Shown: piece after piece, positions 1-60,163 of the stretch
Layout of the letters: every line of letters starts with the position of its first letter
Numbering within the stretch: the stretch's first letter is position 1
Origin: an uncultured Opitutaceae bacterium
GTDB lineage: Bacteria; Verrucomicrobiota; Verrucomicrobiia; Opitutales; Opitutaceae
NCBI GenBank assembly: GCA_903862935.1
Contig: CAIOZY010000023.1
Location: 1 to 60,163 of the forward strand
Reading direction: 5' to 3'
Length of the DNA stretch: 60,163 bases
Made by a program: the position numbers and the translations under genes
The notes under the pieces: generated by a model
Told to the model about the DNA's origin: nothing
What the model saw: the letters and a program-made list of their open reading frames with translations, nothing else
Database searches by the model: none

Positions 1-60
1 CGCTGCCATGGGTCTGGTCGGCCTGCTCGCTATGCTCACCTCCTATGCCAACTCAACCTC

Positions 61-142
61 TTGAGGAACCGCCGCGATACGTGGACCGTACGTCCGGTGG
101 TGTGAGAGCTGGCGGAGGGTAACCTCCCCTGGCTACTCGATC
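61..142 (+). ncRNA. Probable 3' end (domains V and VI) of a class C group II intron
   Basis: Two consecutive hairpins can be drawn. The first pairs 68-74 (ACCGCCG) with 95-101 (CGGTGGT, one G-U) and 78-81 with 87-90 around a 5-nt loop. The second pairs 107-112 with 129-134 and 114-118 (GGAGG) with 123-127 (CCTCC), and ends in CTACTCGAT. This order, with a CGC in the lower 5' strand and the GGTGGTGTG 3' strand, matches what I remember of domains V and VI of bacterial class C introns, which insert downstream of terminators. The intron body and its reverse transcriptase would lie left of the window. A short reading frame ending at 62-64 could be a neighbour tail but cannot be identified. The call is a pattern match only. 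Confidence 0.5.
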
Positions 143-148
143 CGAAGG

Positions 149-577
149 CTAGATGTCCGAATGGTATTCCGAACCCTGCGCCGGAGGCGGGGCGGCGGGC
201 GGCGGAACCGGGGCCGGGGCTGCGGCGGGCGGCAGCGGAGGGGCCCAAGGGGTCGCCACGGAGGCCGGTGAGGCTTCCGCCGAGACTGCAGGCCAGGACT
301 GCGCAGTCGCAGGAACGGTCGGTCGGTCCGGGGGCTTGATCAGGGGAGCCCTCACAGGAGGGTTCTCGGCCTCGTCAAGAACCCGCTTGAACTCCCGCTC
401 CACCTCGCTGCTGGCTTTCTTCAGCTCCCGCAGCGCCTTGCCGAGGCCCCTTGCGAAGTCGGGCATCTTCTGGCCGCCGAAGAAGATGAGGACCACGACC
501 ATGATCAGCAGCATCTCCGTGTCGCCCACACCAAGGAAGGCGACCGGAGGGAAGAACAGGGCGGCCGAAACGCTCAT
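149..577 (-). CDS. tatA: Sec-independent translocase protein TatA/TatB family
   Basis: A 142-residue membrane protein that would form the pore-type subunit of the twin-arginine export system, which moves folded proteins across the inner membrane. One transmembrane helix (about residues 18-36) ends in the family motif FGGQKMPDFARGLGKALREL, followed by a charged amphipathic helix to about residue 72. The last 65 residues are low-complexity and rich in Pro and Ala, typical of the variable tail. TatA and TatB cannot be told apart with certainty; the short helix favours TatA. The ATG overlaps the stop of the upstream epimerase gene (ATGA at 574-577), so translation is probably coupled. No tatC is in the window. 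A Tat-type signal occurs on the protein at 36206. Confidence 0.88.
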   Translation of the reverse strand: MSVSAALFFPPVAFLGVGDTEMLLIMVVVLIFFGGQKMPDFARGLGKALRELKKASSEVEREFKRVLDEAENPPVRAPLIKPPDRPTVPATAQSWPAVSAEASPASVATPWAPPLPPAAAPAPVPPPAAPPPAQGSEYHSDI

Positions 578-1500
578 CTCAGGCGCACGCCGACCGTGAA
601 GCGGTCGGTCTTGCCCGGCTCGACCCAGTGCAGCCCGAGCTTGTTCTCCGGGGCGTTGGGCGGCCCCATCCAAGGTTCGACGCAGTAGTAGGGGGTCGTC
701 TCGGTGGCCGTCCAGGTGACGAACGTAGCGCCTGCCGGCGGCTTGCGGTCCGTGCCGATCCTCACGGCGATGTCGCCGGGTCGGCCCTTCTCGCCGAAGA
801 CGGCCTCGTTGCCGTAGAGCTCCGTGTGGATCGTGTCGATCAGATCGGGGTTGGCCACGCTCTCCTCCTCGCGCAGGACGGGGCCTGGGACAAGCTGGCC
901 CGTCTTGAAGTCCTGCTTGAGGCGTTTCCCCGCAGGGATCCGGATGAGGTAGTCGCCGCGGGACGATCCCTCGCTCCATGGCAGCGTGAAGTAGAAGTGG
1001 TGCCCTGGACTCCACGGGATCGGGTCGCGCCCGAGGTTTGACAGAGACAGCTCACAGGCGAGCCCCAGAGGCTCGAACAGGTACGTGACCCGGAACTCGT
1101 AGTCGAAGGGGTAGGCCTCCCGGGCCTCGGTCCCGGGCTCAAACTGCGCCGTGAACCCCCGGGGGTCGCAGGTCAGCACGTTGTAGGAACCCTGGCGTGC
1201 GATGCCGTGGATCGGGATCGCGCGCCGCGTCCCCGAGGGGTCGCGCCAGAAGTGGATGTCGCCCCGGTCGAAACTGCGGCCGCCGAAGGGAAACAGGATC
1301 GGGTTGCCACCGTGGACCTTGTGCGGGGGCAGGGGAGGGTTCCCCGGGGCCGGCCAGTAAATCACGTCCCGAACGGATCCGTCCCCCAGGGTGACGGCCC
1401 AGTTCATCAGAAGGGCGCCCTTTTCCGGGATTGCAAGGAACGTAGAGCGGCCCGCGCTCCAACGGGTGAGATCGAGGCCTAAGTAGTTGATCTTTTCCAT
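574..1500 (-). CDS. Aldose 1-epimerase family protein (galactose mutarotase-like)
   Basis: Predicted to interconvert alpha and beta anomers of an aldose or a hexose phosphate in the cytoplasm. The 308-residue product fits the family length. Candidate active-site residues are His98 in HGIAR, His167-His168 in GHHFYF, and Glu275 in CVEPW, the last being the family's usual general base position. The start was set at the ATG at 1500 (MEKINYLG), because the upstream extension of 23 codons has no homology-like character and runs into the promoter region of the divergent gene at 1602. It is the first gene of a two-gene unit with tatA. The substrate is unknown. Confidence 0.82.
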   Translation of the reverse strand: MEKINYLGLDLTRWSAGRSTFLAIPEKGALLMNWAVTLGDGSVRDVIYWPAPGNPPLPPHKVHGGNPILFPFGGRSFDRGDIHFWRDPSGTRRAIPIHGIARQGSYNVLTCDPRGFTAQFEPGTEAREAYPFDYEFRVTYLFEPLGLACELSLSNLGRDPIPWSPGHHFYFTLPWSEGSSRGDYLIRIPAGKRLKQDFKTGQLVPGPVLREEESVANPDLIDTIHTELYGNEAVFGEKGRPGDIAVRIGTDRKPPAGATFVTWTATETTPYYCVEPWMGPPNAPENKLGLHWVEPGKTDRFTVGVRLR

Positions 1501-1601
1501 CGAGGGCAACTTTGCGCGCATCGGCCCTGCCCCGCAAAGATATTCCTGCGGGACCGACCGCGCTTGCACTGCCCGGCCGGCACGTCCACTCTGGGCGCCT
1601 G

Positions 1602-3008
1602 ATGCTGCGCAACTGCCTCCTTTTTCTGCTGGGATGCGCCGCGAGCTGCCCGGCAGCCCCCCCCGCGGAGCCTCAGCCGCAGCGGGTCGTCGTGATCCCG
1701 ATCAAGGACGAGATCGCGCAGCCGGTCCTCTACATCCTGCGGCGCGGGCTGAAGGAGGCGATCGCCTCGAAGGCGGACGTCGTGGTGCTGGACCTGAAGA
1801 CCCCCGGGGGGGCCCTGGACACGACCTTCCAGATCATGGAGGCCCTGGACAAGTTTCCCGGCAAGACGGTGGCCTACGTCGACAACGAGGCGATGTCGGC
1901 CGGGGCATTCATTTCGGCGATGACCGGCGAGATCTGGTTCACACCGGACGGTGTGATCGGGGCTGCTGCGCCGGTGACCTCAACCGGGCAGGACGTCGAC
2001 GCGACCATGAAGATGAAGGTCGTCAGCTACCTGAAGGCCCGCATGCGCGCGATATCCGAGGGCAAGGGTTACCGGGGCCAGGTGGTGTCGGCGATGATCG
2101 ACTCCGAGATCGAGCTTAAGATCGATGGGGTGGTGATCAAGGAGAAGGGCGAACTGCTGTCACTGACGGCGACGGAGGCTATGAAAGAGTACGGGAAGCC
2201 GCCGCACCCGCTCCTCGGCTCAGGGATTGCGCCTGATATCGACTCGCTTCTGACGAAGAAATTCGGGGCCCACGGCTACACGGTGCAGACGCTCGAGGTC
2301 ACCTGGTCGGAGCGGCTTGCCGTATGGCTAAACGAGATTTCGCCGATCCTGCTAGGCCTGGGCCTACTCGCCCTGTTCATCGAGTTCAAGATGGGCGGGT
2401 TCGGGCTTTTCGGGATCGCCGGGGTGGGGCTCCTGGCGCTGGTCTTCATGGGGAGCTATGTCGCGGGCCTCTCGGGCCACGAGCCGATCCTCATCTTTGG
2501 CCTGGGGGTCGTGCTGCTCGCTCTCGAACTCATCTTTTTCCACAGTGCCGGATTTCTCGGCGTGGTCGGCGTGGTGCTGATGCTCGGATCACTCCTGTGG
2601 TCGATGGCGGACCTCTGGCCCAATGAGCCGGTGACGGTCGCCTGGTCCGCCGACGCCTTCGCCCGCCCGCTTGCAAACCTCGGCGCAGGCCTCGGGATTG
2701 CGATCGTCCTCGCAGTGGGCCTGTTGCGGTTTCTGCCGCGGGGCTGGATCTGGGACCGGCTGATCGTGAGCGCCACGGTCGGCGGCGCTGCCCAAACGGC
2801 CAGCACCTACCCCAAGACCGCCGCGTCCCTCGACGCCCTGGTCGGTAGGCGGGGCGTAGCAGCGACTGCACTGCACCCAAGCGGCCAGGTTGAGGTCGAC
2901 GGGGTCCGCTACGAGGCCAGGGTTGACGTGGGCGCAATCGACCGCGGGGAGCCGGTCATTGTGCGAGGCCGGAGCGACTTTAGCCTTATCGTGGATAAAT
3001 TCTCATGA
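1602..3008 (+). CDS. NfeD family membrane-bound serine protease (long form)
   Basis: A 468-residue protein starting at the ATG at 1602, which gives a signal peptide (LLFLLGCAASCPAA). The N-terminal half is a ClpP-fold serine protease domain. Ser99 in MSAGAF and Lys137/139 in the ATMKMK stretch sit where the Ser97-Lys138 dyad lies in the archaeal stomatin-cleaving protease 1510-N. About five to six hydrophobic segments follow (residues 250-400), then a C-terminal OB-fold NfeD domain (VGRRGVAATALHPSGQVEVDG). Such proteases pair with stomatin or flotillin partners, and floA lies two genes downstream. Its stop overlaps the next start (ATGA, 3005-3008). Expected to work in membrane quality control or lipid-raft-like domains. 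Confidence 0.9.
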   Translation: MLRNCLLFLLGCAASCPAAPPAEPQPQRVVVIPIKDEIAQPVLYILRRGLKEAIASKADVVVLDLKTPGGALDTTFQIMEALDKFPGKTVAYVDNEAMSAGAFISAMTGEIWFTPDGVIGAAAPVTSTGQDVDATMKMKVVSYLKARMRAISEGKGYRGQVVSAMIDSEIELKIDGVVIKEKGELLSLTATEAMKEYGKPPHPLLGSGIAPDIDSLLTKKFGAHGYTVQTLEVTWSERLAVWLNEISPILLGLGLLALFIEFKMGGFGLFGIAGVGLLALVFMGSYVAGLSGHEPILIFGLGVVLLALELIFFHSAGFLGVVGVVLMLGSLLWSMADLWPNEPVTVAWSADAFARPLANLGAGLGIAIVLAVGLLRFLPRGWIWDRLIVSATVGGAAQTASTYPKTAASLDALVGRRGVAATALHPSGQVEVDGVRYEARVDVGAIDRGEPVIVRGRSDFSLIVDKFS

Positions 3009-3469
3009 GCACGATCGTTCTTCTGTTTCTCGTCGGCATCGGCCTTCTCGCCGCGGATGTCTTTGTGTCGAGCTTCCTGCTCGCGATCTGCGGGGGCGTC
3101 GCGATGCTCGGCGGCTGCGCCTTCGCCTATGAGAGCTACGGGGTTCTCGGGGCCGGATTCGCTGCCGCGGCCGCGCTCGTTCTGCTGGGCGGCACGATCT
3201 ATCTGGAACTGGTGGTTCTCCCGCGCACTCGTTTCGGCAAAGGCTTGGTCGTCGAGTCGACCTCCGGGGCCTCAAGCCAGCCCCCCGTGGCGCAGGCCGA
3301 CATCGTGGGCAAGCCCGCGCAGGCCCTGACGACCCTAGCCCCGAGCGGCTACGTCCTGGTCGAGGGCCGCCGCTACGAGGCGTTCTGCCAGGCCGGCCAC
3401 GTCCCGAAGGGCACCGAACTGAAAGTCATCGGCTTGGATAATTTCCGTCTCATCGTCGCAAAAGCCTGA
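3005..3469 (+). CDS. NfeD-like short protein (membrane anchor plus OB-fold)
   Basis: A 154-residue protein with two to three transmembrane helices in the first 75 residues, then an OB-fold NfeD C-terminal domain (residues 95-154; [21 protein letters not shown] and NFRLIV). It lacks the protease domain of the preceding protein and corresponds to the short NfeD1b-type partner often encoded beside floA. Its ATG overlaps the stop of the long nfeD gene, and floA follows after 14 nt, so the three are surely one operon. A duplicated NfeD pair of one protease and one scaffold is the usual arrangement; the biochemical role of the short form is not established. Confidence 0.87.
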
Positions 3470-3483
3470 ACCCCGTCACTCCT

Positions 3484-4488
3484 ATGTTCGATATTCCGCT
3501 TATTCTCCTCATCCCGCTCGCCGTCGTAGCCCTGGTCGTCCTGGGCATCTTCCTGTCCTATTTTGGGACCTGGCTGAAGGCCCGTCTAAACGGGGCCCCG
3601 GTGAGCATCATCAACCTCGTCGGGATGCGCCTCGGCGGCGTTCCCTATAGCCTGGTTGTCGGCGCGCGCATCACCGCCGTCAAGGCAGGCATCCAGATCA
3701 GCACTGACAAGATCGCCGCGCACTTCCTGGCGGGCGGCAACGTGATCCCCACTGTGCAGGCGCTGATCGCCGCGCAGAAGGCCGGCATTGTCCTGGACTG
3801 GGACCGGGCCTGTGCAATCGATTTGGCGACCAAGGGCTCCGGCAAGTCCGTGGTCGAGGCCGTCCGGACTTCGGTCGATCCCAAAGTCATCGACTGCCCG
3901 AACCCCGAGAGCGGCAGGACCACGATCGACGGCGTCGCCAAGGACGGGATCCAGGTCAAGGTCAAGGCCCGGGTCACCGTGCGCACCCACCTGGACCGCT
4001 TTGTCGGAGGCGCCAAAGAGGAGACGATCATCGCCCGGGTGGGCGAGGGTATCGTCACGACGATCGGCGTTGCCGACAGTTACAAGCACGTGCTGGAGTC
4101 GCCGGACAGTATCTCGAAGACGGTGCTGGCGCGCGGCCTCGACGTGGGCACGGCTTTCGAGATTCTCTCAATCGACATCGCCGACGTCGACGTCGGCGAG
4201 AACATCGGCGCCCGGCTGCAGGTCGCCCAGGCCGAGGCGAACAAGAACATGGCCCAGGCGCAGGCCGAGATCCGGCGCGCCGCGGCGGTCGCCCTCGAGC
4301 AGGAGATGAAGGCCCGCGTCCAGGAGATGCAGGCCAAGGTCGTCGAGTCGCAGGCCCAGGTTCCCCTGGCGATGGCGGAAGCCTTCCGCAGCGGCCGGCT
4401 CGGCGTCATGGATTACTACCGGATGGAGAACATCCAGTCGGACACGGCGATGCGATCAACGATCGCCCAGCCCGAGGGCAAGAAGTAG
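3484..4488 (+). CDS. floA: Flotillin-like protein FloA
   Basis: A 334-residue protein of the YqfA/FloA family, a bacterial flotillin that marks functional membrane microdomains. An N-terminal hydrophobic hairpin (residues 5-28) anchors it. It is followed by the SPFH/band-7 region ([19 protein letters not shown] to about residue 220) and a long Ala/Glu/Gln-rich coiled coil (about 230-300; [20 protein letters not shown]). The tail with [18 protein letters not shown] is strongly characteristic of FloA. It lies directly after the two NfeD genes, the classical association. Confidence 0.95.
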
Positions 4489-4505
4489 CCTTGCGACCCT
4501 GACCC

Positions 4506-5057
4506 ATGGCCAGCGACCGCAATCCCGTTGACTGGGTGCTCGGCAACCGCGAGCTCCTGGTCATCGTTTTTGCGGTCGCCGTTTGGCTGCTCAACCGGAT
4601 CGGGGCGGCCCGCAGGGCTGCCGGCTCTCAGAACCCTGCCCGCCAGGCGGGGTCCGCTGATGACGAGGCTGAGCGCACGAGGCGGGTTCAGGAGGAGGTC
4701 CGCCGCAGGATCGCCGAGCGACGGGGCGCGGCGAAGCCTGAGATGCCTCCTCCGCTCTCGCAGCCCTTCGAGCCTGCCCGCATGGCCGAGGAGCCTGCCC
4801 CGCCGGAGGAGGCCGAAACCGACGACACCGAGGAGCAGGTCCTCAAGCGTCAGCGGGAGATCGAGCGGGATCTCCGGGCCCTTGAGGACGCGCGTGCCGC
4901 GGCTCTAGCCGGGGCGCGGGCCGCCCAGCGGGCTTCGGTTGTGCAAACCCAGGCGGCTGTGCCTAACCCATGGCTTGGGGAACTGAAGAACCCGGCGGGC
5001 CTCAGGCGCGCGGTTGTTCTTCGGGAGATCCTGGGGCCTCCGATTTCCCTGCGTTAG
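4506..5057 (+). CDS. Hypothetical membrane-anchored coiled-coil protein of the floA operon
   Basis: A 183-residue protein starting 17 nt after floA. Residues 14-32 form one transmembrane helix (ELLVIVFAVAVWLLNRIG). The rest is highly charged and likely cytoplasmic, with two predicted helical, Glu/Arg-rich stretches (about 52-75 and 100-145). A conserved-looking end follows (AVVLREILGPPISLR), typical of a docking peptide seen in several Verrucomicrobiota and Planctomycetes proteins of this kind. No enzyme motif is visible. Position suggests a structural partner of FloA/NfeD; this is inference. Confidence 0.75.
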   Translation: MASDRNPVDWVLGNRELLVIVFAVAVWLLNRIGAARRAAGSQNPARQAGSADDEAERTRRVQEEVRRRIAERRGAAKPEMPPPLSQPFEPARMAEEPAPPEEAETDDTEEQVLKRQREIERDLRALEDARAAALAGARAAQRASVVQTQAAVPNPWLGELKNPAGLRRAVVLREILGPPISLR

Positions 5058-5069
5058 CAGGCCGAGCCT

Positions 5070-5882
5070 TTAGGGAAGCTTCGCCCGGTCGCGGCCCTTG
5101 AAGGGCATCGGGTAGCGCTTGCCAGAAATCTCGACGGCGAGGTTCTCGCCCGCGCTCGCGATGATATAGACCGGCCCCGGCTTCGGAACGGCGGCGGTTT
5201 GCCCGCGGACCAGGCTTCCCTGGTACAGGAGCCGGTTGTCCGAAACGGCGTTCACCTGGACCTGGACGGCATCGAGAGCGACCAGGGTGAATGTGGCCTC
5301 GGCGGCCGGCTGCACGACGGGCGGCGGCGGGGCGGCCCGCTCGACTGCGGCGCGCGGCGACTCGCCGCCGAAGATCGCCTTGACGATCCAGATGAGCAGA
5401 AGGACAGCGAGCAGCAAGCCCAGCGCGATTCCCCCCTTGAAGACCAACTCCGGGCTCACCAGAGGCCCAGTTTGCATCGTGCTGGGGCGGGTGCGCGTGA
5501 CCTGAGGCGACGGCCTGGCCGGGGATTCCTCCGGCTGGGGCTCGGCCTGCGCCGCGCCTGCCCGCTCGTTCGCGCGTTCCTCGGAGGAGGACACCGACAG
5601 ATCCATGCGGCCGTAGACCTCGCGGCTGGGCTGGCGCGGCCGCACATCGCCGCCACCGAGGGCAGCAAAGTCGTTCAGAATCCGGTCCGGGGGCAGGTGA
5701 AGGTAGATCGCGTAGCCGCGCAGGAATCCGCGCACGTAGATATCCATCAACCCTATGTCGAACTGGTTGCTCTCGAACTTCTGCAGGTAGTCGCCACGAA
5801 TCTTTGTCGCATCGGCTGCTTCGCGGATTGTGACGCCCCTGCGCTTTCGAGCTTCCTCAAGCCGTTCGCCGATGGTCTGCAT
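5070..5882 (-). CDS. rodZ: RodZ-like cytoskeletal protein (HTH plus DUF4115-type periplasmic domain)
   Basis: A 270-residue bitopic membrane protein. Residues 1-70 form a Cro/CI-like helix-turn-helix (IGERLEEARKRRGVTIREAA and IRGDYLQKFE), which in RodZ binds MreB. A proline-rich linker follows, then a transmembrane helix (about 147-170) and a periplasmic beta domain (ATFTLVALDAVQVQVNA to the end) like the RodZ C-terminus. It would help couple the MreB cytoskeleton to rod-shape peptidoglycan synthesis. It follows ftsK by 15 nt on the same strand, so cell-shape and division genes are co-transcribed. It converges with the floA operon. Confidence 0.8.
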   Translation of the reverse strand: MQTIGERLEEARKRRGVTIREAADATKIRGDYLQKFESNQFDIGLMDIYVRGFLRGYAIYLHLPPDRILNDFAALGGGDVRPRQPSREVYGRMDLSVSSSEERANERAGAAQAEPQPEESPARPSPQVTRTRPSTMQTGPLVSPELVFKGGIALGLLLAVLLLIWIVKAIFGGESPRAAVERAAPPPPVVQPAAEATFTLVALDAVQVQVNAVSDNRLLYQGSLVRGQTAAVPKPGPVYIIASAGENLAVEISGKRYPMPFKGRDRAKLP

Positions 5883-5897
5883 AGGCTGTTTTTGGCA

Positions 5898-8336
5898 TCA
5901 GGTGCTGTCCAAATCGACCAAAATCTCGCGGGGGCTCGAACCGTTTTCCGGCCCAACGATGCCCTTTTCCTCCATGAGCTCCATGATCCGCGCTGCGCGG
6001 TTGTAGCCGATCTTCAGACGGCGCTGCAGCATGGACGTGCTGGCGCGTCGCGTCGTCCGCAGCACCTCCATCGCCTGCTGAAAGAGCTCCTCGTCGTCGC
6101 CCAGATCCTCGTCGTCGCCACCCTCCCCATCCTCCTCGTCGTCCTCCCGGGCCGCGCGGTCGATCCGATCCTGGACATCCTGGGCGAAGGCCGGTGGGGA
6201 GTTGTTCTCCTTGAGGAACCGGACCAGGTCCTGGATCTCGTCGTCGGCGACGAAGGCTCCCTGGGCGCGCACCACTCTCGAGGTCCCCGGCGGCGTGAAG
6301 AGCATGTCGCCCCGCCCGATCAGGGTCTCCGCCCCCTTGTGGTCGATGATCGTGCGGGAGTCGACCTGGGAAGCCACCTGGAAGGCGATGCGGGAGGGCA
6401 GGTTCGCCTTGATGACGCCGGTGATGACGTCTACCGACGGGCGCTGGGTGGCGATGATAATGTGGATTCCGGCGCCGCGGGCGAGCTGGGCAAGCCGGGC
6501 GACGTTGGTTTCGATCTCGGCAGGGGAGACCATCATCAGGTCCGCCAGCTCGTCGATAATCACGATGATGTAAGGCAGATGCTCGGGCATCTCTATCCCG
6601 TCGTCGACCGCAAGGGGATCCAGACCTTCGAGCGAGCCCTGGGCCGGCGGTGGGGGCGGTTCCGAGGACTTCTTTCGGTGGTTGAACCCGATGATGTTGC
6701 GGACGTTGGCCTTGGCAAAGATCTGGTAGCGCTGCTCCATCTCGCTCAGCAGCCACTTGAGGGCGGCAGGAACCTTCTTGGGCTCCGTCACCACGGGGAT
6801 CAGCATGTGAGGAAGGGCGTTGAAGATCTTCAGCTCGACCACCTTGGGGTCGATCATGATCATTCTCAGGTCCCGCGGGCTCTTCGAGTACAGGATCGAG
6901 GCGACGATGGCGTTGATGCAGACGGACTTGCCCGAGCCGGTGGCGCCCGCGATCAGCAGGTGCGGCATCTTTGTCAGGTCGGAGACGAGCGGTCTGCCGG
7001 AGACATCCTTGCCGAGCGCGATCGGTAGCTCGGCCTTGGCGGACACCCAGTCCTCGCTCTCGAGGATCTCGCGCAGGCCCACGGGAGTGGGAACCTGGTT
7101 GGGTACCTCGACCCCGACGGCGGCCTTTCCCGGGATGGGGGCCAGGATGCGCACGGACTGGGCGCGCATCCCCAGGGCGATGTTCTTGTCCAGGCCGGAA
7201 ATCTTCTCGACGCGCACGCCCGGGGCCGGGACGAGTTCGTAGCGCGTGATGACCGGGCCGACATGAATCTCGCCCAGAGAGACCTCAACACCGAACTCCC
7301 CCAGGATTCTCAGCAGATTCTCGGCGTTTTGCCGGTGCTCCTCCTCGGAGTTGGCGGCAGAGACCCGCACCTGCTCCTTCAGGAGCGTTATGGGCGGGAA
7401 CTTGTAGCTGTCGTCGAGCGCGGCTAAGGGAGTGGGGGCCGCCTTGGCCTTCTTGGGCTCCTCCGGCTTGACGATTTTCAGGGCCGGCGCCTTCGCGGGC
7501 TGATTGTCTGCGGCCGCCCGGGCGGCCGCCGCCGCTGCGGCAGCCGAGGGCCTGGCAGGGGATGATGGGTTTGAATCGCCGCCGGACTTGGGGACCAGGA
7601 CGTTCTTGTTGGCCGGCCCGACGGGCTCGAGGACTAGGGGCTGGCGCACCGGGGCCTCCGCGGCGGCCTTGGCCTGGCGGCTCGCCAGGTCCGCAGCGAG
7701 TAGGGCTTGGCGCTTGGCGCGCTCCGCCTTCCACGAGGAAAGCAGCGCCAGGATCCGTTCGAGTTCGGTGCCGATGTCCTTGGTGAAGACGTACAGCATG
7801 CCGAAGACGTAGAAAAATCCCAGGACGAGGATCGTGCCGAAGTCGCCGATCAGCTCGCTGCCGATCCGCTCGTAGACCAGCCGCCCCAGGGCGCCTCCGG
7901 GTCCCTGCGGGAAGAAGTTCGTGCTCCGGGTCCAGTCGAACATCGCCGACAGCAGACCCGAGCCCGCGGCCACGCACCCGAGCATCGTGATCAGCCGGGC
8001 CGGTCCGAGCCTGCGGGAGCTGCGCAGCGCCAGGTAGGAGGACCAAAGCAGGAACACCGGAAGCAGCCAGGCAGCCCAACCGACGCTCGTGTAGGCGACG
8101 TAGGAGGCGGCCGATCCGAAGCCCCCCGCGAGATTGCGCTCGGTCGGGTTGGTGGTGATGAACTTGCTCTGCTCCGGGCTGTAGTCGGCGAAGGCCGCCG
8201 CGAGCAAGAGTCCCAAGACAAGGCAGCTCACCGCCACCGCCCAATTGGGCGGGGTTCGGGGCGGCCCGCTGGCGGCGCCCCCGTTTGGGTTTGAACTCTC
8301 TGACCTTGGCATCTTTGCTGGTGTCTGAGAACTCAT
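5898..8336 (-). CDS. ftsK: DNA translocase FtsK
   Basis: An 812-residue DNA pump that segregates chromosome termini at the division septum. The start was set at the ATG at 8336 (MSSQTPAK) rather than a TTG 21 nt upstream. The N-terminus has four hydrophobic helices (about residues 28-190). A linker rich in Ala, Lys and Pro follows, then the alpha/beta motor with Walker A GATGSGKS, Walker B IVIIDELADLMMV, and the GIHIIIATQRPSVDVITG motif. The C-terminal gamma winged helix (STSMLQRRLKIGYNRAARIM) would read KOPS sites. It shares a short divergent promoter region with manA. Confidence 0.95.
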   Translation of the reverse strand: MSSQTPAKMPRSESSNPNGGAASGPPRTPPNWAVAVSCLVLGLLLAAAFADYSPEQSKFITTNPTERNLAGGFGSAASYVAYTSVGWAAWLLPVFLLWSSYLALRSSRRLGPARLITMLGCVAAGSGLLSAMFDWTRSTNFFPQGPGGALGRLVYERIGSELIGDFGTILVLGFFYVFGMLYVFTKDIGTELERILALLSSWKAERAKRQALLAADLASRQAKAAAEAPVRQPLVLEPVGPANKNVLVPKSGGDSNPSSPARPSAAAAAAAARAAADNQPAKAPALKIVKPEEPKKAKAAPTPLAALDDSYKFPPITLLKEQVRVSAANSEEEHRQNAENLLRILGEFGVEVSLGEIHVGPVITRYELVPAPGVRVEKISGLDKNIALGMRAQSVRILAPIPGKAAVGVEVPNQVPTPVGLREILESEDWVSAKAELPIALGKDVSGRPLVSDLTKMPHLLIAGATGSGKSVCINAIVASILYSKSPRDLRMIMIDPKVVELKIFNALPHMLIPVVTEPKKVPAALKWLLSEMEQRYQIFAKANVRNIIGFNHRKKSSEPPPPPAQGSLEGLDPLAVDDGIEMPEHLPYIIVIIDELADLMMVSPAEIETNVARLAQLARGAGIHIIIATQRPSVDVITGVIKANLPSRIAFQVASQVDSRTIIDHKGAETLIGRGDMLFTPPGTSRVVRAQGAFVADDEIQDLVRFLKENNSPPAFAQDVQDRIDRAAREDDEEDGEGGDDEDLGDDEELFQQAMEVLRTTRRASTSMLQRRLKIGYNRAARIMELMEEKGIVGPENGSSPREILVDLDST

Positions 8337-8398
8337 GCTAACACCTCGAGCGGTCAAATGTAAACCCGCGCCGGCTCGCGGGGAAGAGACATGACGGT

Positions 8399-9415
8399 AT
8401 GAGGGACCTGCTCCGTTTCAAACCCTTGTATCAGGAGCGGGTGTGGGGAGGCCGGGCGCTTGAGTCCGCCTTCGGCCGCTCGCTTCCCGCTTCGCGCCCG
8501 ATCGGCGAGAGCTGGGAGATCGCCGACCGCCCGGAGGCGCAGTCGGTGGTGGGAGGGGGCTCTCTCTCGGGGCTGACCCTTCGGCAGGCGATCGAGGCCC
8601 ATGGACCCGACATCATGGGCCCGGGATGGGAGGCCGACCGGCCCTTTCCGCTTTTGGTTAAGTGGTTGGACTGCCGCGAGCGCCTCAGCCTCCAGGTCCA
8701 CCCTCCGGCCGGGGTTGCCGCCCGGCTCGGGGGCGAAGCCAAGACTGAAAACTGGTACATCGCTCACACCGCGCAGGGAGCCCAGCTGATCGTGGGCCTG
8801 AAGCGCGGAGTCACCCGGGCGCAATTCGAGCAAGCGATCCCCGAGCATACCCTGGAGGCCTGCGTGCACCATTTCCCGGTGGCCGTGGGTGACTCGATCC
8901 TTGTTCGGAGCGGGCAGGTCCACGCGATCGACGCCGGCAACCTGATCCTCGAGATCCAGCAAAACTCTGACACGACCTACCGCGTCTACGATTGGGGACG
9001 CATAGGCCTGGACGGCAAGCCAAGGCAGCTCCATGTAAAGGAGTCCCTTGAGTCGATCCTGTGGGACAGCTTCGAGCCGGTGCCCGTCAGGGCCGCGCCT
9101 ACATCCGGGGTGATCGCCGAATGCGACGAATTCCTGATCCGGCGCGTCGTCCTAAGCGCAGGCGAGCGCCTCCACGTGGCTGCGGGGGAGCAGCCCCGGA
9201 TACTGAGCGTCGTCAGCGGTTCGGTCGTGGCCGCCCCCGGCGCTAAGGCCGCGGCCAAGGCCGAGCCCCAGACCCGGCCTGCCCCGAAGGGGACGGCCGA
9301 CGATTCCGGGCAGCACCTGGAGCGGGGGGCGAACGCGCTCCTGCCCTTTGCGGGCGAATTCACATTCAGCGCCGAGGCGATGACGATCCTGCTTGTCACC
9401 GAGGATTTCACGTGA
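8399..9415 (+). CDS. manA: Mannose-6-phosphate isomerase, class I (short type)
   Basis: A 338-residue zinc isomerase interconverting mannose 6-phosphate and fructose 6-phosphate, feeding GDP-mannose or taking up mannose. Zinc ligands are visible in QVHP, in Glu of AKTENWY, and in the His of GQVHAI, followed by the EIQQNSDTTYRVYDWGR signature of the short Bacillus-type enzyme. The C-terminal cupin part carries an unusual Ala/Lys/Pro-rich insertion of about 30 residues (AAPGAKAAAKAEPQ), which is probably a surface loop. It is transcribed away from ftsK and followed by grpE. Confidence 0.93.
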   Translation: MRDLLRFKPLYQERVWGGRALESAFGRSLPASRPIGESWEIADRPEAQSVVGGGSLSGLTLRQAIEAHGPDIMGPGWEADRPFPLLVKWLDCRERLSLQVHPPAGVAARLGGEAKTENWYIAHTAQGAQLIVGLKRGVTRAQFEQAIPEHTLEACVHHFPVAVGDSILVRSGQVHAIDAGNLILEIQQNSDTTYRVYDWGRIGLDGKPRQLHVKESLESILWDSFEPVPVRAAPTSGVIAECDEFLIRRVVLSAGERLHVAAGEQPRILSVVSGSVVAAPGAKAAAKAEPQTRPAPKGTADDSGQHLERGANALLPFAGEFTFSAEAMTILLVTEDFT

Positions 9416-9421
9416 GGGGAG

Positions 9422-9442
9422 GCCCCGCCGGGCGGGCGGGGC
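9422..9442 (+). terminator. GC-rich hairpin between manA and grpE
   Basis: Arms 9422-9429 (GCCCCGCC) and 9435-9442 (GGCGGGGC) form a perfect 8-bp stem seven bases after the manA stop. No real T run follows, so it may only pause polymerase or stabilise the manA 3' end. Confidence 0.35.
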
Positions 9443-9483
9443 TTGCAGAAAGGCCTCAGCCGGTGTTTAATTTCCCCTTTTTC

Positions 9484-10035
9484 ATGACCGATCCCAAACC
9501 GAAACAAGCGGCCCCGAACGCCACGGATACCCCCGCGGCCGAACCGGCCCCGGCAGCCCCGGATCCGGCTGCCCTTTTGGCCGCGGCCAAGAAAGAGGCC
9601 GCCGACAACCACGACCGGTACCTGAGGGCTTTCGCCGATCTGGAGAACTTTCGCCGACGGGCGATCCGCGAGAAGGAGGAGCTGCGGCTGTATGCGGCAT
9701 CGAAGGTGCTTGAGGAGCTGCTTCCGGTCCTGGACAACCTCGCCTTCGGGCTCGCGGCCTCTCGGCAGTCCGGCGCTGACATCAAGGTTCTGACGAATGG
9801 GGTCGAACTTGCCCTGCAGCAGCTCAAGTCGACGCTCGCCGGCCACGGGCTGACGGAGATCAACCCGCTGGGCAAGCCCTTCGACCCCCACCAGCACGAG
9901 GCCATCTCCCACCAGCCAAGCCCGGACACGCCTGCCGAGCACGTCTCCGCCGTCGTCCGGTCCGGCTACCTACTGAATGGGCGGCTCCTGCGCCCCGCCT
10001 CGGTGGTCGTCTCAAGCGGTGCCCCTGCCTCCTAA
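9484..10035 (+). CDS. grpE: Nucleotide exchange factor GrpE
   Basis: A 183-residue co-chaperone that releases ADP from DnaK. The start is the ATG at 9484 (MTDPKPKQ); the longer reading frame upstream covers the manA-grpE spacer. An Ala/Pro-rich acidic N-terminus is followed by the long dimer helix ([20 protein letters not shown]) and the beta domain with the family signature ([40 protein letters not shown]). dnaJ follows after 7 nt. dnaK itself is not in the window. Confidence 0.95.
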
Positions 10036-10042
10036 CCCAGCC

Positions 10043-11194
10043 ATGGCAAAGGAAGACTACTACGCGCTGCTCGGGATCGAGCGCAACGCCTCTGCGGAGG
10101 AGATGAAGAAGGCCTATCGCAAGAAGGCGATGCAGTTCCACCCGGACCGAAATCCCGGCGACAAGAAGGCCGAGGAGATGTTCAAGAAGGTATCCGAGGC
10201 CTACGAGGTGCTGCAGGACGCAGACAAGCGCGCGGCCTACGATCGCTTCGGGCACGCGGCCTTCGAGACCCCGGGCTCGGGCGGCCCCGGCGGGATGCGC
10301 GGGGGCGCCGGCGGGTTTCACGACCCATTCGACATTTTCAGGGAAGTCTTCAGCCAGGGCGGAGGCGGGGGCGGGATCTTCGAGGAGATGTTCGGCGGCG
10401 GCGGGGGCGGGCACGAGGCGGGCCGGGACGGCGCCGACTTGCGGTACGACCTGGAAATCACCCTCGAGGAGGCTGCGCGCGGGATGGAAAAGGAGATCTC
10501 GTTCCGCAAGCTGGTCGCCTGCAGCCACTGCGACGGCTCCGGGGCCGAGCCCGGGTCAAAGCGGGTGACCTGCCCGACTTGTCGCGGCGCGGGCCAAATC
10601 CGCCGCTCCGGCGGCATCATCGTTTTTGCTCAGACCTGCCCGACCTGCGGGGGCTCGGGAAAGAAGACCGAGAAGGCCTGTACGGTCTGCCGGGGCGAGG
10701 GCCGGACCCCGAAGACGACGAAGCTGAACCTGCGCGTGCCGCCCGGAGTCGACACCGGTTCCAGACTGCGCTCCGCCGGAAACGGCGAGGCGGGCGCCGC
10801 CGGGGGAGCACCGGGGGACCTGTACATCGTGATCACCGTCAAGGAGCACGAGCTCTTTGAGCGCCAGGGCGACAACCTCTTCTGCGAGATCCCGATCAAG
10901 TTCACCCTGGCGACCCTGGGCGGGGTAATCGAGGTGCCGACCCTTTCGGGCAAGGCCACCCTCAAGATCCCGGCTGGAACCCAGAGCGGCACGACCTTCC
11001 GGCTGCGCGACCGGGGGGTGACCAACCTGCGCAGCGGCCACCCGGGCGATCAACTCGTGCGGGTGCATGTCGAGGTTCCCTCCTCGCTGTCCGCCGAGCA
11101 GCGCCGGATCCTGGAGGAGTTCGCGCGGGTCAGCGGCGACGCCGCCGAACCGACCTCGCGCAGTTTTTTTGAAAAGGCCAAGAAGTTCTTCTAA
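10043..11194 (+). CDS. dnaJ: Chaperone DnaJ
   Basis: A 383-residue type I Hsp40 that delivers substrates to DnaK and stimulates its ATPase. The start is the ATG at 10043 ([11 protein letters not shown]). The J domain has the HPD tripeptide ([17 protein letters not shown]), followed by a Gly/Phe-rich region (about 72-130). Four CxxCxGxG zinc motifs are intact ([32 protein letters not shown]), and the C-terminal substrate-binding beta domains are complete. It forms an operon with grpE. Confidence 0.97.
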
Positions 11195-11208
11195 GAGAAA
11201 GGGCCCCC

Positions 11209-11703
11209 ATGAAGCTTGAGAACCCAAAGCTGCTCAGCCTCGCCCAGGCGGCGAGGGCCCGAGCGCGCGTGCGCCGCAGCGGCAGGAAGTTTGTCCTCAC
11301 CAACGGCGCCTTCGACCTGCTCCACCCCGGCCACCTCTACTACCTTGAGAAGGCTGCCCGCCTGGGGGAGCTTTTCGTGGCCTTGAACTCCGACCGGAGT
11401 GTCCGCTCCCTTAAGGGCCCGGGGCGGCCAGTCCTGGGCGAGCGGCACCGGGCCTACGCCCTAGGCCAGCTGGCCGGCGTCAAAGGGATCGTCATCTTCC
11501 GGACGAAGCGGCTGGACCGGGAGATCCGCCGCCTCAAGCCGGACATCTACGTCAAGGCGGGCGACTACACGGTCGGCCGGCTCGACCCCGGCGAGCGCGA
11601 GGCCCTCCGCCAGGTCGGAGCGAAGATCCGCTTCCTGCCGTTCCTCGCAGGATTCAGCACGACCCGGCTCATCGCCCGGATCCGGAAAGCCGGCGGGGTC
11701 TAG
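11209..11703 (+). CDS. rfaE2: RfaE/HldE C-terminal-type nucleotidyltransferase (ADP-heptose synthesis)
   Basis: A 164-residue cytidylyltransferase-fold protein. It corresponds to the stand-alone adenylyltransferase that converts D-glycero-beta-D-manno-heptose 1-phosphate to ADP-heptose for lipopolysaccharide core. The diagnostic LTNGAFDLLHPGHLYYLEKA contains the HxGH site, and VALNSDRSVRSLKGPGRPV and KPDIYVKAGDYT match the family. It starts 14 nt after dnaJ and ends 5 nt before purN, so it is probably co-transcribed. A GT9 glycosyltransferase that could use such heptoses lies at 53918. Confidence 0.87.
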   Translation: MKLENPKLLSLAQAARARARVRRSGRKFVLTNGAFDLLHPGHLYYLEKAARLGELFVALNSDRSVRSLKGPGRPVLGERHRAYALGQLAGVKGIVIFRTKRLDREIRRLKPDIYVKAGDYTVGRLDPGEREALRQVGAKIRFLPFLAGFSTTRLIARIRKAGGV

Positions 11704-11708
11704 GAGCC

Positions 11709-12302
11709 ATGAGGGTCGTCATCCTCGGGTCAGGGCGCGGATCGAACGCAGAGGCGATCCTCCGGGCTCAGGTCGAGGGCCGGCTCGGCAGGGCTCGGGT
11801 GACCCTCATCCTCTCGGACCGGCCCGACGCCGGCATCCTTGCCCTCGGGGGGCGCTTCGGGGTCCCGGCCCGGTTCGTCGACCCCGCCCCGTTCAAGACC
11901 AAGCTCGAGGGCGAGGGCGAGGCGCGCTTCATCGAGGCGATTCGTGCGGCCCGGCCCGGTCTTGTCGTCCTGGCCGGCTTCATGAGGGTCATCAAGCCGG
12001 CTTTCCTGGCGGAGTTCTCCGGGCGGATCATCAACCTGCACCCGAGCCTTCTGCCGGATTTTCCCGGACTGGACGCGATCGCCCAGGCGCTGCGCAGCGG
12101 TGCTCGCTCAACCGGGTGCACCGTCCACTACGTTACAGCCGAGGTTGACGGCGGGCCCGTGATCGGCCGCTCCGAGGTCAGGATCGAACCTGCGGACACC
12201 CTTGAATCGCTGACCGAAAAAGTCCACGCGGCCGAGCACGCGCTCCTGCCCTCGGTCATCGCCTCACTGTCCCTCAGGGCCCCTACGGCTCAAGCCACCT
12301 GA
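11709..12302 (+). CDS. purN: Phosphoribosylglycinamide formyltransferase
   Basis: A 197-residue enzyme of purine synthesis that transfers formyl from 10-formyltetrahydrofolate to GAR. The fold is complete: VVILGSGRGSNAEAI at the N-terminus, catalytic Asn/His in INLHPSLLPDFPG, and the Asp in TAEVDGGPVI. One oddity is FPGLDAIAQAL in place of the usual FPG-hDAH..AL, so the canonical His after the Asp is missing here. The last 20 nt overlap the end of the convergent gene at 12283. Confidence 0.92.
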   Translation: MRVVILGSGRGSNAEAILRAQVEGRLGRARVTLILSDRPDAGILALGGRFGVPARFVDPAPFKTKLEGEGEARFIEAIRAARPGLVVLAGFMRVIKPAFLAEFSGRIINLHPSLLPDFPGLDAIAQALRSGARSTGCTVHYVTAEVDGGPVIGRSEVRIEPADTLESLTEKVHAAEHALLPSVIASLSLRAPTAQAT

Positions 12303-12783
12303 CCGAGTCGCAGATCCGCTCCAGGACCGGCTTGAAGGCTTCGGCCTCGCGCTTGGGAGCGGCGGAGATGACGACAAAAACCCCGGCGGAGGAGCTGTCG
12401 ATGCCAGTCAGGGTCAGGATGATCCGCGCGCCATGGGAGTTGACAGCGTCGAAGCTTGCGAAAACGGCCGGCTGGCCGCCCACCTTTGAGGCGCCGGATG
12501 CGACGGCAGTGAGGCTTTGGTATTGCGCCTCGAACTGCTTGGTCAGTTGCGCAACTGCGTCGGACCCGTCGCGCGCCCCGCCGAAGGGGCCGACCAGTAG
12601 CCAGCTCGCGTCGTGGGTCAACTGCACCCCTCCCATGCCGCCCGTGTCCTGGGGCGCGGCTCTCCAGCCCCCAGGAACCGACAAGGTGAACCGTCCGGGC
12701 GGGTCCTTGTAGACCGAATCCGCGGCTGACGCAGCCGGCAAGACGGCCAGTGCGGCGCAGATTGCGAGGTAACGCAGGTTCAT
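12283..12783 (-). CDS. Secreted hypothetical protein, PsbP/DUF1795-like appearance
   Basis: A 166-residue protein with a clear signal peptide (LAICAALAVLPAASAADS), starting at the ATG at 12783. The mature part begins YKDPPGRFTLSVPGGW and continues with alternating short strands and two helices ending in ILERICDSVRWL, the pattern of the Mog1/PsbP-like fold. No catalytic motif is visible. It converges with and overlaps purN by 20 nt and is divergent from prmA (87 bp apart). The fold call is inference from the pattern; function is unknown. Confidence 0.7.
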   Translation of the reverse strand: MNLRYLAICAALAVLPAASAADSVYKDPPGRFTLSVPGGWRAAPQDTGGMGGVQLTHDASWLLVGPFGGARDGSDAVAQLTKQFEAQYQSLTAVASGASKVGGQPAVFASFDAVNSHGARIILTLTGIDSSSAGVFVVISAAPKREAEAFKPVLERICDSVRWLEP

Positions 12784-12869
12784 GGAGAGGCCCCCGTGGG
12801 GGAGAGCGACTTGTAACGCGCGCGATTGGGGTTTGGCAAGAGCGCCCAGCTCCGCCACCTTCCCCCTCC

Positions 12870-13739
12870 ATGCCCCTCGTGGAGATACGCAGCGAAATCA
12901 CAGCCGGTTGCGCCGATGCCGCCGAGGAGATTCTGCTGGAGCTGGGAAGGCCGGAGTGGAGCGTCCTCGAGGACGCCCCTTCGGCGCGGGCCTGGCTCGT
13001 CGGGATCTTTGCCGATCAAGAGGCGGCCCTGCACAGTTGGGGGATCCTGAAACCCCTCCTTCCGGAGTGCGCTGCGGCGGAGCCGGTCTTAAGCGACCTG
13101 CCCGACCGTGCCTGGCAGGACAGCTACCGGGTGCATTTCAAGGCGTGGCGGTTCGGGAGGCTGCATTGGGTGCCGGTCTGGGAGCGGGGGACCTACACGC
13201 TGCCGGGCGGGCACGCGGCCCTCTGGCTCGACCCTGGCCTGGCCTTTGGCACCGGCAACCACGAGACGACCCGGCTGTGCATCGAGCGCCTCTCGGCCCT
13301 CACCGAGGGGAGGCCGGGGCTCCGGGTCATCGATGCGGGCTGCGGCTCCGGGATCCTTGCTCTTTCCGCCGCCCTCCTGGGCTGCGGCGAAATCTGTGCC
13401 TTCGACAACGACCCCCAGGCCGTCGGAGTGAGTCGCGAGAACGCCGAGCTGAACAGCCTTGCGGGTCGGGTCGAGTTCTTCACGGCTGACCTGGTCTCGG
13501 GCCTGGCCGGGCGGCGGGCCGACATCGTTATCGCCAATATCCAGGCCGATGTCCTGTCCGCCGGCGCCGGGGCACTCGCGGGGGCGGTCTCACCCGGCGG
13601 GGCTCTCGTCTTGAGCGGAATTCTGGCGCGGGAGATCGACCGAGTGAGGGAGTCCTTTGCCGCAGCGGCACCGGGCTGGCCGAGCGACTCGCGGACCTTG
13701 GGCGAGTGGTGCGACCTCGAGCTCAGGATGCCGGCCTGA
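12870..13739 (+). CDS. prmA: Ribosomal protein L11 methyltransferase
   Basis: A 289-residue SAM-dependent methyltransferase that trimethylates ribosomal protein L11. The start is the ATG at 12870. The N-terminal domain is followed by WVPVWERGTYTLPGG and the family-specific LDPGLAFGTGNHETTRLC, the SAM motif VIDAGCGSGILALSA, and the IVIANIQADVL motif. Its stop (13737-13739) abuts the stop of the convergent helicase (13740), leaving no spacer. A terminator, if any, must lie inside coding sequence. Confidence 0.92.
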   Translation: MPLVEIRSEITAGCADAAEEILLELGRPEWSVLEDAPSARAWLVGIFADQEAALHSWGILKPLLPECAAAEPVLSDLPDRAWQDSYRVHFKAWRFGRLHWVPVWERGTYTLPGGHAALWLDPGLAFGTGNHETTRLCIERLSALTEGRPGLRVIDAGCGSGILALSAALLGCGEICAFDNDPQAVGVSRENAELNSLAGRVEFFTADLVSGLAGRRADIVIANIQADVLSAGAGALAGAVSPGGALVLSGILAREIDRVRESFAAAAPGWPSDSRTLGEWCDLELRMPA

Positions 13740-15812
13740 TCACATCAGGGCCTTGAGGTCGGCCAGCGACAGTCGCGCCGCCGCGGCGTCGCTTGCCTCG
13801 AAAACACCCGCCAGCAGCCCGCGCTTGGCCTCCTGCAGCCCGAGTACTTTCTCCTCCACGGTTCCCGCCGCGATCAGCCGGTAACTTGTGACGACCCGCC
13901 TCTGACCGATCCTGTGGGCCCGGTCGGTCGCCTGGGCCTCAACGGCCGGGTTCCACCACGGGTCGAAATGCACCACCGTGTCTGCGGCGGTGAGGTTGAG
14001 CCCGGCTCCGCCGGCCTTAAGCGATAGGAGGAATACGGGCACATCCGCGCCAGACTGGAACCGGTCGACCTCGGCCTGCCGGGCCCGGAGCGGCATGGAG
14101 CCGTCGAGGTAGGCGCAGGGAATTCCCTGGGTTGAAAGGTCCTCGCGCACGAGCGCCAGGAGCGAGGCAAACTGCGAGAAGACGAGCACGCGGTGCGATC
14201 CGTCTGCCGCTTCGGCCAGGAGTTCCCTCAGGGCCTCGAGCTTGGCCGAGTCCGCGTAAGGCCCGGGCGGGGTCTCCCCGGCCGCGGGGCCCGGGACAAG
14301 CCTGGGGTCGCAGCAGGCCTGGCGCAGGCGCAGGAGCTGGGTCAGGACAGCCAGCCGAAGCCGGGCCTCGCCGGCACCGGATGCCTCGAGGTCTATGATC
14401 TCCTGCTCCGCCCCCTCCTGGATTCTGCGGTAGAGCGCGGCCTGGGCGGGCCCCATCTCGCACCAGATCGTCTGCTCGAGCTTCTCGGGAAGCTCCGGGG
14501 CGACCGCGACCTTGGTCCGGCGCAGGATGTAGGGAGCGGCCTGGGCCCGAAGCCTCTCGTCGGCCCAGGCACGGTCCGCGGTCCGCAGGCCCTCGGGCGG
14601 GCGGTCGAGGTAGCCGGGAAGCAGGAAATCGAAGAGGGAGCGCAGGTCGTCCAGGGAGTTTTCCAGCGGGGTCCCCGTGAGGGCGAACCGGCCGCGGGCG
14701 GGGACAGACCGCAATGCCCGGGCGTTCTGGGACCGCCGGTTCTTGATGTGCTGGGCCTCGTCGCTGATCACACACTGGAAGGCCCGTGAGGCGAACAGCT
14801 CTGCGTCCCTGACGAGGGTCCCGTAGCTCGTCAGGACGAGGTCGAGCCCGTCGAAGGCGTTCGCCCCGCTCGCACGGTTGCCTCCGTGGTGGACTTCTGT
14901 ACGCAGCTCCGGAGCGAAAGCGGCTGCCTCCCGGCGCCAGTTCTCCAGCAGCGAGGCTGGGCAGACGACGAGCGAGGGGGTAGCGTTCTGCCCCTGAGCC
15001 CGCTTGAGCGCCGCGAGGAACGCCAGAGCCTGGACGGTCTTTCCCAAGCCCATCTCATCGGCAAGGATCCCGGCCAGTTCGCTTGCGTAAAGGTGCCAGA
15101 GCCAGGCGGTGCCCAGGCGCTGGTAGGTGCGCAGCCGCCCGTCCAGATCGGCCGGCACCGGCGCCGGCCGAAGCGCCGAGAGGCTGCGGAGTGACGCACT
15201 GCGGGTCCGCCACGTAGCGGGGGGCTGAAAGCCCGGGGAAAGTTTCTCGATGATCGACTCGACCTCGGCCGCCCGCACCGCCGCGATCCGGTGCGCCCGC
15301 CGCGTCGCGACACCGCCGCCCTGCCCGGTCAGGGAGCGCTGCGCCTCGCCAAGGCGGCGGATCCGATCGGAGTCGAGGAGGACGACCTGGCCGGCGGCCT
15401 CCACATAGCCGCGCCCCGCGGCGAGCGCTGAGCGGATCTCGGCTTCCGAGGCCGCACCGGCCTTCAGCCCCAGCGTCACCTCGTAGCCTCCGGGGACCTC
15501 CGAGGCTGAACAGGCGACCTCGGCCTGGATGAGCTTTGAGGTGTTCTTTTCGAAGTTGGGCGTGAACCGGGCCCCGAACTCGCCCCTCAGCCGCTCGCCG
15601 TGCTCGGCGAGGAAGCTCAAGGTCTTGTGGCGGTCCCTCAGCCACCACTTCCCGTTGGACGGCTCAGGGAGGAATCCGTGCCGCTTGAGCAAGCCCAAGA
15701 CCTCCCCGTAGCTCGGGTGCTCCCGCGACGGAAGCGTCACCGCAAGATAGTGCTCCGAACCGTCCACGATCATCGTGGCTGGGCCTTCCCGGGGTGTCGG
15801 TCGTGGGGACAT
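13740..15812 (-). CDS. SNF2/RapA-family DEAD-box helicase
   Basis: An ATP-dependent DNA translocase of superfamily 2, of about 690 residues. Motif I is ADEMGLGKTVQ, motif II DEAQ in ISDEAQHIKN, motif III LTGTPLEN, motif V LKAGGAGLNLT and motif VI DRAHRIGQ, so both RecA lobes are complete. The first 230 residues are a family-variable region without a visible zinc or SWIM motif. Starts at 15827, 15812 (MSPRPTP) or 15773 (MIVDGSEH) are all possible. I list 15812, but the homology-like part begins close to 15773. The role is probably chromatin or transcription remodelling; no neighbouring nuclease or methylase suggests a defence system. Confidence 0.88.
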   Translation of the reverse strand: MSPRPTPREGPATMIVDGSEHYLAVTLPSREHPSYGEVLGLLKRHGFLPEPSNGKWWLRDRHKTLSFLAEHGERLRGEFGARFTPNFEKNTSKLIQAEVACSASEVPGGYEVTLGLKAGAASEAEIRSALAAGRGYVEAAGQVVLLDSDRIRRLGEAQRSLTGQGGGVATRRAHRIAAVRAAEVESIIEKLSPGFQPPATWRTRSASLRSLSALRPAPVPADLDGRLRTYQRLGTAWLWHLYASELAGILADEMGLGKTVQALAFLAALKRAQGQNATPSLVVCPASLLENWRREAAAFAPELRTEVHHGGNRASGANAFDGLDLVLTSYGTLVRDAELFASRAFQCVISDEAQHIKNRRSQNARALRSVPARGRFALTGTPLENSLDDLRSLFDFLLPGYLDRPPEGLRTADRAWADERLRAQAAPYILRRTKVAVAPELPEKLEQTIWCEMGPAQAALYRRIQEGAEQEIIDLEASGAGEARLRLAVLTQLLRLRQACCDPRLVPGPAAGETPPGPYADSAKLEALRELLAEAADGSHRVLVFSQFASLLALVREDLSTQGIPCAYLDGSMPLRARQAEVDRFQSGADVPVFLLSLKAGGAGLNLTAADTVVHFDPWWNPAVEAQATDRAHRIGQRRVVTSYRLIAAGTVEEKVLGLQEAKRGLLAGVFEASDAAAARLSLADLKALM

Positions 15813-15984
15813 GCAAGACAAAGGCAAACGGCTGGCGGGTCCCGGCGCAAGGGCAGCAAGCGGCTGTTACGGTTTGCGATAAAGGGCTTCCGAGCGGCTA
15901 ATTTCTAGGGGCAAGTCACGGGTATCCTCTTGCTGTCGGCCCCCGCGCTGGCACGATTCCCTTTTTTCCGGGAAGGAGCCCATT

Positions 15985-17190
15985 ATGACCCAACGCGAGC
16001 GTATCCTGGCCGCGATCCGCGGTGAACCTACCGACCTAATTCCCTTCGTCCCACGGATGAACCTGTGGCGCATCGCCCATGAGGCCCGAGGGACGACCCC
16101 TCCCCGTTTCGCTGGTATGGACACCCTGCAAATTGCTGAGGAGATGGGAGTTGCATGCCACTCTGTCGGCATGGTCTCAACCATCGACGAGCGCAGGCCC
16201 GAGGACTACGCCCTGCGCTGCCTCGGGGTCGAGAACCACCCCGACAACCCGTACTGGATCGAGCTCCGGGGCCTGCCCATGACGACGCAGGTGGATGGGG
16301 GCCGATACACGACCGTCATCAAGACCCCCGCCGGCGATCTCACCGCGGTGCAGGTGTACACCCCCGAGATGAGGCGCGACGGCATTTCGGTCCCTTACAT
16401 GGAGAAGTTCCCGATCTCCTCGGCGGACGACTTCAAGGCGGTCGCGATCTTCTTCGAGCACCTCGAGGTTGTGCCCAAACCCGAGGCCTACGCGGCTTTC
16501 AGGCGCCGCATGGGCGAGCGCGGGCTGGCGGTCGCCAACGGACTCATGGGCGCGGGCCCGCTGCACCATCTGCTGCATGACTGCATGCCGCAGGAGGACT
16601 TCTTCTACTACTTCACCGACGAGCAGGATGCCCTGCGGAGCCTGGCGAAGAGAATGGAGCCGTTCTTCCACAAGCTGCTCGCGGCGGTCGAGGCCTGCGA
16701 GGCTGAGGCGGTGCTGTGGGGCGGCAACTACGACCAGAACATCACCTGGCCGCCGTTCTTCGAGGAGGAGATAACGCCCTGGCTGCAGCTCATCGGCCGT
16801 CGGCTCCACGCCCGGGGGAAGCTCCTGATCAACCACACGGACGGCGAGAATCACGAGCTGCTCCGGCTCTTCCCGGCCTGCGGGATCGACGTCGGCGAGT
16901 CCGTCTGCCCGCTTCCGATGACCCGCTGCTCGCTCAAGCAGGTCCGGGACGGGATGGGGCCGCGGATGGCGGTCTGGGGAGGCCTGTGCTCGATCGCGTT
17001 CCTGAAGGACTCGATGAGTGACGCGGCCTTCGAGTCCTACCTGGACGGCATCTTCTCGGAGCTGGGCACCGGCGAGCGCCTGGTCTTTGGCATCTCCGAC
17101 ATGGTGCCGGTCGACGCCGACTTCCAGCGCCTGGAAAGACTCATGGAGCGGATCCGGGCGTTCGGACCGGTGCGGCCAAGGAAAGGTTGA
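15985..17190 (+). CDS. Uroporphyrinogen decarboxylase-like (UroD/CmuA fold) protein, atypical
   Basis: A 401-residue TIM-barrel protein preceded by a good Shine-Dalgarno (GGAAGGAG, about 15969-15976). The start MTQRERILAAIRGEPTDLIPF is typical of the UroD superfamily members outside heme synthesis. In MtaA-type methyltransferases the zinc site includes HxC; here the matching strand reads LLINHTDGENHELL, so the cysteine is absent. It is therefore unlikely to be a corrinoid:thiol methyltransferase of the MtaA kind. Substrate unknown. Downstream lie a lipoprotein gene and an aldolase remnant. Confidence 0.75.
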   Translation: MTQRERILAAIRGEPTDLIPFVPRMNLWRIAHEARGTTPPRFAGMDTLQIAEEMGVACHSVGMVSTIDERRPEDYALRCLGVENHPDNPYWIELRGLPMTTQVDGGRYTTVIKTPAGDLTAVQVYTPEMRRDGISVPYMEKFPISSADDFKAVAIFFEHLEVVPKPEAYAAFRRRMGERGLAVANGLMGAGPLHHLLHDCMPQEDFFYYFTDEQDALRSLAKRMEPFFHKLLAAVEACEAEAVLWGGNYDQNITWPPFFEEEITPWLQLIGRRLHARGKLLINHTDGENHELLRLFPACGIDVGESVCPLPMTRCSLKQVRDGMGPRMAVWGGLCSIAFLKDSMSDAAFESYLDGIFSELGTGERLVFGISDMVPVDADFQRLERLMERIRAFGPVRPRKG

Positions 17191-17255
17191 CTCCCCTGGG
17201 GCCGGCGGATCGAGTTTGCCGCACCCATTTGCCCCGAGACAACGAAGCCCGATCT

Positions 17256-17987
17256 ATGAGAATTCCCCGCGGTCTGATCGCCCTGCTGCCTGCCGTCCTT
17301 TTTTCCGGCTGCAACCACGCGCTGCCGGGCAGCGCCAACGACGAACTGAGCCTGGTGTCCGCGCATCCCGAGCGCCACATCGGCGAACTGGTGTCGAGCT
17401 TCGGCCAGGTGGTCGACATCCGCCAAACGGACGCGGGGACGTCCTTCGACATCAGCACCCCCAACTTCGCCCACTCCTTCCGCGTTACCTACGCGGGCGA
17501 GATTCCCGGCCTGTTCAAGGGGCAGTCCGCCTACTTCCTGGGCCGCGTTACCGGTTCGGACCGGGTGATATCTAGTGCCTTCACCGGCGTCGATACCACC
17601 GTGGCGTTGGTCACCGTGGATGGGATCGCCGTGAAACCGGTCGGAGGGACCCCCTCGCACCCGTTCTCGTCGCCGCAGGCCGTCTTCCGCCCCGAGGAGG
17701 AACAGCTGGCCCGCAAGTGGCTGAGCAAGGACCTCGAGCTCACTGAGGATACCGTGCGCTCGACCCGCGTGATGCCCCCTGCAGTCGCCTCACCGGCCCG
17801 CAGGTCGGCCCCGGCGTCCGAGCCGGCCTATGCGGAGGCGTCGAACCCGGCTCAGGGCGGCCCCTCGCCGCAGGCCGATGGGGACGACCTGAGAACCTTC
17901 CTGAAGCTTTGGCAGAAGCTCTCCCCTGAGGACCGGGCGATGTTCCTCGACTTGGTGGGCCGGGGTGGGGCGGCCCCCCAGCGCTGA
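17256..17987 (+). CDS. Hypothetical lipoprotein
   Basis: A 243-residue protein starting at the ATG at 17256, with a lipoprotein signal ending in the lipobox LFSGC (Cys about residue 20). The mature N-terminal half looks like an OB/all-beta domain (ELVSSFGQVVDIRQTDAGT, HSFRVTYAGEIPGLFKGQSAYFLGRV). A Pro/Ala-rich linker and a short helical tail follow (DLRTFLKLWQKLSPEDRAMFLDLV). No catalytic motif is seen. It is probably anchored in the outer membrane. Confidence 0.7.
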   Translation: MRIPRGLIALLPAVLFSGCNHALPGSANDELSLVSAHPERHIGELVSSFGQVVDIRQTDAGTSFDISTPNFAHSFRVTYAGEIPGLFKGQSAYFLGRVTGSDRVISSAFTGVDTTVALVTVDGIAVKPVGGTPSHPFSSPQAVFRPEEEQLARKWLSKDLELTEDTVRSTRVMPPAVASPARRSAPASEPAYAEASNPAQGGPSPQADGDDLRTFLKLWQKLSPEDRAMFLDLVGRGGAAPQR

Positions 17988-18002
17988 GACTGGACTGATT
18001 CC

Positions 18003-18206
18003 ATGAGGACGAACAAGCTCCGCGAGCTGTTGAGGGCTGGAAAACCGACTCTGGGCACCCGGCTCGACACCGCATCGCCCGAGCAGGCCCCGCACTATGT
18101 GGACCTGGGAGGCAGGCACTTCTCTATCGGGGTCGATCACCGCATCCTCTTTGACGCGTGGAGGTCGGGAGGGGAGAAGCTGTGCAAGGTGATGGAGCGC
18201 CTCTGA
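18003..18206 (+). pseudogene. HpcH/HpaI-type aldolase remnant with an in-frame internal deletion
   Basis: The 67-codon frame begins MRTNKLRELLRAGKPTLGTR, the usual N-terminus of HpcH/HpaI aldolases. It then jumps, after GTRLDTASPEQA, to the family C-terminus (HYVDLGGRHFSIGVDHRILF, SGGEKLCKVMERL). The central ~180-190 residues that hold the metal ligands and active-site Arg are gone, yet the frame is kept. There is no good ribosome-binding site. This is best read as a deletion remnant rather than a new small protein. The intact ancestor would cleave 4-hydroxy-2-oxo acids, which fits the neighbouring amidohydrolase. Confidence 0.75.
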
Positions 18207-18264
18207 CCCGAACGGCCCCCGGGGTCCGGGCCGCCGGGGACGCATCTTCCGAACGTTTTTTCCC

Positions 18265-19272
18265 ATGGCCAAACTTCCCGCCTACCTCCGACGCGACATA
18301 CGGTTGCTCGACGTGCATTCGCACTCGGGCTTCGAGCCGCTGCTCTACCTGACCCACGGCTTTCCGTTCTGCCAAAGCCTGCGCAACAGCTTCGAGGACA
18401 ACGAAAGGTCGGGAATCACTCACGCCGTCGTGTTCCCGCTGTGCACGAGCCTGTACTACGACCTGCCGGCGATGCAGCGGGGAAAGATCAAGCTTGAGCG
18501 CAGGATCGGAACGGCTCCCTTTGCGTTCGAGAACGAGCACCTGCTCAGGCAGATCTACGAGATCTTTCCCGATTACAAGCGGATGTTCATGCCGTTTATG
18601 ATGCTCGACACCGCCCGGGAGGCTAAGAAGCAGGTCCGGGCCCTGTCTTCCCTGCTCGACCGGTTCCGGTTCTACGGGCTCAAGGTCCACCCCCGAACGA
18701 CCCAGGCTGCCGTCTCGACCCTGGGCGGACCGGGCCGGCCCCTGCTGGATTTTGCCCGGGCAAACGACCTGCCGATTCTCTTCCACTCAGCCTATCCGGG
18801 CTCCCCGGACCGTCTCTCGCAAATTTCGCAAATCCTGGACTTGGCCCGCGCGTACCCCGGCCTGCGGTTCTGCGCCGCGCACTTCTGCGGCTTTCACCAG
18901 AAGACCTTCGAGGAAGCCGCCCGCTACGACAATGTGTGGGTCGACTCGGGTGCGATGTCGATCGGCTGCGACGTGGTGGTGCAGAAGTTAAAGATCTACG
19001 AGGCCGGCCCGGCTAAGATACCCGGCGACTACAGGGATCCCCCGGCCGTGTTCGCAGAAATCGCCCGGCGTTTTCCGGACACGTTCATGTGGGGAACCGA
19101 CAACCCGGCGCACACCTGGGTCAGCAGCTCCCCGGCCAAGCCCGGGGGCAAGCCGCAGCGGGTCGAGCTCTGGAGTTCCATGGATCGCGAGAAAAGGCTG
19201 CTGCGCGACGTCTCGGGGGCCTTGCGCCGCAAGGTGGCCTTCGAGAACGCCCTGGATTTCCTCGAGGGCTAG
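18265..19272 (+). CDS. Amidohydrolase family protein (amidohydrolase-2, TIM barrel)
   Basis: A 335-residue metal-dependent hydrolase or decarboxylase. Metal-site candidates are HSH in LLDVHSHSGFE, the Lys/His in YGLKVHPR, His in LPILFHSAYPG, His in CAAHFCGF, and Asp in MWGTDNPAH, the standard order of the family. It lies 58 bp after the aldolase remnant on the same strand and may once have belonged to one catabolic unit. Substrate unknown. It converges with the sialidase-like gene at 19281. Confidence 0.8.
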   Translation: MAKLPAYLRRDIRLLDVHSHSGFEPLLYLTHGFPFCQSLRNSFEDNERSGITHAVVFPLCTSLYYDLPAMQRGKIKLERRIGTAPFAFENEHLLRQIYEIFPDYKRMFMPFMMLDTAREAKKQVRALSSLLDRFRFYGLKVHPRTTQAAVSTLGGPGRPLLDFARANDLPILFHSAYPGSPDRLSQISQILDLARAYPGLRFCAAHFCGFHQKTFEEAARYDNVWVDSGAMSIGCDVVVQKLKIYEAGPAKIPGDYRDPPAVFAEIARRFPDTFMWGTDNPAHTWVSSSPAKPGGKPQRVELWSSMDREKRLLRDVSGALRRKVAFENALDFLEG

Positions 19273-19280
19273 GGCGGCGG

Positions 19281-20420
19281 TCAGCGCCCGTTTCCGAGAA
19301 GCCAAGGCACTGGCACTCGCCTGATCCGAAGGGTGCCCAGGCTGGGGCCGTTGGGGATTCCGACCGTGTAGGCGAGCAGGGCCGCGTTGCCGGCGAAGTG
19401 GATCGCGATGTAGGCGAAGGCCCCCGTGGAATCCCCCTCCAGGAGTCTCCGCAGGGGCCAGGTCCGGCCTCCGTCGGCGGACACGGCGGCCACGAGCGGA
19501 GTCCGTCCGCGGTACGGGTTGCCGTCGCTCGCAAAAGGAAAGAACCCCGAGTGGTCGTTGTAGACGGCGAGAAGTGAGACCGAGCCGGGCAGGCGCTTGA
19601 TGCTGGCCGGTGACATCGGCGACCTAAGCTCGGTCGGCTCCGGCGGGCTCCACGTCAGACCCCCGTCAGAGGAGCGGAATGAGAACTGGCATCCGAGGTC
19701 GGTCCGGGCCCAGGACAGGAGCGATCCGTCGGCCAGCTCCACCACACCGGGCTCCTGGAGGCCTCCCCGGCTCGGCGCCGGGCATCCCCACCAGCTGTTG
19801 GATTCCCGCCAGGTTGCGCCCTCGTCGTCCGAGTAGAACCAGAACACGATTCCCCGGGGATCGAAGGAGGCCTCGGTGTCCTCCATGCCTCGAGAGCGGT
19901 AGCGGGCCACCGGGAGAATGATGCGGCCGCCGCGCAGCTGCACGGCGCGGTCGTTATTGAGTTCCCAGTAGCCGGGTGCGGCGACTACCCGTCTCGGGTC
20001 CGACCAGGTCGCGCCCTCGTCGGAGGAGATCCGCATCACGGGATCGGCCTGAAGCCAGCCGCCGGCCCTCTTGACAATGTAGAAGATCGCGAGTTTCCCG
20101 CTTGCGAGCCTCAGGAGGGAGACGCTCATCAGGTTGGCGGCCTCTCCCTTCTCGGCGAAAGCCCCCGGGCTGCTCCAGGTGCGCCCTTGGTCGTCGGAGT
20201 GCACCTCCGCGATGCGGGCCGAGCTGTCGTCTCCGGAGCCGCCGAAAAATTGGGAATAACAGAAGATGATCCGACCCGACTTGAGGGTCGCAAACGAACC
20301 CTCTGAGTTGCGAGGAAACTGTGCGGTCGAGGGGATTGTGAGCACCACCTCGCCGGCGGGCTCCGCCGCGAGTGGGCAGGCGAGGAGGGCGGCTGCAGCC
20401 GCCACGAGGGCGTGCTTCAT
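19281..20420 (-). CDS. Secreted sialidase-like BNR/Asp-box protein
   Basis: A 379-residue exported protein with a signal peptide (ALVAAAAALLACPLAAEP). Five Asp-box motifs (SDDQGRTW, SSDEGATW, SDDEGATW, SSDGGLTW, SADGGRTW) mark a six-bladed beta-propeller of the BNR_2/GH33-like kind. The N-terminal Arg region reads FPRNSEGSF instead of the FRIP-type motif of proven sialidases, so the substrate may not be sialic acid. It diverges from the TonB receptor at 20595 and is clearly related to the protein at 24231. Confidence 0.83.
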   Translation of the reverse strand: MKHALVAAAAALLACPLAAEPAGEVVLTIPSTAQFPRNSEGSFATLKSGRIIFCYSQFFGGSGDDSSARIAEVHSDDQGRTWSSPGAFAEKGEAANLMSVSLLRLASGKLAIFYIVKRAGGWLQADPVMRISSDEGATWSDPRRVVAAPGYWELNNDRAVQLRGGRIILPVARYRSRGMEDTEASFDPRGIVFWFYSDDEGATWRESNSWWGCPAPSRGGLQEPGVVELADGSLLSWARTDLGCQFSFRSSDGGLTWSPPEPTELRSPMSPASIKRLPGSVSLLAVYNDHSGFFPFASDGNPYRGRTPLVAAVSADGGRTWPLRRLLEGDSTGAFAYIAIHFAGNAALLAYTVGIPNGPSLGTLRIRRVPVPWLLGNGR

Positions 20421-20594
20421 GGGGTCGCGGCGATCCTGGGGCGTGCCATCCCCCGGAGGACGGTCGAAGCCCCTGGAATGGGTGCTGGCATCTTGTTCGG
20501 GAGGGACCGACAGGGTTTTAATCGGGTTGTAAAATTAGTTATCATCATGTCGAGACTTTTGCTTCTAATGAATAATTGGCAATAGTACGCGCGT
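20421..20594. promoter_or_regulatory. Divergent promoter region between sialidase-like gene and TonB receptor
   Basis: An AT-rich stretch at about 20515-20585 stands out in the GC-rich surroundings and should hold both promoters. A perfect palindrome TACGCGCGTA (20586-20595) ends on the A of the receptor ATG, and no Shine-Dalgarno is visible there. With its central CG it could be an operator half or full site for the LacI-type regulator encoded at 23019, but no second copy was found. Confidence 0.35.
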
Positions 20595-22994
20595 ATGCCC
20601 AACCAAGCACCCCAAAAGGTCCGGGCTAATCCCCGGACATTATCCGCATTTGTGCGGATTCTCGCGGCCTGCGCCGCTTGCGTTAGCGTAGTAGTCACGG
20701 CTCGTGCCCAAGCCGACTCCGCAATGGCGGCGGCGGTCAAGGAGAAGGACGCCCAGATCGCGGCCCTGACGGCCGAAGTCGCCCGGCTGAAGGCCGCGCT
20801 GGAAAATGCCCCGGCGCCTGCCGCGGCAACCCCAGCACCCGCCGCGAGCTCGGCGCCCGTAGCCGTGGTCCAGACCCAGGCTCCGCTCGCGCCCGCTCCA
20901 TCCACCAACGAGGAGCAGGTCGTCAAGATGTCGGCCTTCGAGGTCCGCACCACTCAGGGCGCCGGTTACAGCGCCGGAAATGCCGCGTCGGCCCTCAAGG
21001 GATCGAAGCCGCTCATGGACCTGCCGGCCCAGATTATCGTCCTCACGAGCGACATCATCAAGGACATCGGCGCCTTCAAGGCCTCCGACGTCCTCGCCTA
21101 CGCAGGCGTCTCCTCGTACTACCGCGGCCCGACGGTCGAGTCCCGCGGATCGCGCGTCGGAAACCCGTACCTGGACGACGTGCCTCAGTCGCTGCCCTCC
21201 GGCGTCTCGGACAACGTGAACATCGATTCCTACCAGGTCATCAAGGGCCCGGTGCAGATCTTCTACCCCTTGGCCTCCCTGGGCGGCACCGTCCTTGAGA
21301 CGACCAAGAAGCCGCTGCCCGGCGTCAAACAGTACATCCTCGATGAGTCGATCCAGCAGTGGGGCCAGCAGCGCTTCACCTTCGACTTCAACGGCCCGGT
21401 GGGGTACCTCGGCGAGACCCGGGTCACCTACCGCGTCGAGGGCGTCGTCCAGACCGGACAGGGGCCCTTCTATAACGTCAAGGAGGACCATTACGGAATC
21501 TTTCCGAACATCGAGTTCGACTACAAGAACAGCTCGGTCATCCTCTCCTACGACGCCCAGATCCTCTACTACCTGCCCGGCGGCACGAGCATGCTGACCC
21601 CAACAGGCGGCCTGTACACCGGCAACGGGCGCCGGGTCGAGGGGGCTCCTCCGGGCGACCACGACCGCAACGAGCAGCACGACGTCAAGGGCATCTGGAC
21701 CCAGAAGATCTCGGACAACTGGCAGGTCCGCAGCCAGGCCTTGTACTGGAACTTCATGCGCTATGGAACGGGAGCCTTTCCGTCTACGGTCAACTGGAAC
21801 ACCAACAAGGCGACGTACACTGTGCGGCTGGACGATGCCCGGACGGCGGTCGCCAACGTTCAGAGCGACGCAATTGGCAAGTACAGCCTGGGAATGTTCC
21901 CCAATGAGAGCGCGTTCGGGTTTAACATGCAGGAGTCGACCGGCCTGAGCGAATTCTGGCAGAGCCCGACGGTCACGATTCCGATCGGCAGCGCCGACGC
22001 CATCAACGGAATCGTCCTCCCGGCTCCCTGGCAGAACCCCGAGCCCGCAAACCCGGGTTCCCGCTCCGAGCAGTTTCTTGGGAACGTCTACTACATGCAC
22101 TCGATCGACGTGATCCCCAACTGGCTGACGCTGGTGGGCGGCTTCACCTTCTCGAAGATCGAGACCGTGTCCGACACGAACATCGCGGTCGCCGGCCCCT
22201 ATCTCGCCACGGATCTGAACGGCCACTCGCTGCTGCACCGGATCGCGGCCATCGGCCACCTCGGCAAGGACGTGTCAATGTACGTCTCGGAGTCGACGAC
22301 CTTCAGCCCGTCCTCCGGTGTTACCTACCAGAACACGCCACTTCCCCCCGTCCTCGGCAAGAGCGACGAGGTGGGCGTGAAGACCGCGTTCTGGGACGGC
22401 AGAGTCTCGGCCTCGTTCGCCGTGTACAAGATGCAGCTCACCAACCAGGCGATCCTGGCTGCATTCCCCGCGCTGAACATTGCCGGAGCCAACTACTACA
22501 TCCCGATCGGAACCACGACCTCCAAGGGCTGGGACGCCTCGATGGCGCTGCAGCTCGTGTCCGGCTGGCAGATCATCGCCACCGGCTACGAGGGCACGGT
22601 GCATGACCAGAACGGCAACCCGGTCACCGCCACCTACGAGAACCAGTGGAGCGTATTCACGCGCTACGATCTGCCGAAGGACGGCCCTCTCAAGGGGTTG
22701 GGCATCGGCGGCGGCGTGAACCGCATCGGCGGACGCTGGTTCAACATGGCCTCGCTGACCGTGCCCGGCGGCGCTGCCAACCCGGTGAACAGCAGCGGCG
22801 TGGCGCTGTTCAAGCTGCACGAGGGCACCATGATGAATCTGTTCGCCGACTACGAACTGAACCGCCACTGGACCTTCCGCGTCAACTGCGAGAACGTCCT
22901 CGACCAGGCCTACCCGCTAGGCGCCCAGGGCGTCGGATTGGTGGATCCGAGCGACCCGCGCACGTTCACGTTCGAAACGACGTTCAAGTTCTGA
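20595..22994 (+). CDS. TonB-dependent receptor with N-terminal coiled coil
   Basis: A 799-residue outer-membrane receptor. A signal peptide (about 1-38) is followed by a short heptad-type coiled coil (MAAAVKEKDAQIAALTAEVA, then RLKAALE) and a 40-residue Ala/Pro linker. Then come VKMSAFEV, a TonB-box-like segment, and the plug (DLPAQIIVLTSDIIKDIGAF, SVSSYYRGPTVESRG-like region). The 22-strand barrel ends in the usual aromatic TFTFETTFKF. Position next to two sialidase-like enzymes and a glycosidase points to oligosaccharide uptake rather than siderophores. It has its own strong terminator (23023). Confidence 0.92.
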   Translation: MPNQAPQKVRANPRTLSAFVRILAACAACVSVVVTARAQADSAMAAAVKEKDAQIAALTAEVARLKAALENAPAPAAATPAPAASSAPVAVVQTQAPLAPAPSTNEEQVVKMSAFEVRTTQGAGYSAGNAASALKGSKPLMDLPAQIIVLTSDIIKDIGAFKASDVLAYAGVSSYYRGPTVESRGSRVGNPYLDDVPQSLPSGVSDNVNIDSYQVIKGPVQIFYPLASLGGTVLETTKKPLPGVKQYILDESIQQWGQQRFTFDFNGPVGYLGETRVTYRVEGVVQTGQGPFYNVKEDHYGIFPNIEFDYKNSSVILSYDAQILYYLPGGTSMLTPTGGLYTGNGRRVEGAPPGDHDRNEQHDVKGIWTQKISDNWQVRSQALYWNFMRYGTGAFPSTVNWNTNKATYTVRLDDARTAVANVQSDAIGKYSLGMFPNESAFGFNMQESTGLSEFWQSPTVTIPIGSADAINGIVLPAPWQNPEPANPGSRSEQFLGNVYYMHSIDVIPNWLTLVGGFTFSKIETVSDTNIAVAGPYLATDLNGHSLLHRIAAIGHLGKDVSMYVSESTTFSPSSGVTYQNTPLPPVLGKSDEVGVKTAFWDGRVSASFAVYKMQLTNQAILAAFPALNIAGANYYIPIGTTTSKGWDASMALQLVSGWQIIATGYEGTVHDQNGNPVTATYENQWSVFTRYDLPKDGPLKGLGIGGGVNRIGGRWFNMASLTVPGGAANPVNSSGVALFKLHEGTMMNLFADYELNRHWTFRVNCENVLDQAYPLGAQGVGLVDPSDPRTFTFETTFKF

Positions 22995-23018
22995 GCGGCG
23001 GCCCCAGGCCGCCTAGAG

Positions 23019-24119
23019 TTAACCCTCGGCCGGAGCCCGGCCGAGGGTTTTTCCTGCCACGAAGGTGGGGGTGATCAGGATCGGCCGCCGCGAGACCGGG
23101 TAGCCTGAAAGCAGCGTCTGGACGAGCTGGGCCGCGCGACGGGCCTGCTTGGCGCCCGTGTTGCGGTACCGGGTCAGTTCCGGGGCACCCAGCTCGAACA
23201 GGTTGTCGGTGTCCCGGGATACGAGCGAGATGTCCTCGGGGATTCGCAGCCCCGAACGCAGCAGGTGCACGATCGCCGTTTGGGTGTGAACCGGCCTCAG
23301 GGTTAGGATGGCCGTGGGCCGCGGGCGGTGGGCTATCAGCCAGTCGAGCTTGGCCTGCAGCTGCAGGGCGCTCTGCCCGGCATCCACGTCGATGATCGAG
23401 ATCTGCTGGCCGGCCTTGCTCAGCCCCTGGGCGAACCCGTCCCGGCAGGCGACGTCCCCGGGCATCAGGTCGTGGGGCAGGACAAGTGCAGTCGTCCGGT
23501 GGCCGAGCCGGGCCATGCATCCGGCCGCGTGCCAGCCCACCGCGCGGTAGTTCACATCCACGGATGGCAGCCGCACGCCCTCGTAGCAGGAGCCCAGGAC
23601 GAGGACCGGGACCCCTGAATCTTGGAACCAGCGCTGCACCGGCTCGGGCACCGTGAGCGTGACCCAGCACACGTGGCTGCGGCCCGCGGTGAGCCGCTCG
23701 AGGCGCGGCCCGGGGTCGGGGCTATTCAGCTTTGCGTCGACAAGTTCCTCCCAGCCGACCCCCTGCGAGGCGAGTTCCGCCCGCATGGCAAGCAGCACGG
23801 GGTGCTCAACCAGGCTTGCTGACTCACGGGACACCGACCGGACGACACACACGACGGGAGGGGCGTTCGACGCCCTCCGATGGGAGAGTACCCGGGAGCG
23901 GCGCCCCTTGCTGATCGCGATCAGGCCCTCACGGGCCAGTTCCGAGAGGGCTGCGTGGACCGACGGACGGCTGATCCCGAGCCGGCGGGCGAGCTCGTGC
24001 TCGCCGGGCAGGACGCTGCCCCAGACGCCGCGTTGGATCGCCTCCCGAAGGGCCGTCGCGGCCTGGTCCGCGAGCCGGCTCCGGCGGAACGGGGGAAAGG
24101 CTGGGACACTTTCGGGCAC
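23019..24119 (-). CDS. Transcriptional regulator: GntR-type winged helix fused to LacI-type sugar sensor
   Basis: A 366-residue regulator starting with GTG at 24119. Residues 10-75 are a GntR winged helix (LADQAATALREAIQRGVWGS, LPGEHELARRLGISRPSVHA). From about residue 88 it continues as a periplasmic-binding-protein/LacI effector domain (VCVVRSV, GVPVLVLGSCYEGV, LPSVDVNYRAVGWHAAGCMA, IPEDISLVSRD). This AraR-like architecture usually binds a sugar and represses catabolic genes. It is divergent from the sialidase-like gene at 24231 (111 bp) and convergent with the receptor, so both are likely targets. Confidence 0.87.
   Translation of the reverse strand: MPESVPAFPPFRRSRLADQAATALREAIQRGVWGSVLPGEHELARRLGISRPSVHAALSELAREGLIAISKGRRSRVLSHRRASNAPPVVCVVRSVSRESASLVEHPVLLAMRAELASQGVGWEELVDAKLNSPDPGPRLERLTAGRSHVCWVTLTVPEPVQRWFQDSGVPVLVLGSCYEGVRLPSVDVNYRAVGWHAAGCMARLGHRTTALVLPHDLMPGDVACRDGFAQGLSKAGQQISIIDVDAGQSALQLQAKLDWLIAHRPRPTAILTLRPVHTQTAIVHLLRSGLRIPEDISLVSRDTDNLFELGAPELTRYRNTGAKQARRAAQLVQTLLSGYPVSRRPILITPTFVAGKTLGRAPAEG
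23023..23052 (+). terminator. Rho-independent terminator of the TonB receptor gene
   Basis: A perfect 11-bp stem, 23023-23033 with 23037-23047 (CCCTCGGCCGG/CCGGCCGAGGG), with loop AGC and T5 (23048-23052). It lies inside the last codons (GRAPAEG) of the convergent regulator gene, so the regulator's C-terminal sequence is dictated by the terminator. Confidence 0.9.
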
Positions 24120-24230
24120 GGCCTAGCCATGTCATTTTTTTTGTCAGGTTGTCCACCCTTTTCACACGCGAATATCCCGCATCGTCTGGTCGGCGCTGGC
24201 TGCGCTCCGCCGCCGGTCCCGCTTCACCCC

Positions 24231-26213
24231 ATGCGCTCCCCCACGTTTTGCCTCGCCGCCCTGTTGTTGATCGCCCCCCTGACAGCCGCCCCCGGAAACC
24301 GGGTTGTCGTCAACTTGGAGCCGACCCCCGGGAATCCCCGCAACTCGGAGGGATCGTTTGTAACCCTCAAGTCCGGACGGATCCTCTTTTGCTACTCCCA
24401 GTTTTACGGCGGCCACCAGGACGAGAGCCCGGCGAGGATCGCAGAGATCCACTCCGACGACCGGGGACTGACCTGGAGCCAGCCCCGCCTGCTCTTCGAC
24501 AACGGCTCGAATCAGAACGTGATGAGCGTCTCGCTGCTGCGCCTGGCCAGCGGCAAGCTCGCTGTCTTCTACGCCGTCAAGCGCGACGCGTGGCGCGACT
24601 GCCACCCGGTCATGCGGGTGTCCTCCGACGAGGGGGCGAGCTGGTCGGACCCGAGACCGGTGATCTCGGCCCCGGGCTATTTTGTCCTGAACAACGACCG
24701 GGTCATCCAGAGCTCCAAGGGCAGGCTTATCGTTCCCGTGGCCTTCCACCGCCCGCGCGGCACGGCCGACGAGCGGGACTCCTTTGACCCCAGGGCCATC
24801 GCGCTGTGGTACACGTCCGATGACGAGGGAGTCTCATGGAAGGAGTCCTCGAGCTGGTGGGCGATGCCGGTCGCGAGCCGGTCGGGCCTGCAGGAGCCCG
24901 GCGTCGTGGAACTCGCCGACGGCTCGCTCTTCTCGTGGGCGAGAACCGACCAGGGCTGCCAGTTTGGATTCCGCTCCAGGGACGGCGGCGACACCTGGAG
25001 CCCGCCGGAGCCGACTGAGATGAAGTCCCCGGTGTCCCCATCAAGCATCCGGAAGCTCCCGGGTTCGGACGCTCTGCTTGCGGTCTACAACGACCACTCG
25101 GGCCGGTACCTTTTCCCCAGAGGACGGCGAACGCCGCTTGTCGCGGCGGTCTCCGAGGACGGCGGGGCCACCTGGCCCCGGGTCCAGCTTCTCGAGGACG
25201 ACCCGTCGGGCTGGTACTGCTACACGGCGATACACTTTGTCGGTGACGCGGTACTGCTGGGCTACTGCGCCGGAGACTATCCGGGCCACGGCCTGGACCG
25301 GCTCCGCATCCGGCGCTTCGACTTGGCCTGGCTAAGCGAGCCTCAGCCCCCGGCCCTGAATGCGCTGGCCACCAAGGCCCGCTCGATCCTGCACCGGATC
25401 GTGGCATCGGACCAAACCTTCGTCAAAATCCACGCCGCCGAGAGCCTGACCCCATTCGGCGAGGCCGAACCGGTGCGCCGGCTCTTCCTGGCCGAGCGCC
25501 CCCAGAACGAGGAATCGGCTTACCGGGTGGGGGTCTGGAGGGTTTTGTCAGCGACGGCCCACTCCGAGTCTGAGCGGGCCCAGTGGGTCCGGAAGGTCGA
25601 GGAGGTTTTCCTCGCCCCCGCCTATCCGAACCGGATCCAGGCCCTCGAGACTCTCTGCAAGGTCCGCGACCGGCTGAGTGGGAAGACGTTGGAGGCGGCC
25701 CGAGAGCTCGCCGCCGGGAAAAATGCCTCGGACGAGGTGATGGCCCTCTGGGCCCTGCAGATCTGCGGCGAACCAGGCGCCCTCCCGCGCCTTGCCGCGG
25801 CGCTGGGATCCGCCGACCCGGAGGTGAGGCTCAGGGTGGGCTACGCGCTGCGCTGGCTCCATCCCTCGGACCCGGCGACCCTGCACGCCCTCGCCACCGC
25901 CGCTGACGCCGAGCTGCCGCAGACGCGCGCCTACCCGTATGTCGTCGGCGCGGCGTTCTCCTCGGGGGCCGACCCGGCCCGCCTGGAGTCGTGGCGGTCC
26001 AAGTTGATGGGAATCCTGGAGCGCGGCACCGAGGACGCCCGCTTCGAGGCCTGCCAGAGTCTGATGCCCTCGCTCACCCAGGCCGACCTGCCCAGACTTG
26101 CGGCTCTTCTTGATAACGACAGCGAGAGCGACACGCGGATCGGTGCGGCCCGGTGCATCCTCTCTCTTGAGTCCCGCCCGGGCGCTGACAGGGCCCCCGT
26201 CCACCATGAGTGA
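24231..26213 (+). CDS. Secreted sialidase-like BNR protein with C-terminal HEAT-like repeats
   Basis: A 660-residue protein starting at the ATG at 24231, which gives a signal peptide (FCLAALLLIAPLTAAPG). The first about 370 residues are a BNR propeller closely similar to the protein at 19281 (RNSEGSFVTLKSGRILFCYS; Asp boxes SDDRGLTW, SSDEGASW, SDDEGVSW, SRDGGDTW, SEDGGATW). The rest is all-helical with repeated Ala/Leu/Glu units (ASDEVMALWALQICGEPGAL, SADPEVRLRVGYALRWL, ARFEACQSL), like HEAT/PBS-lyase repeats. Sialidase activity is uncertain because the RIP motif is absent. Its end overlaps the next start by 8 nt. Confidence 0.83.
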   Translation: MRSPTFCLAALLLIAPLTAAPGNRVVVNLEPTPGNPRNSEGSFVTLKSGRILFCYSQFYGGHQDESPARIAEIHSDDRGLTWSQPRLLFDNGSNQNVMSVSLLRLASGKLAVFYAVKRDAWRDCHPVMRVSSDEGASWSDPRPVISAPGYFVLNNDRVIQSSKGRLIVPVAFHRPRGTADERDSFDPRAIALWYTSDDEGVSWKESSSWWAMPVASRSGLQEPGVVELADGSLFSWARTDQGCQFGFRSRDGGDTWSPPEPTEMKSPVSPSSIRKLPGSDALLAVYNDHSGRYLFPRGRRTPLVAAVSEDGGATWPRVQLLEDDPSGWYCYTAIHFVGDAVLLGYCAGDYPGHGLDRLRIRRFDLAWLSEPQPPALNALATKARSILHRIVASDQTFVKIHAAESLTPFGEAEPVRRLFLAERPQNEESAYRVGVWRVLSATAHSESERAQWVRKVEEVFLAPAYPNRIQALETLCKVRDRLSGKTLEAARELAAGKNASDEVMALWALQICGEPGALPRLAAALGSADPEVRLRVGYALRWLHPSDPATLHALATAADAELPQTRAYPYVVGAAFSSGADPARLESWRSKLMGILERGTEDARFEACQSLMPSLTQADLPRLAALLDNDSESDTRIGAARCILSLESRPGADRAPVHHE

Positions 26214-28245
26214 TCGCCCGTTGCGGAGCAGGCCCATCCTCCGGTTGATTCCCGTGATTGGCGCGGCCTGCCTCTTTCTCCCATCAGCCCTGTCCGGTTC
26301 CGCCGCGGCTCCCGAGGGAGCCTTCACCGCCTCGGTACGAGCCGGCGTGGCCGAGATCGGCAACGCGTCAATTACCGCGCGGTGGGATGTAGTCCGGGGC
26401 ACGATCGCCCCGCTTGGCGTCACGGACCGGATCTCGGGGGCGGAATTTGCGGCCCAGGCGGAGCTCTTCACAATCGTCCTTGAAAGCGGGAGGAAGATCC
26501 GGTCGTCGGACCTGCGAATCTCGGATGGGCCGCGGATCGAGGAGATCGCGGCAAACCTGCGTTCGGGTCGACTGGCCGAGCGCACCCCAGGCCGGGCCGT
26601 CTCGGCCGTACTTGAGGATGGGGAGGGCAATCTGCGGGTCCGCTGGCGGGTGGTCGGGCGCGACGGGACCCGGTACCTGAGGCAGGAAGTCACCTTGGAG
26701 GCGCGAAAGTCCGAGATCCCGGTCCACCGCATCATCCTGGTCGACTGGCCCCTGCGCTTCCCCTGGCGAGCCGGGACTGCGCGGGGGGTGCCTGTCGTTT
26801 CGGGGGGAGTCTTCTGCGCCGTGGAGCACCCGATGGCGGACAATGAGGTCGAGGAGGGCAGGGCGGTCTGCGCGCTGGACCGTTCGGTTCCCCTGGCCCC
26901 GGGGCAGGGGCTCGCCTGCTCCTCGGTTATCGGCGTGACCCGCCCGGGGCAGTTGCGCCGGGACTTCTCGGAGTACGTCGAGGCCGAGCGGGCCCATCCC
27001 CATCGGCCCTTCCTGCACTACAACAGTTGGTACGACCTGGGCTACTTCACGCCCTACGACGAGAAGGAGGCAGTCGCCGTTATCGACGCCTTCGGCCGGG
27101 AGCTCGTGCAGGCCCGCCAGGTCGTCCTAGACTCCTTCCTGTTTGACGACGGCTGGGACGACCACCGGACGATCTGGAGCTTCAACAGCGGGTTTCCCCG
27201 GGGCTTCGCCCCTCTGAAGGAGGCAGCGGCCCGGTATGGCGCGGCACCCGGCGTATGGATGTCCCCCTGGGGCGGCTACGGCGAGCCGCGACGCCAGCGC
27301 CTGGAGTTCGGGCGCAGGGAGGGTTTTGAGACCAATGCCCAGGGGCTTGCCCTGTCTGGCCCGGCCTACTTCGCCTACTTCAGGAAGGTCTGCTTGGAGA
27401 TGGTGACCCGGTTCGGGGTTAACCAGTTCAAATTCGACGGGACCGGGGACGCGACCGGCAGATACCCCGGCAGCCGATTCGGGAGCGACTTCGAGGCCGC
27501 GATCCAGCTGATCCGAGACCTGAGGGCTCAGAACCCCGACCTGTACGTGAACCTGACGACTGGCACGTGGCCGTCACCGTTCTGGCTGAGGGATGCCGAC
27601 TCGATCTGGCGCGACGGCGAGGACCACTCCTTTGCGGGTGTCGGGACCAAGCGCCAGCAGTGGATCACCTACCGGGACGCCCAGACCTATCGAAACATCG
27701 TGAGCCCGAGCCCGCTCTTTCCGCTGAATTCACTCATGCTCCACGGGATCATCTACGCCCGCCACGCCAAGGGCCTGGAGAGCGACCCGCAGGGAGACTT
27801 CGGAGGTGAGGTCCGTTCTTACTTCGGGGCGGGAACCCAGTGCCAGGAAATGTATGTAACCCCGGGGCTCCTAACCCCTGCGAACTGGAACGCCCTCGCC
27901 GAGGCGGCCCGCTGGGCCCGGGAGAACGCGGCAACCCTCCGGGACAGCCACTGGGTCGGCGGCGACCCCGGAAAAGGTGAGGTCTACGGCTGGGCGTCCT
28001 GGTCGCCGCGGAAGGCGATCTTAGTCTTGCGCAATCCGAGCGACCGGCCGGCCTCGATCACCTTGGATCCGGCATCCGTTTTCGAGCTGCCTGCCGGCGC
28101 CCCCGGAAGGTTTGTTGGCCACAGCCCGTGGAGAGGGGATCGCGGAGACCGGCCGGTTGAGCTTCAGGCCGGACAAGGCCGGCGGTTCGATCTCGGGCCC
28201 TTTCAGGTTCTGAGCATCGAGGCGCTTCCTGAAAGCAACGGGTAG
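26206..28245 (+). CDS. GH36-like alpha-galactosidase family glycosidase
   Basis: A 679-residue secreted glycosidase starting at the ATG at 26206 within ATGAGTGA, the overlap with the preceding stop. A signal peptide (about 8-33, ending SGSAAA) is followed by a beta-sandwich N-terminal domain. The clan GH-D barrel follows: FLHYNSWYDLGYFTPYDE, LDSFLFDDGWDD, APGVWMSPWGGYG, and NQFKFDGTGD, whose Asp is the expected nucleophile. A DADSIWRDGED segment may supply the acid/base. The C-terminus is a small beta domain (LVLRNPSDRPASITLD). It is translationally coupled to the sialidase-like protein, suggesting joint action on one glycan. Confidence 0.82.
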   Translation: MSDRPLRSRPILRLIPVIGAACLFLPSALSGSAAAPEGAFTASVRAGVAEIGNASITARWDVVRGTIAPLGVTDRISGAEFAAQAELFTIVLESGRKIRSSDLRISDGPRIEEIAANLRSGRLAERTPGRAVSAVLEDGEGNLRVRWRVVGRDGTRYLRQEVTLEARKSEIPVHRIILVDWPLRFPWRAGTARGVPVVSGGVFCAVEHPMADNEVEEGRAVCALDRSVPLAPGQGLACSSVIGVTRPGQLRRDFSEYVEAERAHPHRPFLHYNSWYDLGYFTPYDEKEAVAVIDAFGRELVQARQVVLDSFLFDDGWDDHRTIWSFNSGFPRGFAPLKEAAARYGAAPGVWMSPWGGYGEPRRQRLEFGRREGFETNAQGLALSGPAYFAYFRKVCLEMVTRFGVNQFKFDGTGDATGRYPGSRFGSDFEAAIQLIRDLRAQNPDLYVNLTTGTWPSPFWLRDADSIWRDGEDHSFAGVGTKRQQWITYRDAQTYRNIVSPSPLFPLNSLMLHGIIYARHAKGLESDPQGDFGGEVRSYFGAGTQCQEMYVTPGLLTPANWNALAEAARWARENAATLRDSHWVGGDPGKGEVYGWASWSPRKAILVLRNPSDRPASITLDPASVFELPAGAPGRFVGHSPWRGDRGDRPVELQAGQGRRFDLGPFQVLSIEALPESNG

Positions 28246-29093
28246 AGCGCTGTTGCTTCTGTAGGGTCGCCCTCATCCGGAATCTCCCCGAGGGCGGCCA
28301 GGCACCCGTATGCCAGGGCGAGGACATCGGCGACACCCCCCATGGTGAGGTTCATCCCAACATAGTCCCGGTTGAGCTCGCTCAGGAACGCAACGGCATC
28401 ATCGCCCCGCTCAATCAGGGCCTCCAGGGAGGCACCGTCCCGCCGGAGCCTGGAGAGCCCCGGCGTGCCGCAGCGGTGGAGGGCCGTCGTGTCCTCGACC
28501 GTCTGCATGAGCCGCGCCATCATGAAGAACGAGGCGATCCTTGGGGATCCATGCCGGGTCAACGCGGATCGGTAGGCGGGAAGCGCCTCTTCGAAGAGTG
28601 CCGGAAAGCCGCAGACCGACTCTTTCACGATCCCGCCGATGCGGTAGCGGTCCCGAGCCTTCTGTCCGTGGGTGGGCGAAACTTGTCGCGAGGCGAAGAA
28701 ATCCGAGGCCAGGGCGCTGACGGCCTCCCGGAGCACCCGTTCGTCGTCGGTTTGCGCGTGCCCGCGCGCGATCAGGAGCATCCCGCTCAGGAACAGGTAC
28801 CCCTTGTGCGTGTTTGAGCCCAGGCTCTCCCTCATCTCCTGCTCCGTGCGCCGGGCGATGTCCGCTTGGACGCCAAACGGCTCACCTTGGGCGAGGGACT
28901 GGGCGAGTTCCTCCAGGTAGGAGGCAACCCGCCGGGCCGACCTCTCCATGATGCCTAGAGACAGGTCCGGATGAGACCCCCGGTCCCACCGGTCAACCAG
29001 GCCCGGCTTCGGGGTAAGGTTGAGCTCGAGAGTGGCGCCCCGAGCCAGGGCTGCCGCCCAGCGCTCAATCCCTGATATGAGCGAGGAGTCCAT
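28203..29093 (-). CDS. citG: Triphosphoribosyl-dephospho-CoA synthase CitG
   Basis: A 296-residue enzyme that makes 2'-(5''-triphosphoribosyl)-3'-dephospho-CoA from ATP and dephospho-CoA, the precursor of the citrate lyase prosthetic group. Family marks are ELNLTPKPGLVDRWDRGSH, GSNTHKGYLFLSG and a late GMNLTMGGVADVLA. It is the last gene of the citC-D-E-F-X-G unit; its start overlaps citX by 29 nt. Its end overlaps the convergent GH36-like gene by 43 nt. Confidence 0.92.
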   Translation of the reverse strand: MDSSLISGIERWAAALARGATLELNLTPKPGLVDRWDRGSHPDLSLGIMERSARRVASYLEELAQSLAQGEPFGVQADIARRTEQEMRESLGSNTHKGYLFLSGMLLIARGHAQTDDERVLREAVSALASDFFASRQVSPTHGQKARDRYRIGGIVKESVCGFPALFEEALPAYRSALTRHGSPRIASFFMMARLMQTVEDTTALHRCGTPGLSRLRRDGASLEALIERGDDAVAFLSELNRDYVGMNLTMGGVADVLALAYGCLAALGEIPDEGDPTEATALYPLLSGSASMLRT

Positions 29094-29568
29094 CGACTGC
29101 TTCTAGGATTTTCTCCGGGGAGTGCCGCTGGAGCCGTTGGCAGTCCGCGGCCGGCTGGTCGCACACAAGGCAGCGCCGCGGCGGCAGACCGAGGGAGGCC
29201 CTGTCCACGGGGTTCCCGCTGGAGTCGTAGACGTCCAGGTCGACCAGCCTCGCGGCCGGCCGCTGCGTCTCGATGCGGATGCACAGCCGCTTCACCTCCC
29301 GCGGCTCCGTGCAGGCCTGCATGACGGCGAAGGGGCCCAGGGCGTCGCGCCCCAGGCACCGGGGCTCCGGCAACGGCAGGGTGCGCCCAAGGCTCCCCCA
29401 GGCCCATTCAAAGAGCTCCGCCGTGCCCGGCCGGTTCTTTTGCTCGCCGGGTATGGCCAGCGAGACGAACACAGTCGCTGGGCGGCCCACCTTGAGCTCG
29501 CTTTGCAGGAGCTCCTCGCGCTCGTCGCGGGTTGCGAGGATGTTAGACTTTGATTTTACGTATGACAT
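29065..29568 (-). CDS. citX: Apo-citrate lyase phosphoribosyl-dephospho-CoA transferase CitX
   Basis: A 167-residue protein that attaches the prosthetic group to the serine of CitD. Typical features are the N-terminal LATRDEREELLQSEL, an internal GRDALGPFAVMQA and the C-terminal RRCLVCDQPAADCQRLQRHS with three Cys, all family hallmarks. The start is put at the ATG at 29568; a start at 29595 is possible. It overlaps the end of citF by 26 nt. Being a separate gene beside citG, it is the two-gene arrangement rather than the fused CitXG. Confidence 0.92.
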   Translation of the reverse strand: MSYVKSKSNILATRDEREELLQSELKVGRPATVFVSLAIPGEQKNRPGTAELFEWAWGSLGRTLPLPEPRCLGRDALGPFAVMQACTEPREVKRLCIRIETQRPAARLVDLDVYDSSGNPVDRASLGLPPRRCLVCDQPAADCQRLQRHSPEKILEAVDGLLAHIRD

Positions 29569-31096
29569 CGATGATTGAGCCGTCCCGGTATTCAACGAGG
29601 CCGACGATCTTGTCCTCGAACTCCAGCGGGCGGGGAACCCCGGTGAGGGCGTAGGTCTCGTCGCGCAGCTGCCGGATGTCCTTCACCGGCGCCTTCCGCC
29701 GGATCAGCTCTGCCTTGAGCTCCGGATAGCGGTCGCTCACGGCGATGCCCCGCTCGGTGACCACGACGCCCACGGTCTCGCCGGGAGTCGTTATGGTGGT
29801 GACCGAGTCGCGGATGATCGGAAGGCGGCCCCGCATGGACGGGGCGACGATGATCGAGAGCTTGGCCCCGGCGGCCGTGTCGCAGTGCCCGCCGGTGTTG
29901 TGGAGCAGGTAACCGTTCGACTCGGTGTTGACATTGACGTTGAAGTCCACGTCGACCTCGGTCGCGCTGAGGATCACGCAGTCGAGGCGGTTAACCACCG
30001 CCCCTACATTGAAGGGGCTGGCGTACATGCTGGCGCTGATCTCCTGGTGGCGCCGGTCCCGGGCGATCGACTCGACGGCCTTCAGGTCAAAGCACTGCAC
30101 ATCGAACAGGGACTGGAAGAGCCCCTCCTCGAGCATGTCCACGAAGTAGCCGGTGATCCCGCCGCAGCCGAAGCTGCCCTTGATCTTCCCCGCCCTCATC
30201 ATGGCGCGGACGTGGTCGGCCACGGCCAGCGAGATGCCCCCGGTTCCGGTCTGGAAGGAGAAGCCGTCCTTCATCAGGCCCGAGGCCTCGATCACCTGCG
30301 CGGCGTGCTTTGCGATCTGGAGGCCGATCGGGTCGGTCGTGACCCGGGTGGTCGTTGAGACGATCTTCTTCGGGTCGCCCAGATGCGCGACCGGGACGAC
30401 GAAGTCCACCACGGTCTGGGGAATGCTGATCGGCACGGCCGGGTAGGGGACCAAGTGGTCCGTCACGGCCACGACCTTGCGGGCGTGGACCGAGTCGGGC
30501 ATCGCATAGCCCAGGCTGCCGCAGGCCGATGGCCCCGTGAACCCGTTAAAGTTGCCGTACTCGTCACAGCATGGAGCCGCAAGGAAGGCGACGTCGACCA
30601 AGACCTCGCCGGTGATCAGGGAGCGGGCCCGCCCCCCGTGGGACCGGACGACGACGGGGCAGTCCAACTCCCCCTTCGAGATCAGCTCGCCGATCATGCC
30701 GTTCACCCCGCACTCGAGGCCCGTGATGACCCCCTTGCGGATGAAGGGAATGATCTCGGAGTGGATCGCGTGGATCGAACTCGAGGCGATCTTGATGTCC
30801 CGGATGCCCATGGCGTCGATCTCGGCGACCAGCTCGTTGAGCAGGTGGTCGCCGTTCCGCAGGCTGTGGTGGGTCGAGATCGTCATTCCGTCCTTCAGCC
30901 CAGTCGCGGCAATGGCCTCCCGCAGGCTGCCCAGGAGCTTGCCGGCGGTGTGGTTGATCCGCTTGATCTCGCGAGTGCCGCGCTTGAAGTGCGGCTGCAA
31001 AGACCAAGGATCCTGGTAGGGCACGTAGGTCTTGCCCGCGAAGACGCGGGGGATCTGGCGCCCCAGACTATTCCGAACCATAGACGACGTTTTCAT
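29543..31096 (-). CDS. citF: Citrate lyase alpha subunit
   Basis: A 517-residue citrate:acetyl-ACP transferase that swaps citrate for the acetyl group on CitD. The start is the ATG at 31096 (MKTSSMVRNSLGRQIPRVFA). The product is full length with PFHFKRGTREIKRINHTAGK-like N-terminus, STHHSLRNGDHLLNEL, SFGCGGITGYFVDMLEEG and NTGGHCDTAAGAKLSI. It overlaps citE by 29 nt. Together with CitD and CitE it splits citrate into acetate and oxaloacetate. Confidence 0.95.
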   Translation of the reverse strand: MKTSSMVRNSLGRQIPRVFAGKTYVPYQDPWSLQPHFKRGTREIKRINHTAGKLLGSLREAIAATGLKDGMTISTHHSLRNGDHLLNELVAEIDAMGIRDIKIASSSIHAIHSEIIPFIRKGVITGLECGVNGMIGELISKGELDCPVVVRSHGGRARSLITGEVLVDVAFLAAPCCDEYGNFNGFTGPSACGSLGYAMPDSVHARKVVAVTDHLVPYPAVPISIPQTVVDFVVPVAHLGDPKKIVSTTTRVTTDPIGLQIAKHAAQVIEASGLMKDGFSFQTGTGGISLAVADHVRAMMRAGKIKGSFGCGGITGYFVDMLEEGLFQSLFDVQCFDLKAVESIARDRRHQEISASMYASPFNVGAVVNRLDCVILSATEVDVDFNVNVNTESNGYLLHNTGGHCDTAAGAKLSIIVAPSMRGRLPIIRDSVTTITTPGETVGVVVTERGIAVSDRYPELKAELIRRKAPVKDIRQLRDETYALTGVPRPLEFEDKIVGLVEYRDGSIIDVIRKIKV

Positions 31097-31997
31097 CGAT
31101 ATCTTCCTCCACAAGTCCCTGGACATATGCGGTTCGCAGGACGTTCACCGCACGCCGGACAACCGGGGCGTCGACCATCTTGCCGTTGAGTGAGATGACG
31201 CCGGTTCCGAGGCTCCTGGCCTGCTTAATCGCCTCCACCACTTTCAGCGCATAATCGATCTCCTCCCTCTTTGGGGAGAACACCTCGTGAATCACATCGA
31301 TCTGCCGCGGATTCACCATGCACTTGCCGGTGAACCCGAGTTTCTTCACAAGCTCGGTCTCCCGCCGGAGCGACTCCATGTCGCCCACGTCGGCGAAGAT
31401 CGTGTCGATTGCCTGGAGGCCGGCAGCCTTGGCGGCCCAGACGACCTGAGTGCGGGCATGGAAGAGTTCCTCCCCCGAGTTGGTCCGCTGCACCCCCATG
31501 CTTGCGGTGAAGTCCTCGGCGCCGAAGGCCAGTCCGATCAGGCGTTTGGAAGCATTGGCGATATCGTGGGCATTGAGGACACCCTTGACGGTTTCGATTG
31601 AGGGGAGGATCAGGAAGTGGCCGTTTTCAAGGCCGGCCTCCGCCTCGTAGCGCGTGAGCGCCGCGTCGAGCTCCCGGATGGCCTCCGGAGTCTCCGCCAT
31701 CGGCAGGCGGATGCCGTCGGGGCGGGTAGGCAGGATCGCCTTCAGGTCGTTGTGCCCCCACTTCGTGTTGAGTGGATTAATGCGCACGAGGACCTCCTGG
31801 CGGCGGTCCTTGTAGCTCTCCAGGTACCGGGTCACGAGGATCCGGGCGGCGTCCTTTTCGGCGTAGGAAACCCCGTCCTCTAGGTCGATGATGATGGCGT
31901 CGCACCGGAAGAGAGGGATGTTCTGCAGCATGGACGGCATGTTGCCGGGCACGTACAGCATGGATCGGCGCAGTCTTAGGTTCTTCATGGGGTTCAT
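31068..31997 (-). CDS. citE: Citrate lyase beta subunit
   Basis: A 309-residue TIM-barrel citryl-ACP lyase. Hallmarks are LRRSMLYVPGNMPSML, the Mg-binding DLEDGVSYAEKDAAR, RINPLNTKWG, and FGAEDFTASMGVQRT. The ATG at 31997 overlaps the citD stop (ATGA); an alternative ATG lies 9 nt further on. It cleaves citryl-ACP to acetyl-ACP plus oxaloacetate. The VYGSE C-terminus is intact. Confidence 0.95.
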   Translation of the reverse strand: MNPMKNLRLRRSMLYVPGNMPSMLQNIPLFRCDAIIIDLEDGVSYAEKDAARILVTRYLESYKDRRQEVLVRINPLNTKWGHNDLKAILPTRPDGIRLPMAETPEAIRELDAALTRYEAEAGLENGHFLILPSIETVKGVLNAHDIANASKRLIGLAFGAEDFTASMGVQRTNSGEELFHARTQVVWAAKAAGLQAIDTIFADVGDMESLRRETELVKKLGFTGKCMVNPRQIDVIHEVFSPKREEIDYALKVVEAIKQARSLGTGVISLNGKMVDAPVVRRAVNVLRTAYVQGLVEEDIDENVVYGSE

Positions 31998-32257
31998 GTC
32001 TCCTCAGCCCGCCGGAGGGCGGCCTCGACGCGCGCGCAGATCGCGTAATCTAGGGCTCCGCGGTCGGTGATCCGGATCCTTCCGGCCTTCACGCCGCACG
32101 CTGCGAGGGTCTCGTCGACACGGGCCCGGATCAGGTGCTCGAATTGCCGCTTCACCGTGGACTCGATCTCCACGGTCAGCGTTTCCGCTGGTTCCACAAA
32201 AACCATGAGGTCGCTCGACTGCATGGTGCCGGCCTGGCTTTTCTTCTTAATCTTCAT
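31994..32257 (-). CDS. citD: Citrate lyase acyl carrier protein (gamma subunit)
   Basis: An 87-residue carrier protein. The modification serine lies in AGTMQSSDLMV (Ser14 or Ser15; family position Ser14), where CitX attaches the phosphoribosyl-dephospho-CoA group. It overlaps citC on one side and citE on the other by ATGA junctions, so the stoichiometry is likely set by translational coupling. The N-terminus MKIKKKSQ is typical. Confidence 0.94.
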   Translation of the reverse strand: MKIKKKSQAGTMQSSDLMVFVEPAETLTVEIESTVKRQFEHLIRARVDETLAACGVKAGRIRITDRGALDYAICARVEAALRRAEET

Positions 32258-33270
32258 GCTTTGCCTCCTGTGGCGCCCCGGAGCCGCTCGCGAATCGCTG
32301 CGGCCTCGCCGGAACGCAAGAAAGTTGCTGTGGTCTCTGGCACCATCGTGCCGACCGCCCCGAGAACACCGTCAGCCAGCAGCTGCCGCACCCGCGAGGC
32401 GCTGATCGGCTCGCCGGCTGACTGCCTGCGCTCGACTTCCACGACGCCCACCCCGTAGACGGGAAGAATCTGTTTCATCGCGGTGTTGTAGCCCCCGGTC
32501 ATCGCGCACCCTGGCTCGGTGCCGACGAAGCGCGTGGTAATCCCGAAAAACGGGGCTATGCGGGAGGCGAACAGCGTCGCGTCTAGCTCCATTTGGATCT
32601 GCGCCACCGGGTCGTTCTTCTTCAGGAAGTAGGAGGGAAAAGTGGCGGCGCTGACGACATAGTGCGAGGTGTCGAGCAGCAGGACATTGGGTAGGTCGGC
32701 CACGCCCTCGCGCACAAGGCGGTAGCGCAAATCGAACGGGAAGACCGAGCGGTCCTCGCGGACCACAAAAAGGTAGAGATTTTCTACGGCGCGGGCGGCT
32801 GTCTCGATCAGGTAGCGGTGCCCGAGGGTGAAGGGGTTGCAGTTGGCGACGATGCATCCGCTCCGGCCGGGCCGGAGCAGGCCGCGCTTGGACTCGAGCC
32901 AGCGCGCAAGCCCCCCGCCGTACTCCATCAGCGCTGCTTGCGGACGGCTCGCTAGCAGGGAGAAGTTGAGCGCACCGAAGGTGACGGTATTCTCGGGGCG
33001 CGTGAAGAGGAACAGGGAATCGAAGCCCGCGGCGAAACCGCGTTCCACGAGGGCCGTGACAACTTCACCCAGCGCAGGTCCGCCGCGGTGCGACGGAGCC
33101 ACGGCCAGCATCTTCAAGACGGCGCCCGCGCGCGCCCCCACGGCTACGAGTACGCCGCCCTCGTAGGATCCGGCCAGGTCGTCGAACCCGTCCTCAAATG
33201 CGAGTCCCTGGCGCTGGATGAAAAGGCGCGCCTGCTTCCGGTCGGCCTCGCACGCAAGGATTGAGGTCAT
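32254..33270 (-). CDS. citC: [Citrate (pro-3S)-lyase] ligase CitC
   Basis: A 338-residue enzyme that acetylates the CitD thiol with acetate and ATP, activating citrate lyase. The N-terminal part (about 1-115) looks like a degenerate GNAT domain (LFLFTRPENTVTFGALNF). The rest is a nucleotidyltransferase-fold ligase domain with VANCNPFTLGHRYLIETAA (HxGH variant GH) and LDTSHYVVSAATFPSYFLKK. It is the promoter-proximal gene of the cit unit, divergent from the transporter at 33636. Confidence 0.94.
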   Translation of the reverse strand: MTSILACEADRKQARLFIQRQGLAFEDGFDDLAGSYEGGVLVAVGARAGAVLKMLAVAPSHRGGPALGEVVTALVERGFAAGFDSLFLFTRPENTVTFGALNFSLLASRPQAALMEYGGGLARWLESKRGLLRPGRSGCIVANCNPFTLGHRYLIETAARAVENLYLFVVREDRSVFPFDLRYRLVREGVADLPNVLLLDTSHYVVSAATFPSYFLKKNDPVAQIQMELDATLFASRIAPFFGITTRFVGTEPGCAMTGGYNTAMKQILPVYGVGVVEVERRQSAGEPISASRVRQLLADGVLGAVGTMVPETTATFLRSGEAAAIRERLRGATGGKA

Positions 33271-33635
33271 CGCGCGACCGAGCTCCGGAGCGGAGCGGTC
33301 CGGGCCGCGGCCTGCCCGGCTGGCCGGCCGGGGGCAGGAAACAACGACAACACCCCCTCAACCGCGGTCTGCAGTGGAGGAGCCAGGAGGTCCCGGCAGG
33401 GGTGTAAGTTCATGGAAGTGGACGAAATTATGCGCGAAGGCGATAAACCTTAACTTAACGCGACCTAAAATTCGGTAAAGGTTAACCCGGGCTCAGAGGC
33501 AGGCTATTCGACGGATTCAGCTTCGGTTAAGCCAGGCTTCAGGGTGTGCGACCAAAGTTTGGCAATGTTGCCCCTAACTCCTGAGGTTCCTTTTGGACCT
33601 GAATCCGGATCGCCAGGACGGCCCAACCTCGCTCT
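33271..33635. promoter_or_regulatory. Divergent regulatory region of the citrate locus with repeated GTTAA sites
   Basis: No gene is visible in these 365 bp. Three related sites occur: AACCTTAACTTAACG (33446-33460), AAGGTTAACCC (33478-33488) and CGGTTAAGCC (33524-33533). The first two contain an inverted AACCTT/AAGGTT pair 26 bp apart. Such clustering between divergent operons suggests binding of a regulator to both promoters. No CitA/CitB-type regulator gene is in the window. Confidence 0.5.
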
Positions 33636-34925
33636 ATGATGGACACCATGCGAAAACTCCTAAGTGCCAAGGTGGGGCCGCTGCCCCTGGCCCTCTACGC
33701 GATCCTGTTCGCCCTTGTGTTTTTCGCGGCCTCGATAGGTCGGCTGCCCAACGACATGATCGGGGGCTTCGCGATGATCATGGTTCTCGGTTGGATTCTG
33801 GGGGAGGTTGGAATGAGAACCCCCGTTCTCAGAAACATTGGAGGGCCTGCGATCCTGTCCCTTTTTGTCCCGTCAATCCTCATTTTTCACGGGCTGCTCA
33901 GCAAGCCAGCGCTGGACGCGATCACCGCGGTGATGAAGACCGACAACTTCCTGTACCTGTACATTGCCTGCCTGGTGTGCGGGAGCGTCCTCGGCATGAA
34001 CCGCCGAATCCTGGTGCAGGGTTTCCTTCGGATGGCCATCCCCCTTCTGGTCGGTGAGATTGTCACGATTGCGACGGGAGTGGGAGTCGGGATGCTGTTT
34101 GGGTTCCGGCCGCACCACACCTTCTTCTACATTATCATCCCCATCATCGGAGGCGGAATCGGCGAGGGGATTCTCCCGTACTCGCTGGCGATGGCGGAGA
34201 TCCTTGCCAGGCCCCAGGCGGATTTCATCCCCCAGCTGATTCCGGCGGCGATGCTGGGCAACTTGTTTGCCATCGTGAGCTCGGGCTGCATGAAGCGCTT
34301 CGGAGAGAAGCGCCCCGAGTTCTCGGGGTCGGGGCTCCTCGTGCGAACGGGCGAAGACCGGGAGCTGTTGGCTCAGGCTGCGCACGAGAAGCCTGTCGAG
34401 TTTTCTCTTATGGGCGCCGGGCTTCTGCTGGCTTGCTGCTTCTTCATTCTGGGCAACACGGTGAACCGATACATCGGCATTCCGGGCCCGATCATAATGA
34501 TCTTTTCGGCCGCGCTGGTGAAGTACTCGAGGCTGATGCCCGAGAAGATGGAGCAGGGTGCCTATCACATGTATCGATTCATCGCCACCAATCTCACGTG
34601 GCCGCTTCTGGTCGGACTGGGGGCACTTTACGTCCCGTGGGGGCAAGTTGTAGCGGCCGTAACACCCGCCTACGTGGTGATTTGCCTGTCTGCCGTCATC
34701 GCCATGTGGGCCTCTGGGTTCGTCGTCGGACGTCTGCTAGGGATGTACCCGGTCGAGGCGGCGATCGTCACCGGCTGCCACACGGGTCTCGGGGGAACGG
34801 GCGACGTGGCAATCCTCTCCGCCTCAAACCGGATCGGCCTGATGCCCTTCGCTCAGGCTGCAACGCGGCTCGGCGGGGCTCTGATGATTGTTCTGGCAAC
34901 CGTGTTGCTGAAGTTCTGGCATTGA
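33636..34925 (+). CDS. 2-hydroxycarboxylate transporter family protein (CitS-type citrate carrier)
   Basis: A 429-residue secondary transporter with about 11-12 transmembrane helices. The two re-entrant-loop signatures of the 2HCT family are intact: GGGIGEGILPYS (about residue 170) and the C-terminal GLGGTGDVAILSA (about residue 385), as in CitS/CitP/MleP. It probably imports citrate or malate with Na+ or H+. Facing the citrate lyase operon across a shared regulatory region supports citrate as substrate. Symport ion cannot be told from the sequence by eye. Confidence 0.92.
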   Translation: MMDTMRKLLSAKVGPLPLALYAILFALVFFAASIGRLPNDMIGGFAMIMVLGWILGEVGMRTPVLRNIGGPAILSLFVPSILIFHGLLSKPALDAITAVMKTDNFLYLYIACLVCGSVLGMNRRILVQGFLRMAIPLLVGEIVTIATGVGVGMLFGFRPHHTFFYIIIPIIGGGIGEGILPYSLAMAEILARPQADFIPQLIPAAMLGNLFAIVSSGCMKRFGEKRPEFSGSGLLVRTGEDRELLAQAAHEKPVEFSLMGAGLLLACCFFILGNTVNRYIGIPGPIIMIFSAALVKYSRLMPEKMEQGAYHMYRFIATNLTWPLLVGLGALYVPWGQVVAAVTPAYVVICLSAVIAMWASGFVVGRLLGMYPVEAAIVTGCHTGLGGTGDVAILSASNRIGLMPFAQAATRLGGALMIVLATVLLKFWH

Positions 34926-34970
34926 CCCCCCTGCGTTCTGCTGCCGTGACCGGCGTTCAATGAATCCGCG

Positions 34971-36209
34971 ATGAGCTGGTACGGGGAAATCTCTCCTGTC
35001 GAGCGGCGGACCCTGTGGGTCTGCTTCGGGGGCTGGGCCTTGGACGCTTTCGACGGGCAGATGCTCGGCTTGGTGCTGCCCGCGCTGGCCGCAACATTCG
35101 CCCTGGGCGCCGGGCAAGCGGGCGCGATCGCGAGTGTCACCCTGATCTGCTCTGCTCTGGGCGGCTGGCTCGCCGGGGCTCTCTCCGACCGGTTCGGGCG
35201 CGTGCGCACCCTCCAACTCACGATTCTTTGGTTTTCGGTGTTTTCGCTGGCCGGTGCGTTCGCGCAGAGCTACCGGCAGGTGCTCATCGTGAAGGGTCTC
35301 CAGGGATTCGGATTCGGCGGCGAATGGGCGGCTGGAGCCGTTCTCATGGCAGAGACCATACGGGCTAGCCACCGGGGAAGGGCGTTGGGAACGGTCCAGG
35401 GTGCTTGGGCGGTGGGATGGGCGACCTCCGTCGCCCTCTACGGGTTGGCATTCTCGCTGCTTCCGCCGGACCTCGGGTGGCGGGTGATGTTCGCTGCGGG
35501 AGCCCTGCCAGCCCTGCTCGCTCTGTTTCTCACGCGCATCGTCACCGAACCGCGGATCACCAGGGCGGGGACTGGCGCTGCGGTCCCTTCCGGCGTATCC
35601 CGGCCGAGCATGCCCGGCCTTGGGATCTTTTCCCGGGAAACGGCGCGCGCGACCTTCTCTGGGGCGTTGCTCGGAGTGGGCGCGCACGGGGGTTACTATG
35701 CGCTCATGACCTGGCTGCCGTCCTATCTCAAGAACGAGCGCCATCTCTCTGTCCTCGGCGCCGGGAGCTACCTGGCCGTGATCATCGTCGCCTTTGGCTG
35801 CGGCTGCTTCGCGAGCGCCCAGTTGATCGATCGCATCGGGCGCCGTTGCAACATCGCGCTCTTCGCCATCTGCTGCGTGACCACGGTGCTAATGTACCTA
35901 TTGGTTCCGATTTCCGACCGCACGATGCTGTTGCTCGGCTTTCCTCTCGGCTTCTTCGCAGCCGGCATCCCCGCCAGCATGGGGGCCCTTTTCAGCGAAC
36001 TGTTCCCGAGCGGAATCCGCGGCACCGGCGTCGGCTTCTGCTACAACTTTGGCCGGATCGCCTCGGCCCTTCTTCCCTGGCTGGTCGGCCGCATGGGCCA
36101 GTCCATGCCGCTCGGGCGGGCGATCGGGATCGGCTCCGCGGCGGCCTATGGGCTGGTGATCGTCGCGATCCTCCTCGTTCCGGAGACCCGGGGAAGGGTC
36201 CTGACATGA
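34971..36209 (+). CDS. MFS transporter (organic acid/aromatic acid:H+ symporter-like)
   Basis: A 412-residue 12-helix major facilitator. The loop 2-3 motif SDRFGRVRTLQ, the WALDAFDGQMLGLVLPAL start (Asp in helix 1, as in AAHS symporters) and LIDRIGRRCNIA between helices 8 and 9 identify the superfamily. Substrate is unassigned. Its stop overlaps the start of the next gene (ATGA at 36206-36209), so the transported compound is probably handled by the amidohydrolase. Confidence 0.87.
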   Translation: MSWYGEISPVERRTLWVCFGGWALDAFDGQMLGLVLPALAATFALGAGQAGAIASVTLICSALGGWLAGALSDRFGRVRTLQLTILWFSVFSLAGAFAQSYRQVLIVKGLQGFGFGGEWAAGAVLMAETIRASHRGRALGTVQGAWAVGWATSVALYGLAFSLLPPDLGWRVMFAAGALPALLALFLTRIVTEPRITRAGTGAAVPSGVSRPSMPGLGIFSRETARATFSGALLGVGAHGGYYALMTWLPSYLKNERHLSVLGAGSYLAVIIVAFGCGCFASAQLIDRIGRRCNIALFAICCVTTVLMYLLVPISDRTMLLLGFPLGFFAAGIPASMGALFSELFPSGIRGTGVGFCYNFGRIASALLPWLVGRMGQSMPLGRAIGIGSAAAYGLVIVAILLVPETRGRVLT

Positions 36210-37105
36210 TGACCCGTCGAGAATTCACGCGGATCACCGCCGCCTGGTCCGCCGCCGCAGCCCTTCCCCGGCTGATCGGCGCCCCAACCTCAACCCGAAT
36301 CACCACCGTGGACACCCATGCCCATATCTTCGAGCGCGGGCTCAAGCTTGCCGCTTCCCGCCGGTACACGCCGGCCTACGACGCCACCCTCGCCCTCTAC
36401 CTGGGCCAGCTCGACTCCCACGGCATCTCCCATGGCGTCCTAGTGCAGCCCAGCTTCCTCGGGACCGACAACTCCTACATTCTTGGGGCGCTGGCGGCTC
36501 TTCCGGATCGCCTCCGGGGGGTAGCCGTCGTGGGCCCGGACGCGAGCACGGAGGACCTCGGCAGGCTCTCGAAGTCGGGATTCGTCGGGATCCGGTTTAA
36601 TCTGGACGGGGAGGAGATCCCTGCCTTTGGGGCCCCACCTTGGTCCGACCTGCTCCGTAGGGTCGTCGATCTGGACTGGCAGGTCGAGGTGCACCGTCAG
36701 GCCTGCGACCTGCCGCAGATCGTGGAGCCGCTTCTCGCTGCGGGCGCCAAGGTCGTCGTCGACCACTTCGGCCGGCCCGATCCGAAGCTGGGGGTTGACG
36801 ACCCTGGTTTTCGCTTCCTGCTCGGCATCGCTGGCTCCCGGCGGGTCTGGATCAAGCTTTCCGGGGCCTACCGCCAGGGCGGAGTGGCTCGCGGGGAGCA
36901 GATCGCCCGGGCCGCGGTGCCGCTCCTCCGGAGGGCGTTCGGTCCGGAGCGGCTGCTTTGGGGAAGCGATTGGCCGCACACCCGGTTTGAGCAGGCGATG
37001 AACTATAATCAGGCCGTGAAGTCGTTCAACGGCTGGATCACCGATCCGGCTGAGCGGGAGCTCATCCTAAAAAGCACCCCCCGCCAGCTGTTCCGTTTCA
37101 CCTGA
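36206..37105 (+). CDS. Tat-exported amidohydrolase (LigI / galactarolactone-isomerase-like)
   Basis: A 299-residue COG3618-type TIM-barrel hydrolase. The N-terminus TRREFTRITAAWSAAAALPR is a plausible twin-arginine signal, unusual for this mostly cytoplasmic family. Active-site candidates are the HAH in VDTHAHIFERG, the His in VEVHRQA, His in VVVDHFGRPD and the Asp in LLWGSDWPH. Related enzymes open 2-pyrone-4,6-dicarboxylate or sugar-acid lactones, often without metal. Coupled translation with the MFS gene suggests extracytoplasmic lactone opening before uptake; this is inference. Confidence 0.82.
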   Translation: MMTRREFTRITAAWSAAAALPRLIGAPTSTRITTVDTHAHIFERGLKLAASRRYTPAYDATLALYLGQLDSHGISHGVLVQPSFLGTDNSYILGALAALPDRLRGVAVVGPDASTEDLGRLSKSGFVGIRFNLDGEEIPAFGAPPWSDLLRRVVDLDWQVEVHRQACDLPQIVEPLLAAGAKVVVDHFGRPDPKLGVDDPGFRFLLGIAGSRRVWIKLSGAYRQGGVARGEQIARAAVPLLRRAFGPERLLWGSDWPHTRFEQAMNYNQAVKSFNGWITDPAERELILKSTPRQLFRFT

Positions 37106-37437
37106 GCTCCCGGATGAGCTTTCCGTTCGGCAGAGATCCCGATCACTCCCTCCTCGCCCGTGAGACCCGCGTGGCAGCTGCCGGGGTCGCGATCGCCTCC
37201 GCCGCCGTGTCTCTTCGCGCGCAGTCTCCGGCTTCCGCTCAGGAACAGGCCCCATGCGCTCCGGGACGCCCTCATGGTCCAGAAGGCCCGGAGCAGGTGC
37301 AGCGCGACGGGAAGTTCCTTCCGCTTACGCCGGACCTGGCCAGACAGGATATCGAGACAATCGGCGTTGCACCCTACGCCGCATCCGGGGGCTGGCGGGG
37401 GGTCGACAGCTCGCCAGTTTTGCGTAGACTCTCGGCA
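37106..37437. other. Gene-free stretch before the SOUL lipoprotein gene
   Basis: An open frame continues upstream of 37438 in the same frame, but its composition (Arg/Pro/Ala-rich, no motif) is that of random GC-rich sequence. A lipoprotein signal peptide begins only at 37438. I see no hairpin, RNA or promoter that can be named. Confidence 0.4.
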
Positions 37438-38025
37438 ATGAGCACTGTCGTGCTGGGATCACTCATCCTCATCATCGCCCTCGGCCTGGGCGTTTCCGGG
37501 TGTAAGTCGCTGCGCTCGGGATACAAGTCGGCTCCCTATCAGGTTGCGCGTTCGGACGGCAGGTTCGAGCTGCGGGATTATCCGTCGCTGACGGTCGTCG
37601 AAACCCCGATGGTGCGTGCTGGTGCCGACGGCAGCTTCAGCCGTCTTTTCCGGTTCATCACGGGCAACAACGACGGCAGCAGGAAGATCTCCATGACGAC
37701 ACCGGTCTTCATGTCTGATGCGGGACAGGAGCGGACCATGGCCTTTGTCATGCCGGCAGGCATGAAGCCGGGCGAGGTTCCGCGTCCGGTGGACGGAGCG
37801 GTCGCAGTGCGGGAGCTTCCTGCAGGCCGCTTCGCGGTCCTGCGCTTCAGCGGCGCCCGCAGCGCGGCAAACGAGGACGGGGCGCTTCGCGAGCTGCGCT
37901 CATGGATGGTCGCGCGCGGCCTGGAGCCCGTCTCGGGTCCCGTTTACGCCTACTTCGACCCTCCGTGGATACCGGGTTTTCTGCGCCGCAACGAGGTCAT
38001 GCAGCGGACAACGGGCGCACCGTGA
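37438..38025 (+). CDS. SOUL/HEBP-family heme-binding lipoprotein
   Basis: A 195-residue protein starting at the ATG at 37438, which gives a lipoprotein signal (VLGSLILIIALGLGVSGC). The mature part matches SOUL domains: YKSAPYQVARSDGRFELRDY, FSRLFRFITGNNDGSRKISM, MTTPVFMS, and the C-terminal VYAYFDPPWIPGFLRRNEVM. Family members bind heme or hydrophobic tetrapyrroles; the physiological role in bacteria is unclear. It would sit on the periplasmic side of a membrane. Confidence 0.87.
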   Translation: MSTVVLGSLILIIALGLGVSGCKSLRSGYKSAPYQVARSDGRFELRDYPSLTVVETPMVRAGADGSFSRLFRFITGNNDGSRKISMTTPVFMSDAGQERTMAFVMPAGMKPGEVPRPVDGAVAVRELPAGRFAVLRFSGARSAANEDGALRELRSWMVARGLEPVSGPVYAYFDPPWIPGFLRRNEVMQRTTGAP

Positions 38026-38035
38026 CGCTCGGACA

Positions 38036-39511
38036 ATGAATCACAGCTCTTCCGATCCCGGCCTGATTCTGGTCACCGGGGCGACCGGCTACGTGGGAGG
38101 GCGGCTCGTGCCCCGCCTGCTCGCGGCGGGTCAGCGGGTGCGCTGCCTGGTGCGGGACCCGGCGCGCCTCCAGGGCAGGGAGTGGATCGGCCGGGTCGAA
38201 GTCGCACGGGGCGACGCGTTCCAGCCAGAGTCGCTTGAGGCCGCGATGCGCGGAGTTCGCACGGTTTACTATCTGGTCCACAGCCTCGGGGGAGGGAGCA
38301 ACTTCCCGGAGCGGGACGTCGAGGCGGCCCGGAACTGCGCGCGGGCTGCCCGCGCAGCCCGGGTCGAGCGCATTGTCTATCTGGGGGGGCTTGGAGACCC
38401 GGGGGCGGACTTGTCGGCCCACCTGCGCTCTCGCCAGGACACCGGCGCTGCTTTGGGGGAGACCAGGGTCCCGGTCACGGAATTCCGGGCGGCGGTGATC
38501 GTCGGCTCGGGAAGCGTCTCCTTCGAGATGATCCGGTACCTGACCGAGCGTCTGCCCATCATGATCTGTCCCCGCTGGGTCTTCACGAGGATCCAGCCGA
38601 TCGCAGTCCGCAACGTCCTGGACTACCTTGTTGCCGCGCCGGGATGCCCGGAGAGCGCCGGGCGGATAATCGAGATCGGCGGGAAGGACGTCCTGACCTA
38701 TGCCGACATGATGACGGGGTACGCCAAGGAGCGGGGGCTCAGGCGTCGGCTGCTCGCCGTGCCTGTCCTGACTCCGCGGCTTTCCTCCTACTGGGTGCAC
38801 GTGGTCACGCCGATCCCCGCGCGCATCGCCCAGCCCCTGATCAAGGGGCTCGGCAACGAGGTCATCGTGCGCGACGACCTGGCCCGCAGGCTCTTTCCCC
38901 AGATCGAGCCCCTCGATTACCGGACCGCAGTAAGGCTTGCGCTCGAGAAGGTGGACACCGGGCACGTCGAGACCGCCTGGAGTGATGCCCTGACCTCAAG
39001 CCAGGGTGGCCGGATCCCTGTCTCACTGGTGAGCAGCGAAGGAATGATCATCGAGAGGCGGCAGCGCCGCGTGGCGGCCACGGCCGCCGACGTCTACCGA
39101 AGCTTCGCGCGGCTGGGCGGCGCCCAGGGATGGCTCTATCTTGACTGGGCCTGGCAGCTGCGGGGCATTGCAGACCGGTTGTGCGGCGGGGTTGGAATGC
39201 GCCGGGGCAGGCGCGATCCGGAGGACGTGAGGACCGGAGATCCGGTGGATTTCTGGAGGGTGGAGGCCGCGGAGCCGGGCCGGCTCCTGCGGCTGCGGGC
39301 CGAGATGAAGGTGCCCGGAAGGGCCTGGCTGGAGTTCCAGGCCAGATCTATGCCGGACGGAAGCACGCTCCTCGTGCAGACGGCCTTCTTCGAGCCGAAG
39401 GGACTCCCTGGGCTGGCCTACTGGTATGCACTCTACCCCGTCCACGGGATGATCTTCAGCGGGCTCATCCGGCGGATTGCCGAACAGGCCGAGCGCTCGG
39501 GCGGCGCCTAG
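38036..39511 (+). CDS. NAD(P)-binding SDR-like protein with C-terminal DUF2867 domain
   Basis: A 491-residue two-domain protein. Residues 10-250 are an atypical SDR (LVTGATGYVGGRLVPRLLAAG nucleotide loop; VERIVYLGGLGD). From about residue 345 to the end it is a DUF2867/SRPBCC-like domain (YRSFARLGGAQGWLYLDWAW, WRVEAAEPGRLLRLRAEMKV, EPKGLPGLAYWYALYPVHGM). This fusion is common in bacteria and lies beside lipid or cell-envelope genes, but its reaction is not known. It shares its stop (TAG) with the stop (CTA) of the convergent SRPBCC gene at 39508-39511. Confidence 0.85.
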   Translation: MNHSSSDPGLILVTGATGYVGGRLVPRLLAAGQRVRCLVRDPARLQGREWIGRVEVARGDAFQPESLEAAMRGVRTVYYLVHSLGGGSNFPERDVEAARNCARAARAARVERIVYLGGLGDPGADLSAHLRSRQDTGAALGETRVPVTEFRAAVIVGSGSVSFEMIRYLTERLPIMICPRWVFTRIQPIAVRNVLDYLVAAPGCPESAGRIIEIGGKDVLTYADMMTGYAKERGLRRRLLAVPVLTPRLSSYWVHVVTPIPARIAQPLIKGLGNEVIVRDDLARRLFPQIEPLDYRTAVRLALEKVDTGHVETAWSDALTSSQGGRIPVSLVSSEGMIIERRQRRVAATAADVYRSFARLGGAQGWLYLDWAWQLRGIADRLCGGVGMRRGRRDPEDVRTGDPVDFWRVEAAEPGRLLRLRAEMKVPGRAWLEFQARSMPDGSTLLVQTAFFEPKGLPGLAYWYALYPVHGMIFSGLIRRIAEQAERSGGA

Positions 39512-39957
39512 GAGGGGGAAAGGAGCTCCTTCAGCCGGGCTGTCCGGTACCTGAAGATACGCTCCACATCCCGTCGAACAAACAGCCGGTCGATAATCGC
39601 CCCGCCACGGGGCCAGTAGCGGACGCGGTCGCGGCACAGGGTGCCCAAGGGGGTCTCCTCGAAGGTGTGGGTGTGGTGCCACAGGGTGTACGGCCCCCTG
39701 AGTTGGACGTCCACGAACCGTCGCGGCGGGTCCCACTCTGTGATCTCGGTCTGCCATCTGAGGGGCAACCCGTGAACCGTGATCCGATAGTCGATCAAGG
39801 TTCCAGCCCGCATGGAAATCGGGGAGGGGGTGAGGACCTCGAATTTGAGCCAGGGAGGGGTTATCGCTTGCAGGTTGTGGGCGTCGGCGAAGAAGGAGAA
39901 GACCTCGTCCGGGTTGCGGGGCAGGACAAGCTCAGCCTCAAAAAGGGACTCCTTCAC
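39508..39957 (-). CDS. SRPBCC (START-like) ligand-binding protein
   Basis: A 149-residue single-domain protein of the polyketide cyclase/RatA-like fold (FEAELVLPRNPDEVFSFFAD, RITVHGLPLRWQTEITEWDP, DRVRYWPRGG). It starts with GTG at 39957, overlapping the stop of the upstream SGNH gene (GTGA), so it is translationally coupled. The family binds hydrophobic ligands. It is often found near DUF2867-SDR proteins like the convergent neighbour. Confidence 0.82.
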   Translation of the reverse strand: MKESLFEAELVLPRNPDEVFSFFADAHNLQAITPPWLKFEVLTPSPISMRAGTLIDYRITVHGLPLRWQTEITEWDPPRRFVDVQLRGPYTLWHHTHTFEETPLGTLCRDRVRYWPRGGAIIDRLFVRRDVERIFRYRTARLKELLSPS

Positions 39958-41249
39958 GGTTTGATGGGGACGGGGTTGAGGCCGAGGAGCCCGGCTAGGC
40001 GGCGCGAGAAAAGCTTGGCTGCCGGCGCCGCATCCGCCTGTTCCCGGGCGATCAAGGCAACGTCCTTGCCTTCGATCACGTCCCGGGCAAGCGCCTCGGA
40101 GGTCCGCTGCGCGGGATCGAGGTCAGGCTGGAGGGCCGAGGGCAGTAGGGCCACGAAGTCCCAGCCGCCCCTGCCCATCGGCAGGGCCCCGTTGAGGATC
40201 GCGTTGTACGAGCGGTGGAACCCGCTGGCAGTCGGCGCCAGCGCCCCAGCGGGCACGGCGACCACCACGAGGTCGGGCTCCTCGTCGGCCGTTGCCCTGT
40301 TCTCGTAAAACCGCCTCCAGCCAATCTCCTTGGCCTGTTCGGCGATCTCCGCCAGGCCCTTCCGATCCGGTTTCCAGGCGATGACCTCAACCCTTGCCCC
40401 TGGAAATAGGCCCCTGAGGGCGGGCCCCACAAACTCGTCGCAGGGGGACATCGCGATAACCCGAACGGGCAGCCCGGCCCGGAGCTTAGAAAGGGTTCTG
40501 GGAAGCGCCGGGCTCCGTGGGGGCAGGTCGCCGAGGGCCAGGCGCCTTCCGCTGATTACCAGGGCCGCTTCCTCGGCGATCAGCTCATGGCCCCGCATAT
40601 TGGGGTGGATCGAGTCACTCATCAGGCCCTCCCATGCCCGGGGTTCGACCGAACGCACCGATCCGAATGACCGGAAGCAGTCGGCAACGGGGACCCCCAG
40701 TTCCCGGCCGGCCTCGCGCACGACCTGGGCGTATTCGGCCACGCGCTCGGGAGGGCGGGCTGGGTCGTCGGCGTAGACTGGGTTCGGGGTCATAAGGACG
40801 ACCTCCGCCCCGCGCCGCCGAATGCCCTCGATGATCTGGCCCAGGTTCGAGCGAAACTCCCCGGGGCCGCTGCCGCGGGCGATGTCGTTTAGCCCGAACA
40901 TGACGACGACCAGCTGCGGGTCTCTCGCCAGGACGTCCGAGTCCATCCGCGCAAGCCCCTGGGCGGTCGTGTTCCCGCTTACGCCCGCGTTGATCATCTG
41001 GGGCCTCGACCCCGGGTAGAGACGCTCCAGGGCAAGGCCCAGAGCGTCGCTCCAGGCCCGGCGCCCGCCCGTGTGGTAATAAACCCCGGTCACGCTGTCC
41101 CCGAAGCACACGATCCGGATCGGCCTGCCCGATGCGAGAAGACAGTCTGCAGCGGAAACTCCGGCCGAGGGGGCCGGCTCGCCTCCCGGGGCGGTGGATC
41201 CGGCCGCAACTGCCAGACCTAGGAGGAAGAAAAAAGCATGCAGCTTCAT
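39954..41249 (-). CDS. Secreted SGNH/GDSL hydrolase with an extra C-terminal domain
   Basis: A 431-residue protein with signal peptide (AFFFLLGLAVAAGS). Block I is FGDSVT, block II Gly in NAGVSGNTT, block III GLNDIA, block V DSIHPN, so the Ser-Asp-His catalytic set is complete in residues 40-220. The remaining about 200 residues form a second Rossmann-like region (LPVRVIAMSPCDEFVGPALR, DLVVVAVPAG) that also looks SGNH-like but lacks clear catalytic blocks. Likely deacetylates or deacylates an extracellular glycan. Confidence 0.83.
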   Translation of the reverse strand: MKLHAFFFLLGLAVAAGSTAPGGEPAPSAGVSAADCLLASGRPIRIVCFGDSVTGVYYHTGGRRAWSDALGLALERLYPGSRPQMINAGVSGNTTAQGLARMDSDVLARDPQLVVVMFGLNDIARGSGPGEFRSNLGQIIEGIRRRGAEVVLMTPNPVYADDPARPPERVAEYAQVVREAGRELGVPVADCFRSFGSVRSVEPRAWEGLMSDSIHPNMRGHELIAEEAALVISGRRLALGDLPPRSPALPRTLSKLRAGLPVRVIAMSPCDEFVGPALRGLFPGARVEVIAWKPDRKGLAEIAEQAKEIGWRRFYENRATADEEPDLVVVAVPAGALAPTASGFHRSYNAILNGALPMGRGGWDFVALLPSALQPDLDPAQRTSEALARDVIEGKDVALIAREQADAAPAAKLFSRRLAGLLGLNPVPIKP

Positions 41250-41317
41250 CGAGCTGCAACGTACCCCATCAGCCTGGGGTATTGCATCAAAAATTCCCGG
41301 CCGCCGCCGCTGCCGGA

Positions 41318-42454
41318 CTACTTCAGGCTTACAGCGACGTTCGGTGCCACGGGAGTGCCGAGGCCTGTCACCTCGTCAAACTTCGCCGTCGCGCTGTATC
41401 CGCCGTTGCTGCCCGTGGTCACGTCAAAGAAGTAGGTGCTGTAGAGGGAGACCTTGCTGGCGTTGACCGACCCCGCCAGGGTGTACAGCGATGCGTTCGA
41501 ACCGGTCAGCAGGACGCTCCCGGCAAGGAGGCGCTGCTCGTCGGCCAAGGCGATGAGTGCGGCCCACATGACCGTTCCGGCGCTCGTGCCGCCGATCTGG
41601 AACCAGCCTTTCTGGCCGTTGTAGGGGGTGCTGTCGTAGATCGTGACGCCGGTGTTGGGGTCGCCGAGGATCGAGACGTCCGGGATCGCCCTCTTTGCGT
41701 TGGTCTGCCAGCCGGTCTGGTAGGCCGGGCGGGCGAAGGCTGAGCTGAAGCCGCCGCCGCTGCCGGTCCATCCCTTTTCCGGGGCGGTGAGGTTGCCGGC
41801 GGAGTTCAGATAAAGGGTAGTTCCCCCCACGGCGACCACGCTCGGGGAGCAGGCCGGCCAGGAGGTGCCGGCACCCTTGTCTCCCGAGGCGGCCACGAAG
41901 GTCACGCCGGACTTCTGGAAGTGGGACTCGTAGGTCGTTTCAGTGGTGAATTCCGCTCCGCCCCAGCTCATCGAGACGATATTCGCCCCGGCCTTCACCG
42001 CGGCGTCCACGGCCGCAATCAAGTCGGGCCAGCTGCTCGAGGCCGCCACTGCCAGGATGAGGGAGGCTTTCGGGGCCAGCGCATGGGCCCACTGCAGGTC
42101 GAGCGAGGTCTCCAGAGCCCACGTGCCGTCCACGGCGGCCGGTGTGACCCCTCCATAGATGATCTTGATCGTTGTCTGCGGGAGTGCGAACTGGGTCGAG
42201 AAGACGTTCAGGTCGCTCTGTGCCGTCGGGCAGCTGTAGGCGCTCACAATAGCGATCGTCCGCCCGGATCCGCCGTAGTTGAGCAGGTCAAAGCCGTAGG
42301 CATGTTTGACCTGGGCCGGCTTATAGCCCACCGGTGAGGTCGAGGCGTCGGGCTTTGCATGCGACAGCGGCAAAGCCCCTGGCCCGGCAAGGGCGAGCGA
42401 CGCAAGGGCGCTAAACGCGGCTAACAATGCAGCTGAGGACAAATAGGTCTTCAT
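41318..42454 (-). CDS. Sedolisin-type (S53) serine-carboxyl peptidase lacking a propeptide
   Basis: A 378-residue secreted peptidase. The catalytic Glu and Asp are in WALETSLDLQWAHA, the oxyanion Asp in AASGDKGAG, and the Ser in GGTSAGTVMW. The Ca-site Asp is in FDEVTGLGTP. The signal peptide (about 1-23) is followed almost directly by the catalytic domain (YGFDLLNYGGSGRTIAIVSA). The roughly 190-residue pro-kumamolisin activation domain of most S53 enzymes is absent. It may therefore be secreted active, or folded by another factor. Optimum is expected to be acidic. Confidence 0.88.
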   Translation of the reverse strand: MKTYLSSAALLAAFSALASLALAGPGALPLSHAKPDASTSPVGYKPAQVKHAYGFDLLNYGGSGRTIAIVSAYSCPTAQSDLNVFSTQFALPQTTIKIIYGGVTPAAVDGTWALETSLDLQWAHALAPKASLILAVAASSSWPDLIAAVDAAVKAGANIVSMSWGGAEFTTETTYESHFQKSGVTFVAASGDKGAGTSWPACSPSVVAVGGTTLYLNSAGNLTAPEKGWTGSGGGFSSAFARPAYQTGWQTNAKRAIPDVSILGDPNTGVTIYDSTPYNGQKGWFQIGGTSAGTVMWAALIALADEQRLLAGSVLLTGSNASLYTLAGSVNASKVSLYSTYFFDVTTGSNGGYSATAKFDEVTGLGTPVAPNVAVSLK

Positions 42455-42730
42455 GGAAGAATCGAGTGCTCGGTCGGAAGTGTATCAGGGCTTGGGGTCT
42501 GTCCGTGCTTGTATATATGCAGTAAACAAGGCCGCCTAGGTAACGTCAATAGGTAGAATGGAGTAGAATTACGTAGATTTCGGCTGACTGGAGGCTTGTC
42601 TTCATCGGTTTGGAGTCGAGGGGACTGAACTGTTGGCGCCTGGCTCGGGGTCGTCTAAACTCTGATATTAAGAATATTTACGGAACAGGAGCTCGACCCC
42701 AGCTCCTTCCCATTAACCTTGCCGTAGGGT
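42455..42730. other. Intergenic region, AT-richer, with an inverted GGGGTCG/CGACCCC pair
   Basis: No coding sequence is seen. An AT-rich patch (about 42505-42580) should hold the S53 gene promoter on the minus strand. GGGGTCG and CGACCCC flank an AT-rich TATTAAGAATATTTA core at about 42645-42702; it could be a hairpin at the end of the aldo-keto reductase transcript or an operator. Confidence 0.35.
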
Positions 42731-43729
42731 TCAGCTGAATCCGAGCACGGGATGTGGCTCGTAGAGTTCCTCGAGGGCACCGATCTCGCCAGGGCTCAGG
42801 CGGACGGAAAGCGCCGCCACGGCGTCCTCCAAGTGATGGGTCTTCGTGGCCCCGACAATGGGGGCCGTGATGTAGGGCTTGCCGAGCATCCAGGCCAGGG
42901 CGACCTGGGCCCGGGGGAGGCCCCGGCGCTCGGCCACCTGACCCAGCCGGTCGGCCACCTTTCGGTCGCTGGACTCAGTCTTTGAGTACAGTCCATTGCC
43001 GTAGAGGTCCGTTTGTGCACGGTTTGTTTTCTCCGCCTCCCAGGGGCGCGTTAGGCGGCCCCGAGCTAGAGGGCTCCACGGAATCACGGCGATTCCCTCC
43101 CCCTGGCAGAGGCCCATCATCTCGCGCTCCTCCTCCCGGTAGAGCAGGTTGTAGTGGTTTTGCATCGAAACGAAGCGCGTCCACCCTCGGAGGTCAGCAA
43201 GGTACAGCGACTTCGCAAACTGCCAGGCGTGCATCGATGAGGCCCCGATGTAGCGGACCCGCCCGGACTTCACCGCGTCGTGCAGCGCCTCCAGGGTCTC
43301 CTCGATGGGCGTCTCGTAGTCCCAGCGGTGGATCTGGTAGAGGTCGATGTAGTCCGTGCCAAGCCGGCGCAGGCTCTGGTCGAGCTCGTGGAGGATGGCC
43401 TTGCGGGAGAGGCCGCGGCCGTTTGGCTCGTCCCTCATGACCCCGTGAACCTTCGTCGCCACGACGACGGCCTCCCGGCGCACGTTGCCCTTCAGGAATC
43501 GCCCGAGCACCTCCTCGCTTGCGCCGCTCGAGTACACGTTTGCCGTGTCAAAGAAGGTGATGCCTAGGTCCAGGCTCTGGCGCAGGAAGGTCTGGCTGTC
43601 CTTCTCGTTGAGGGTCCAGGCGTGCCGGCCAGCCTTGGGCTCGCCGGTCGTGGGCGCCCCATAGCTCATGCAGCCGAGGCCGATGCGGGAGATCTTGAGG
43701 CCGGTTTTGCCGAGATTTATGTAGTCCAT
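42731..43729 (-). CDS. Aldo/keto reductase
   Basis: A 332-residue NADPH-dependent reductase starting at the ATG at 43729 (MDYINLGKTGLKISRIGLGC). The tetrad is visible: Asp in FFDTANVYSSG, Tyr in the same segment, Lys in VVVATKVHG, and His in YQIHRWD. The C-terminal coenzyme loop (WMLGKPYITAPIVGATKTHH) is complete. It resembles the YajO/Tas-like group that reduces aldehydes and ketones. It is divergent from the P450 gene, 191 bp away. Confidence 0.92.
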   Translation of the reverse strand: MDYINLGKTGLKISRIGLGCMSYGAPTTGEPKAGRHAWTLNEKDSQTFLRQSLDLGITFFDTANVYSSGASEEVLGRFLKGNVRREAVVVATKVHGVMRDEPNGRGLSRKAILHELDQSLRRLGTDYIDLYQIHRWDYETPIEETLEALHDAVKSGRVRYIGASSMHAWQFAKSLYLADLRGWTRFVSMQNHYNLLYREEEREMMGLCQGEGIAVIPWSPLARGRLTRPWEAEKTNRAQTDLYGNGLYSKTESSDRKVADRLGQVAERRGLPRAQVALAWMLGKPYITAPIVGATKTHHLEDAVAALSVRLSPGEIGALEELYEPHPVLGFS

Positions 43730-43920
43730 ATGTGTAGGGTGCCCTCCCAGGGATTGGAGCCGGGACAGCGCTTCGGGCCCGGCAGGGAGCAAAGAGCGCC
43801 GCAGCAGGTTTCTCGATCCAAATCGTCCCGACCGTCCGGGCATTTTTCAGGCAGGTTTTCTGGGATCCCGTTTGACAGGCCCCTGACTCGGAGCACAGTG
43901 CGGGACCCCGTTACCCTGCC

Positions 43921-45159
43921 GTGACGCTCTCCGCTGCACAAGAGACGCCGTACTCCCACGAGCTTGCCTGGCCGCCCCACCTGCGCCCCTTTGACCCTTG
44001 GGACGAGTCCATCAAGGCGGACCCGTACGCCCACTATGCCTGGATGCACGAGCATGCGCCGGTCTTGCGCGCCCGCACTCCCGCGGGCGATGCTTGGTTT
44101 CTTTCTCGCTACCGGGACGTCCAGTTGGCCTTCCGCTCGGCCAAGATTTTCTCCTCCCGCCGGCCGGACCCGAAGGTCTTCCCTAATGTGGTTGCCTCGG
44201 ACGAGCCGGACCACACGAGATTGCGTTCCGTGGTGGCCCACGCGTTCACACCCAAGGCGGTCGCGAGGGTGGAGGGGCAGGTCAGGGCGACGGCCGAGGG
44301 GCTCTTGCGCCCAATGATCGCCTCCGGAGGAGGGGAGGTTGTGGGAAATTTTGCGATCCCGCTGACGATGAGCACGATCGCTGGACTCATGGGGCTTTCG
44401 CTCTCAAAGACGGCGCAGTTCCGCCAGTGGACGGAGGACTATACAAGCCTCTTGGGCCGCCTCTTGGGCAGTTCCCCGGGGTCGCCGACCGACGCCTCGG
44501 GTACAGCGGCCTTCGTCGCACACATGGACCAGGCGTTAGACGCAGCCCCCCTTGAGGCAGACACGGTGTTGTCGTGCATTGCGCGGTCGCGTGCAGACGG
44601 GAAAATCACGGGAAGCGAGGCGGCCGCGTTCGGCCCGCTCCTGTTCGACGCAGGGTCCCAGACTACCTCTCTGCTGATCGGCAACGGATTCATCGTCCTT
44701 TCCGAGATGCCTCACCTGTTGGCGAGGCTGCGGGCCAACCCCGCTGATGTGCCCAAGTTTGTCGAGGAGCTGCTCAGGTGCCGCTCGTCGGTCCACCGGA
44801 TGCGCCGGGTCACGACCGAGTCGGTAGAGGTCTCCGGGCAACGGATCCCGGAGGGGGCGGCCGTGTATCTGCTGATGGCGGCTGCCAACCGGGACGCCGA
44901 GAAGTTCCCCAACCCCGCAGTCTTCGACATGGACCGCGACACGGGCGGCCACCTGGGATTCGGCTTCGGGATCCACGCCTGCCTCGGCTCGTGGCTCGCC
45001 CGCATGGAGGCCCGCATCGTGTTCGAATTGTTAGCCCAGACGGTCTCCGCGGTCGCACTCGACCCGGATCCTCGGCGCGCGGTTGTCCCCATGACCGCGG
45101 GCAGCGGCGTGGTCAGTGGTCCGAAGGCGCTTACCGTTCGGCTCGCCCCGCTCCAGTGA
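43921..45159 (+). CDS. Cytochrome P450 with atypical I-helix (Gln for the conserved acid)
   Basis: A 412-residue soluble bacterial class I P450, starting with GTG at 43921. The heme loop is intact (FGFGIHACLGSWLARMEA, Cys about residue 353). The ExxR motif is in EELLRCR and HTRLRSVVAHAF is the C-helix. The I-helix reads FDAGSQTT, where the usual acid-alcohol pair (AGxET/DT) has Gln in place of Glu/Asp. Oxygen activation may thus differ, or the enzyme may use peroxide. It is translationally coupled to its likely electron donor, the ferredoxin at 45156. Substrate unknown. Confidence 0.93.
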   Translation: MTLSAAQETPYSHELAWPPHLRPFDPWDESIKADPYAHYAWMHEHAPVLRARTPAGDAWFLSRYRDVQLAFRSAKIFSSRRPDPKVFPNVVASDEPDHTRLRSVVAHAFTPKAVARVEGQVRATAEGLLRPMIASGGGEVVGNFAIPLTMSTIAGLMGLSLSKTAQFRQWTEDYTSLLGRLLGSSPGSPTDASGTAAFVAHMDQALDAAPLEADTVLSCIARSRADGKITGSEAAAFGPLLFDAGSQTTSLLIGNGFIVLSEMPHLLARLRANPADVPKFVEELLRCRSSVHRMRRVTTESVEVSGQRIPEGAAVYLLMAAANRDAEKFPNPAVFDMDRDTGGHLGFGFGIHACLGSWLARMEARIVFELLAQTVSAVALDPDPRRAVVPMTAGSGVVSGPKALTVRLAPLQ

Positions 45160-45467
45160 CGATCGAGGTGACCGATCGGGAGGGTAAGGCCCGCGCGATG
45201 GATTGGGCGCCGGGCCAGTCCCTGATGGAGGTGCTCAGGGACGCCGATCTGGTGCTCGCCTCCTGCGGTGGCAACGCAGTCTGCGGGACCTGCCACGTGC
45301 TGCTCGCCGGAGGCGCTGTCGCGAAACTCTCGGCTCCGAGCCCCGACGAGACCGAGACCCTCCGCGGCGCGGCGGAATTTGGCGAGGGCTCATCCCGGCT
45401 CTCCTGCCAGATCCCGTTTTCGAGGGAGTTGGACGGGATGCGCGTGCGCGTAGCGCCAGACTCCTAG
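45156..45467 (+). CDS. [2Fe-2S] ferredoxin, adrenodoxin type
   Basis: A 103-residue redox protein starting at GTG 45156, overlapping the P450 stop (GTGA). The cluster is bound by Cys in CGGNAVCGTCHV (CX5CX2C) and the distant Cys of LSCQIPF, the adrenodoxin/putidaredoxin pattern. It probably passes electrons to the P450. No ferredoxin reductase gene is in the window, so a shared reductase must serve it. Confidence 0.92.
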   Translation: MTIEVTDREGKARAMDWAPGQSLMEVLRDADLVLASCGGNAVCGTCHVLLAGGAVAKLSAPSPDETETLRGAAEFGEGSSRLSCQIPFSRELDGMRVRVAPDS

Positions 45468-45483
45468 ACCTGGACCGCTGGAG

Positions 45484-46497
45484 CTATTCGCACCGGGCGG
45501 CTTCGACGATCCGTCTTATGGACCTAGAATTCGTCGCCAGCGGAACGGCGCACTCGGGGGCGATGATCGCGACCCCCGCCTCGAGGGCGTAGGCCACCTC
45601 GCGGTCCACCTGGTCGATCTTGCCGCGGTAGAGGGTGTCGGGGTTGTTGACGTTGCCCGCAAGACGGATCCGCCCGTTCACGATCTCCACGGCGCGCTTG
45701 GCGTCGTTTTTCGAGTCGAAATGAAACGCGGCGAACCCCGATGTGGCGATATGACCCATGCGGTCGAGGGAGCGGCCGCAGATGTGCAAGATCACCGGGC
45801 AGGGCAGGAGTCCGGCGAGACGCTGATGGACCGGCAGCAGGTAGTCCCGGTACGTGTCGGCGTGGCAGAGGTCGCCCGTCAGGTGGTCGCCAAGGGTCAG
45901 GCAGTCAGCGCCCGCCTCCACCTGCGCCCGGCCGAACAGCACCGTGACCTCCGAAAGCCGCTCAAGGATCCGGCGGAGCTTGTCCGGGTCCTCCAGGACA
46001 AGGATCAGGAAGTTCTCGAGGCCGAACAGATGGTAGGCCAGGGTCCACGGCCCGAAGACCTTGCCAACCAAGGCGACCTCGTCGCCGTAGCGGCGCCTGA
46101 GGATGCGCAAGGCATCCAGCACCGTGCGGGTCGGCAACCGCTCCAGGAAGTCATCCGGGATCTCGACCTGCTCGGGCTCCTGGTAAAGGTAGAGTCCCGT
46201 GTCTGAAGACGGTCGCACTGCGGGCATGCGCGCCCGGTCGCCCCAGTCCATGATCGCGCCCATCGCCGCAGCCTCCTGGACCACCGAGAAATACGGGGCA
46301 ATCGCGTCATAGCCCAAAACGTCGAAGGCCGTCCCGGCCAGGGTCGCCATCTTCGAAGCGTCGTTGTGGACGTCAGGGAAGAAGCACCCCGTCTTTTCCA
46401 TGAGGTCCACGGTCGCGAGCGAAGTCGGGCTGCCCACGGCGGGCTCGCGGGTGGGCTGGCCATCTAGGGCCCTCAAAAAACGTTCGCGGGGTTTCAC
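45484..46497 (-). CDS. UroD-fold methyltransferase, MtaA/CmuA-like
   Basis: A 337-residue protein of the UroD superfamily. Unlike the protein at 15985, it keeps the zinc-site pattern of MtaA-type corrinoid methyltransferases: HIC in PVILHICGRS and a late Cys in APECAVPL (HxC...C). It also starts MKPRERFLRALDGQPTREP, typical of that group. The partner would be a methylcobamide or methyl-tetrahydrofolate protein; no corrinoid-binding protein is encoded nearby. The acceptor thiol is unknown. It converges with the ferredoxin gene. Confidence 0.83.
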   Translation of the reverse strand: MKPRERFLRALDGQPTREPAVGSPTSLATVDLMEKTGCFFPDVHNDASKMATLAGTAFDVLGYDAIAPYFSVVQEAAAMGAIMDWGDRARMPAVRPSSDTGLYLYQEPEQVEIPDDFLERLPTRTVLDALRILRRRYGDEVALVGKVFGPWTLAYHLFGLENFLILVLEDPDKLRRILERLSEVTVLFGRAQVEAGADCLTLGDHLTGDLCHADTYRDYLLPVHQRLAGLLPCPVILHICGRSLDRMGHIATSGFAAFHFDSKNDAKRAVEIVNGRIRLAGNVNNPDTLYRGKIDQVDREVAYALEAGVAIIAPECAVPLATNSRSIRRIVEAARCE

Positions 46498-46556
46498 GTT
46501 CGGCGGTTTGCTCCCTCCAAGCCCTATCCCCCGGTCACACGGGAGGCAACACCATC

Positions 46557-47276
46557 ATGAAAACACCCGGAACTGTTCTGATCACGGGCACCAACCGAGG
46601 CATCGGGCTCGGCCTCACGCGGCACTTCGCGCTGCGGGGCTGGCGGGTCTTCGCCGCCTGCCGCCGCCCCTCCGAGGCTACCGCACTGCGAGCTGTTGCC
46701 GCGGCCCACGCCGGCCGGGTAGAGGTGCTGAAACTGGAGGTGCGCGATCAAGCGGGCGTTGAGACGATGGGCCGCGAGCTGCTCTCACGAACGGCTTCCC
46801 TGGACCTGCTCGTCAATAACGCCGGTATTCTGCCCGGCGACGACAGCGAGGCAGCCGGGAATTTGAGCATCGCTCCAATCCTCGACGCATTTGACGTCAA
46901 CGTGGCAGGTGTCATCCGGGTGACCCAGGCTGTGCTGCCGCTCTTGCGCAAAGGATCCAACCCGAGGATCGTCAACATTACCTCGGGAGGGGGGTCATTG
47001 AAGGCGACGAGCTTTCGGCGGCATTATTCGTATTCGTTGTCCAAAGCCGCGCTAAACATGTTCACGCGGCGTGCGGCGCACGACCTGAAGCCGTCCGGGA
47101 TTACCGTGGTGTGCGTCTCGCCGGGATTCATCAGGACCGACATGGCTGGCCCCGAGGCGACGCTGCCGCTCGACGAAGCAACGGAGGTCCTCGCCGGGAC
47201 CTTCGAGAGGCTCGGACCCGAGCAGACCGGGCAGTGGATCGACCGATTCGGCCAGCCCTCGGAATTCGCCTGGTAG
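46557..47276 (+). CDS. Short-chain dehydrogenase/reductase, C-factor-like
   Basis: A 239-residue SDR. Cofactor motif TGTNRGIGLG, NNAG in LLVNNAGILPG, catalytic Ser in VNITSGGG and YSLSK (Tyr/Lys) are intact. The sequence resembles the CsgA/sniffer-like group. It has a GGAGG Shine-Dalgarno 10 nt upstream of the ATG. Substrate unknown. The gene at 47338 follows on the same strand. Confidence 0.87.
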   Translation: MKTPGTVLITGTNRGIGLGLTRHFALRGWRVFAACRRPSEATALRAVAAAHAGRVEVLKLEVRDQAGVETMGRELLSRTASLDLLVNNAGILPGDDSEAAGNLSIAPILDAFDVNVAGVIRVTQAVLPLLRKGSNPRIVNITSGGGSLKATSFRRHYSYSLSKAALNMFTRRAAHDLKPSGITVVCVSPGFIRTDMAGPEATLPLDEATEVLAGTFERLGPEQTGQWIDRFGQPSEFAW

Positions 47277-47337
47277 GGGCTTGGCGGACGGCCGTTTCCG
47301 AGTTGCGGCCTAGCTGGCCAGACTCCACGGTGGCGGG

Positions 47338-47877
47338 ATGCTTTCGACCCTTGTCATGACGGTCATCGGGGCCGACCGGCCCGGCCTCGTCCAGGTGGTG
47401 GCGGCGCGGGTTGCCGACCACGGGGGCAACTGGCTTGAGAGCCGGATGTGCCGGCTCGGCGGGCAGTTCGCGGGTATTCTCCGGATCGAAGTGGACGCCG
47501 CGCGGCGCCAATCGCTGGAGGAGGCGCTGCGCGCGCTAGACGGAGAGGGCCTAAACGTAACGATCCGCTCCGATCCTGGCGAGGCAGCCGCGGGTATGAA
47601 GGCTGCCGGAGGCGTGCACGCTGTCGTTGAGATTGTCGGGCAAGACCGCACGGGAATCCTGCGAAGCGTGTCAGGGGCTCTCGCCGCCCGCGGCGTCAAC
47701 GTGGAGGACTTGGCCTCGGAGCGCGTGAGCGCCCCCATGGGAGGGGGAACACTTTTCCGGGCAAGGGCCGCGGTCCTTGTGCCGCCAACCGTGGAACTTG
47801 CCGCGCTGCGGGCCGAGCTTGAGAAGATAGGCTCCGACCTGATCGTGGATGTGAAGTTGGAGACGGGGCTTCCGTGA
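47338..47877 (+). CDS. Double ACT-domain regulatory protein (GcvR-like)
   Basis: A 179-residue protein composed of two ACT domains (about 3-80: VMTVIGADRPGLVQVVAARV; about 92-170: AVVEIVGQDRTGILRSVSGA), with no enzymatic or DNA-binding domain. It belongs with GcvR-type proteins that bind small molecules such as glycine. Its stop overlaps the GTG of the porin gene (GTGA at 47874), so expression is coupled. A link between a ligand-sensing ACT protein and a porin is suggestive but unproven. Confidence 0.85.
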   Translation: MLSTLVMTVIGADRPGLVQVVAARVADHGGNWLESRMCRLGGQFAGILRIEVDAARRQSLEEALRALDGEGLNVTIRSDPGEAAAGMKAAGGVHAVVEIVGQDRTGILRSVSGALAARGVNVEDLASERVSAPMGGGTLFRARAAVLVPPTVELAALRAELEKIGSDLIVDVKLETGLP

Positions 47878-49172
47878 AGGGACGGACGGTTCCCCGAGGC
47901 GCCGTGGCGGTTCTCCTCGCTGCGATCATTCTGGGAGTGCCCCAGGGACACCTTCAGGGGGCCGGTTCGCCCGCGCAGGCCACGGACCTGCTCAGCGCCG
48001 TTACGCTCGGGCAGTTCTACGGCCAGGGCCGCTACCGGTTTGAGGAATACGAACAGGCCTCGACGGCGGCCGCCCCGATCGTCGGGGTGGGGAAGGCCTC
48101 GACCTTCCGCGTCGATTTGGGCTATCGGACGGCGCCGTTCGATGGGCTTTCCTTCTTTGCGGATTTGAACGGGGTTTTTGCCGTGGGCAGCGACCTGTAC
48201 CGGATCGCCACACTGTCCTCGCAGAACAAGGTGGGCTTCCCGACGATCAACGACCCGACAGGCACGGACTTGCATCAGCTCGAGCTCGTGTGGAGCCGGG
48301 CCGGTTCGCCGGTCCGGTTCAAGATCGGCCGCGACGAACTCCAGCTCAACAACGGGCGGTTCATCGGAAACTCCCTCTGGAGGCAGACGCCGCAAACCGT
48401 GGACCTGGCCCAGGTCGGCCTGTCCACCGGCGGCGGCCTGGAACTTGCCTACACGTACATGGCGCGAGTGCACCGAACACTGGGCAGGAACGCAACGGAT
48501 GGAACCCTGTCCATGGACTCCCACCTGGCGACTGCCGGGTGGAGCCGGTCCGGCGTCATCTCAGCCAGTGCCTACGGCCTCTGGCTTAACTATGACCGGC
48601 CGGACGAATGGATCTATTCGACCTCAAGCCTGGGCCTGAGAGTGACCGGTCCCTATCCGATCAACGCGGACTGGTCCGTCGTCTATACTGCCGACTTTGC
48701 CCGGCAGAGAAACTTCGCACACAACCCCAACCGCGTCTCGGAGCCGTACTGGGACTACGAACTTGGAGTGTCATTCCGAGGCGAGTCCGCACTGCTCGGA
48801 TGGACGGTGCTCGGGGCGAGGAGCGCAACCGACATCTTGACGACCCCCCTCTCCCCGCCCTTCAACGGCTGGGTGGAGAAATTTGGCCCGAATCCGGCGG
48901 TGGCCGCGGGTGCGGGTGAGAATATCCGTTACGCGAGTCTTTCGGGGCCCGTGCCTGCGGTCCCTGGCCTCACCCACGTGCTGGTCTATTACGAGTACTA
49001 TGCCGACACGACCAAGGCCCACTTCGGCAGCGAGGTCGATTTTGCGCTCGAGTGGAAGGCCGCGCCTATCGGCAAGGCGCTGACGTTGGGCCTGCGCTTT
49101 GGGGCCTACCGTGCGGACACTCTCTACTCCAACTGCCTCAGGGACTCGATTTACGCCGTGTACGCCTTCTGA
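47874..49172 (+). CDS. Outer-membrane porin, alginate-export family
   Basis: A 432-residue exported beta-barrel starting with GTG at 47874. Signal peptide (AVAVLLAAIILGVPQG) is followed by alternating amphipathic strands with many aromatic residues and a terminal Phe (SIYAVYAF). The middle part IGRDELQLNNGRFIGNSLWR with QTPQTVDLAQVG matches the Alginate_exp family in position and content. It probably lets oligosaccharides or organic acids cross the outer membrane. Alginate itself is not supported by neighbours. Confidence 0.8.
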   Translation: MKGRTVPRGAVAVLLAAIILGVPQGHLQGAGSPAQATDLLSAVTLGQFYGQGRYRFEEYEQASTAAAPIVGVGKASTFRVDLGYRTAPFDGLSFFADLNGVFAVGSDLYRIATLSSQNKVGFPTINDPTGTDLHQLELVWSRAGSPVRFKIGRDELQLNNGRFIGNSLWRQTPQTVDLAQVGLSTGGGLELAYTYMARVHRTLGRNATDGTLSMDSHLATAGWSRSGVISASAYGLWLNYDRPDEWIYSTSSLGLRVTGPYPINADWSVVYTADFARQRNFAHNPNRVSEPYWDYELGVSFRGESALLGWTVLGARSATDILTTPLSPPFNGWVEKFGPNPAVAAGAGENIRYASLSGPVPAVPGLTHVLVYYEYYADTTKAHFGSEVDFALEWKAAPIGKALTLGLRFGAYRADTLYSNCLRDSIYAVYAF

Positions 49173-49376
49173 GGTTGGGCTGTGGGGGTGAGTCCTGTCC
49201 GTTTTTCCCCGGCGGCCTTCACCGCCTCCCCAGGGCAACGACATGCAGAGGATGGTGCGACCGGAACTTATCCTGCAAAGCGGGAGGAGTGCCCTTATTG
49301 TTCCCGTTACCCCCTGGAGACTCTGTTTGAGCGGACGGGACCGCGGCGACTGAGGGCGACCGGGGTTGGAAAATGA

Positions 49377-49409
49377 CAGGGGCGCCCCCGCAGAACGGGG
49401 GCGCCCCTG
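49377..49409 (-). terminator. Rho-independent terminator of the TonB-C gene
   Basis: Perfect 14-bp stem, 49377-49390 with 49396-49409 (CAGGGGCGCCCCCG and its complement), loop of 5 nt. On the minus strand it is followed by TCATTTT. It lies 18 bp after the stop of the gene at 49428. The upstream 49173-49376 holds no gene. Confidence 0.88.
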
Positions 49410-49427
49410 GTTGTATTCTTGGTTTCC

Positions 49428-49814
49428 TTAGCGGGTCGAGGTGAACGCGTCACTGTTGACGATGCGCATCGGCAGGACGACTTTCGTCGCCACCGGGACA
49501 CCGTTGCGCTGCGCCGGGACGAACTCCCAGTGCTTCAGCGCATCCACGACGGCACCCGCCAGCTCGTCGTCGACGTGCGACTTCAAGCTAAACGCGGATG
49601 TCTGGCCCGTCGGGCTCACCGTGAACTCCACTTCGACTTTCTCGCCGGCGTGCCCAGCTCCAACGTGGGGCATGACCACCACGCGCGGGACTGGGAAGCC
49701 GGCGGTTTTGCGACACGACTCGATGTAGGCCTGTTCGACCGTGATCGCCGAGGAGGCGAACGGAGCGAGACCGGCCAGAGCGAGCAGAGCCGCGACTTTA
49801 TGAGCATTTTTCAT
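49428..49814 (-). CDS. TonB C-terminal-domain mini-protein (periplasmic)
   Basis: A 128-residue protein with a signal peptide (LLALAGLAPFASSA) and then only a TonB C-terminal domain (PRVVVMPHVGAGHAGEKVEV, VSPTGQTSAFSLKSHVDDEL, ALKHWEFVPAQRNGVPVATK). No N-terminal membrane anchor and no proline-rich spacer remain. It therefore cannot energise receptors like classical TonB and may be periplasmic. A 6-bp hairpin (CTCCGC/GCGGAG at 49824-49841) covers its Shine-Dalgarno. The next gene right is a broken TonB-dependent receptor. Confidence 0.8.
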   Translation of the reverse strand: MKNAHKVAALLALAGLAPFASSAITVEQAYIESCRKTAGFPVPRVVVMPHVGAGHAGEKVEVEFTVSPTGQTSAFSLKSHVDDELAGAVVDALKHWEFVPAQRNGVPVATKVVLPMRIVNSDAFTSTR

Positions 49815-50379
49815 GGCTATAATCTCCGCGGTGAGGCGGAGGTTTGTTTTCTTGGTTAGGCACCCAATGCCTCCCGTGCGGTTGAGGCGCGCGAGACGAT
49901 CAGGCGTTCTGGCAACGTCGAGCCGGTAGGCCCGCAGCCGCCAAAAGTCGGTTTTGGGGTCGGAACCAAGAGCAAGGCTGAGGAAAGGCGGATGCTCCCC
50001 CGCGTTTCCCTAGGGGATCAAAGAACAACACCAGATGGTGTCCGCACAATGTTATGCAGGTTCCGGGCCAGCCTAGCTTGCTCGCAGGCGGCGGCCGGTC
50101 GCCCGGGCGTTAATTTTCCGTCAATGCACCCGCGCCCGCCCGAGACAAGGCGGCGGCAGAAACTGAAGGCGGGAAGCGCTGCCAATCGCCGGGCACCAGA
50201 GGTTCCAGAGTGAGCCCTGGGAACGGCTAGAGGGTGGGGTGCGACATTCCGTTTGCTAGCCAATAGGCACGGCACCCGGCGCGAGTCGGAGACTCTCCCC
50301 TCGGACTAGGCCCGGCCAAATCCGATCGGTAAGACCCGATTGGCAGGTCTTACCGGCGGAGTGCTACAAGCCGTGGGTC
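49815..50379. other. Gene-free region between TonB-C gene and receptor remnant
   Basis: About 565 bp without a convincing gene. It holds a 6-bp hairpin near 49824-49841 at the TonB-C gene start and a perfect inverted repeat CGGTAAGACC/GGTCTTACCG (50327-50336 and 50346-50355, 9-nt spacer) with no T run. The repeat is either an operator or a recombination scar. Stop codons interrupt the receptor frame upstream at 50257. Confidence 0.45.
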
Positions 50380-51768
50380 AGGTCCGGCTCACGCCGGGTT
50401 GCGAGTGTCCTTGAGCTGAAGGGGCAGTTCGATCCGGGTACCAGCACCGACAAGGGCCAGGCGTACTCGGCGTTCTTCCAGACACGATTCAAGGACACCT
50501 GGACCCTCCGCATCCAGGGGCGCTCCGCCTACAACCGCAACGACACCCGCGAGTTGTCGCAGAAGTCGCAGACGGTCGTCCTGGCCAACCCGCCGCAGAA
50601 TTCCACCCTCAAGCGCCAGTACCAGCACATCGACAACGCGCACCGATACAGCTATTTTGACATGAACCTATACGGCACGGTCGGACCGAAGTCCTTCCAG
50701 AACACCGTTATCGTCGGGGTGGGCGGCGGCGCGGAGTCCTTCGACAACCGCCGGTGGGGTTTCGGAGGCACCCTCTTGAGCTCCGCGTCGGTCACCTTCC
50801 TCAATCCCGTGGTCGGCGTGACGCCCTGGGCCCCCGACGGCACAAGCCCGCAGGACACGAAGAACTACATCACGGCGTTTGGCGCCTATATCTCGGATTT
50901 AATCAAGTTTGGCGACCGGTGGCATCTTACCCTGGGATCGCGCCGTGACCAACAGAACGCACACGGCATCGATGCAATCAACCCGACCAAGACACCGTAT
51001 GCGCACGCTCTGGTCTCGGCGACGGTTTCACAGGTCGGCGCAATCTACGACTTCACGAAGGTTGTTTCAGGCTACGTCGCATGGAGCCAGTCGTTTGTTC
51101 CCGCCACGATCACCAACGCAGACGCCAACGGAAACTATGGCTTTCCCCCGCAGAAGGGCGAGCAATGGGAGGGTGGTATTAAGCTCGAGACGCCCGACCA
51201 CAAGCTGTTCCTGTCGATGGCGACCTATTATATCACTCGGACGAACGTAGCCGTGGCAACGAATACGGTGACCGCCAACAATATCCCGATCTTCCGGCTG
51301 GACGGCGCCCAGCACTCTGAGGGCGCGGAGCTTGAGATGGAGTGGCAGCCCCTGCCCAACTGGCAGTTCCAAGGTGGCGTCGCCGTGGGCAAGGCCTTTG
51401 TCGCCTCCTCAATCAAGAACCCGACGACCGTTGGACTGTATCTCGCGAATGCGCCGACCAAGACCGCCACCCTTTGGAACCGTTACAACATTCCACACGG
51501 CCCCCTCAAGGGGCTGGGCTTCGGACTCGGAATTATCAACGTGGGCAGCGAGTGGAATGGTGACCCCACCACTGCCTCCTACTTCCCGATTGCCGGCTGG
51601 ACCCGTTTTGATGGCGATATGTATTACCAGTGGCACCGCTACAAGTTCAGCCTCGACGTGAGAAACGTCTTTGACCGGCAATACATCCAGATCGCCCAGA
51701 ATGCCCTTCAGATGTACCCCGGCGATCCGCGCAAGCTGACGATCACGGTCTCGACTCACTTCTGATTC
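50380..51768 (+). pseudogene. 5'-truncated TonB-dependent receptor
   Basis: Reading the frame upstream of the first ATG at 50554 still gives receptor-like sequence (SVLELKGQFDPGTSTDKGQA, FKDTWTLRIQGRSAYNRND). The gene thus begins inside the barrel and lacks start codon, signal peptide, TonB box and plug. The C-terminal about 460 residues are complete to the barrel-closing Phe (TITVSTHF) and followed by a good terminator. Siderophore-receptor-like segments (SGYVAWSQSFVPATITNADA, KGEQWEGGIKLETPD) place it in the ferrichrome-type family. It is surely non-functional as a transporter. Confidence 0.82.
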
Positions 51769-51815
51769 AGGTACGCCCGACCCTGTCGACCGGGATGGGG
51801 CGCCGCAGGATTTCC

Positions 51816-51851
51816 AAGCGGAGGACGGCCAAAGGCCGTCCTCCGCTTTTT
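51816..51851 (+). terminator. Rho-independent terminator of the receptor remnant
   Basis: Perfect 15-bp stem, 51816-51830 with 51834-51848, loop AAA, followed by T5 (51847-51851). One of the strongest terminators in the window. Confidence 0.93.
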
Positions 51852-52121
51852 GTTGCCGGCGGCCATGGATCCAGAGACAGGCTCCCAGCAAAGATGTGGA
51901 CTCTGTCGAGGTCCATCCTGTGCCTTCCGCTTCTGCTTCGGTTGGTTTTTCTACCCAAAGTCTCTCCTGGTTGCAGAACACGGACTCGCCCGATGCGGCC
52001 AGGTCGCGAGCGAGAGAGCCCCCTGTGGACTATGGTTCCGAGGGAGTACGCAGCTTCCGGCGCCTTCTTCAGGGCTTGATATTTGCGTGTCAAAGGCTGC
52101 GGAACGCTTTAAACGGCATAC
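51852..52121. other. Gene-free spacer before the gene at 52122
   Basis: Several frames are open but none has codon use or motifs of a gene. The promoter of the gene at 52122 should lie here; no clear -10/-35 can be assigned. Confidence 0.3.
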
Positions 52122-53654
52122 ATGAAGCTGCTCCGCGCGCTTGCGGTTCTGGCATTGACCTCGGTGAACACCCACGCGGCCAAGCCGGTGAACACCCAGG
52201 GTTGGTGCCAGGTTGGCAACGGGGATTTCACGGTCATCTCACAGATGAGTCCGTCCGCAACCGCCGTCTGGGCGGATCGGTTGAATCAATTCCTCCATGC
52301 GATGAACGGCAGGCTTCGGGTTGACGGAAGAATCCTCGGGCCCTTCACGATCGTCCTTTTTAGGAACATCGATGACTTCTGGCAATCTGCCCCGGTTCTG
52401 AGTGGCGGTGCCCCTCTTAATTCTCTCGCCGCTTTTTCCCGTGAAGCCGGATGGGGTTCCCTTGCGGCCTCGTGTGAGTTGGGGTCCACGGAGGGTACCC
52501 GGCGGATGATCTTCCAAACGGGGGTCTCCTGGCTCATGAGCGGAGATCACAGGCCGCGTCCGCCCACCCTACAGAAGGGGATAGGGGCTGCGTACTCAAC
52601 CTACGTGATCGAGAACAACGAGGAGGTCTTCGGCCGGCCCATCTATGGGGCCTCCTCGCACATCGTTGGCATCGAAAATCACCCCATGGCGAGCAACGAG
52701 CGCTTCCTTCCGATCGAGGAACTTCTGGCCGTAAGGGACATTAACACGGTCGCGGATCGGCACGACACCCTGATGTTCTCGCTCGAGTCCTGGGGCTTTG
52801 CGCACTTCCTTCTCTTCTCCAAGGACATGGTCCGTCGTCATGCGATGGAGCATCTCCTCGATGCTTTCGCGCACACCTCCGACCCGCATGATGCCCTCAA
52901 GATCGCCTTCGGCGAGGACGCGAGGATCATCAACTCGCTGTTCTTGGACTATATGCGGGGCGGCAATTTCTACGAGGTCACCTGCCCTCTCGAGCCCGCG
53001 CCGCCCCTCCGTTCGCCTGCCCCTGCACCACAGGCCCTGGTCGCCTCGGTCCTAGCCCGGCTCGAGGCCTCGGTGCACAATTTAGATGTGGCCCGGGCAT
53101 ATGCCGAGCAAGCGGTGCGACTGGCGCCGAACGATTCTAGCTCGTACGATGCCTTGGCGATGGTCGATTTCTTTGCGAAGCGTTTTCCGGAGACTGCGGC
53201 CGACTGCCGGGAAGCGATCCGCCTGGAGACCCGCGATGGCTGGACCTGGTTGGAGGCTTCTGAACTGCTCGGCCGGTCTGGCGCAGAAGGTTCCACCCTG
53301 CCGACGCTCCTTCCCATCACCTCCGAGAAAGGGCGTGAGGCGATCAACCTGTGCGAGAAGGCAATTCTCTGCCGCCGGGGTCTCACCGTTGCCTTCGACC
53401 GGATCGCCGCATTGATCCCAATCGCAGATCACGTGACCGAGGACGACGGCAAGTTCCTCGCCCTGGGGCAGACGCTTTTTCCGAACGATGGTTGGATCGA
53501 GATCGGACGGGCCCAATGGGCACGGCGTGTTCACGAACCGGCCCTTGCCCTCAAGCTCCTCGACGATGTGCTGGCCCGCTCGGCAGCGCTCTCGAGCGGA
53601 TCGGTGGAAAAGGCGCGGATGCTGCGTGCCCAGTGGGCTGCCGGCCCAGGCTAA
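52122..53654 (+). CDS. Secreted hypothetical protein, DUF1570/peptidase-MA-like with TPR-like C-terminus
   Basis: A 510-residue protein with a signal peptide (LLRALAVLALTSVNTHA). The first about 290 residues contain GPFTIVLFRNIDDFW, TRRMIFQTGVSWLMS, and a helical segment (FAHFLLFSKDMVRRHAMEHL). This resembles secreted DUF1570-type pseudo-peptidases, but no HExxH zinc motif is present. From about 315 on, helical repeats (LDVARAYAEQAVRLAPNDSS, SYDALAMVDFF) look like TPRs. Function unknown. Confidence 0.75.
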   Translation: MKLLRALAVLALTSVNTHAAKPVNTQGWCQVGNGDFTVISQMSPSATAVWADRLNQFLHAMNGRLRVDGRILGPFTIVLFRNIDDFWQSAPVLSGGAPLNSLAAFSREAGWGSLAASCELGSTEGTRRMIFQTGVSWLMSGDHRPRPPTLQKGIGAAYSTYVIENNEEVFGRPIYGASSHIVGIENHPMASNERFLPIEELLAVRDINTVADRHDTLMFSLESWGFAHFLLFSKDMVRRHAMEHLLDAFAHTSDPHDALKIAFGEDARIINSLFLDYMRGGNFYEVTCPLEPAPPLRSPAPAPQALVASVLARLEASVHNLDVARAYAEQAVRLAPNDSSSYDALAMVDFFAKRFPETAADCREAIRLETRDGWTWLEASELLGRSGAEGSTLPTLLPITSEKGREAINLCEKAILCRRGLTVAFDRIAALIPIADHVTEDDGKFLALGQTLFPNDGWIEIGRAQWARRVHEPALALKLLDDVLARSAALSSGSVEKARMLRAQWAAGPG

Positions 53655-53917
53655 CCGCCCCCGCGGCAGGATCTGTCCGGGCACACTCACGCCTTGCGGC
53701 GTGGAGGCCGACTGGAACGTCACAAGTCTTGGAGCCTTCTGGGCGCTCCTTATCGACGCGCCAATTCACAGGCACCCGGTTCAAGGGCCCGCGTGGTTGC
53801 GGCTCAGAGGATCTGCGATCAACCACATCGGGGATTCCGGTGCCCTCGCCAGCATCAAGAGGGAGATACCATCCTCATAAGTCTTGAAAGAATGGGGCTC
53901 ACCGCGAGAATCCCCTT

Positions 53918-54883
53918 GTGTCTGCGCCCCTTGTTCGACGCATCTACCGGCGCGCCTACTGGTTTCCCAGAGATCTGGTAGCGCTGACGAGAGCTCACTG
54001 GCCCCAGCATATCATCTATTTTGGTGGAAAGGGTTTCGGGGACGACCTGCTCCTGGGAGCCGTCGCTATGGAGCTTCACCGCCGGGGCCTCAAACGCGTT
54101 GCGGTCATTACGCGGCTGGGCGAAATCTTTGAAAACTTCCCTTCCCCCCTAACTATCCTGGACGAGCGCAATTGGGGCACGCTAGAGGCCCAACTGCGGT
54201 TCGGCCGGCGGGCGGCCAAGGCCGAGTATTACCGGGGTTTCAAGGAACCCGACCAGGACATCTGGGGGCCCTACCACCTAATTGGTGAGATGTGTTACAG
54301 GGTTGGGATCCGAGGTTCGGTCGAGTTGCGCCCATACTTTTTCCTCAGCCCGGAAGAGCGCAAGGCGGGCCGCCTTGTTGATAACCAGGCCGTGATCCAG
54401 TGCACCGATGAGACGAGTCGCAGCCCCAACCACCTCAAGTTCTGGATCCGAGAGCGCCACCAGGACGTGGTGGACCAGAATAGGCACCGCTTGAATTTTG
54501 TGCAGCTGGGAGGCGCCGGGGACCCTCCGCTCAGGGGCGTTCTGGATCTGCGTGGGCGCACCAGCATCCGCCAGACCGCCGCCGTCCTCGCCGAAAGCCG
54601 CCTAATGATCGGCTATGTCGGGTTTCAGATGCACCTTGCCCGCGCCGTGGAATGCCCCGGAGTGATCATCTACGGCGGTCGGGAGCACCCCGCTCAGACC
54701 GGATATTGCTGCAACGAAAACCTGTACACCGCTCTGCCCTGTGCTCCCTGCTGGCATCGGAACAACTGTGACTTGGGCCATGAATGCATGCAACGGATCA
54801 CGGCCGCCGATGTCACCGAATCCGTAAGCCGGATCCTTTCCCGACCTCGCTCTCCGCTGGCAACTGAAAGCCAAGAAGTCTAA
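53918..54883 (+). CDS. Glycosyltransferase family 9-like (heptosyltransferase) protein
   Basis: A 321-residue GT-B enzyme starting with GTG. The acceptor half has FGGKGFGDDLLLGAVAMEL, and the donor half has the family core LDLRGRTSIRQTAAVLAESR, MIGYVGFQMHLARAVECPGV and IIYGGREHP. The stretch LPCAPCWHRNNCDLGHECM carries four Cys and resembles the Cys cluster after the donor site in some GT9 proteins. It likely adds a sugar to a surface glycan. It stands apart from LPS gene clusters. Confidence 0.82.
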   Translation: MSAPLVRRIYRRAYWFPRDLVALTRAHWPQHIIYFGGKGFGDDLLLGAVAMELHRRGLKRVAVITRLGEIFENFPSPLTILDERNWGTLEAQLRFGRRAAKAEYYRGFKEPDQDIWGPYHLIGEMCYRVGIRGSVELRPYFFLSPEERKAGRLVDNQAVIQCTDETSRSPNHLKFWIRERHQDVVDQNRHRLNFVQLGGAGDPPLRGVLDLRGRTSIRQTAAVLAESRLMIGYVGFQMHLARAVECPGVIIYGGREHPAQTGYCCNENLYTALPCAPCWHRNNCDLGHECMQRITAADVTESVSRILSRPRSPLATESQEV

Positions 54884-55383
54884 GCCCCATAGTTTCCCCG
54901 TATGCTGCAAGTACCGGGAGTCGAGCGACACTGGGACGGATCGTGAGAATGTCAGGTGCCCGGAACTCAGGGATGATGCAGCCCCGTTGGTGAGACATAC
55001 CCAGAGGTTAGAAAAGCCTCAAAGCGCTTCATCTCCAGATAGCTTTATCAAACAGGAATTGGTGGAAGTGGCGGGAGTTGAGATCGATCTGTGTAATGTG
55101 TGTAAGACATTAGCAAACAGATAAAAGAGAGTCGTTCAGTGGATCAATTTTTGAGGAAAATTGGCAAGAACCGGCCAAGAATCATCCCGGGCGCGTCTAC
55201 GGGAGCTTTGGGCCCACCTGAAGGTATTGCCCCGGTCCCTTGGCGCCTGGAGTTACCGTAGCCCCGCCAACACCGGTGCAGCGCCGGCTTCCCAGTGGAC
55301 ATGGCTGCGGTCGCGACCGGACAGTCTAGTCAGACAGTGACGTTGGCTCCTAGGCAACCGATGTCCGTTTCTACAAGCGCCGA
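54884..55383. other. Gene-free stretch, start of lower-GC accessory region
   Basis: 500 bp with no convincing frame on either strand. Base composition is AT-richer (for example 55070-55150) than the chromosome-like part to the left. No inverted repeats of note. It may be a decayed insertion. Confidence 0.4.
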
Positions 55384-55482
55384 TTACCGCGCTTTCTTTG
55401 CCCGCTTTGCCGCTTTTCTCTCCTTGGGTGTTTTCAATGGCGCTTTCCTTGTCTGTTTCCTGGAGTCTTGTGCCTTCGACAT
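55384..55482 (-). CDS. Small basic protein of 32 residues, unknown function
   Basis: A 32-residue frame (starts MSKAQDSRKQ, ends AKRAKKAR) that is about 40% Lys/Arg with a repeated KAxK pattern. The Shine-Dalgarno AAGGA lies 5 nt upstream of the ATG on the minus strand (about 55488-55492). I recall small Lys-rich proteins of this type (MxKSQDxKK...KTxKEKKAAK) in Verrucomicrobiota and other genomes, but cannot name one. Basic charge and size suggest nucleic-acid or ribosome contact; inference only. Confidence 0.6.
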   Translation of the reverse strand: MSKAQDSRKQTRKAPLKTPKERKAAKRAKKAR

Positions 55483-55961
55483 GTTTTTCCTTGGTTGATG
55501 TTGGCCGGCAGAGAGGAGAAGGGCAGTGTTGGACCGGCGCCTCGATGACGGGAATGACCCTGTGCCGTGCGGTTTGCAACGGCTAAGCTTCCGACTTGAA
55601 AGTTGGGCGATGATGCAACGCGCGTCCGGCAACGGCAAAGCTAATCTCCCGGCGGGGGGCTGTTTCGGTGCACTCCTTCTCCACGGAACAAGCAGTCCGG
55701 CACCCATTCACTTGCCGACAACGTATCGATTGTGTGGGAGGGTGGTCGGCTTTGGCGGGGATGGGCGAGGCTCGGCGTAATCAATACTGTCGTTCCGGCC
55801 GTGGAGGACGATGCCGATCACCAGCCACTTGTTTCATCAGGTTTGCGCGGCGCGTGGACGACAGGACAGACACATGCGTTGGCGCGAGTTGTAGGCTCCT
55901 TTGGAGTGAGCCCATGTACGGGCAAGCACGACCAACGTCGGTTGTCTGCCGACGTTTCAAC
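55483..55961. other. Gene-free stretch between the small basic protein gene and infA
   Basis: 480 bp without a supported gene. Frames such as one around 55730-55990 on the plus strand have no recognisable motif. A perfect 8-bp hairpin AACGTCGG/CCGACGTT (55934-55941 and 55949-55956) lies 6 bp after the infA stop and could stabilise or end its transcript, but has no T run. Confidence 0.4.
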
Positions 55962-56294
55962 TCAATATCGTCGGCGAACGGGCGGACGGTAGGTTGAATT
56001 GGTTTCCTTCAACCGAAACGTAATTCGCGCCTTGTTTATGTCGTAAGGGCTCATTTCCATTTTCACCATGTCCCCGGCGGCAATCTTGATATAATGCTTT
56101 CGCAGTTTGCCCGAGATGTGCCCCAGGACGACGTGGCCGTTCGCCAACTGCACCCGGAACATTGTCCCCGGTAGGACCGTGATGACCTTGCCCTCCAATT
56201 CAATGGCGTCGCCTTCAGAGGCCGTTGAGGCGGGAGCTTGAGTCGTTTGGGTAGCAGTCGATAGGATTGTTTTCAGAGCCGCAGTAAGACCCAT
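55962..56294 (-). CDS. infA: Translation initiation factor IF-1 paralogue with N- and C-terminal extensions
   Basis: A 110-residue protein whose core (residues about 32-100; [56 protein letters not shown]) is a complete S1/OB-fold IF-1. It binds the A site of the 30S subunit. A 30-residue Ala/Thr-rich N-terminal extension and a basic tail (RPPVRRRY) are added; typical IF-1 has about 72 residues. I set the start at the ATG at 56294; translation further upstream would run into the IS. It may be a second, accessory IF-1. The IS3 element begins only 70 bp upstream. Confidence 0.87.
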
Positions 56295-56496
56295 ATCGAG
56301 CTCTTGGCAAGACTTCGAGTGAACTCTCTCAGCGCTTCGATGGCATCTGTGGCAAGAGTTGAGTAGTGAGAGGGACCCCATCGGTTAGACAGGGGATCGG
56401 CTAAAATAAGAATAAATAGGGAGGGAGGGGTCGAAGGGGAGGGAGCGAAGCTCCCGCCCCTTCCGGAACCGGAGACTGTGAAATGGCAGGAAGGAA

Positions 56497-57372
56497 TCAA
56501 GCATTGGCTACGGCGTGTTGGGTCTGGCGATACATCTCGGAGGGCGTCGCTCCGCCGTGGGAGCGGTGCGGTCGGAGGTCGTTGTAGAAGCGGAAGAACG
56601 TGTCGAGCTGGGCGTGGCCGTCGATCAGCGAGACGTAGTCCTTGGGGTAAATCTCGTCGTACTTTACGGTGCGCCACAGCCGCTCGATGAAGATGTTGTC
56701 GATGGCCCGACCCCGGCCATCCATCGAGATGCGGATCGGCCGGTCCTTGAAGACTCCGAGCCACTCGGCGCTGGTGAACTGACTACCCTGATCGGTGTTG
56801 AAGATCTCCGGGTTGCCGTACTGTGCCAGTGCCCGCCGGAGGGCCCGGGCGCAGAAGCCAGCGTCGAGCGTGTTCGACAACTCCCAGGCGAGCACTTTGC
56901 GGCTGTACCAGTCCATGATCGCAACCAGGTAGGCACTGCCGCCTCGGATCGGAACGTAGGTGATGTCGGCGCTCCAAACCTGGTTCGGCCTGGTAACCTC
57001 GACACCGCGCAGCAGATACGGATAAACCGGATGGTCCGGATGCGGCCGAGACAGACCCCGGCGCTTCAACATCAGTGCCTCAAGGCCCATTTTGCGCATC
57101 AAGCGCTGCACCCGTTTGCGGTTCACCCGCCAGCCTTCCCGGGTGAGCCAATAGACGAAATTGCGCGAGCCGAACTGGGGATAAGCCATGTGCAACTCGT
57201 CGATCGCCCGCATCAGCGCCAGGTTCTGCGCCGACTGAGGCCGCGGGCGATAGTAATGCGTCGCCCGCGGCACGCCCAAGAACTCGCATTGGCGCTTCAC
57301 TGTCACCTTCGGATGCTCCTTCTCAATCAGGCCCCGGCGGCGATCACAGTCCAAGCTCCTCAACTTTTTTTT
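56497..57372 (-). CDS. IS3 family transposase OrfB (DDE integrase)
   Basis: The catalytic half of the OrfAB transposase. It has the HTH_21 region (RRGLIEKEHPKVTVKRQCEF), a rve core with the first Asp in SADITYVPI, second Asp in NTDQGSQFTSAEW and Glu in FIERLWRTVKYDEIY, so the DDE triad is intact. It is read by -1 slippage on an A9 run (minus strand, T at 57365-57373), where orfA WAKKKV becomes RKKKLRSLD. The frame alone extends to 57453 but overlaps orfA there. Confidence 0.94.
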   Translation of the reverse strand, partial: KKKLRSLDCDRRRGLIEKEHPKVTVKRQCEFLGVPRATHYYRPRPQSAQNLALMRAIDELHMAYPQFGSRNFVYWLTREGWRVNRKRVQRLMRKMGLEALMLKRRGLSRPHPDHPVYPYLLRGVEVTRPNQVWSADITYVPIRGGSAYLVAIMDWYSRKVLAWELSNTLDAGFCARALRRALAQYGNPEIFNTDQGSQFTSAEWLGVFKDRPIRISMDGRGRAIDNIFIERLWRTVKYDEIYPKDYVSLIDGHAQLDTFFRFYNDLRPHRSHGGATPSEMYRQTQHAVANA

Positions 57373-57634
57373 TCGCCCAATCGTTCTCAACCTGCAGTTG
57401 GCCGATTTTGCGGTACAGCTCCTTCTCGCGCTCGGCGGCGGCCTGCGGGTCATGGTCGGTTCTCTTGCCGAACAGCTCGGGCAGGCGTTCGGCGATCTCT
57501 TTCTTCCAGGCGGTCACCTGTGTCGGGTGCACCCCGTATCGGGCTGAAATCACGTGGACGGGCTCTATGCCCTTCAGGGCTTCCAACGCGACCTTGGCTT
57601 TGAACTCAGCATTGTGTTGGCGTCTCTTTGACAT
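57344..57634 (-). CDS. IS3 family transposase OrfA
   Basis: A 96-residue protein with the HTH_Tnp_1 fold (MSKRRQHNAEFKAKVALEAL, ISARYGVHPTQVTAWKKEI) and a leucine-zipper-like helix (AAAEREKELYRKIGQLQVEN). It binds the IS ends and, alone, usually lowers transposition; the OrfAB fusion does the cutting. The stop lies just past the A9 slip site. Confidence 0.95.
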   Translation of the reverse strand: MSKRRQHNAEFKAKVALEALKGIEPVHVISARYGVHPTQVTAWKKEIAERLPELFGKRTDHDPQAAAEREKELYRKIGQLQVENDWAKKKVEELGL

Positions 57635-57776
57635 GGCGGGATCGGTTTTTTATCTAACGGGACCGATCCCCGATGTCTAACTTTTGGGGTCCCTCTCATA
57701 GTGGACGTTGCGCCCGTCTTCGGGCTGCTGGACACCGACCGCGGCGCGGCAAGCCTCTTGAAAAGGAAATCTCTTA

Positions 57777-57980
57777 ATGGTCACTGTCTTCTGCGTCTTC
57801 CTGGCAAAGCCAACTCTCGATCGCTCCTATTATGCCCACGTTCCGATCTGGCTGCGCCCTCTGCCCGTTTGTCGCATTGTTGCGTGCCAGCGGACTTGGG
57901 AACTCGGGTTTCAAGCCGCTGATAAGGATGAGGCAACAATTTCGAGCGAGCTGATTATGAAACTAATGACCAATGAATAA
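57777..57980 (+). CDS. Possible small protein, 67 residues, unrecognised
   Basis: The frame has a good Shine-Dalgarno (AAGGAAA, 57763-57769, 7 nt before the ATG) but no family motif. It begins with a hydrophobic stretch (MVTVFCVFLAKP) and ends in a charged tail. It may be the remains of a longer gene, cut off by the IS3 insertion 75 bp upstream. Weak support. Confidence 0.25.
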   Translation: MVTVFCVFLAKPTLDRSYYAHVPIWLRPLPVCRIVACQRTWELGFQAADKDEATISSELIMKLMTNE

Positions 57981-58538
57981 GATAGTGGGCCTTACTGGCC
58001 ATTGTCCGAACTGTCCTTTACGAGAATCCGTCAGTTTAGGGTATCCCCACACCCCTCCCCACAGCGGGGATACCCTGCGATGGCAGATTAGCCTTTCACG
58101 GCAACGACTTAAGGCCTGTTCACCCGCCTTGCTCTATCCCCGAGGTCGGTCGGTTTTAGGTCGCTCGTCGCAGACTCCTCGCTCTCCAAAAACCTCCCTC
58201 CTTCCGTCGCTCACGCGACGGTTCACGGGTTCACACACACGGACGGGTTGGCCTGTAAAGGACATCATGTCCTTTACGAGTCCCGGAACGGGTTGGAACC
58301 CGTAAGAGCGGGTTCGACGCTCACGGAGAGATGCGCCTTGCCTTCGCTCTCACGGCTCCGGCAAGGCGCATCCACCCGCTCGCAGTTCTTCTTTGGGAAA
58401 GAAGCAAAACCCGTGGCCAAGAGCGACGGGTTGGGAAGAAGACCAGGGGACACAATGACCACGACTTCGCTGTCGGTTAGGGCAGGCAAGAGCCAAGACA
58501 GCTTGAAGTCTTGAACCACCAAATCATGATCCACACTC
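57981..58538. repeat. Hairpin-rich non-coding block
   Basis: No gene is supported here. Perfect inverted repeats include GGGTATCCCC/GGGGATACCC (58039-58048, 58066-58075) and CCGTCGC-TCAC-GCGACGG (58204-58221). There are also a 23-bp palindrome around C58266 (58255-58277) and GATGCGCCTTGCC/GGCAAGGCGCATC (58330-58342, 58360-58372). TGTCCTTTACGAG occurs twice, near 58013 and 58269. Density of exact hairpins suggests an origin, transfer or recombination site, or a structured RNA. Confidence 0.65.
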
Positions 58539-58919
58539 ATGGCCGGTAAACCAAAAAGCCTGATGGACATACTTGCATCTCAGTTCCCCAACCTGGTTTC
58601 TTTCAACGTTGAGGTCCGAGAGCGGTGCCGCGAGTTAGATCCGCGTTTTGCGGAGTGGACTTATGGTCCCGGTGACACAAATGAAATCGGGCGCCGGACG
58701 GAGCTGAAACACGATCGGACTGTGGAGACGACCTGCGAGTTTGACCCGCTTGAACCAGTGCGATTGGCCGCGCTTGAGCGGAAGACGACGAGATCGGGGA
58801 AACTGCGCGCATACCACACTGATGAAAGCTTCTCCGTTTCGCGGGGCTACCAAGTTAAGTTGGTCTATAAGCCGGAAGCAGACCCAGACCCAGCTCAACC
58901 ACCTACGGCGCCCTCGTAG
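58539..58919 (+). CDS. Hypothetical protein of the mobile island
   Basis: A 126-residue soluble protein (MAGKPKSLMDILASQFPNLV) with mixed charges, a Pro-rich tail and no motif I recognise. It has no clear Shine-Dalgarno. Codon use is less GC-biased than in the chromosome-like part. Located between a hairpin block and another small gene in an island next to a conjugation-type ATPase. Likely accessory. Confidence 0.5.
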   Translation: MAGKPKSLMDILASQFPNLVSFNVEVRERCRELDPRFAEWTYGPGDTNEIGRRTELKHDRTVETTCEFDPLEPVRLAALERKTTRSGKLRAYHTDESFSVSRGYQVKLVYKPEADPDPAQPPTAPS

Positions 58920-59085
58920 GCGTGAATCCGAACGGGAAGCCCCCGCGTCGTTCGCCTCCGCCCTCTTTCCATTGTACCAGCCGGTCAACGCTCACGCGTT
59001 GACTACGGCCGGTGAGTCAAGAGTGCGGCCGGCTCACTGGCCGCCCGCGAAGGTCGAAATTACCAGCCAATTTCAACTCACTTGC

Positions 59086-59283
59086 ATGACGTTCATTGAA
59101 CAGTTCGAACAGGAGTTCGCGCGCAAGCTCGAAGCCTGCGTCGCTGACGAAGAGCTCATTCGCTGGGTTTCCGAGAAGGTTCTCGAAAGCTACAGGAATG
59201 GCATCACTGCTGGCCAAAAAGGCGCCACGGTGAAACGCCAGGGGAAGAGCCGCAGGCGCGGTCCTTTCGGGAACCCCGAATAG
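59086..59283 (+). CDS. Small hypothetical protein, 65 residues, mobile-island type
   Basis: Starts at the ATG at 59086 (MTFIEQFEQEFARKLEACVA); a longer frame upstream runs through a hairpin and is less likely. The product is helical, with a basic tail (VKRQGKSRRRGPFGNPE) that could bind nucleic acid. It is followed at once by a strong terminator (59296), which supports a real transcribed gene. Function unknown. Confidence 0.6.
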   Translation: MTFIEQFEQEFARKLEACVADEELIRWVSEKVLESYRNGITAGQKGATVKRQGKSRRRGPFGNPE

Positions 59284-59295
59284 CCCGAAACGAGG

Positions 59296-59320
59296 AGTCC
59301 CGCCGTTTGGCGGGACTTTT
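59296..59320 (+). terminator. Rho-independent terminator
   Basis: 9-bp stem AGTCCCGCC/GGCGGGACT (59296-59304, 59309-59317) with loop GTTT and T4. It closes the gene at 59086. Confidence 0.88.
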
Positions 59321-59415
59321 CTCGTGCAAGTGTTCGCGGGACGTGCCCCGACCCCCATGAGCCCCCTGCCGGTTTCCTCCCCCAGGGGGCGTAATTTCAG
59401 GCTTCGCTCGTTATC

Positions 59416-59452
59416 GCCGGGAATTACCGGCTTCTCTCCGTCAATTTGACGG
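59416..59452. promoter_or_regulatory. Two palindromes upstream of the gene at 59469
   Basis: GCCGG/CCGGC (59416-59420, 59427-59431) and a perfect CCGTCAA-T-TTGACGG (59438-59452) lie 17-50 bp before the ATG. They may be operator sites for a small repressor. Confidence 0.35.
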
Positions 59453-59468
59453 ATAAGATACTTCGCCA

Positions 59469-59882
59469 ATGAAGGAGCCTTGGACACCTGAGAAGGTTCG
59501 GGTCAAAGTCGAACTGCTTACGCAGTCGAATAGTCCTTACGTTTCGAAGTATGGGAACGTGGAATTCATTGTGCGGCGGAATATGGTCGCCGAAGATTGG
59601 CCAGACGAAGTTCTGATAGGCGTGATTGAGAAAGGCCCAATGGCCGAGGTTCTGCCAAAGATTTGCGCGGAAGTCCTAGAAAAGCGACGGAATGAGGCAC
59701 GGTGGCGGGTCGAGCAGCAAGACCGCCAAGCCACCAAAGAAGCGCTTGCTGATATTAAACGAGCCGCCGAAACTGGGCCAACGCCTCATTGGTCAACGGT
59801 GCCAATTTTTTGGATTCTGCTCGCCACATTAGGAGTCGCTGCAATTGCAGCATGGCCAGTCGTTCGATCTTGGTTTAGGTAA
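59469..59882 (+). CDS. Hypothetical tail-anchored membrane protein of the mobile island
   Basis: A 137-residue protein with a mixed alpha/beta N-terminal part (VRVKVELLTQSNSPYVSKYG), a helical charged middle (EVLEKRRNEARWRVEQQDRQ) and one C-terminal transmembrane helix (VPIFWILLATLGVAAIAAW). No family recognised. It directly precedes the interrupted ATPase gene (12 bp) and may belong to a transfer apparatus; inference from position. Confidence 0.6.
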   Translation: MKEPWTPEKVRVKVELLTQSNSPYVSKYGNVEFIVRRNMVAEDWPDEVLIGVIEKGPMAEVLPKICAEVLEKRRNEARWRVEQQDRQATKEALADIKRAAETGPTPHWSTVPIFWILLATLGVAAIAAWPVVRSWFR

Positions 59883-59893
59883 TACGAGGCTCC

Positions 59894-60073
59894 ATGCCTT
59901 CACCCACTGGCAACGACCTCAATCTCGGCATTCTCGCCGGAGGTAAGGCTTCGCTCACCCTTTCCCGCACGGAGCGGGATAAGCACCTTTACGTCTGCGG
60001 CGGCACGGGCACGGGGAAGAGTAAGTTCAGACCTCCTGACCTAGGCCCCGTCAAAATGTCCGCTTTCTGGTGA
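59894..60073 (+). pseudogene. Conjugation-type (TraD/VirD4/HerA-like) ATPase, interrupted after Walker A
   Basis: The frame reads MPSPTGNDLNLGILAGGKAS, LTLSRTERDKHLYVCGGTGT, GKSKF, a classical N-terminal core of T4SS coupling proteins and DUF87-type ATPases with Walker A GGTGTGKS at residues 36-43. After codon 45 (about 60028) the sequence no longer fits and a stop follows at 60071-60073. The right flank looks like the end of another element. The gene is truncated by at least several hundred codons. Confidence 0.72.
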
Positions 60074-60163
60074 TTTGGCGGGCGTGGCGACCGAGAAGAG
60101 GAGGCGCAGAGGAGATCCCGGGAAAAAGGCGGGCGAGCGATTCAGCTCGTCGCATAGGGCAGC
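60029..60163. mobile_element. Putative terminus of a second insertion element running off the right edge
   Basis: The sequence after 60028 starts AGACCTCCTGACCTAGG and includes GTCAAAATGTCC, a motif I associate with the multiple end repeats of IS21-type elements. On the minus strand a frame ends LPYATS at 60142. Too short to prove; interruption of the ATPase gene here is the main support. Confidence 0.4.

Follow-up and report, generated by a model that had tools for sequence, protein, structure and literature searches.

A hairpin-rich arm of a putative serine recombinase island in Opitutaceae, with an attachment site that may lie within the recombinase gene

Exact hairpins crowd together near one end of a contig from an uncultured Opitutaceae bacterium. 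What are these hairpins, and what kind of element carries them? The window, meaning the whole stretch of DNA analysed, is the entire contig C23 of 60,163 nucleotides. It belongs to a draft genome of 3.35 Mb in 62 contigs (95.6% complete), and the evidence throughout comes from draft MAGs. The hairpin region is probably the left (L) arm of an integrated island whose relatives encode a large serine recombinase (LSR). In this reading the attachment site attP lies within the LSR gene, and attB is the 3' terminus of a tRNA or tmRNA gene.

The hairpin cluster in the window

The features to the left and right of the junction between host and island are as follows.

56497-57634: IS3-type transposase gene pair (two ORFs), left of the island
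57983-57988, + strand: junction core TAGTGG, host to the left and island to the right; homology to relatives starts here
57986-58039, + strand: orphan LSR tail codons, WALLAIVRTVLYENPSV then a stop, aligned to in-frame LSR tails of relatives
58005-58011, + strand: TCCGAAC, the position proposed for the attP zinc-domain motif; CGAAC lies 25 bases from the first base of the core
58038-58076, + strand: hairpin P1, 11-bp arms, outer pairs poorly kept among relatives
58152-58194, + strand: hairpin P3, stem strongly co-varying
58204-58221, + strand: hairpin P4, the first TCAC hairpin, CCGTCGC-TCAC-GCGACGG
58255-58277, + strand: hairpin P5, GTAAAGGACA/TGTCCTTTAC
58296-58315, + strand: hairpin P6
58330-58372, + strand: hairpin P7, 13-bp arms, arm sequence different in other elements
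58388-58404, + strand: hairpin P8, CTTCTTTGGGAAAGAAG
up to about 58404: hairpin array
58539-58919, + strand: cargo ORF of 126 aa without family match
58942-59067, + strand: module C, including the second TCAC hairpin; common to L010 and L030
59296-59317: hairpin AGTCCCGCCGTTTGGCGGGACT with a T-rich stretch after it, intrinsic-terminator-like by eye
59469-59882, + strand: cargo ORF of 137 aa without family match
59895-60029, + strand: ORF start with a P-loop, GGTGTGKS, recognized by eye

The window shows the L arm and some cargo only. Three ORFs on the right were compared with Pfam and gave no match, and the contig stops at 60163. The 126-aa ORF has no relatives in a protein scan of the contig collection, and the left flank of the window has no match among 57 genomes compared. 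The end of the IS3-type IS lies only about 290 bases from the junction, and the P-loop ORF is apparently interrupted before the contig ends.

The initial annotation had drawn attention to dense exact hairpins, to two that share a TCAC loop and to a repeated sequence, and all three descriptions hold. Eight perfect hairpins lie in 57981-59010, the maximum for any 1030-base step in the window, and 127 lie across the 60 kb (arms of at least 7, loop 3-20). Across 14 homologous or analogous arms (5.5 kb, the window's included), 58 perfect hairpins were counted against 6.5 +/- 2.3 in 60 dinucleotide shuffles, i.e. they are about nine times commoner (arms of at least 7, loop 3-18). The second TCAC hairpin, GTCAACGC-TCAC-GCGTTGAC at 58984-59003, is exact, as is the first. 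The repeat is a 13-mer, TGTCCTTTACGAG, present at 58012, within the tail-coding stretch, and at 58268, where it forms the 3' arm of the hairpin at 58255-58277. Folding z-scores for 57983-58440 (458 nt) are -7.1 for RNA of the + strand, -6.8 for DNA of the + strand and -5.7 for RNA of the - strand.

The TCAC loop, which may be GNRA-like, closes 16 of 35 hairpins with a four-base loop (stem of at least 6) in 14 element regions (11.3 kb), many of the 16 being homologous copies of one hairpin. Outside these regions, in 155.8 kb, it closes none of 85.

Recombinase tail codons and the attachment site

How widespread is the arm? DNA matches to 57980-59010 are found in 11 of the 252 genomes of the family, the window's genome counted; G138 (L028/L020) was dropped because its match is not aligned with the arm. 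A pattern scan of the contig collection gave 11 stretches, eight already found and three new: L046 (a Chthoniobacterales MAG), L053 (a Verrucomicrobia MAG) and, more distant, L049 (a Ca. Taylorbacteria MAG). Homologous L arms are present in Opitutaceae and in two other Verrucomicrobia MAGs, and no arm matches were found in plasmids, phages or viral contigs. The mobile island envisaged in the initial annotation is borne out; the arm is homologous to the L arms of integrative elements, and it is on this homology that the window's putative membership in the LSR elements rests.

The stretch in L049 (6870-7250) is a divergent hairpin array outside Verrucomicrobia, without an LSR tail, and may reflect transfer or a binning error. 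Weak matches to the array model R1 (L041, L043) and a copy that is degenerate by eye (L042) were dropped.

The junction core reads TGGTGG or TGGCGG in most relatives, and the DNA before it is unlike from one to another. Two arms of one genome (L031 and L032 in G100) are 99% identical over 124 bases from the core and differ upstream. What follows the core appears to be code for protein. The 12-20 codons after it are alike in 17 of 18 arms, L091 being weak, with a typical consensus WxLLDxxRTxF, then ENP in most Opitutaceae arms; departures are VALLHSARTFF (L079), RPFF (L008) and RTVL (the window). Mean dN/dS, averaged over pairs of 16 tails (L027 and L091 excluded), is 0.41 in frame (99 usable pairs) and 0.89 (117) and 1.29 (119) in the other frames. 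That the left end acts as nucleic acid only was set aside, since the comparison of frames speaks for protein. The tail as a degron was also set aside; several arms end in AA, AV, VV or SV, and others end differently. In the window a TAG immediately precedes the tail codons, so the tail is not translated as it stands.

To which protein does the tail belong? In L032 it stands in frame on a copy of the LSR 3' end (..NEFPHGSEKWW followed directly by ALLDIVRTLFDENPVV and a stop), while the complete LSR gene nearby ends with ..NEFPHGSEKWWR and a stop within the tmRNA gene. The tail therefore belongs to the LSR, whose gene is cut by the attachment site. The junctions of R (the LSR gene end) or its inverted copy R' with L are in frame in L032, L073, L079, L090 and L094, where a gene copy is involved, and in L098 and L101, where it is the LSR's own 3' end. 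A predicted structure for the C-terminal part of the L098 LSR (237 aa, mean pLDDT 79.9) was modelled on a sequence read directly from the contig and a shallow alignment of eight rows that includes tail rows; it places the tail in a helix at 216-233, with block means of 89 and 83.

Resolvase, Recombinase and zinc-ribbon domains are present in the LSRs of L032 and L094. LSR genes end at tmRNA in L032, L073, L075 and L076, and at tRNA genes for Val (L074, L092), Leu (L079, L090, L024), Ser (L010, L091), Ala (L008) and Gly (L094). Among 21 LSR loci read to the stop codon, a tRNA was noted for 13. At 11 of the 13 the LSR frame enters the antisense tRNA strand, L065 and L085 being exceptions. A tRNA-His call inside L025 was taken as false. 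Three single contigs, L008, L010 and L024, carry only L, the array and the 3' part of the LSR gene at a tRNA (L-to-tRNA spans of 1.6, 1.7 and 1.2 kb, respectively), with no second L; these deletion derivatives tie the array to the end of the LSR gene. A complete LSR gene together with a complete array was found on no one contig. In the R arms of L032, L073 and L075, C-TCAC-G hairpins with varied short stems occur in the LSR coding end, 8-11 bases before the core.

The spacing of a GAAC-type motif bears on the identity of the two sites. Measured from the first base of the core, its distance is 20 bases on all 10 attB sides and 25 on 14 of 15 L sides (24 in L079). The L sides are those of 15 of the 18 arms (L027, L029 and L091 excluded), and in L008 and L031 the forms CGACC and CGGAC were allowed as variants. 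According to PMC3783163, the zinc-domain motif stands 5 bp nearer the centre in attB than in attP, and the offset of 20 against 25 is as that rule predicts. The constant 20 is due partly to tRNA anatomy; the constant 25 is not. As to an empty site, the gene neighbouring the L094 element is present in G603, and there is no tRNA at that locus.

Inverted duplicate arms and a model of insertion

An inverted copy of the LSR gene end (R') lies upstream of the LSR in 8 of 20 LSR loci, with lengths and identities as follows.

L032: 114 bp, 100%
L073: 95 bp, 98%
L074: 94 bp, 100%
L079: 81 bp, 99%
L090: 143 bp, 99%
L091: 334 bp, 100%
L092: 87 bp, 99%
L094: 367 bp, 81%

R' was absent from the other 12 of the 20, some of which are partial genes (e.g. 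L075, L076, L098). It is joined to L in L032, L073, L079, L090 and L094; R' of L091 is followed by a weak tail, the contig of L092 stops 18 bases on and R' of L074 falls short of the core. Eight of nine contigs with an R'-L or R-L junction end about 16-160 bases from it, the exception being L094, and these nearby contig ends raise the suspicion that L itself is a repeat. As predicted, the L beside R' has exactly one further copy in each of the genomes G167 and G066. This copy is the same at every one of 138-139 bases (100%), adjoins different DNA and lies where a contig ends. G100 has the same pattern, given by L031 and L032. At the level of assembled sequence, a second L joined to host DNA is thereby established in three draft genomes.

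L094 is the sole complete contiguous element found, located at an att site and with both ends definable. Its layout of 12.3 kb is host DNA joined to L at 1095, cargo, L' joined to R' at 10948, the LSR gene, and R joined to tRNA-Gly at 13421. L and L' are inverted relative to each other, lie about 9 kb apart and agree at 94.6% over 424 bp; of the two, it is the L at 1095 that is joined to host DNA. The cargo (2285-10540) encodes HsdR, HsdM, HsdS, SIR2, HerA and a KTSC protein, and L094 is a mobile defence island (type I restriction-modification and SIR2-HerA). The array model R1 was not found in L094 (best E 0.45); the window consequently shares with L094 only the tail and the hairpin-rich style, not the array.

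Between the LSR and R' of L032 (320-1270) is a gene with homeodomain-like HTH and AIG2-like domains (Pfam), and a similar HTH is seen by eye in L073 (about 8026-8420); the HTH gene of L032 and L073 is a candidate regulator.

Could the inverted R and L copies be the outcome of nested or repeated insertions and not a standard element plan? Only one contiguous example is at hand (L094), and there are relics that have a single L and a single R, as that origin would allow. Yet the same order recurs at 8 loci at different tRNAs, R and R' are 98-100% alike in 7 of 8, and G167 and G066 each have exactly two L copies, all of which makes nested insertion unlikely.

The preferred reading is a standard plan, in which a complete island would run, as in relatives, from host DNA through L, cargo, L', R', the LSR gene and R to the tRNA. 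R would be the final 80-370 bases of the LSR gene, L the short code for the LSR C-terminal tail followed by hairpin-rich DNA, and L' and R' their inverted duplicates. The R-L junction within the LSR gene would represent attP, and the 3' terminus of a tRNA or tmRNA gene attB. Integration would split attP, such that the tail codons leave the LSR gene and stay orphaned at the far end, and the integrated gene would read into the antisense tRNA strand in place of the tail. The tail may thereby alter the action of the recombinase, a full-length, tailed LSR being made from the circle and a shortened one from the integrated island. A doubled, inverted attP would permit two insertion isomers, of which only one has the tail. 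The firm parts of this scheme, on comparative sequence grounds, are the anatomy and junctions seen in relatives, the frame constraint on the tail, the 5-base GAAC offset and the second L joined to host DNA.

Is the window's element a live left end or a relic? It may be either. No LSR of the island family was found in the window's assembly, a weak absence given the cut of the contig at 60163 and 95.6% completeness, nor was an R-tRNA end found in that same assembly, with the same cut and completeness. The lack of a family LSR in the assembly and the stop before the tail suggest that the window's copy may be a relic.

Nature of the hairpins and comparison with known systems

Changes on both sides of a stem with pairing kept were seen at 5 of 7 positions in P3 and 3 of 6 in P4 (13 sequences each), at 2 of 10 in P5 (10 sequences) and at 1 of 8 in module C (3 sequences only). 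A suggestion in the initial annotation, that the outer pairs of the window's two TCAC hairpins compensate one another, does not stand as worded: these are different hairpins, so their differing outer pairs are not mutual compensations. Between relatives, compensating changes do occur (P4, module C), and the proposed selection on structure agrees with stems that are conserved and co-vary in P3, P4, P5 and C. The structured RNA that was also proposed fares poorly.

As a reading of the array, an island-borne RNA that is structured and non-coding would fit the co-varying stems, the low folding energy, the single dominant tetraloop and the location of the array on the strand of the LSR tail. RNA helices are expected to favour G-T over A-C. 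The cells of P3-P7 and C, however, comprise 459 Watson-Crick, 1 G-T, 1 A-C and 25 other pairs, in hand-picked arms that are biased against mismatches, and an unbiased one-mismatch scan gave 3 G-T, 3 A-C and 14 other (shuffles 1.9, 1.7 and 7.2). P1 is poor, with 102 Watson-Crick, 8 G-T, 12 A-C and 32 other. A G-U excess is absent from the stem mismatches in curated stems and unbiased scan alike, folding as DNA departs from chance as much as folding as RNA does, and nothing in the window reaches the gathering score of an Rfam family. An RNA is improbable on these counts, and the lack of a G-T excess over A-C argues for DNA palindromes. That the array serves the island as an origin of transfer or replication is a more doubtful proposition still, and we consider it very unlikely. 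The crowding of hairpins at an end of a mobile island and the P-loop ORF start at 59895 speak for it, but Pfam recognizes neither a relaxase nor a replication protein in the L094 cargo or in three ORFs of the window, whose right side is missing. Integron attC sites were set aside by eye.

Might the hairpins be neutral, either through template switching in replication that keeps or changes both arms together, or as a REP-like load on the arm? Pairing that is perfect, with wobble in neither sense, and P7 arms that are wholly unlike between elements are consistent with this, but P4 and its flanks are kept across genera and the TCAC loop recurs on different stems. A neutral origin thus appears rather unlikely, if less so than an RNA. 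Favoured here are DNA palindromes of the arm that would be extruded, single-stranded or kept perfect by template switching, and that may function as such.

It is proposed, tentatively, that there are bacterial LSR islands in which integration edits the recombinase, doubled inverted arms give two isomers and co-varying TCAC palindromes act as a DNA signal. Serine integrases serve as tools because of their one-way action; if the proposal is true, a conserved tail that is removed by insertion would be a built-in switch of the enzyme. As the sole complete element carries type I restriction and SIR2-HerA, the family would also move phage defence.

How do these islands compare with known systems? 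In the yeast 2-micron circle, a plasmid with a tyrosine recombinase, two unique segments lie between inverted copies that hold the recombination sites. Inverted site-bearing copies are common to both, whereas here they belong to a chromosomal island. The islands resemble LSR integrative elements in their Resolvase, Recombinase and zinc-ribbon domains and in a motif offset such as that described in PMC3783163, and differ in the putative attP inside the LSR gene, the inverted duplicate att arms, the hairpin-rich L arm and the tRNA/tmRNA targets family-wide. Titles and abstracts of the open literature, in partial coverage, gave no serine recombinase whose own gene contains attP and no doubled inverted att arms, and the parts available of a study on island and integrase mining (PMC12884075) and of one on a synthetic device (PMC6511857) hold nothing of this kind.

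An attP within phage repressor genes is described in PMC8092301 and PMC13314858. In the integration-dependent immunity of mycobacteriophages, some of which integrate at tRNA 3' ends, attP lies in a gene whose product is shortened at the C terminus by integration (PMC8092301). There, however, it is the repressor that is shortened and the integrase is of the tyrosine type, whereas here the recombinase itself would be shortened. There is a likeness also to the suicidal tyrosine integrases of archaeal SSV type, where, according to the review PMC8371274, attP is within the integrase gene and integration alters that gene. The islands described here have a serine recombinase and are bacterial, and only the last 12-20 codons would be lost, whereas the SSV gene is left as two large halves. 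The review PMC8371274 describes self-disrupting recombinases as exclusively archaeal; if the proposed model is true, self-altering integrases would extend to bacteria and to serine recombinases.
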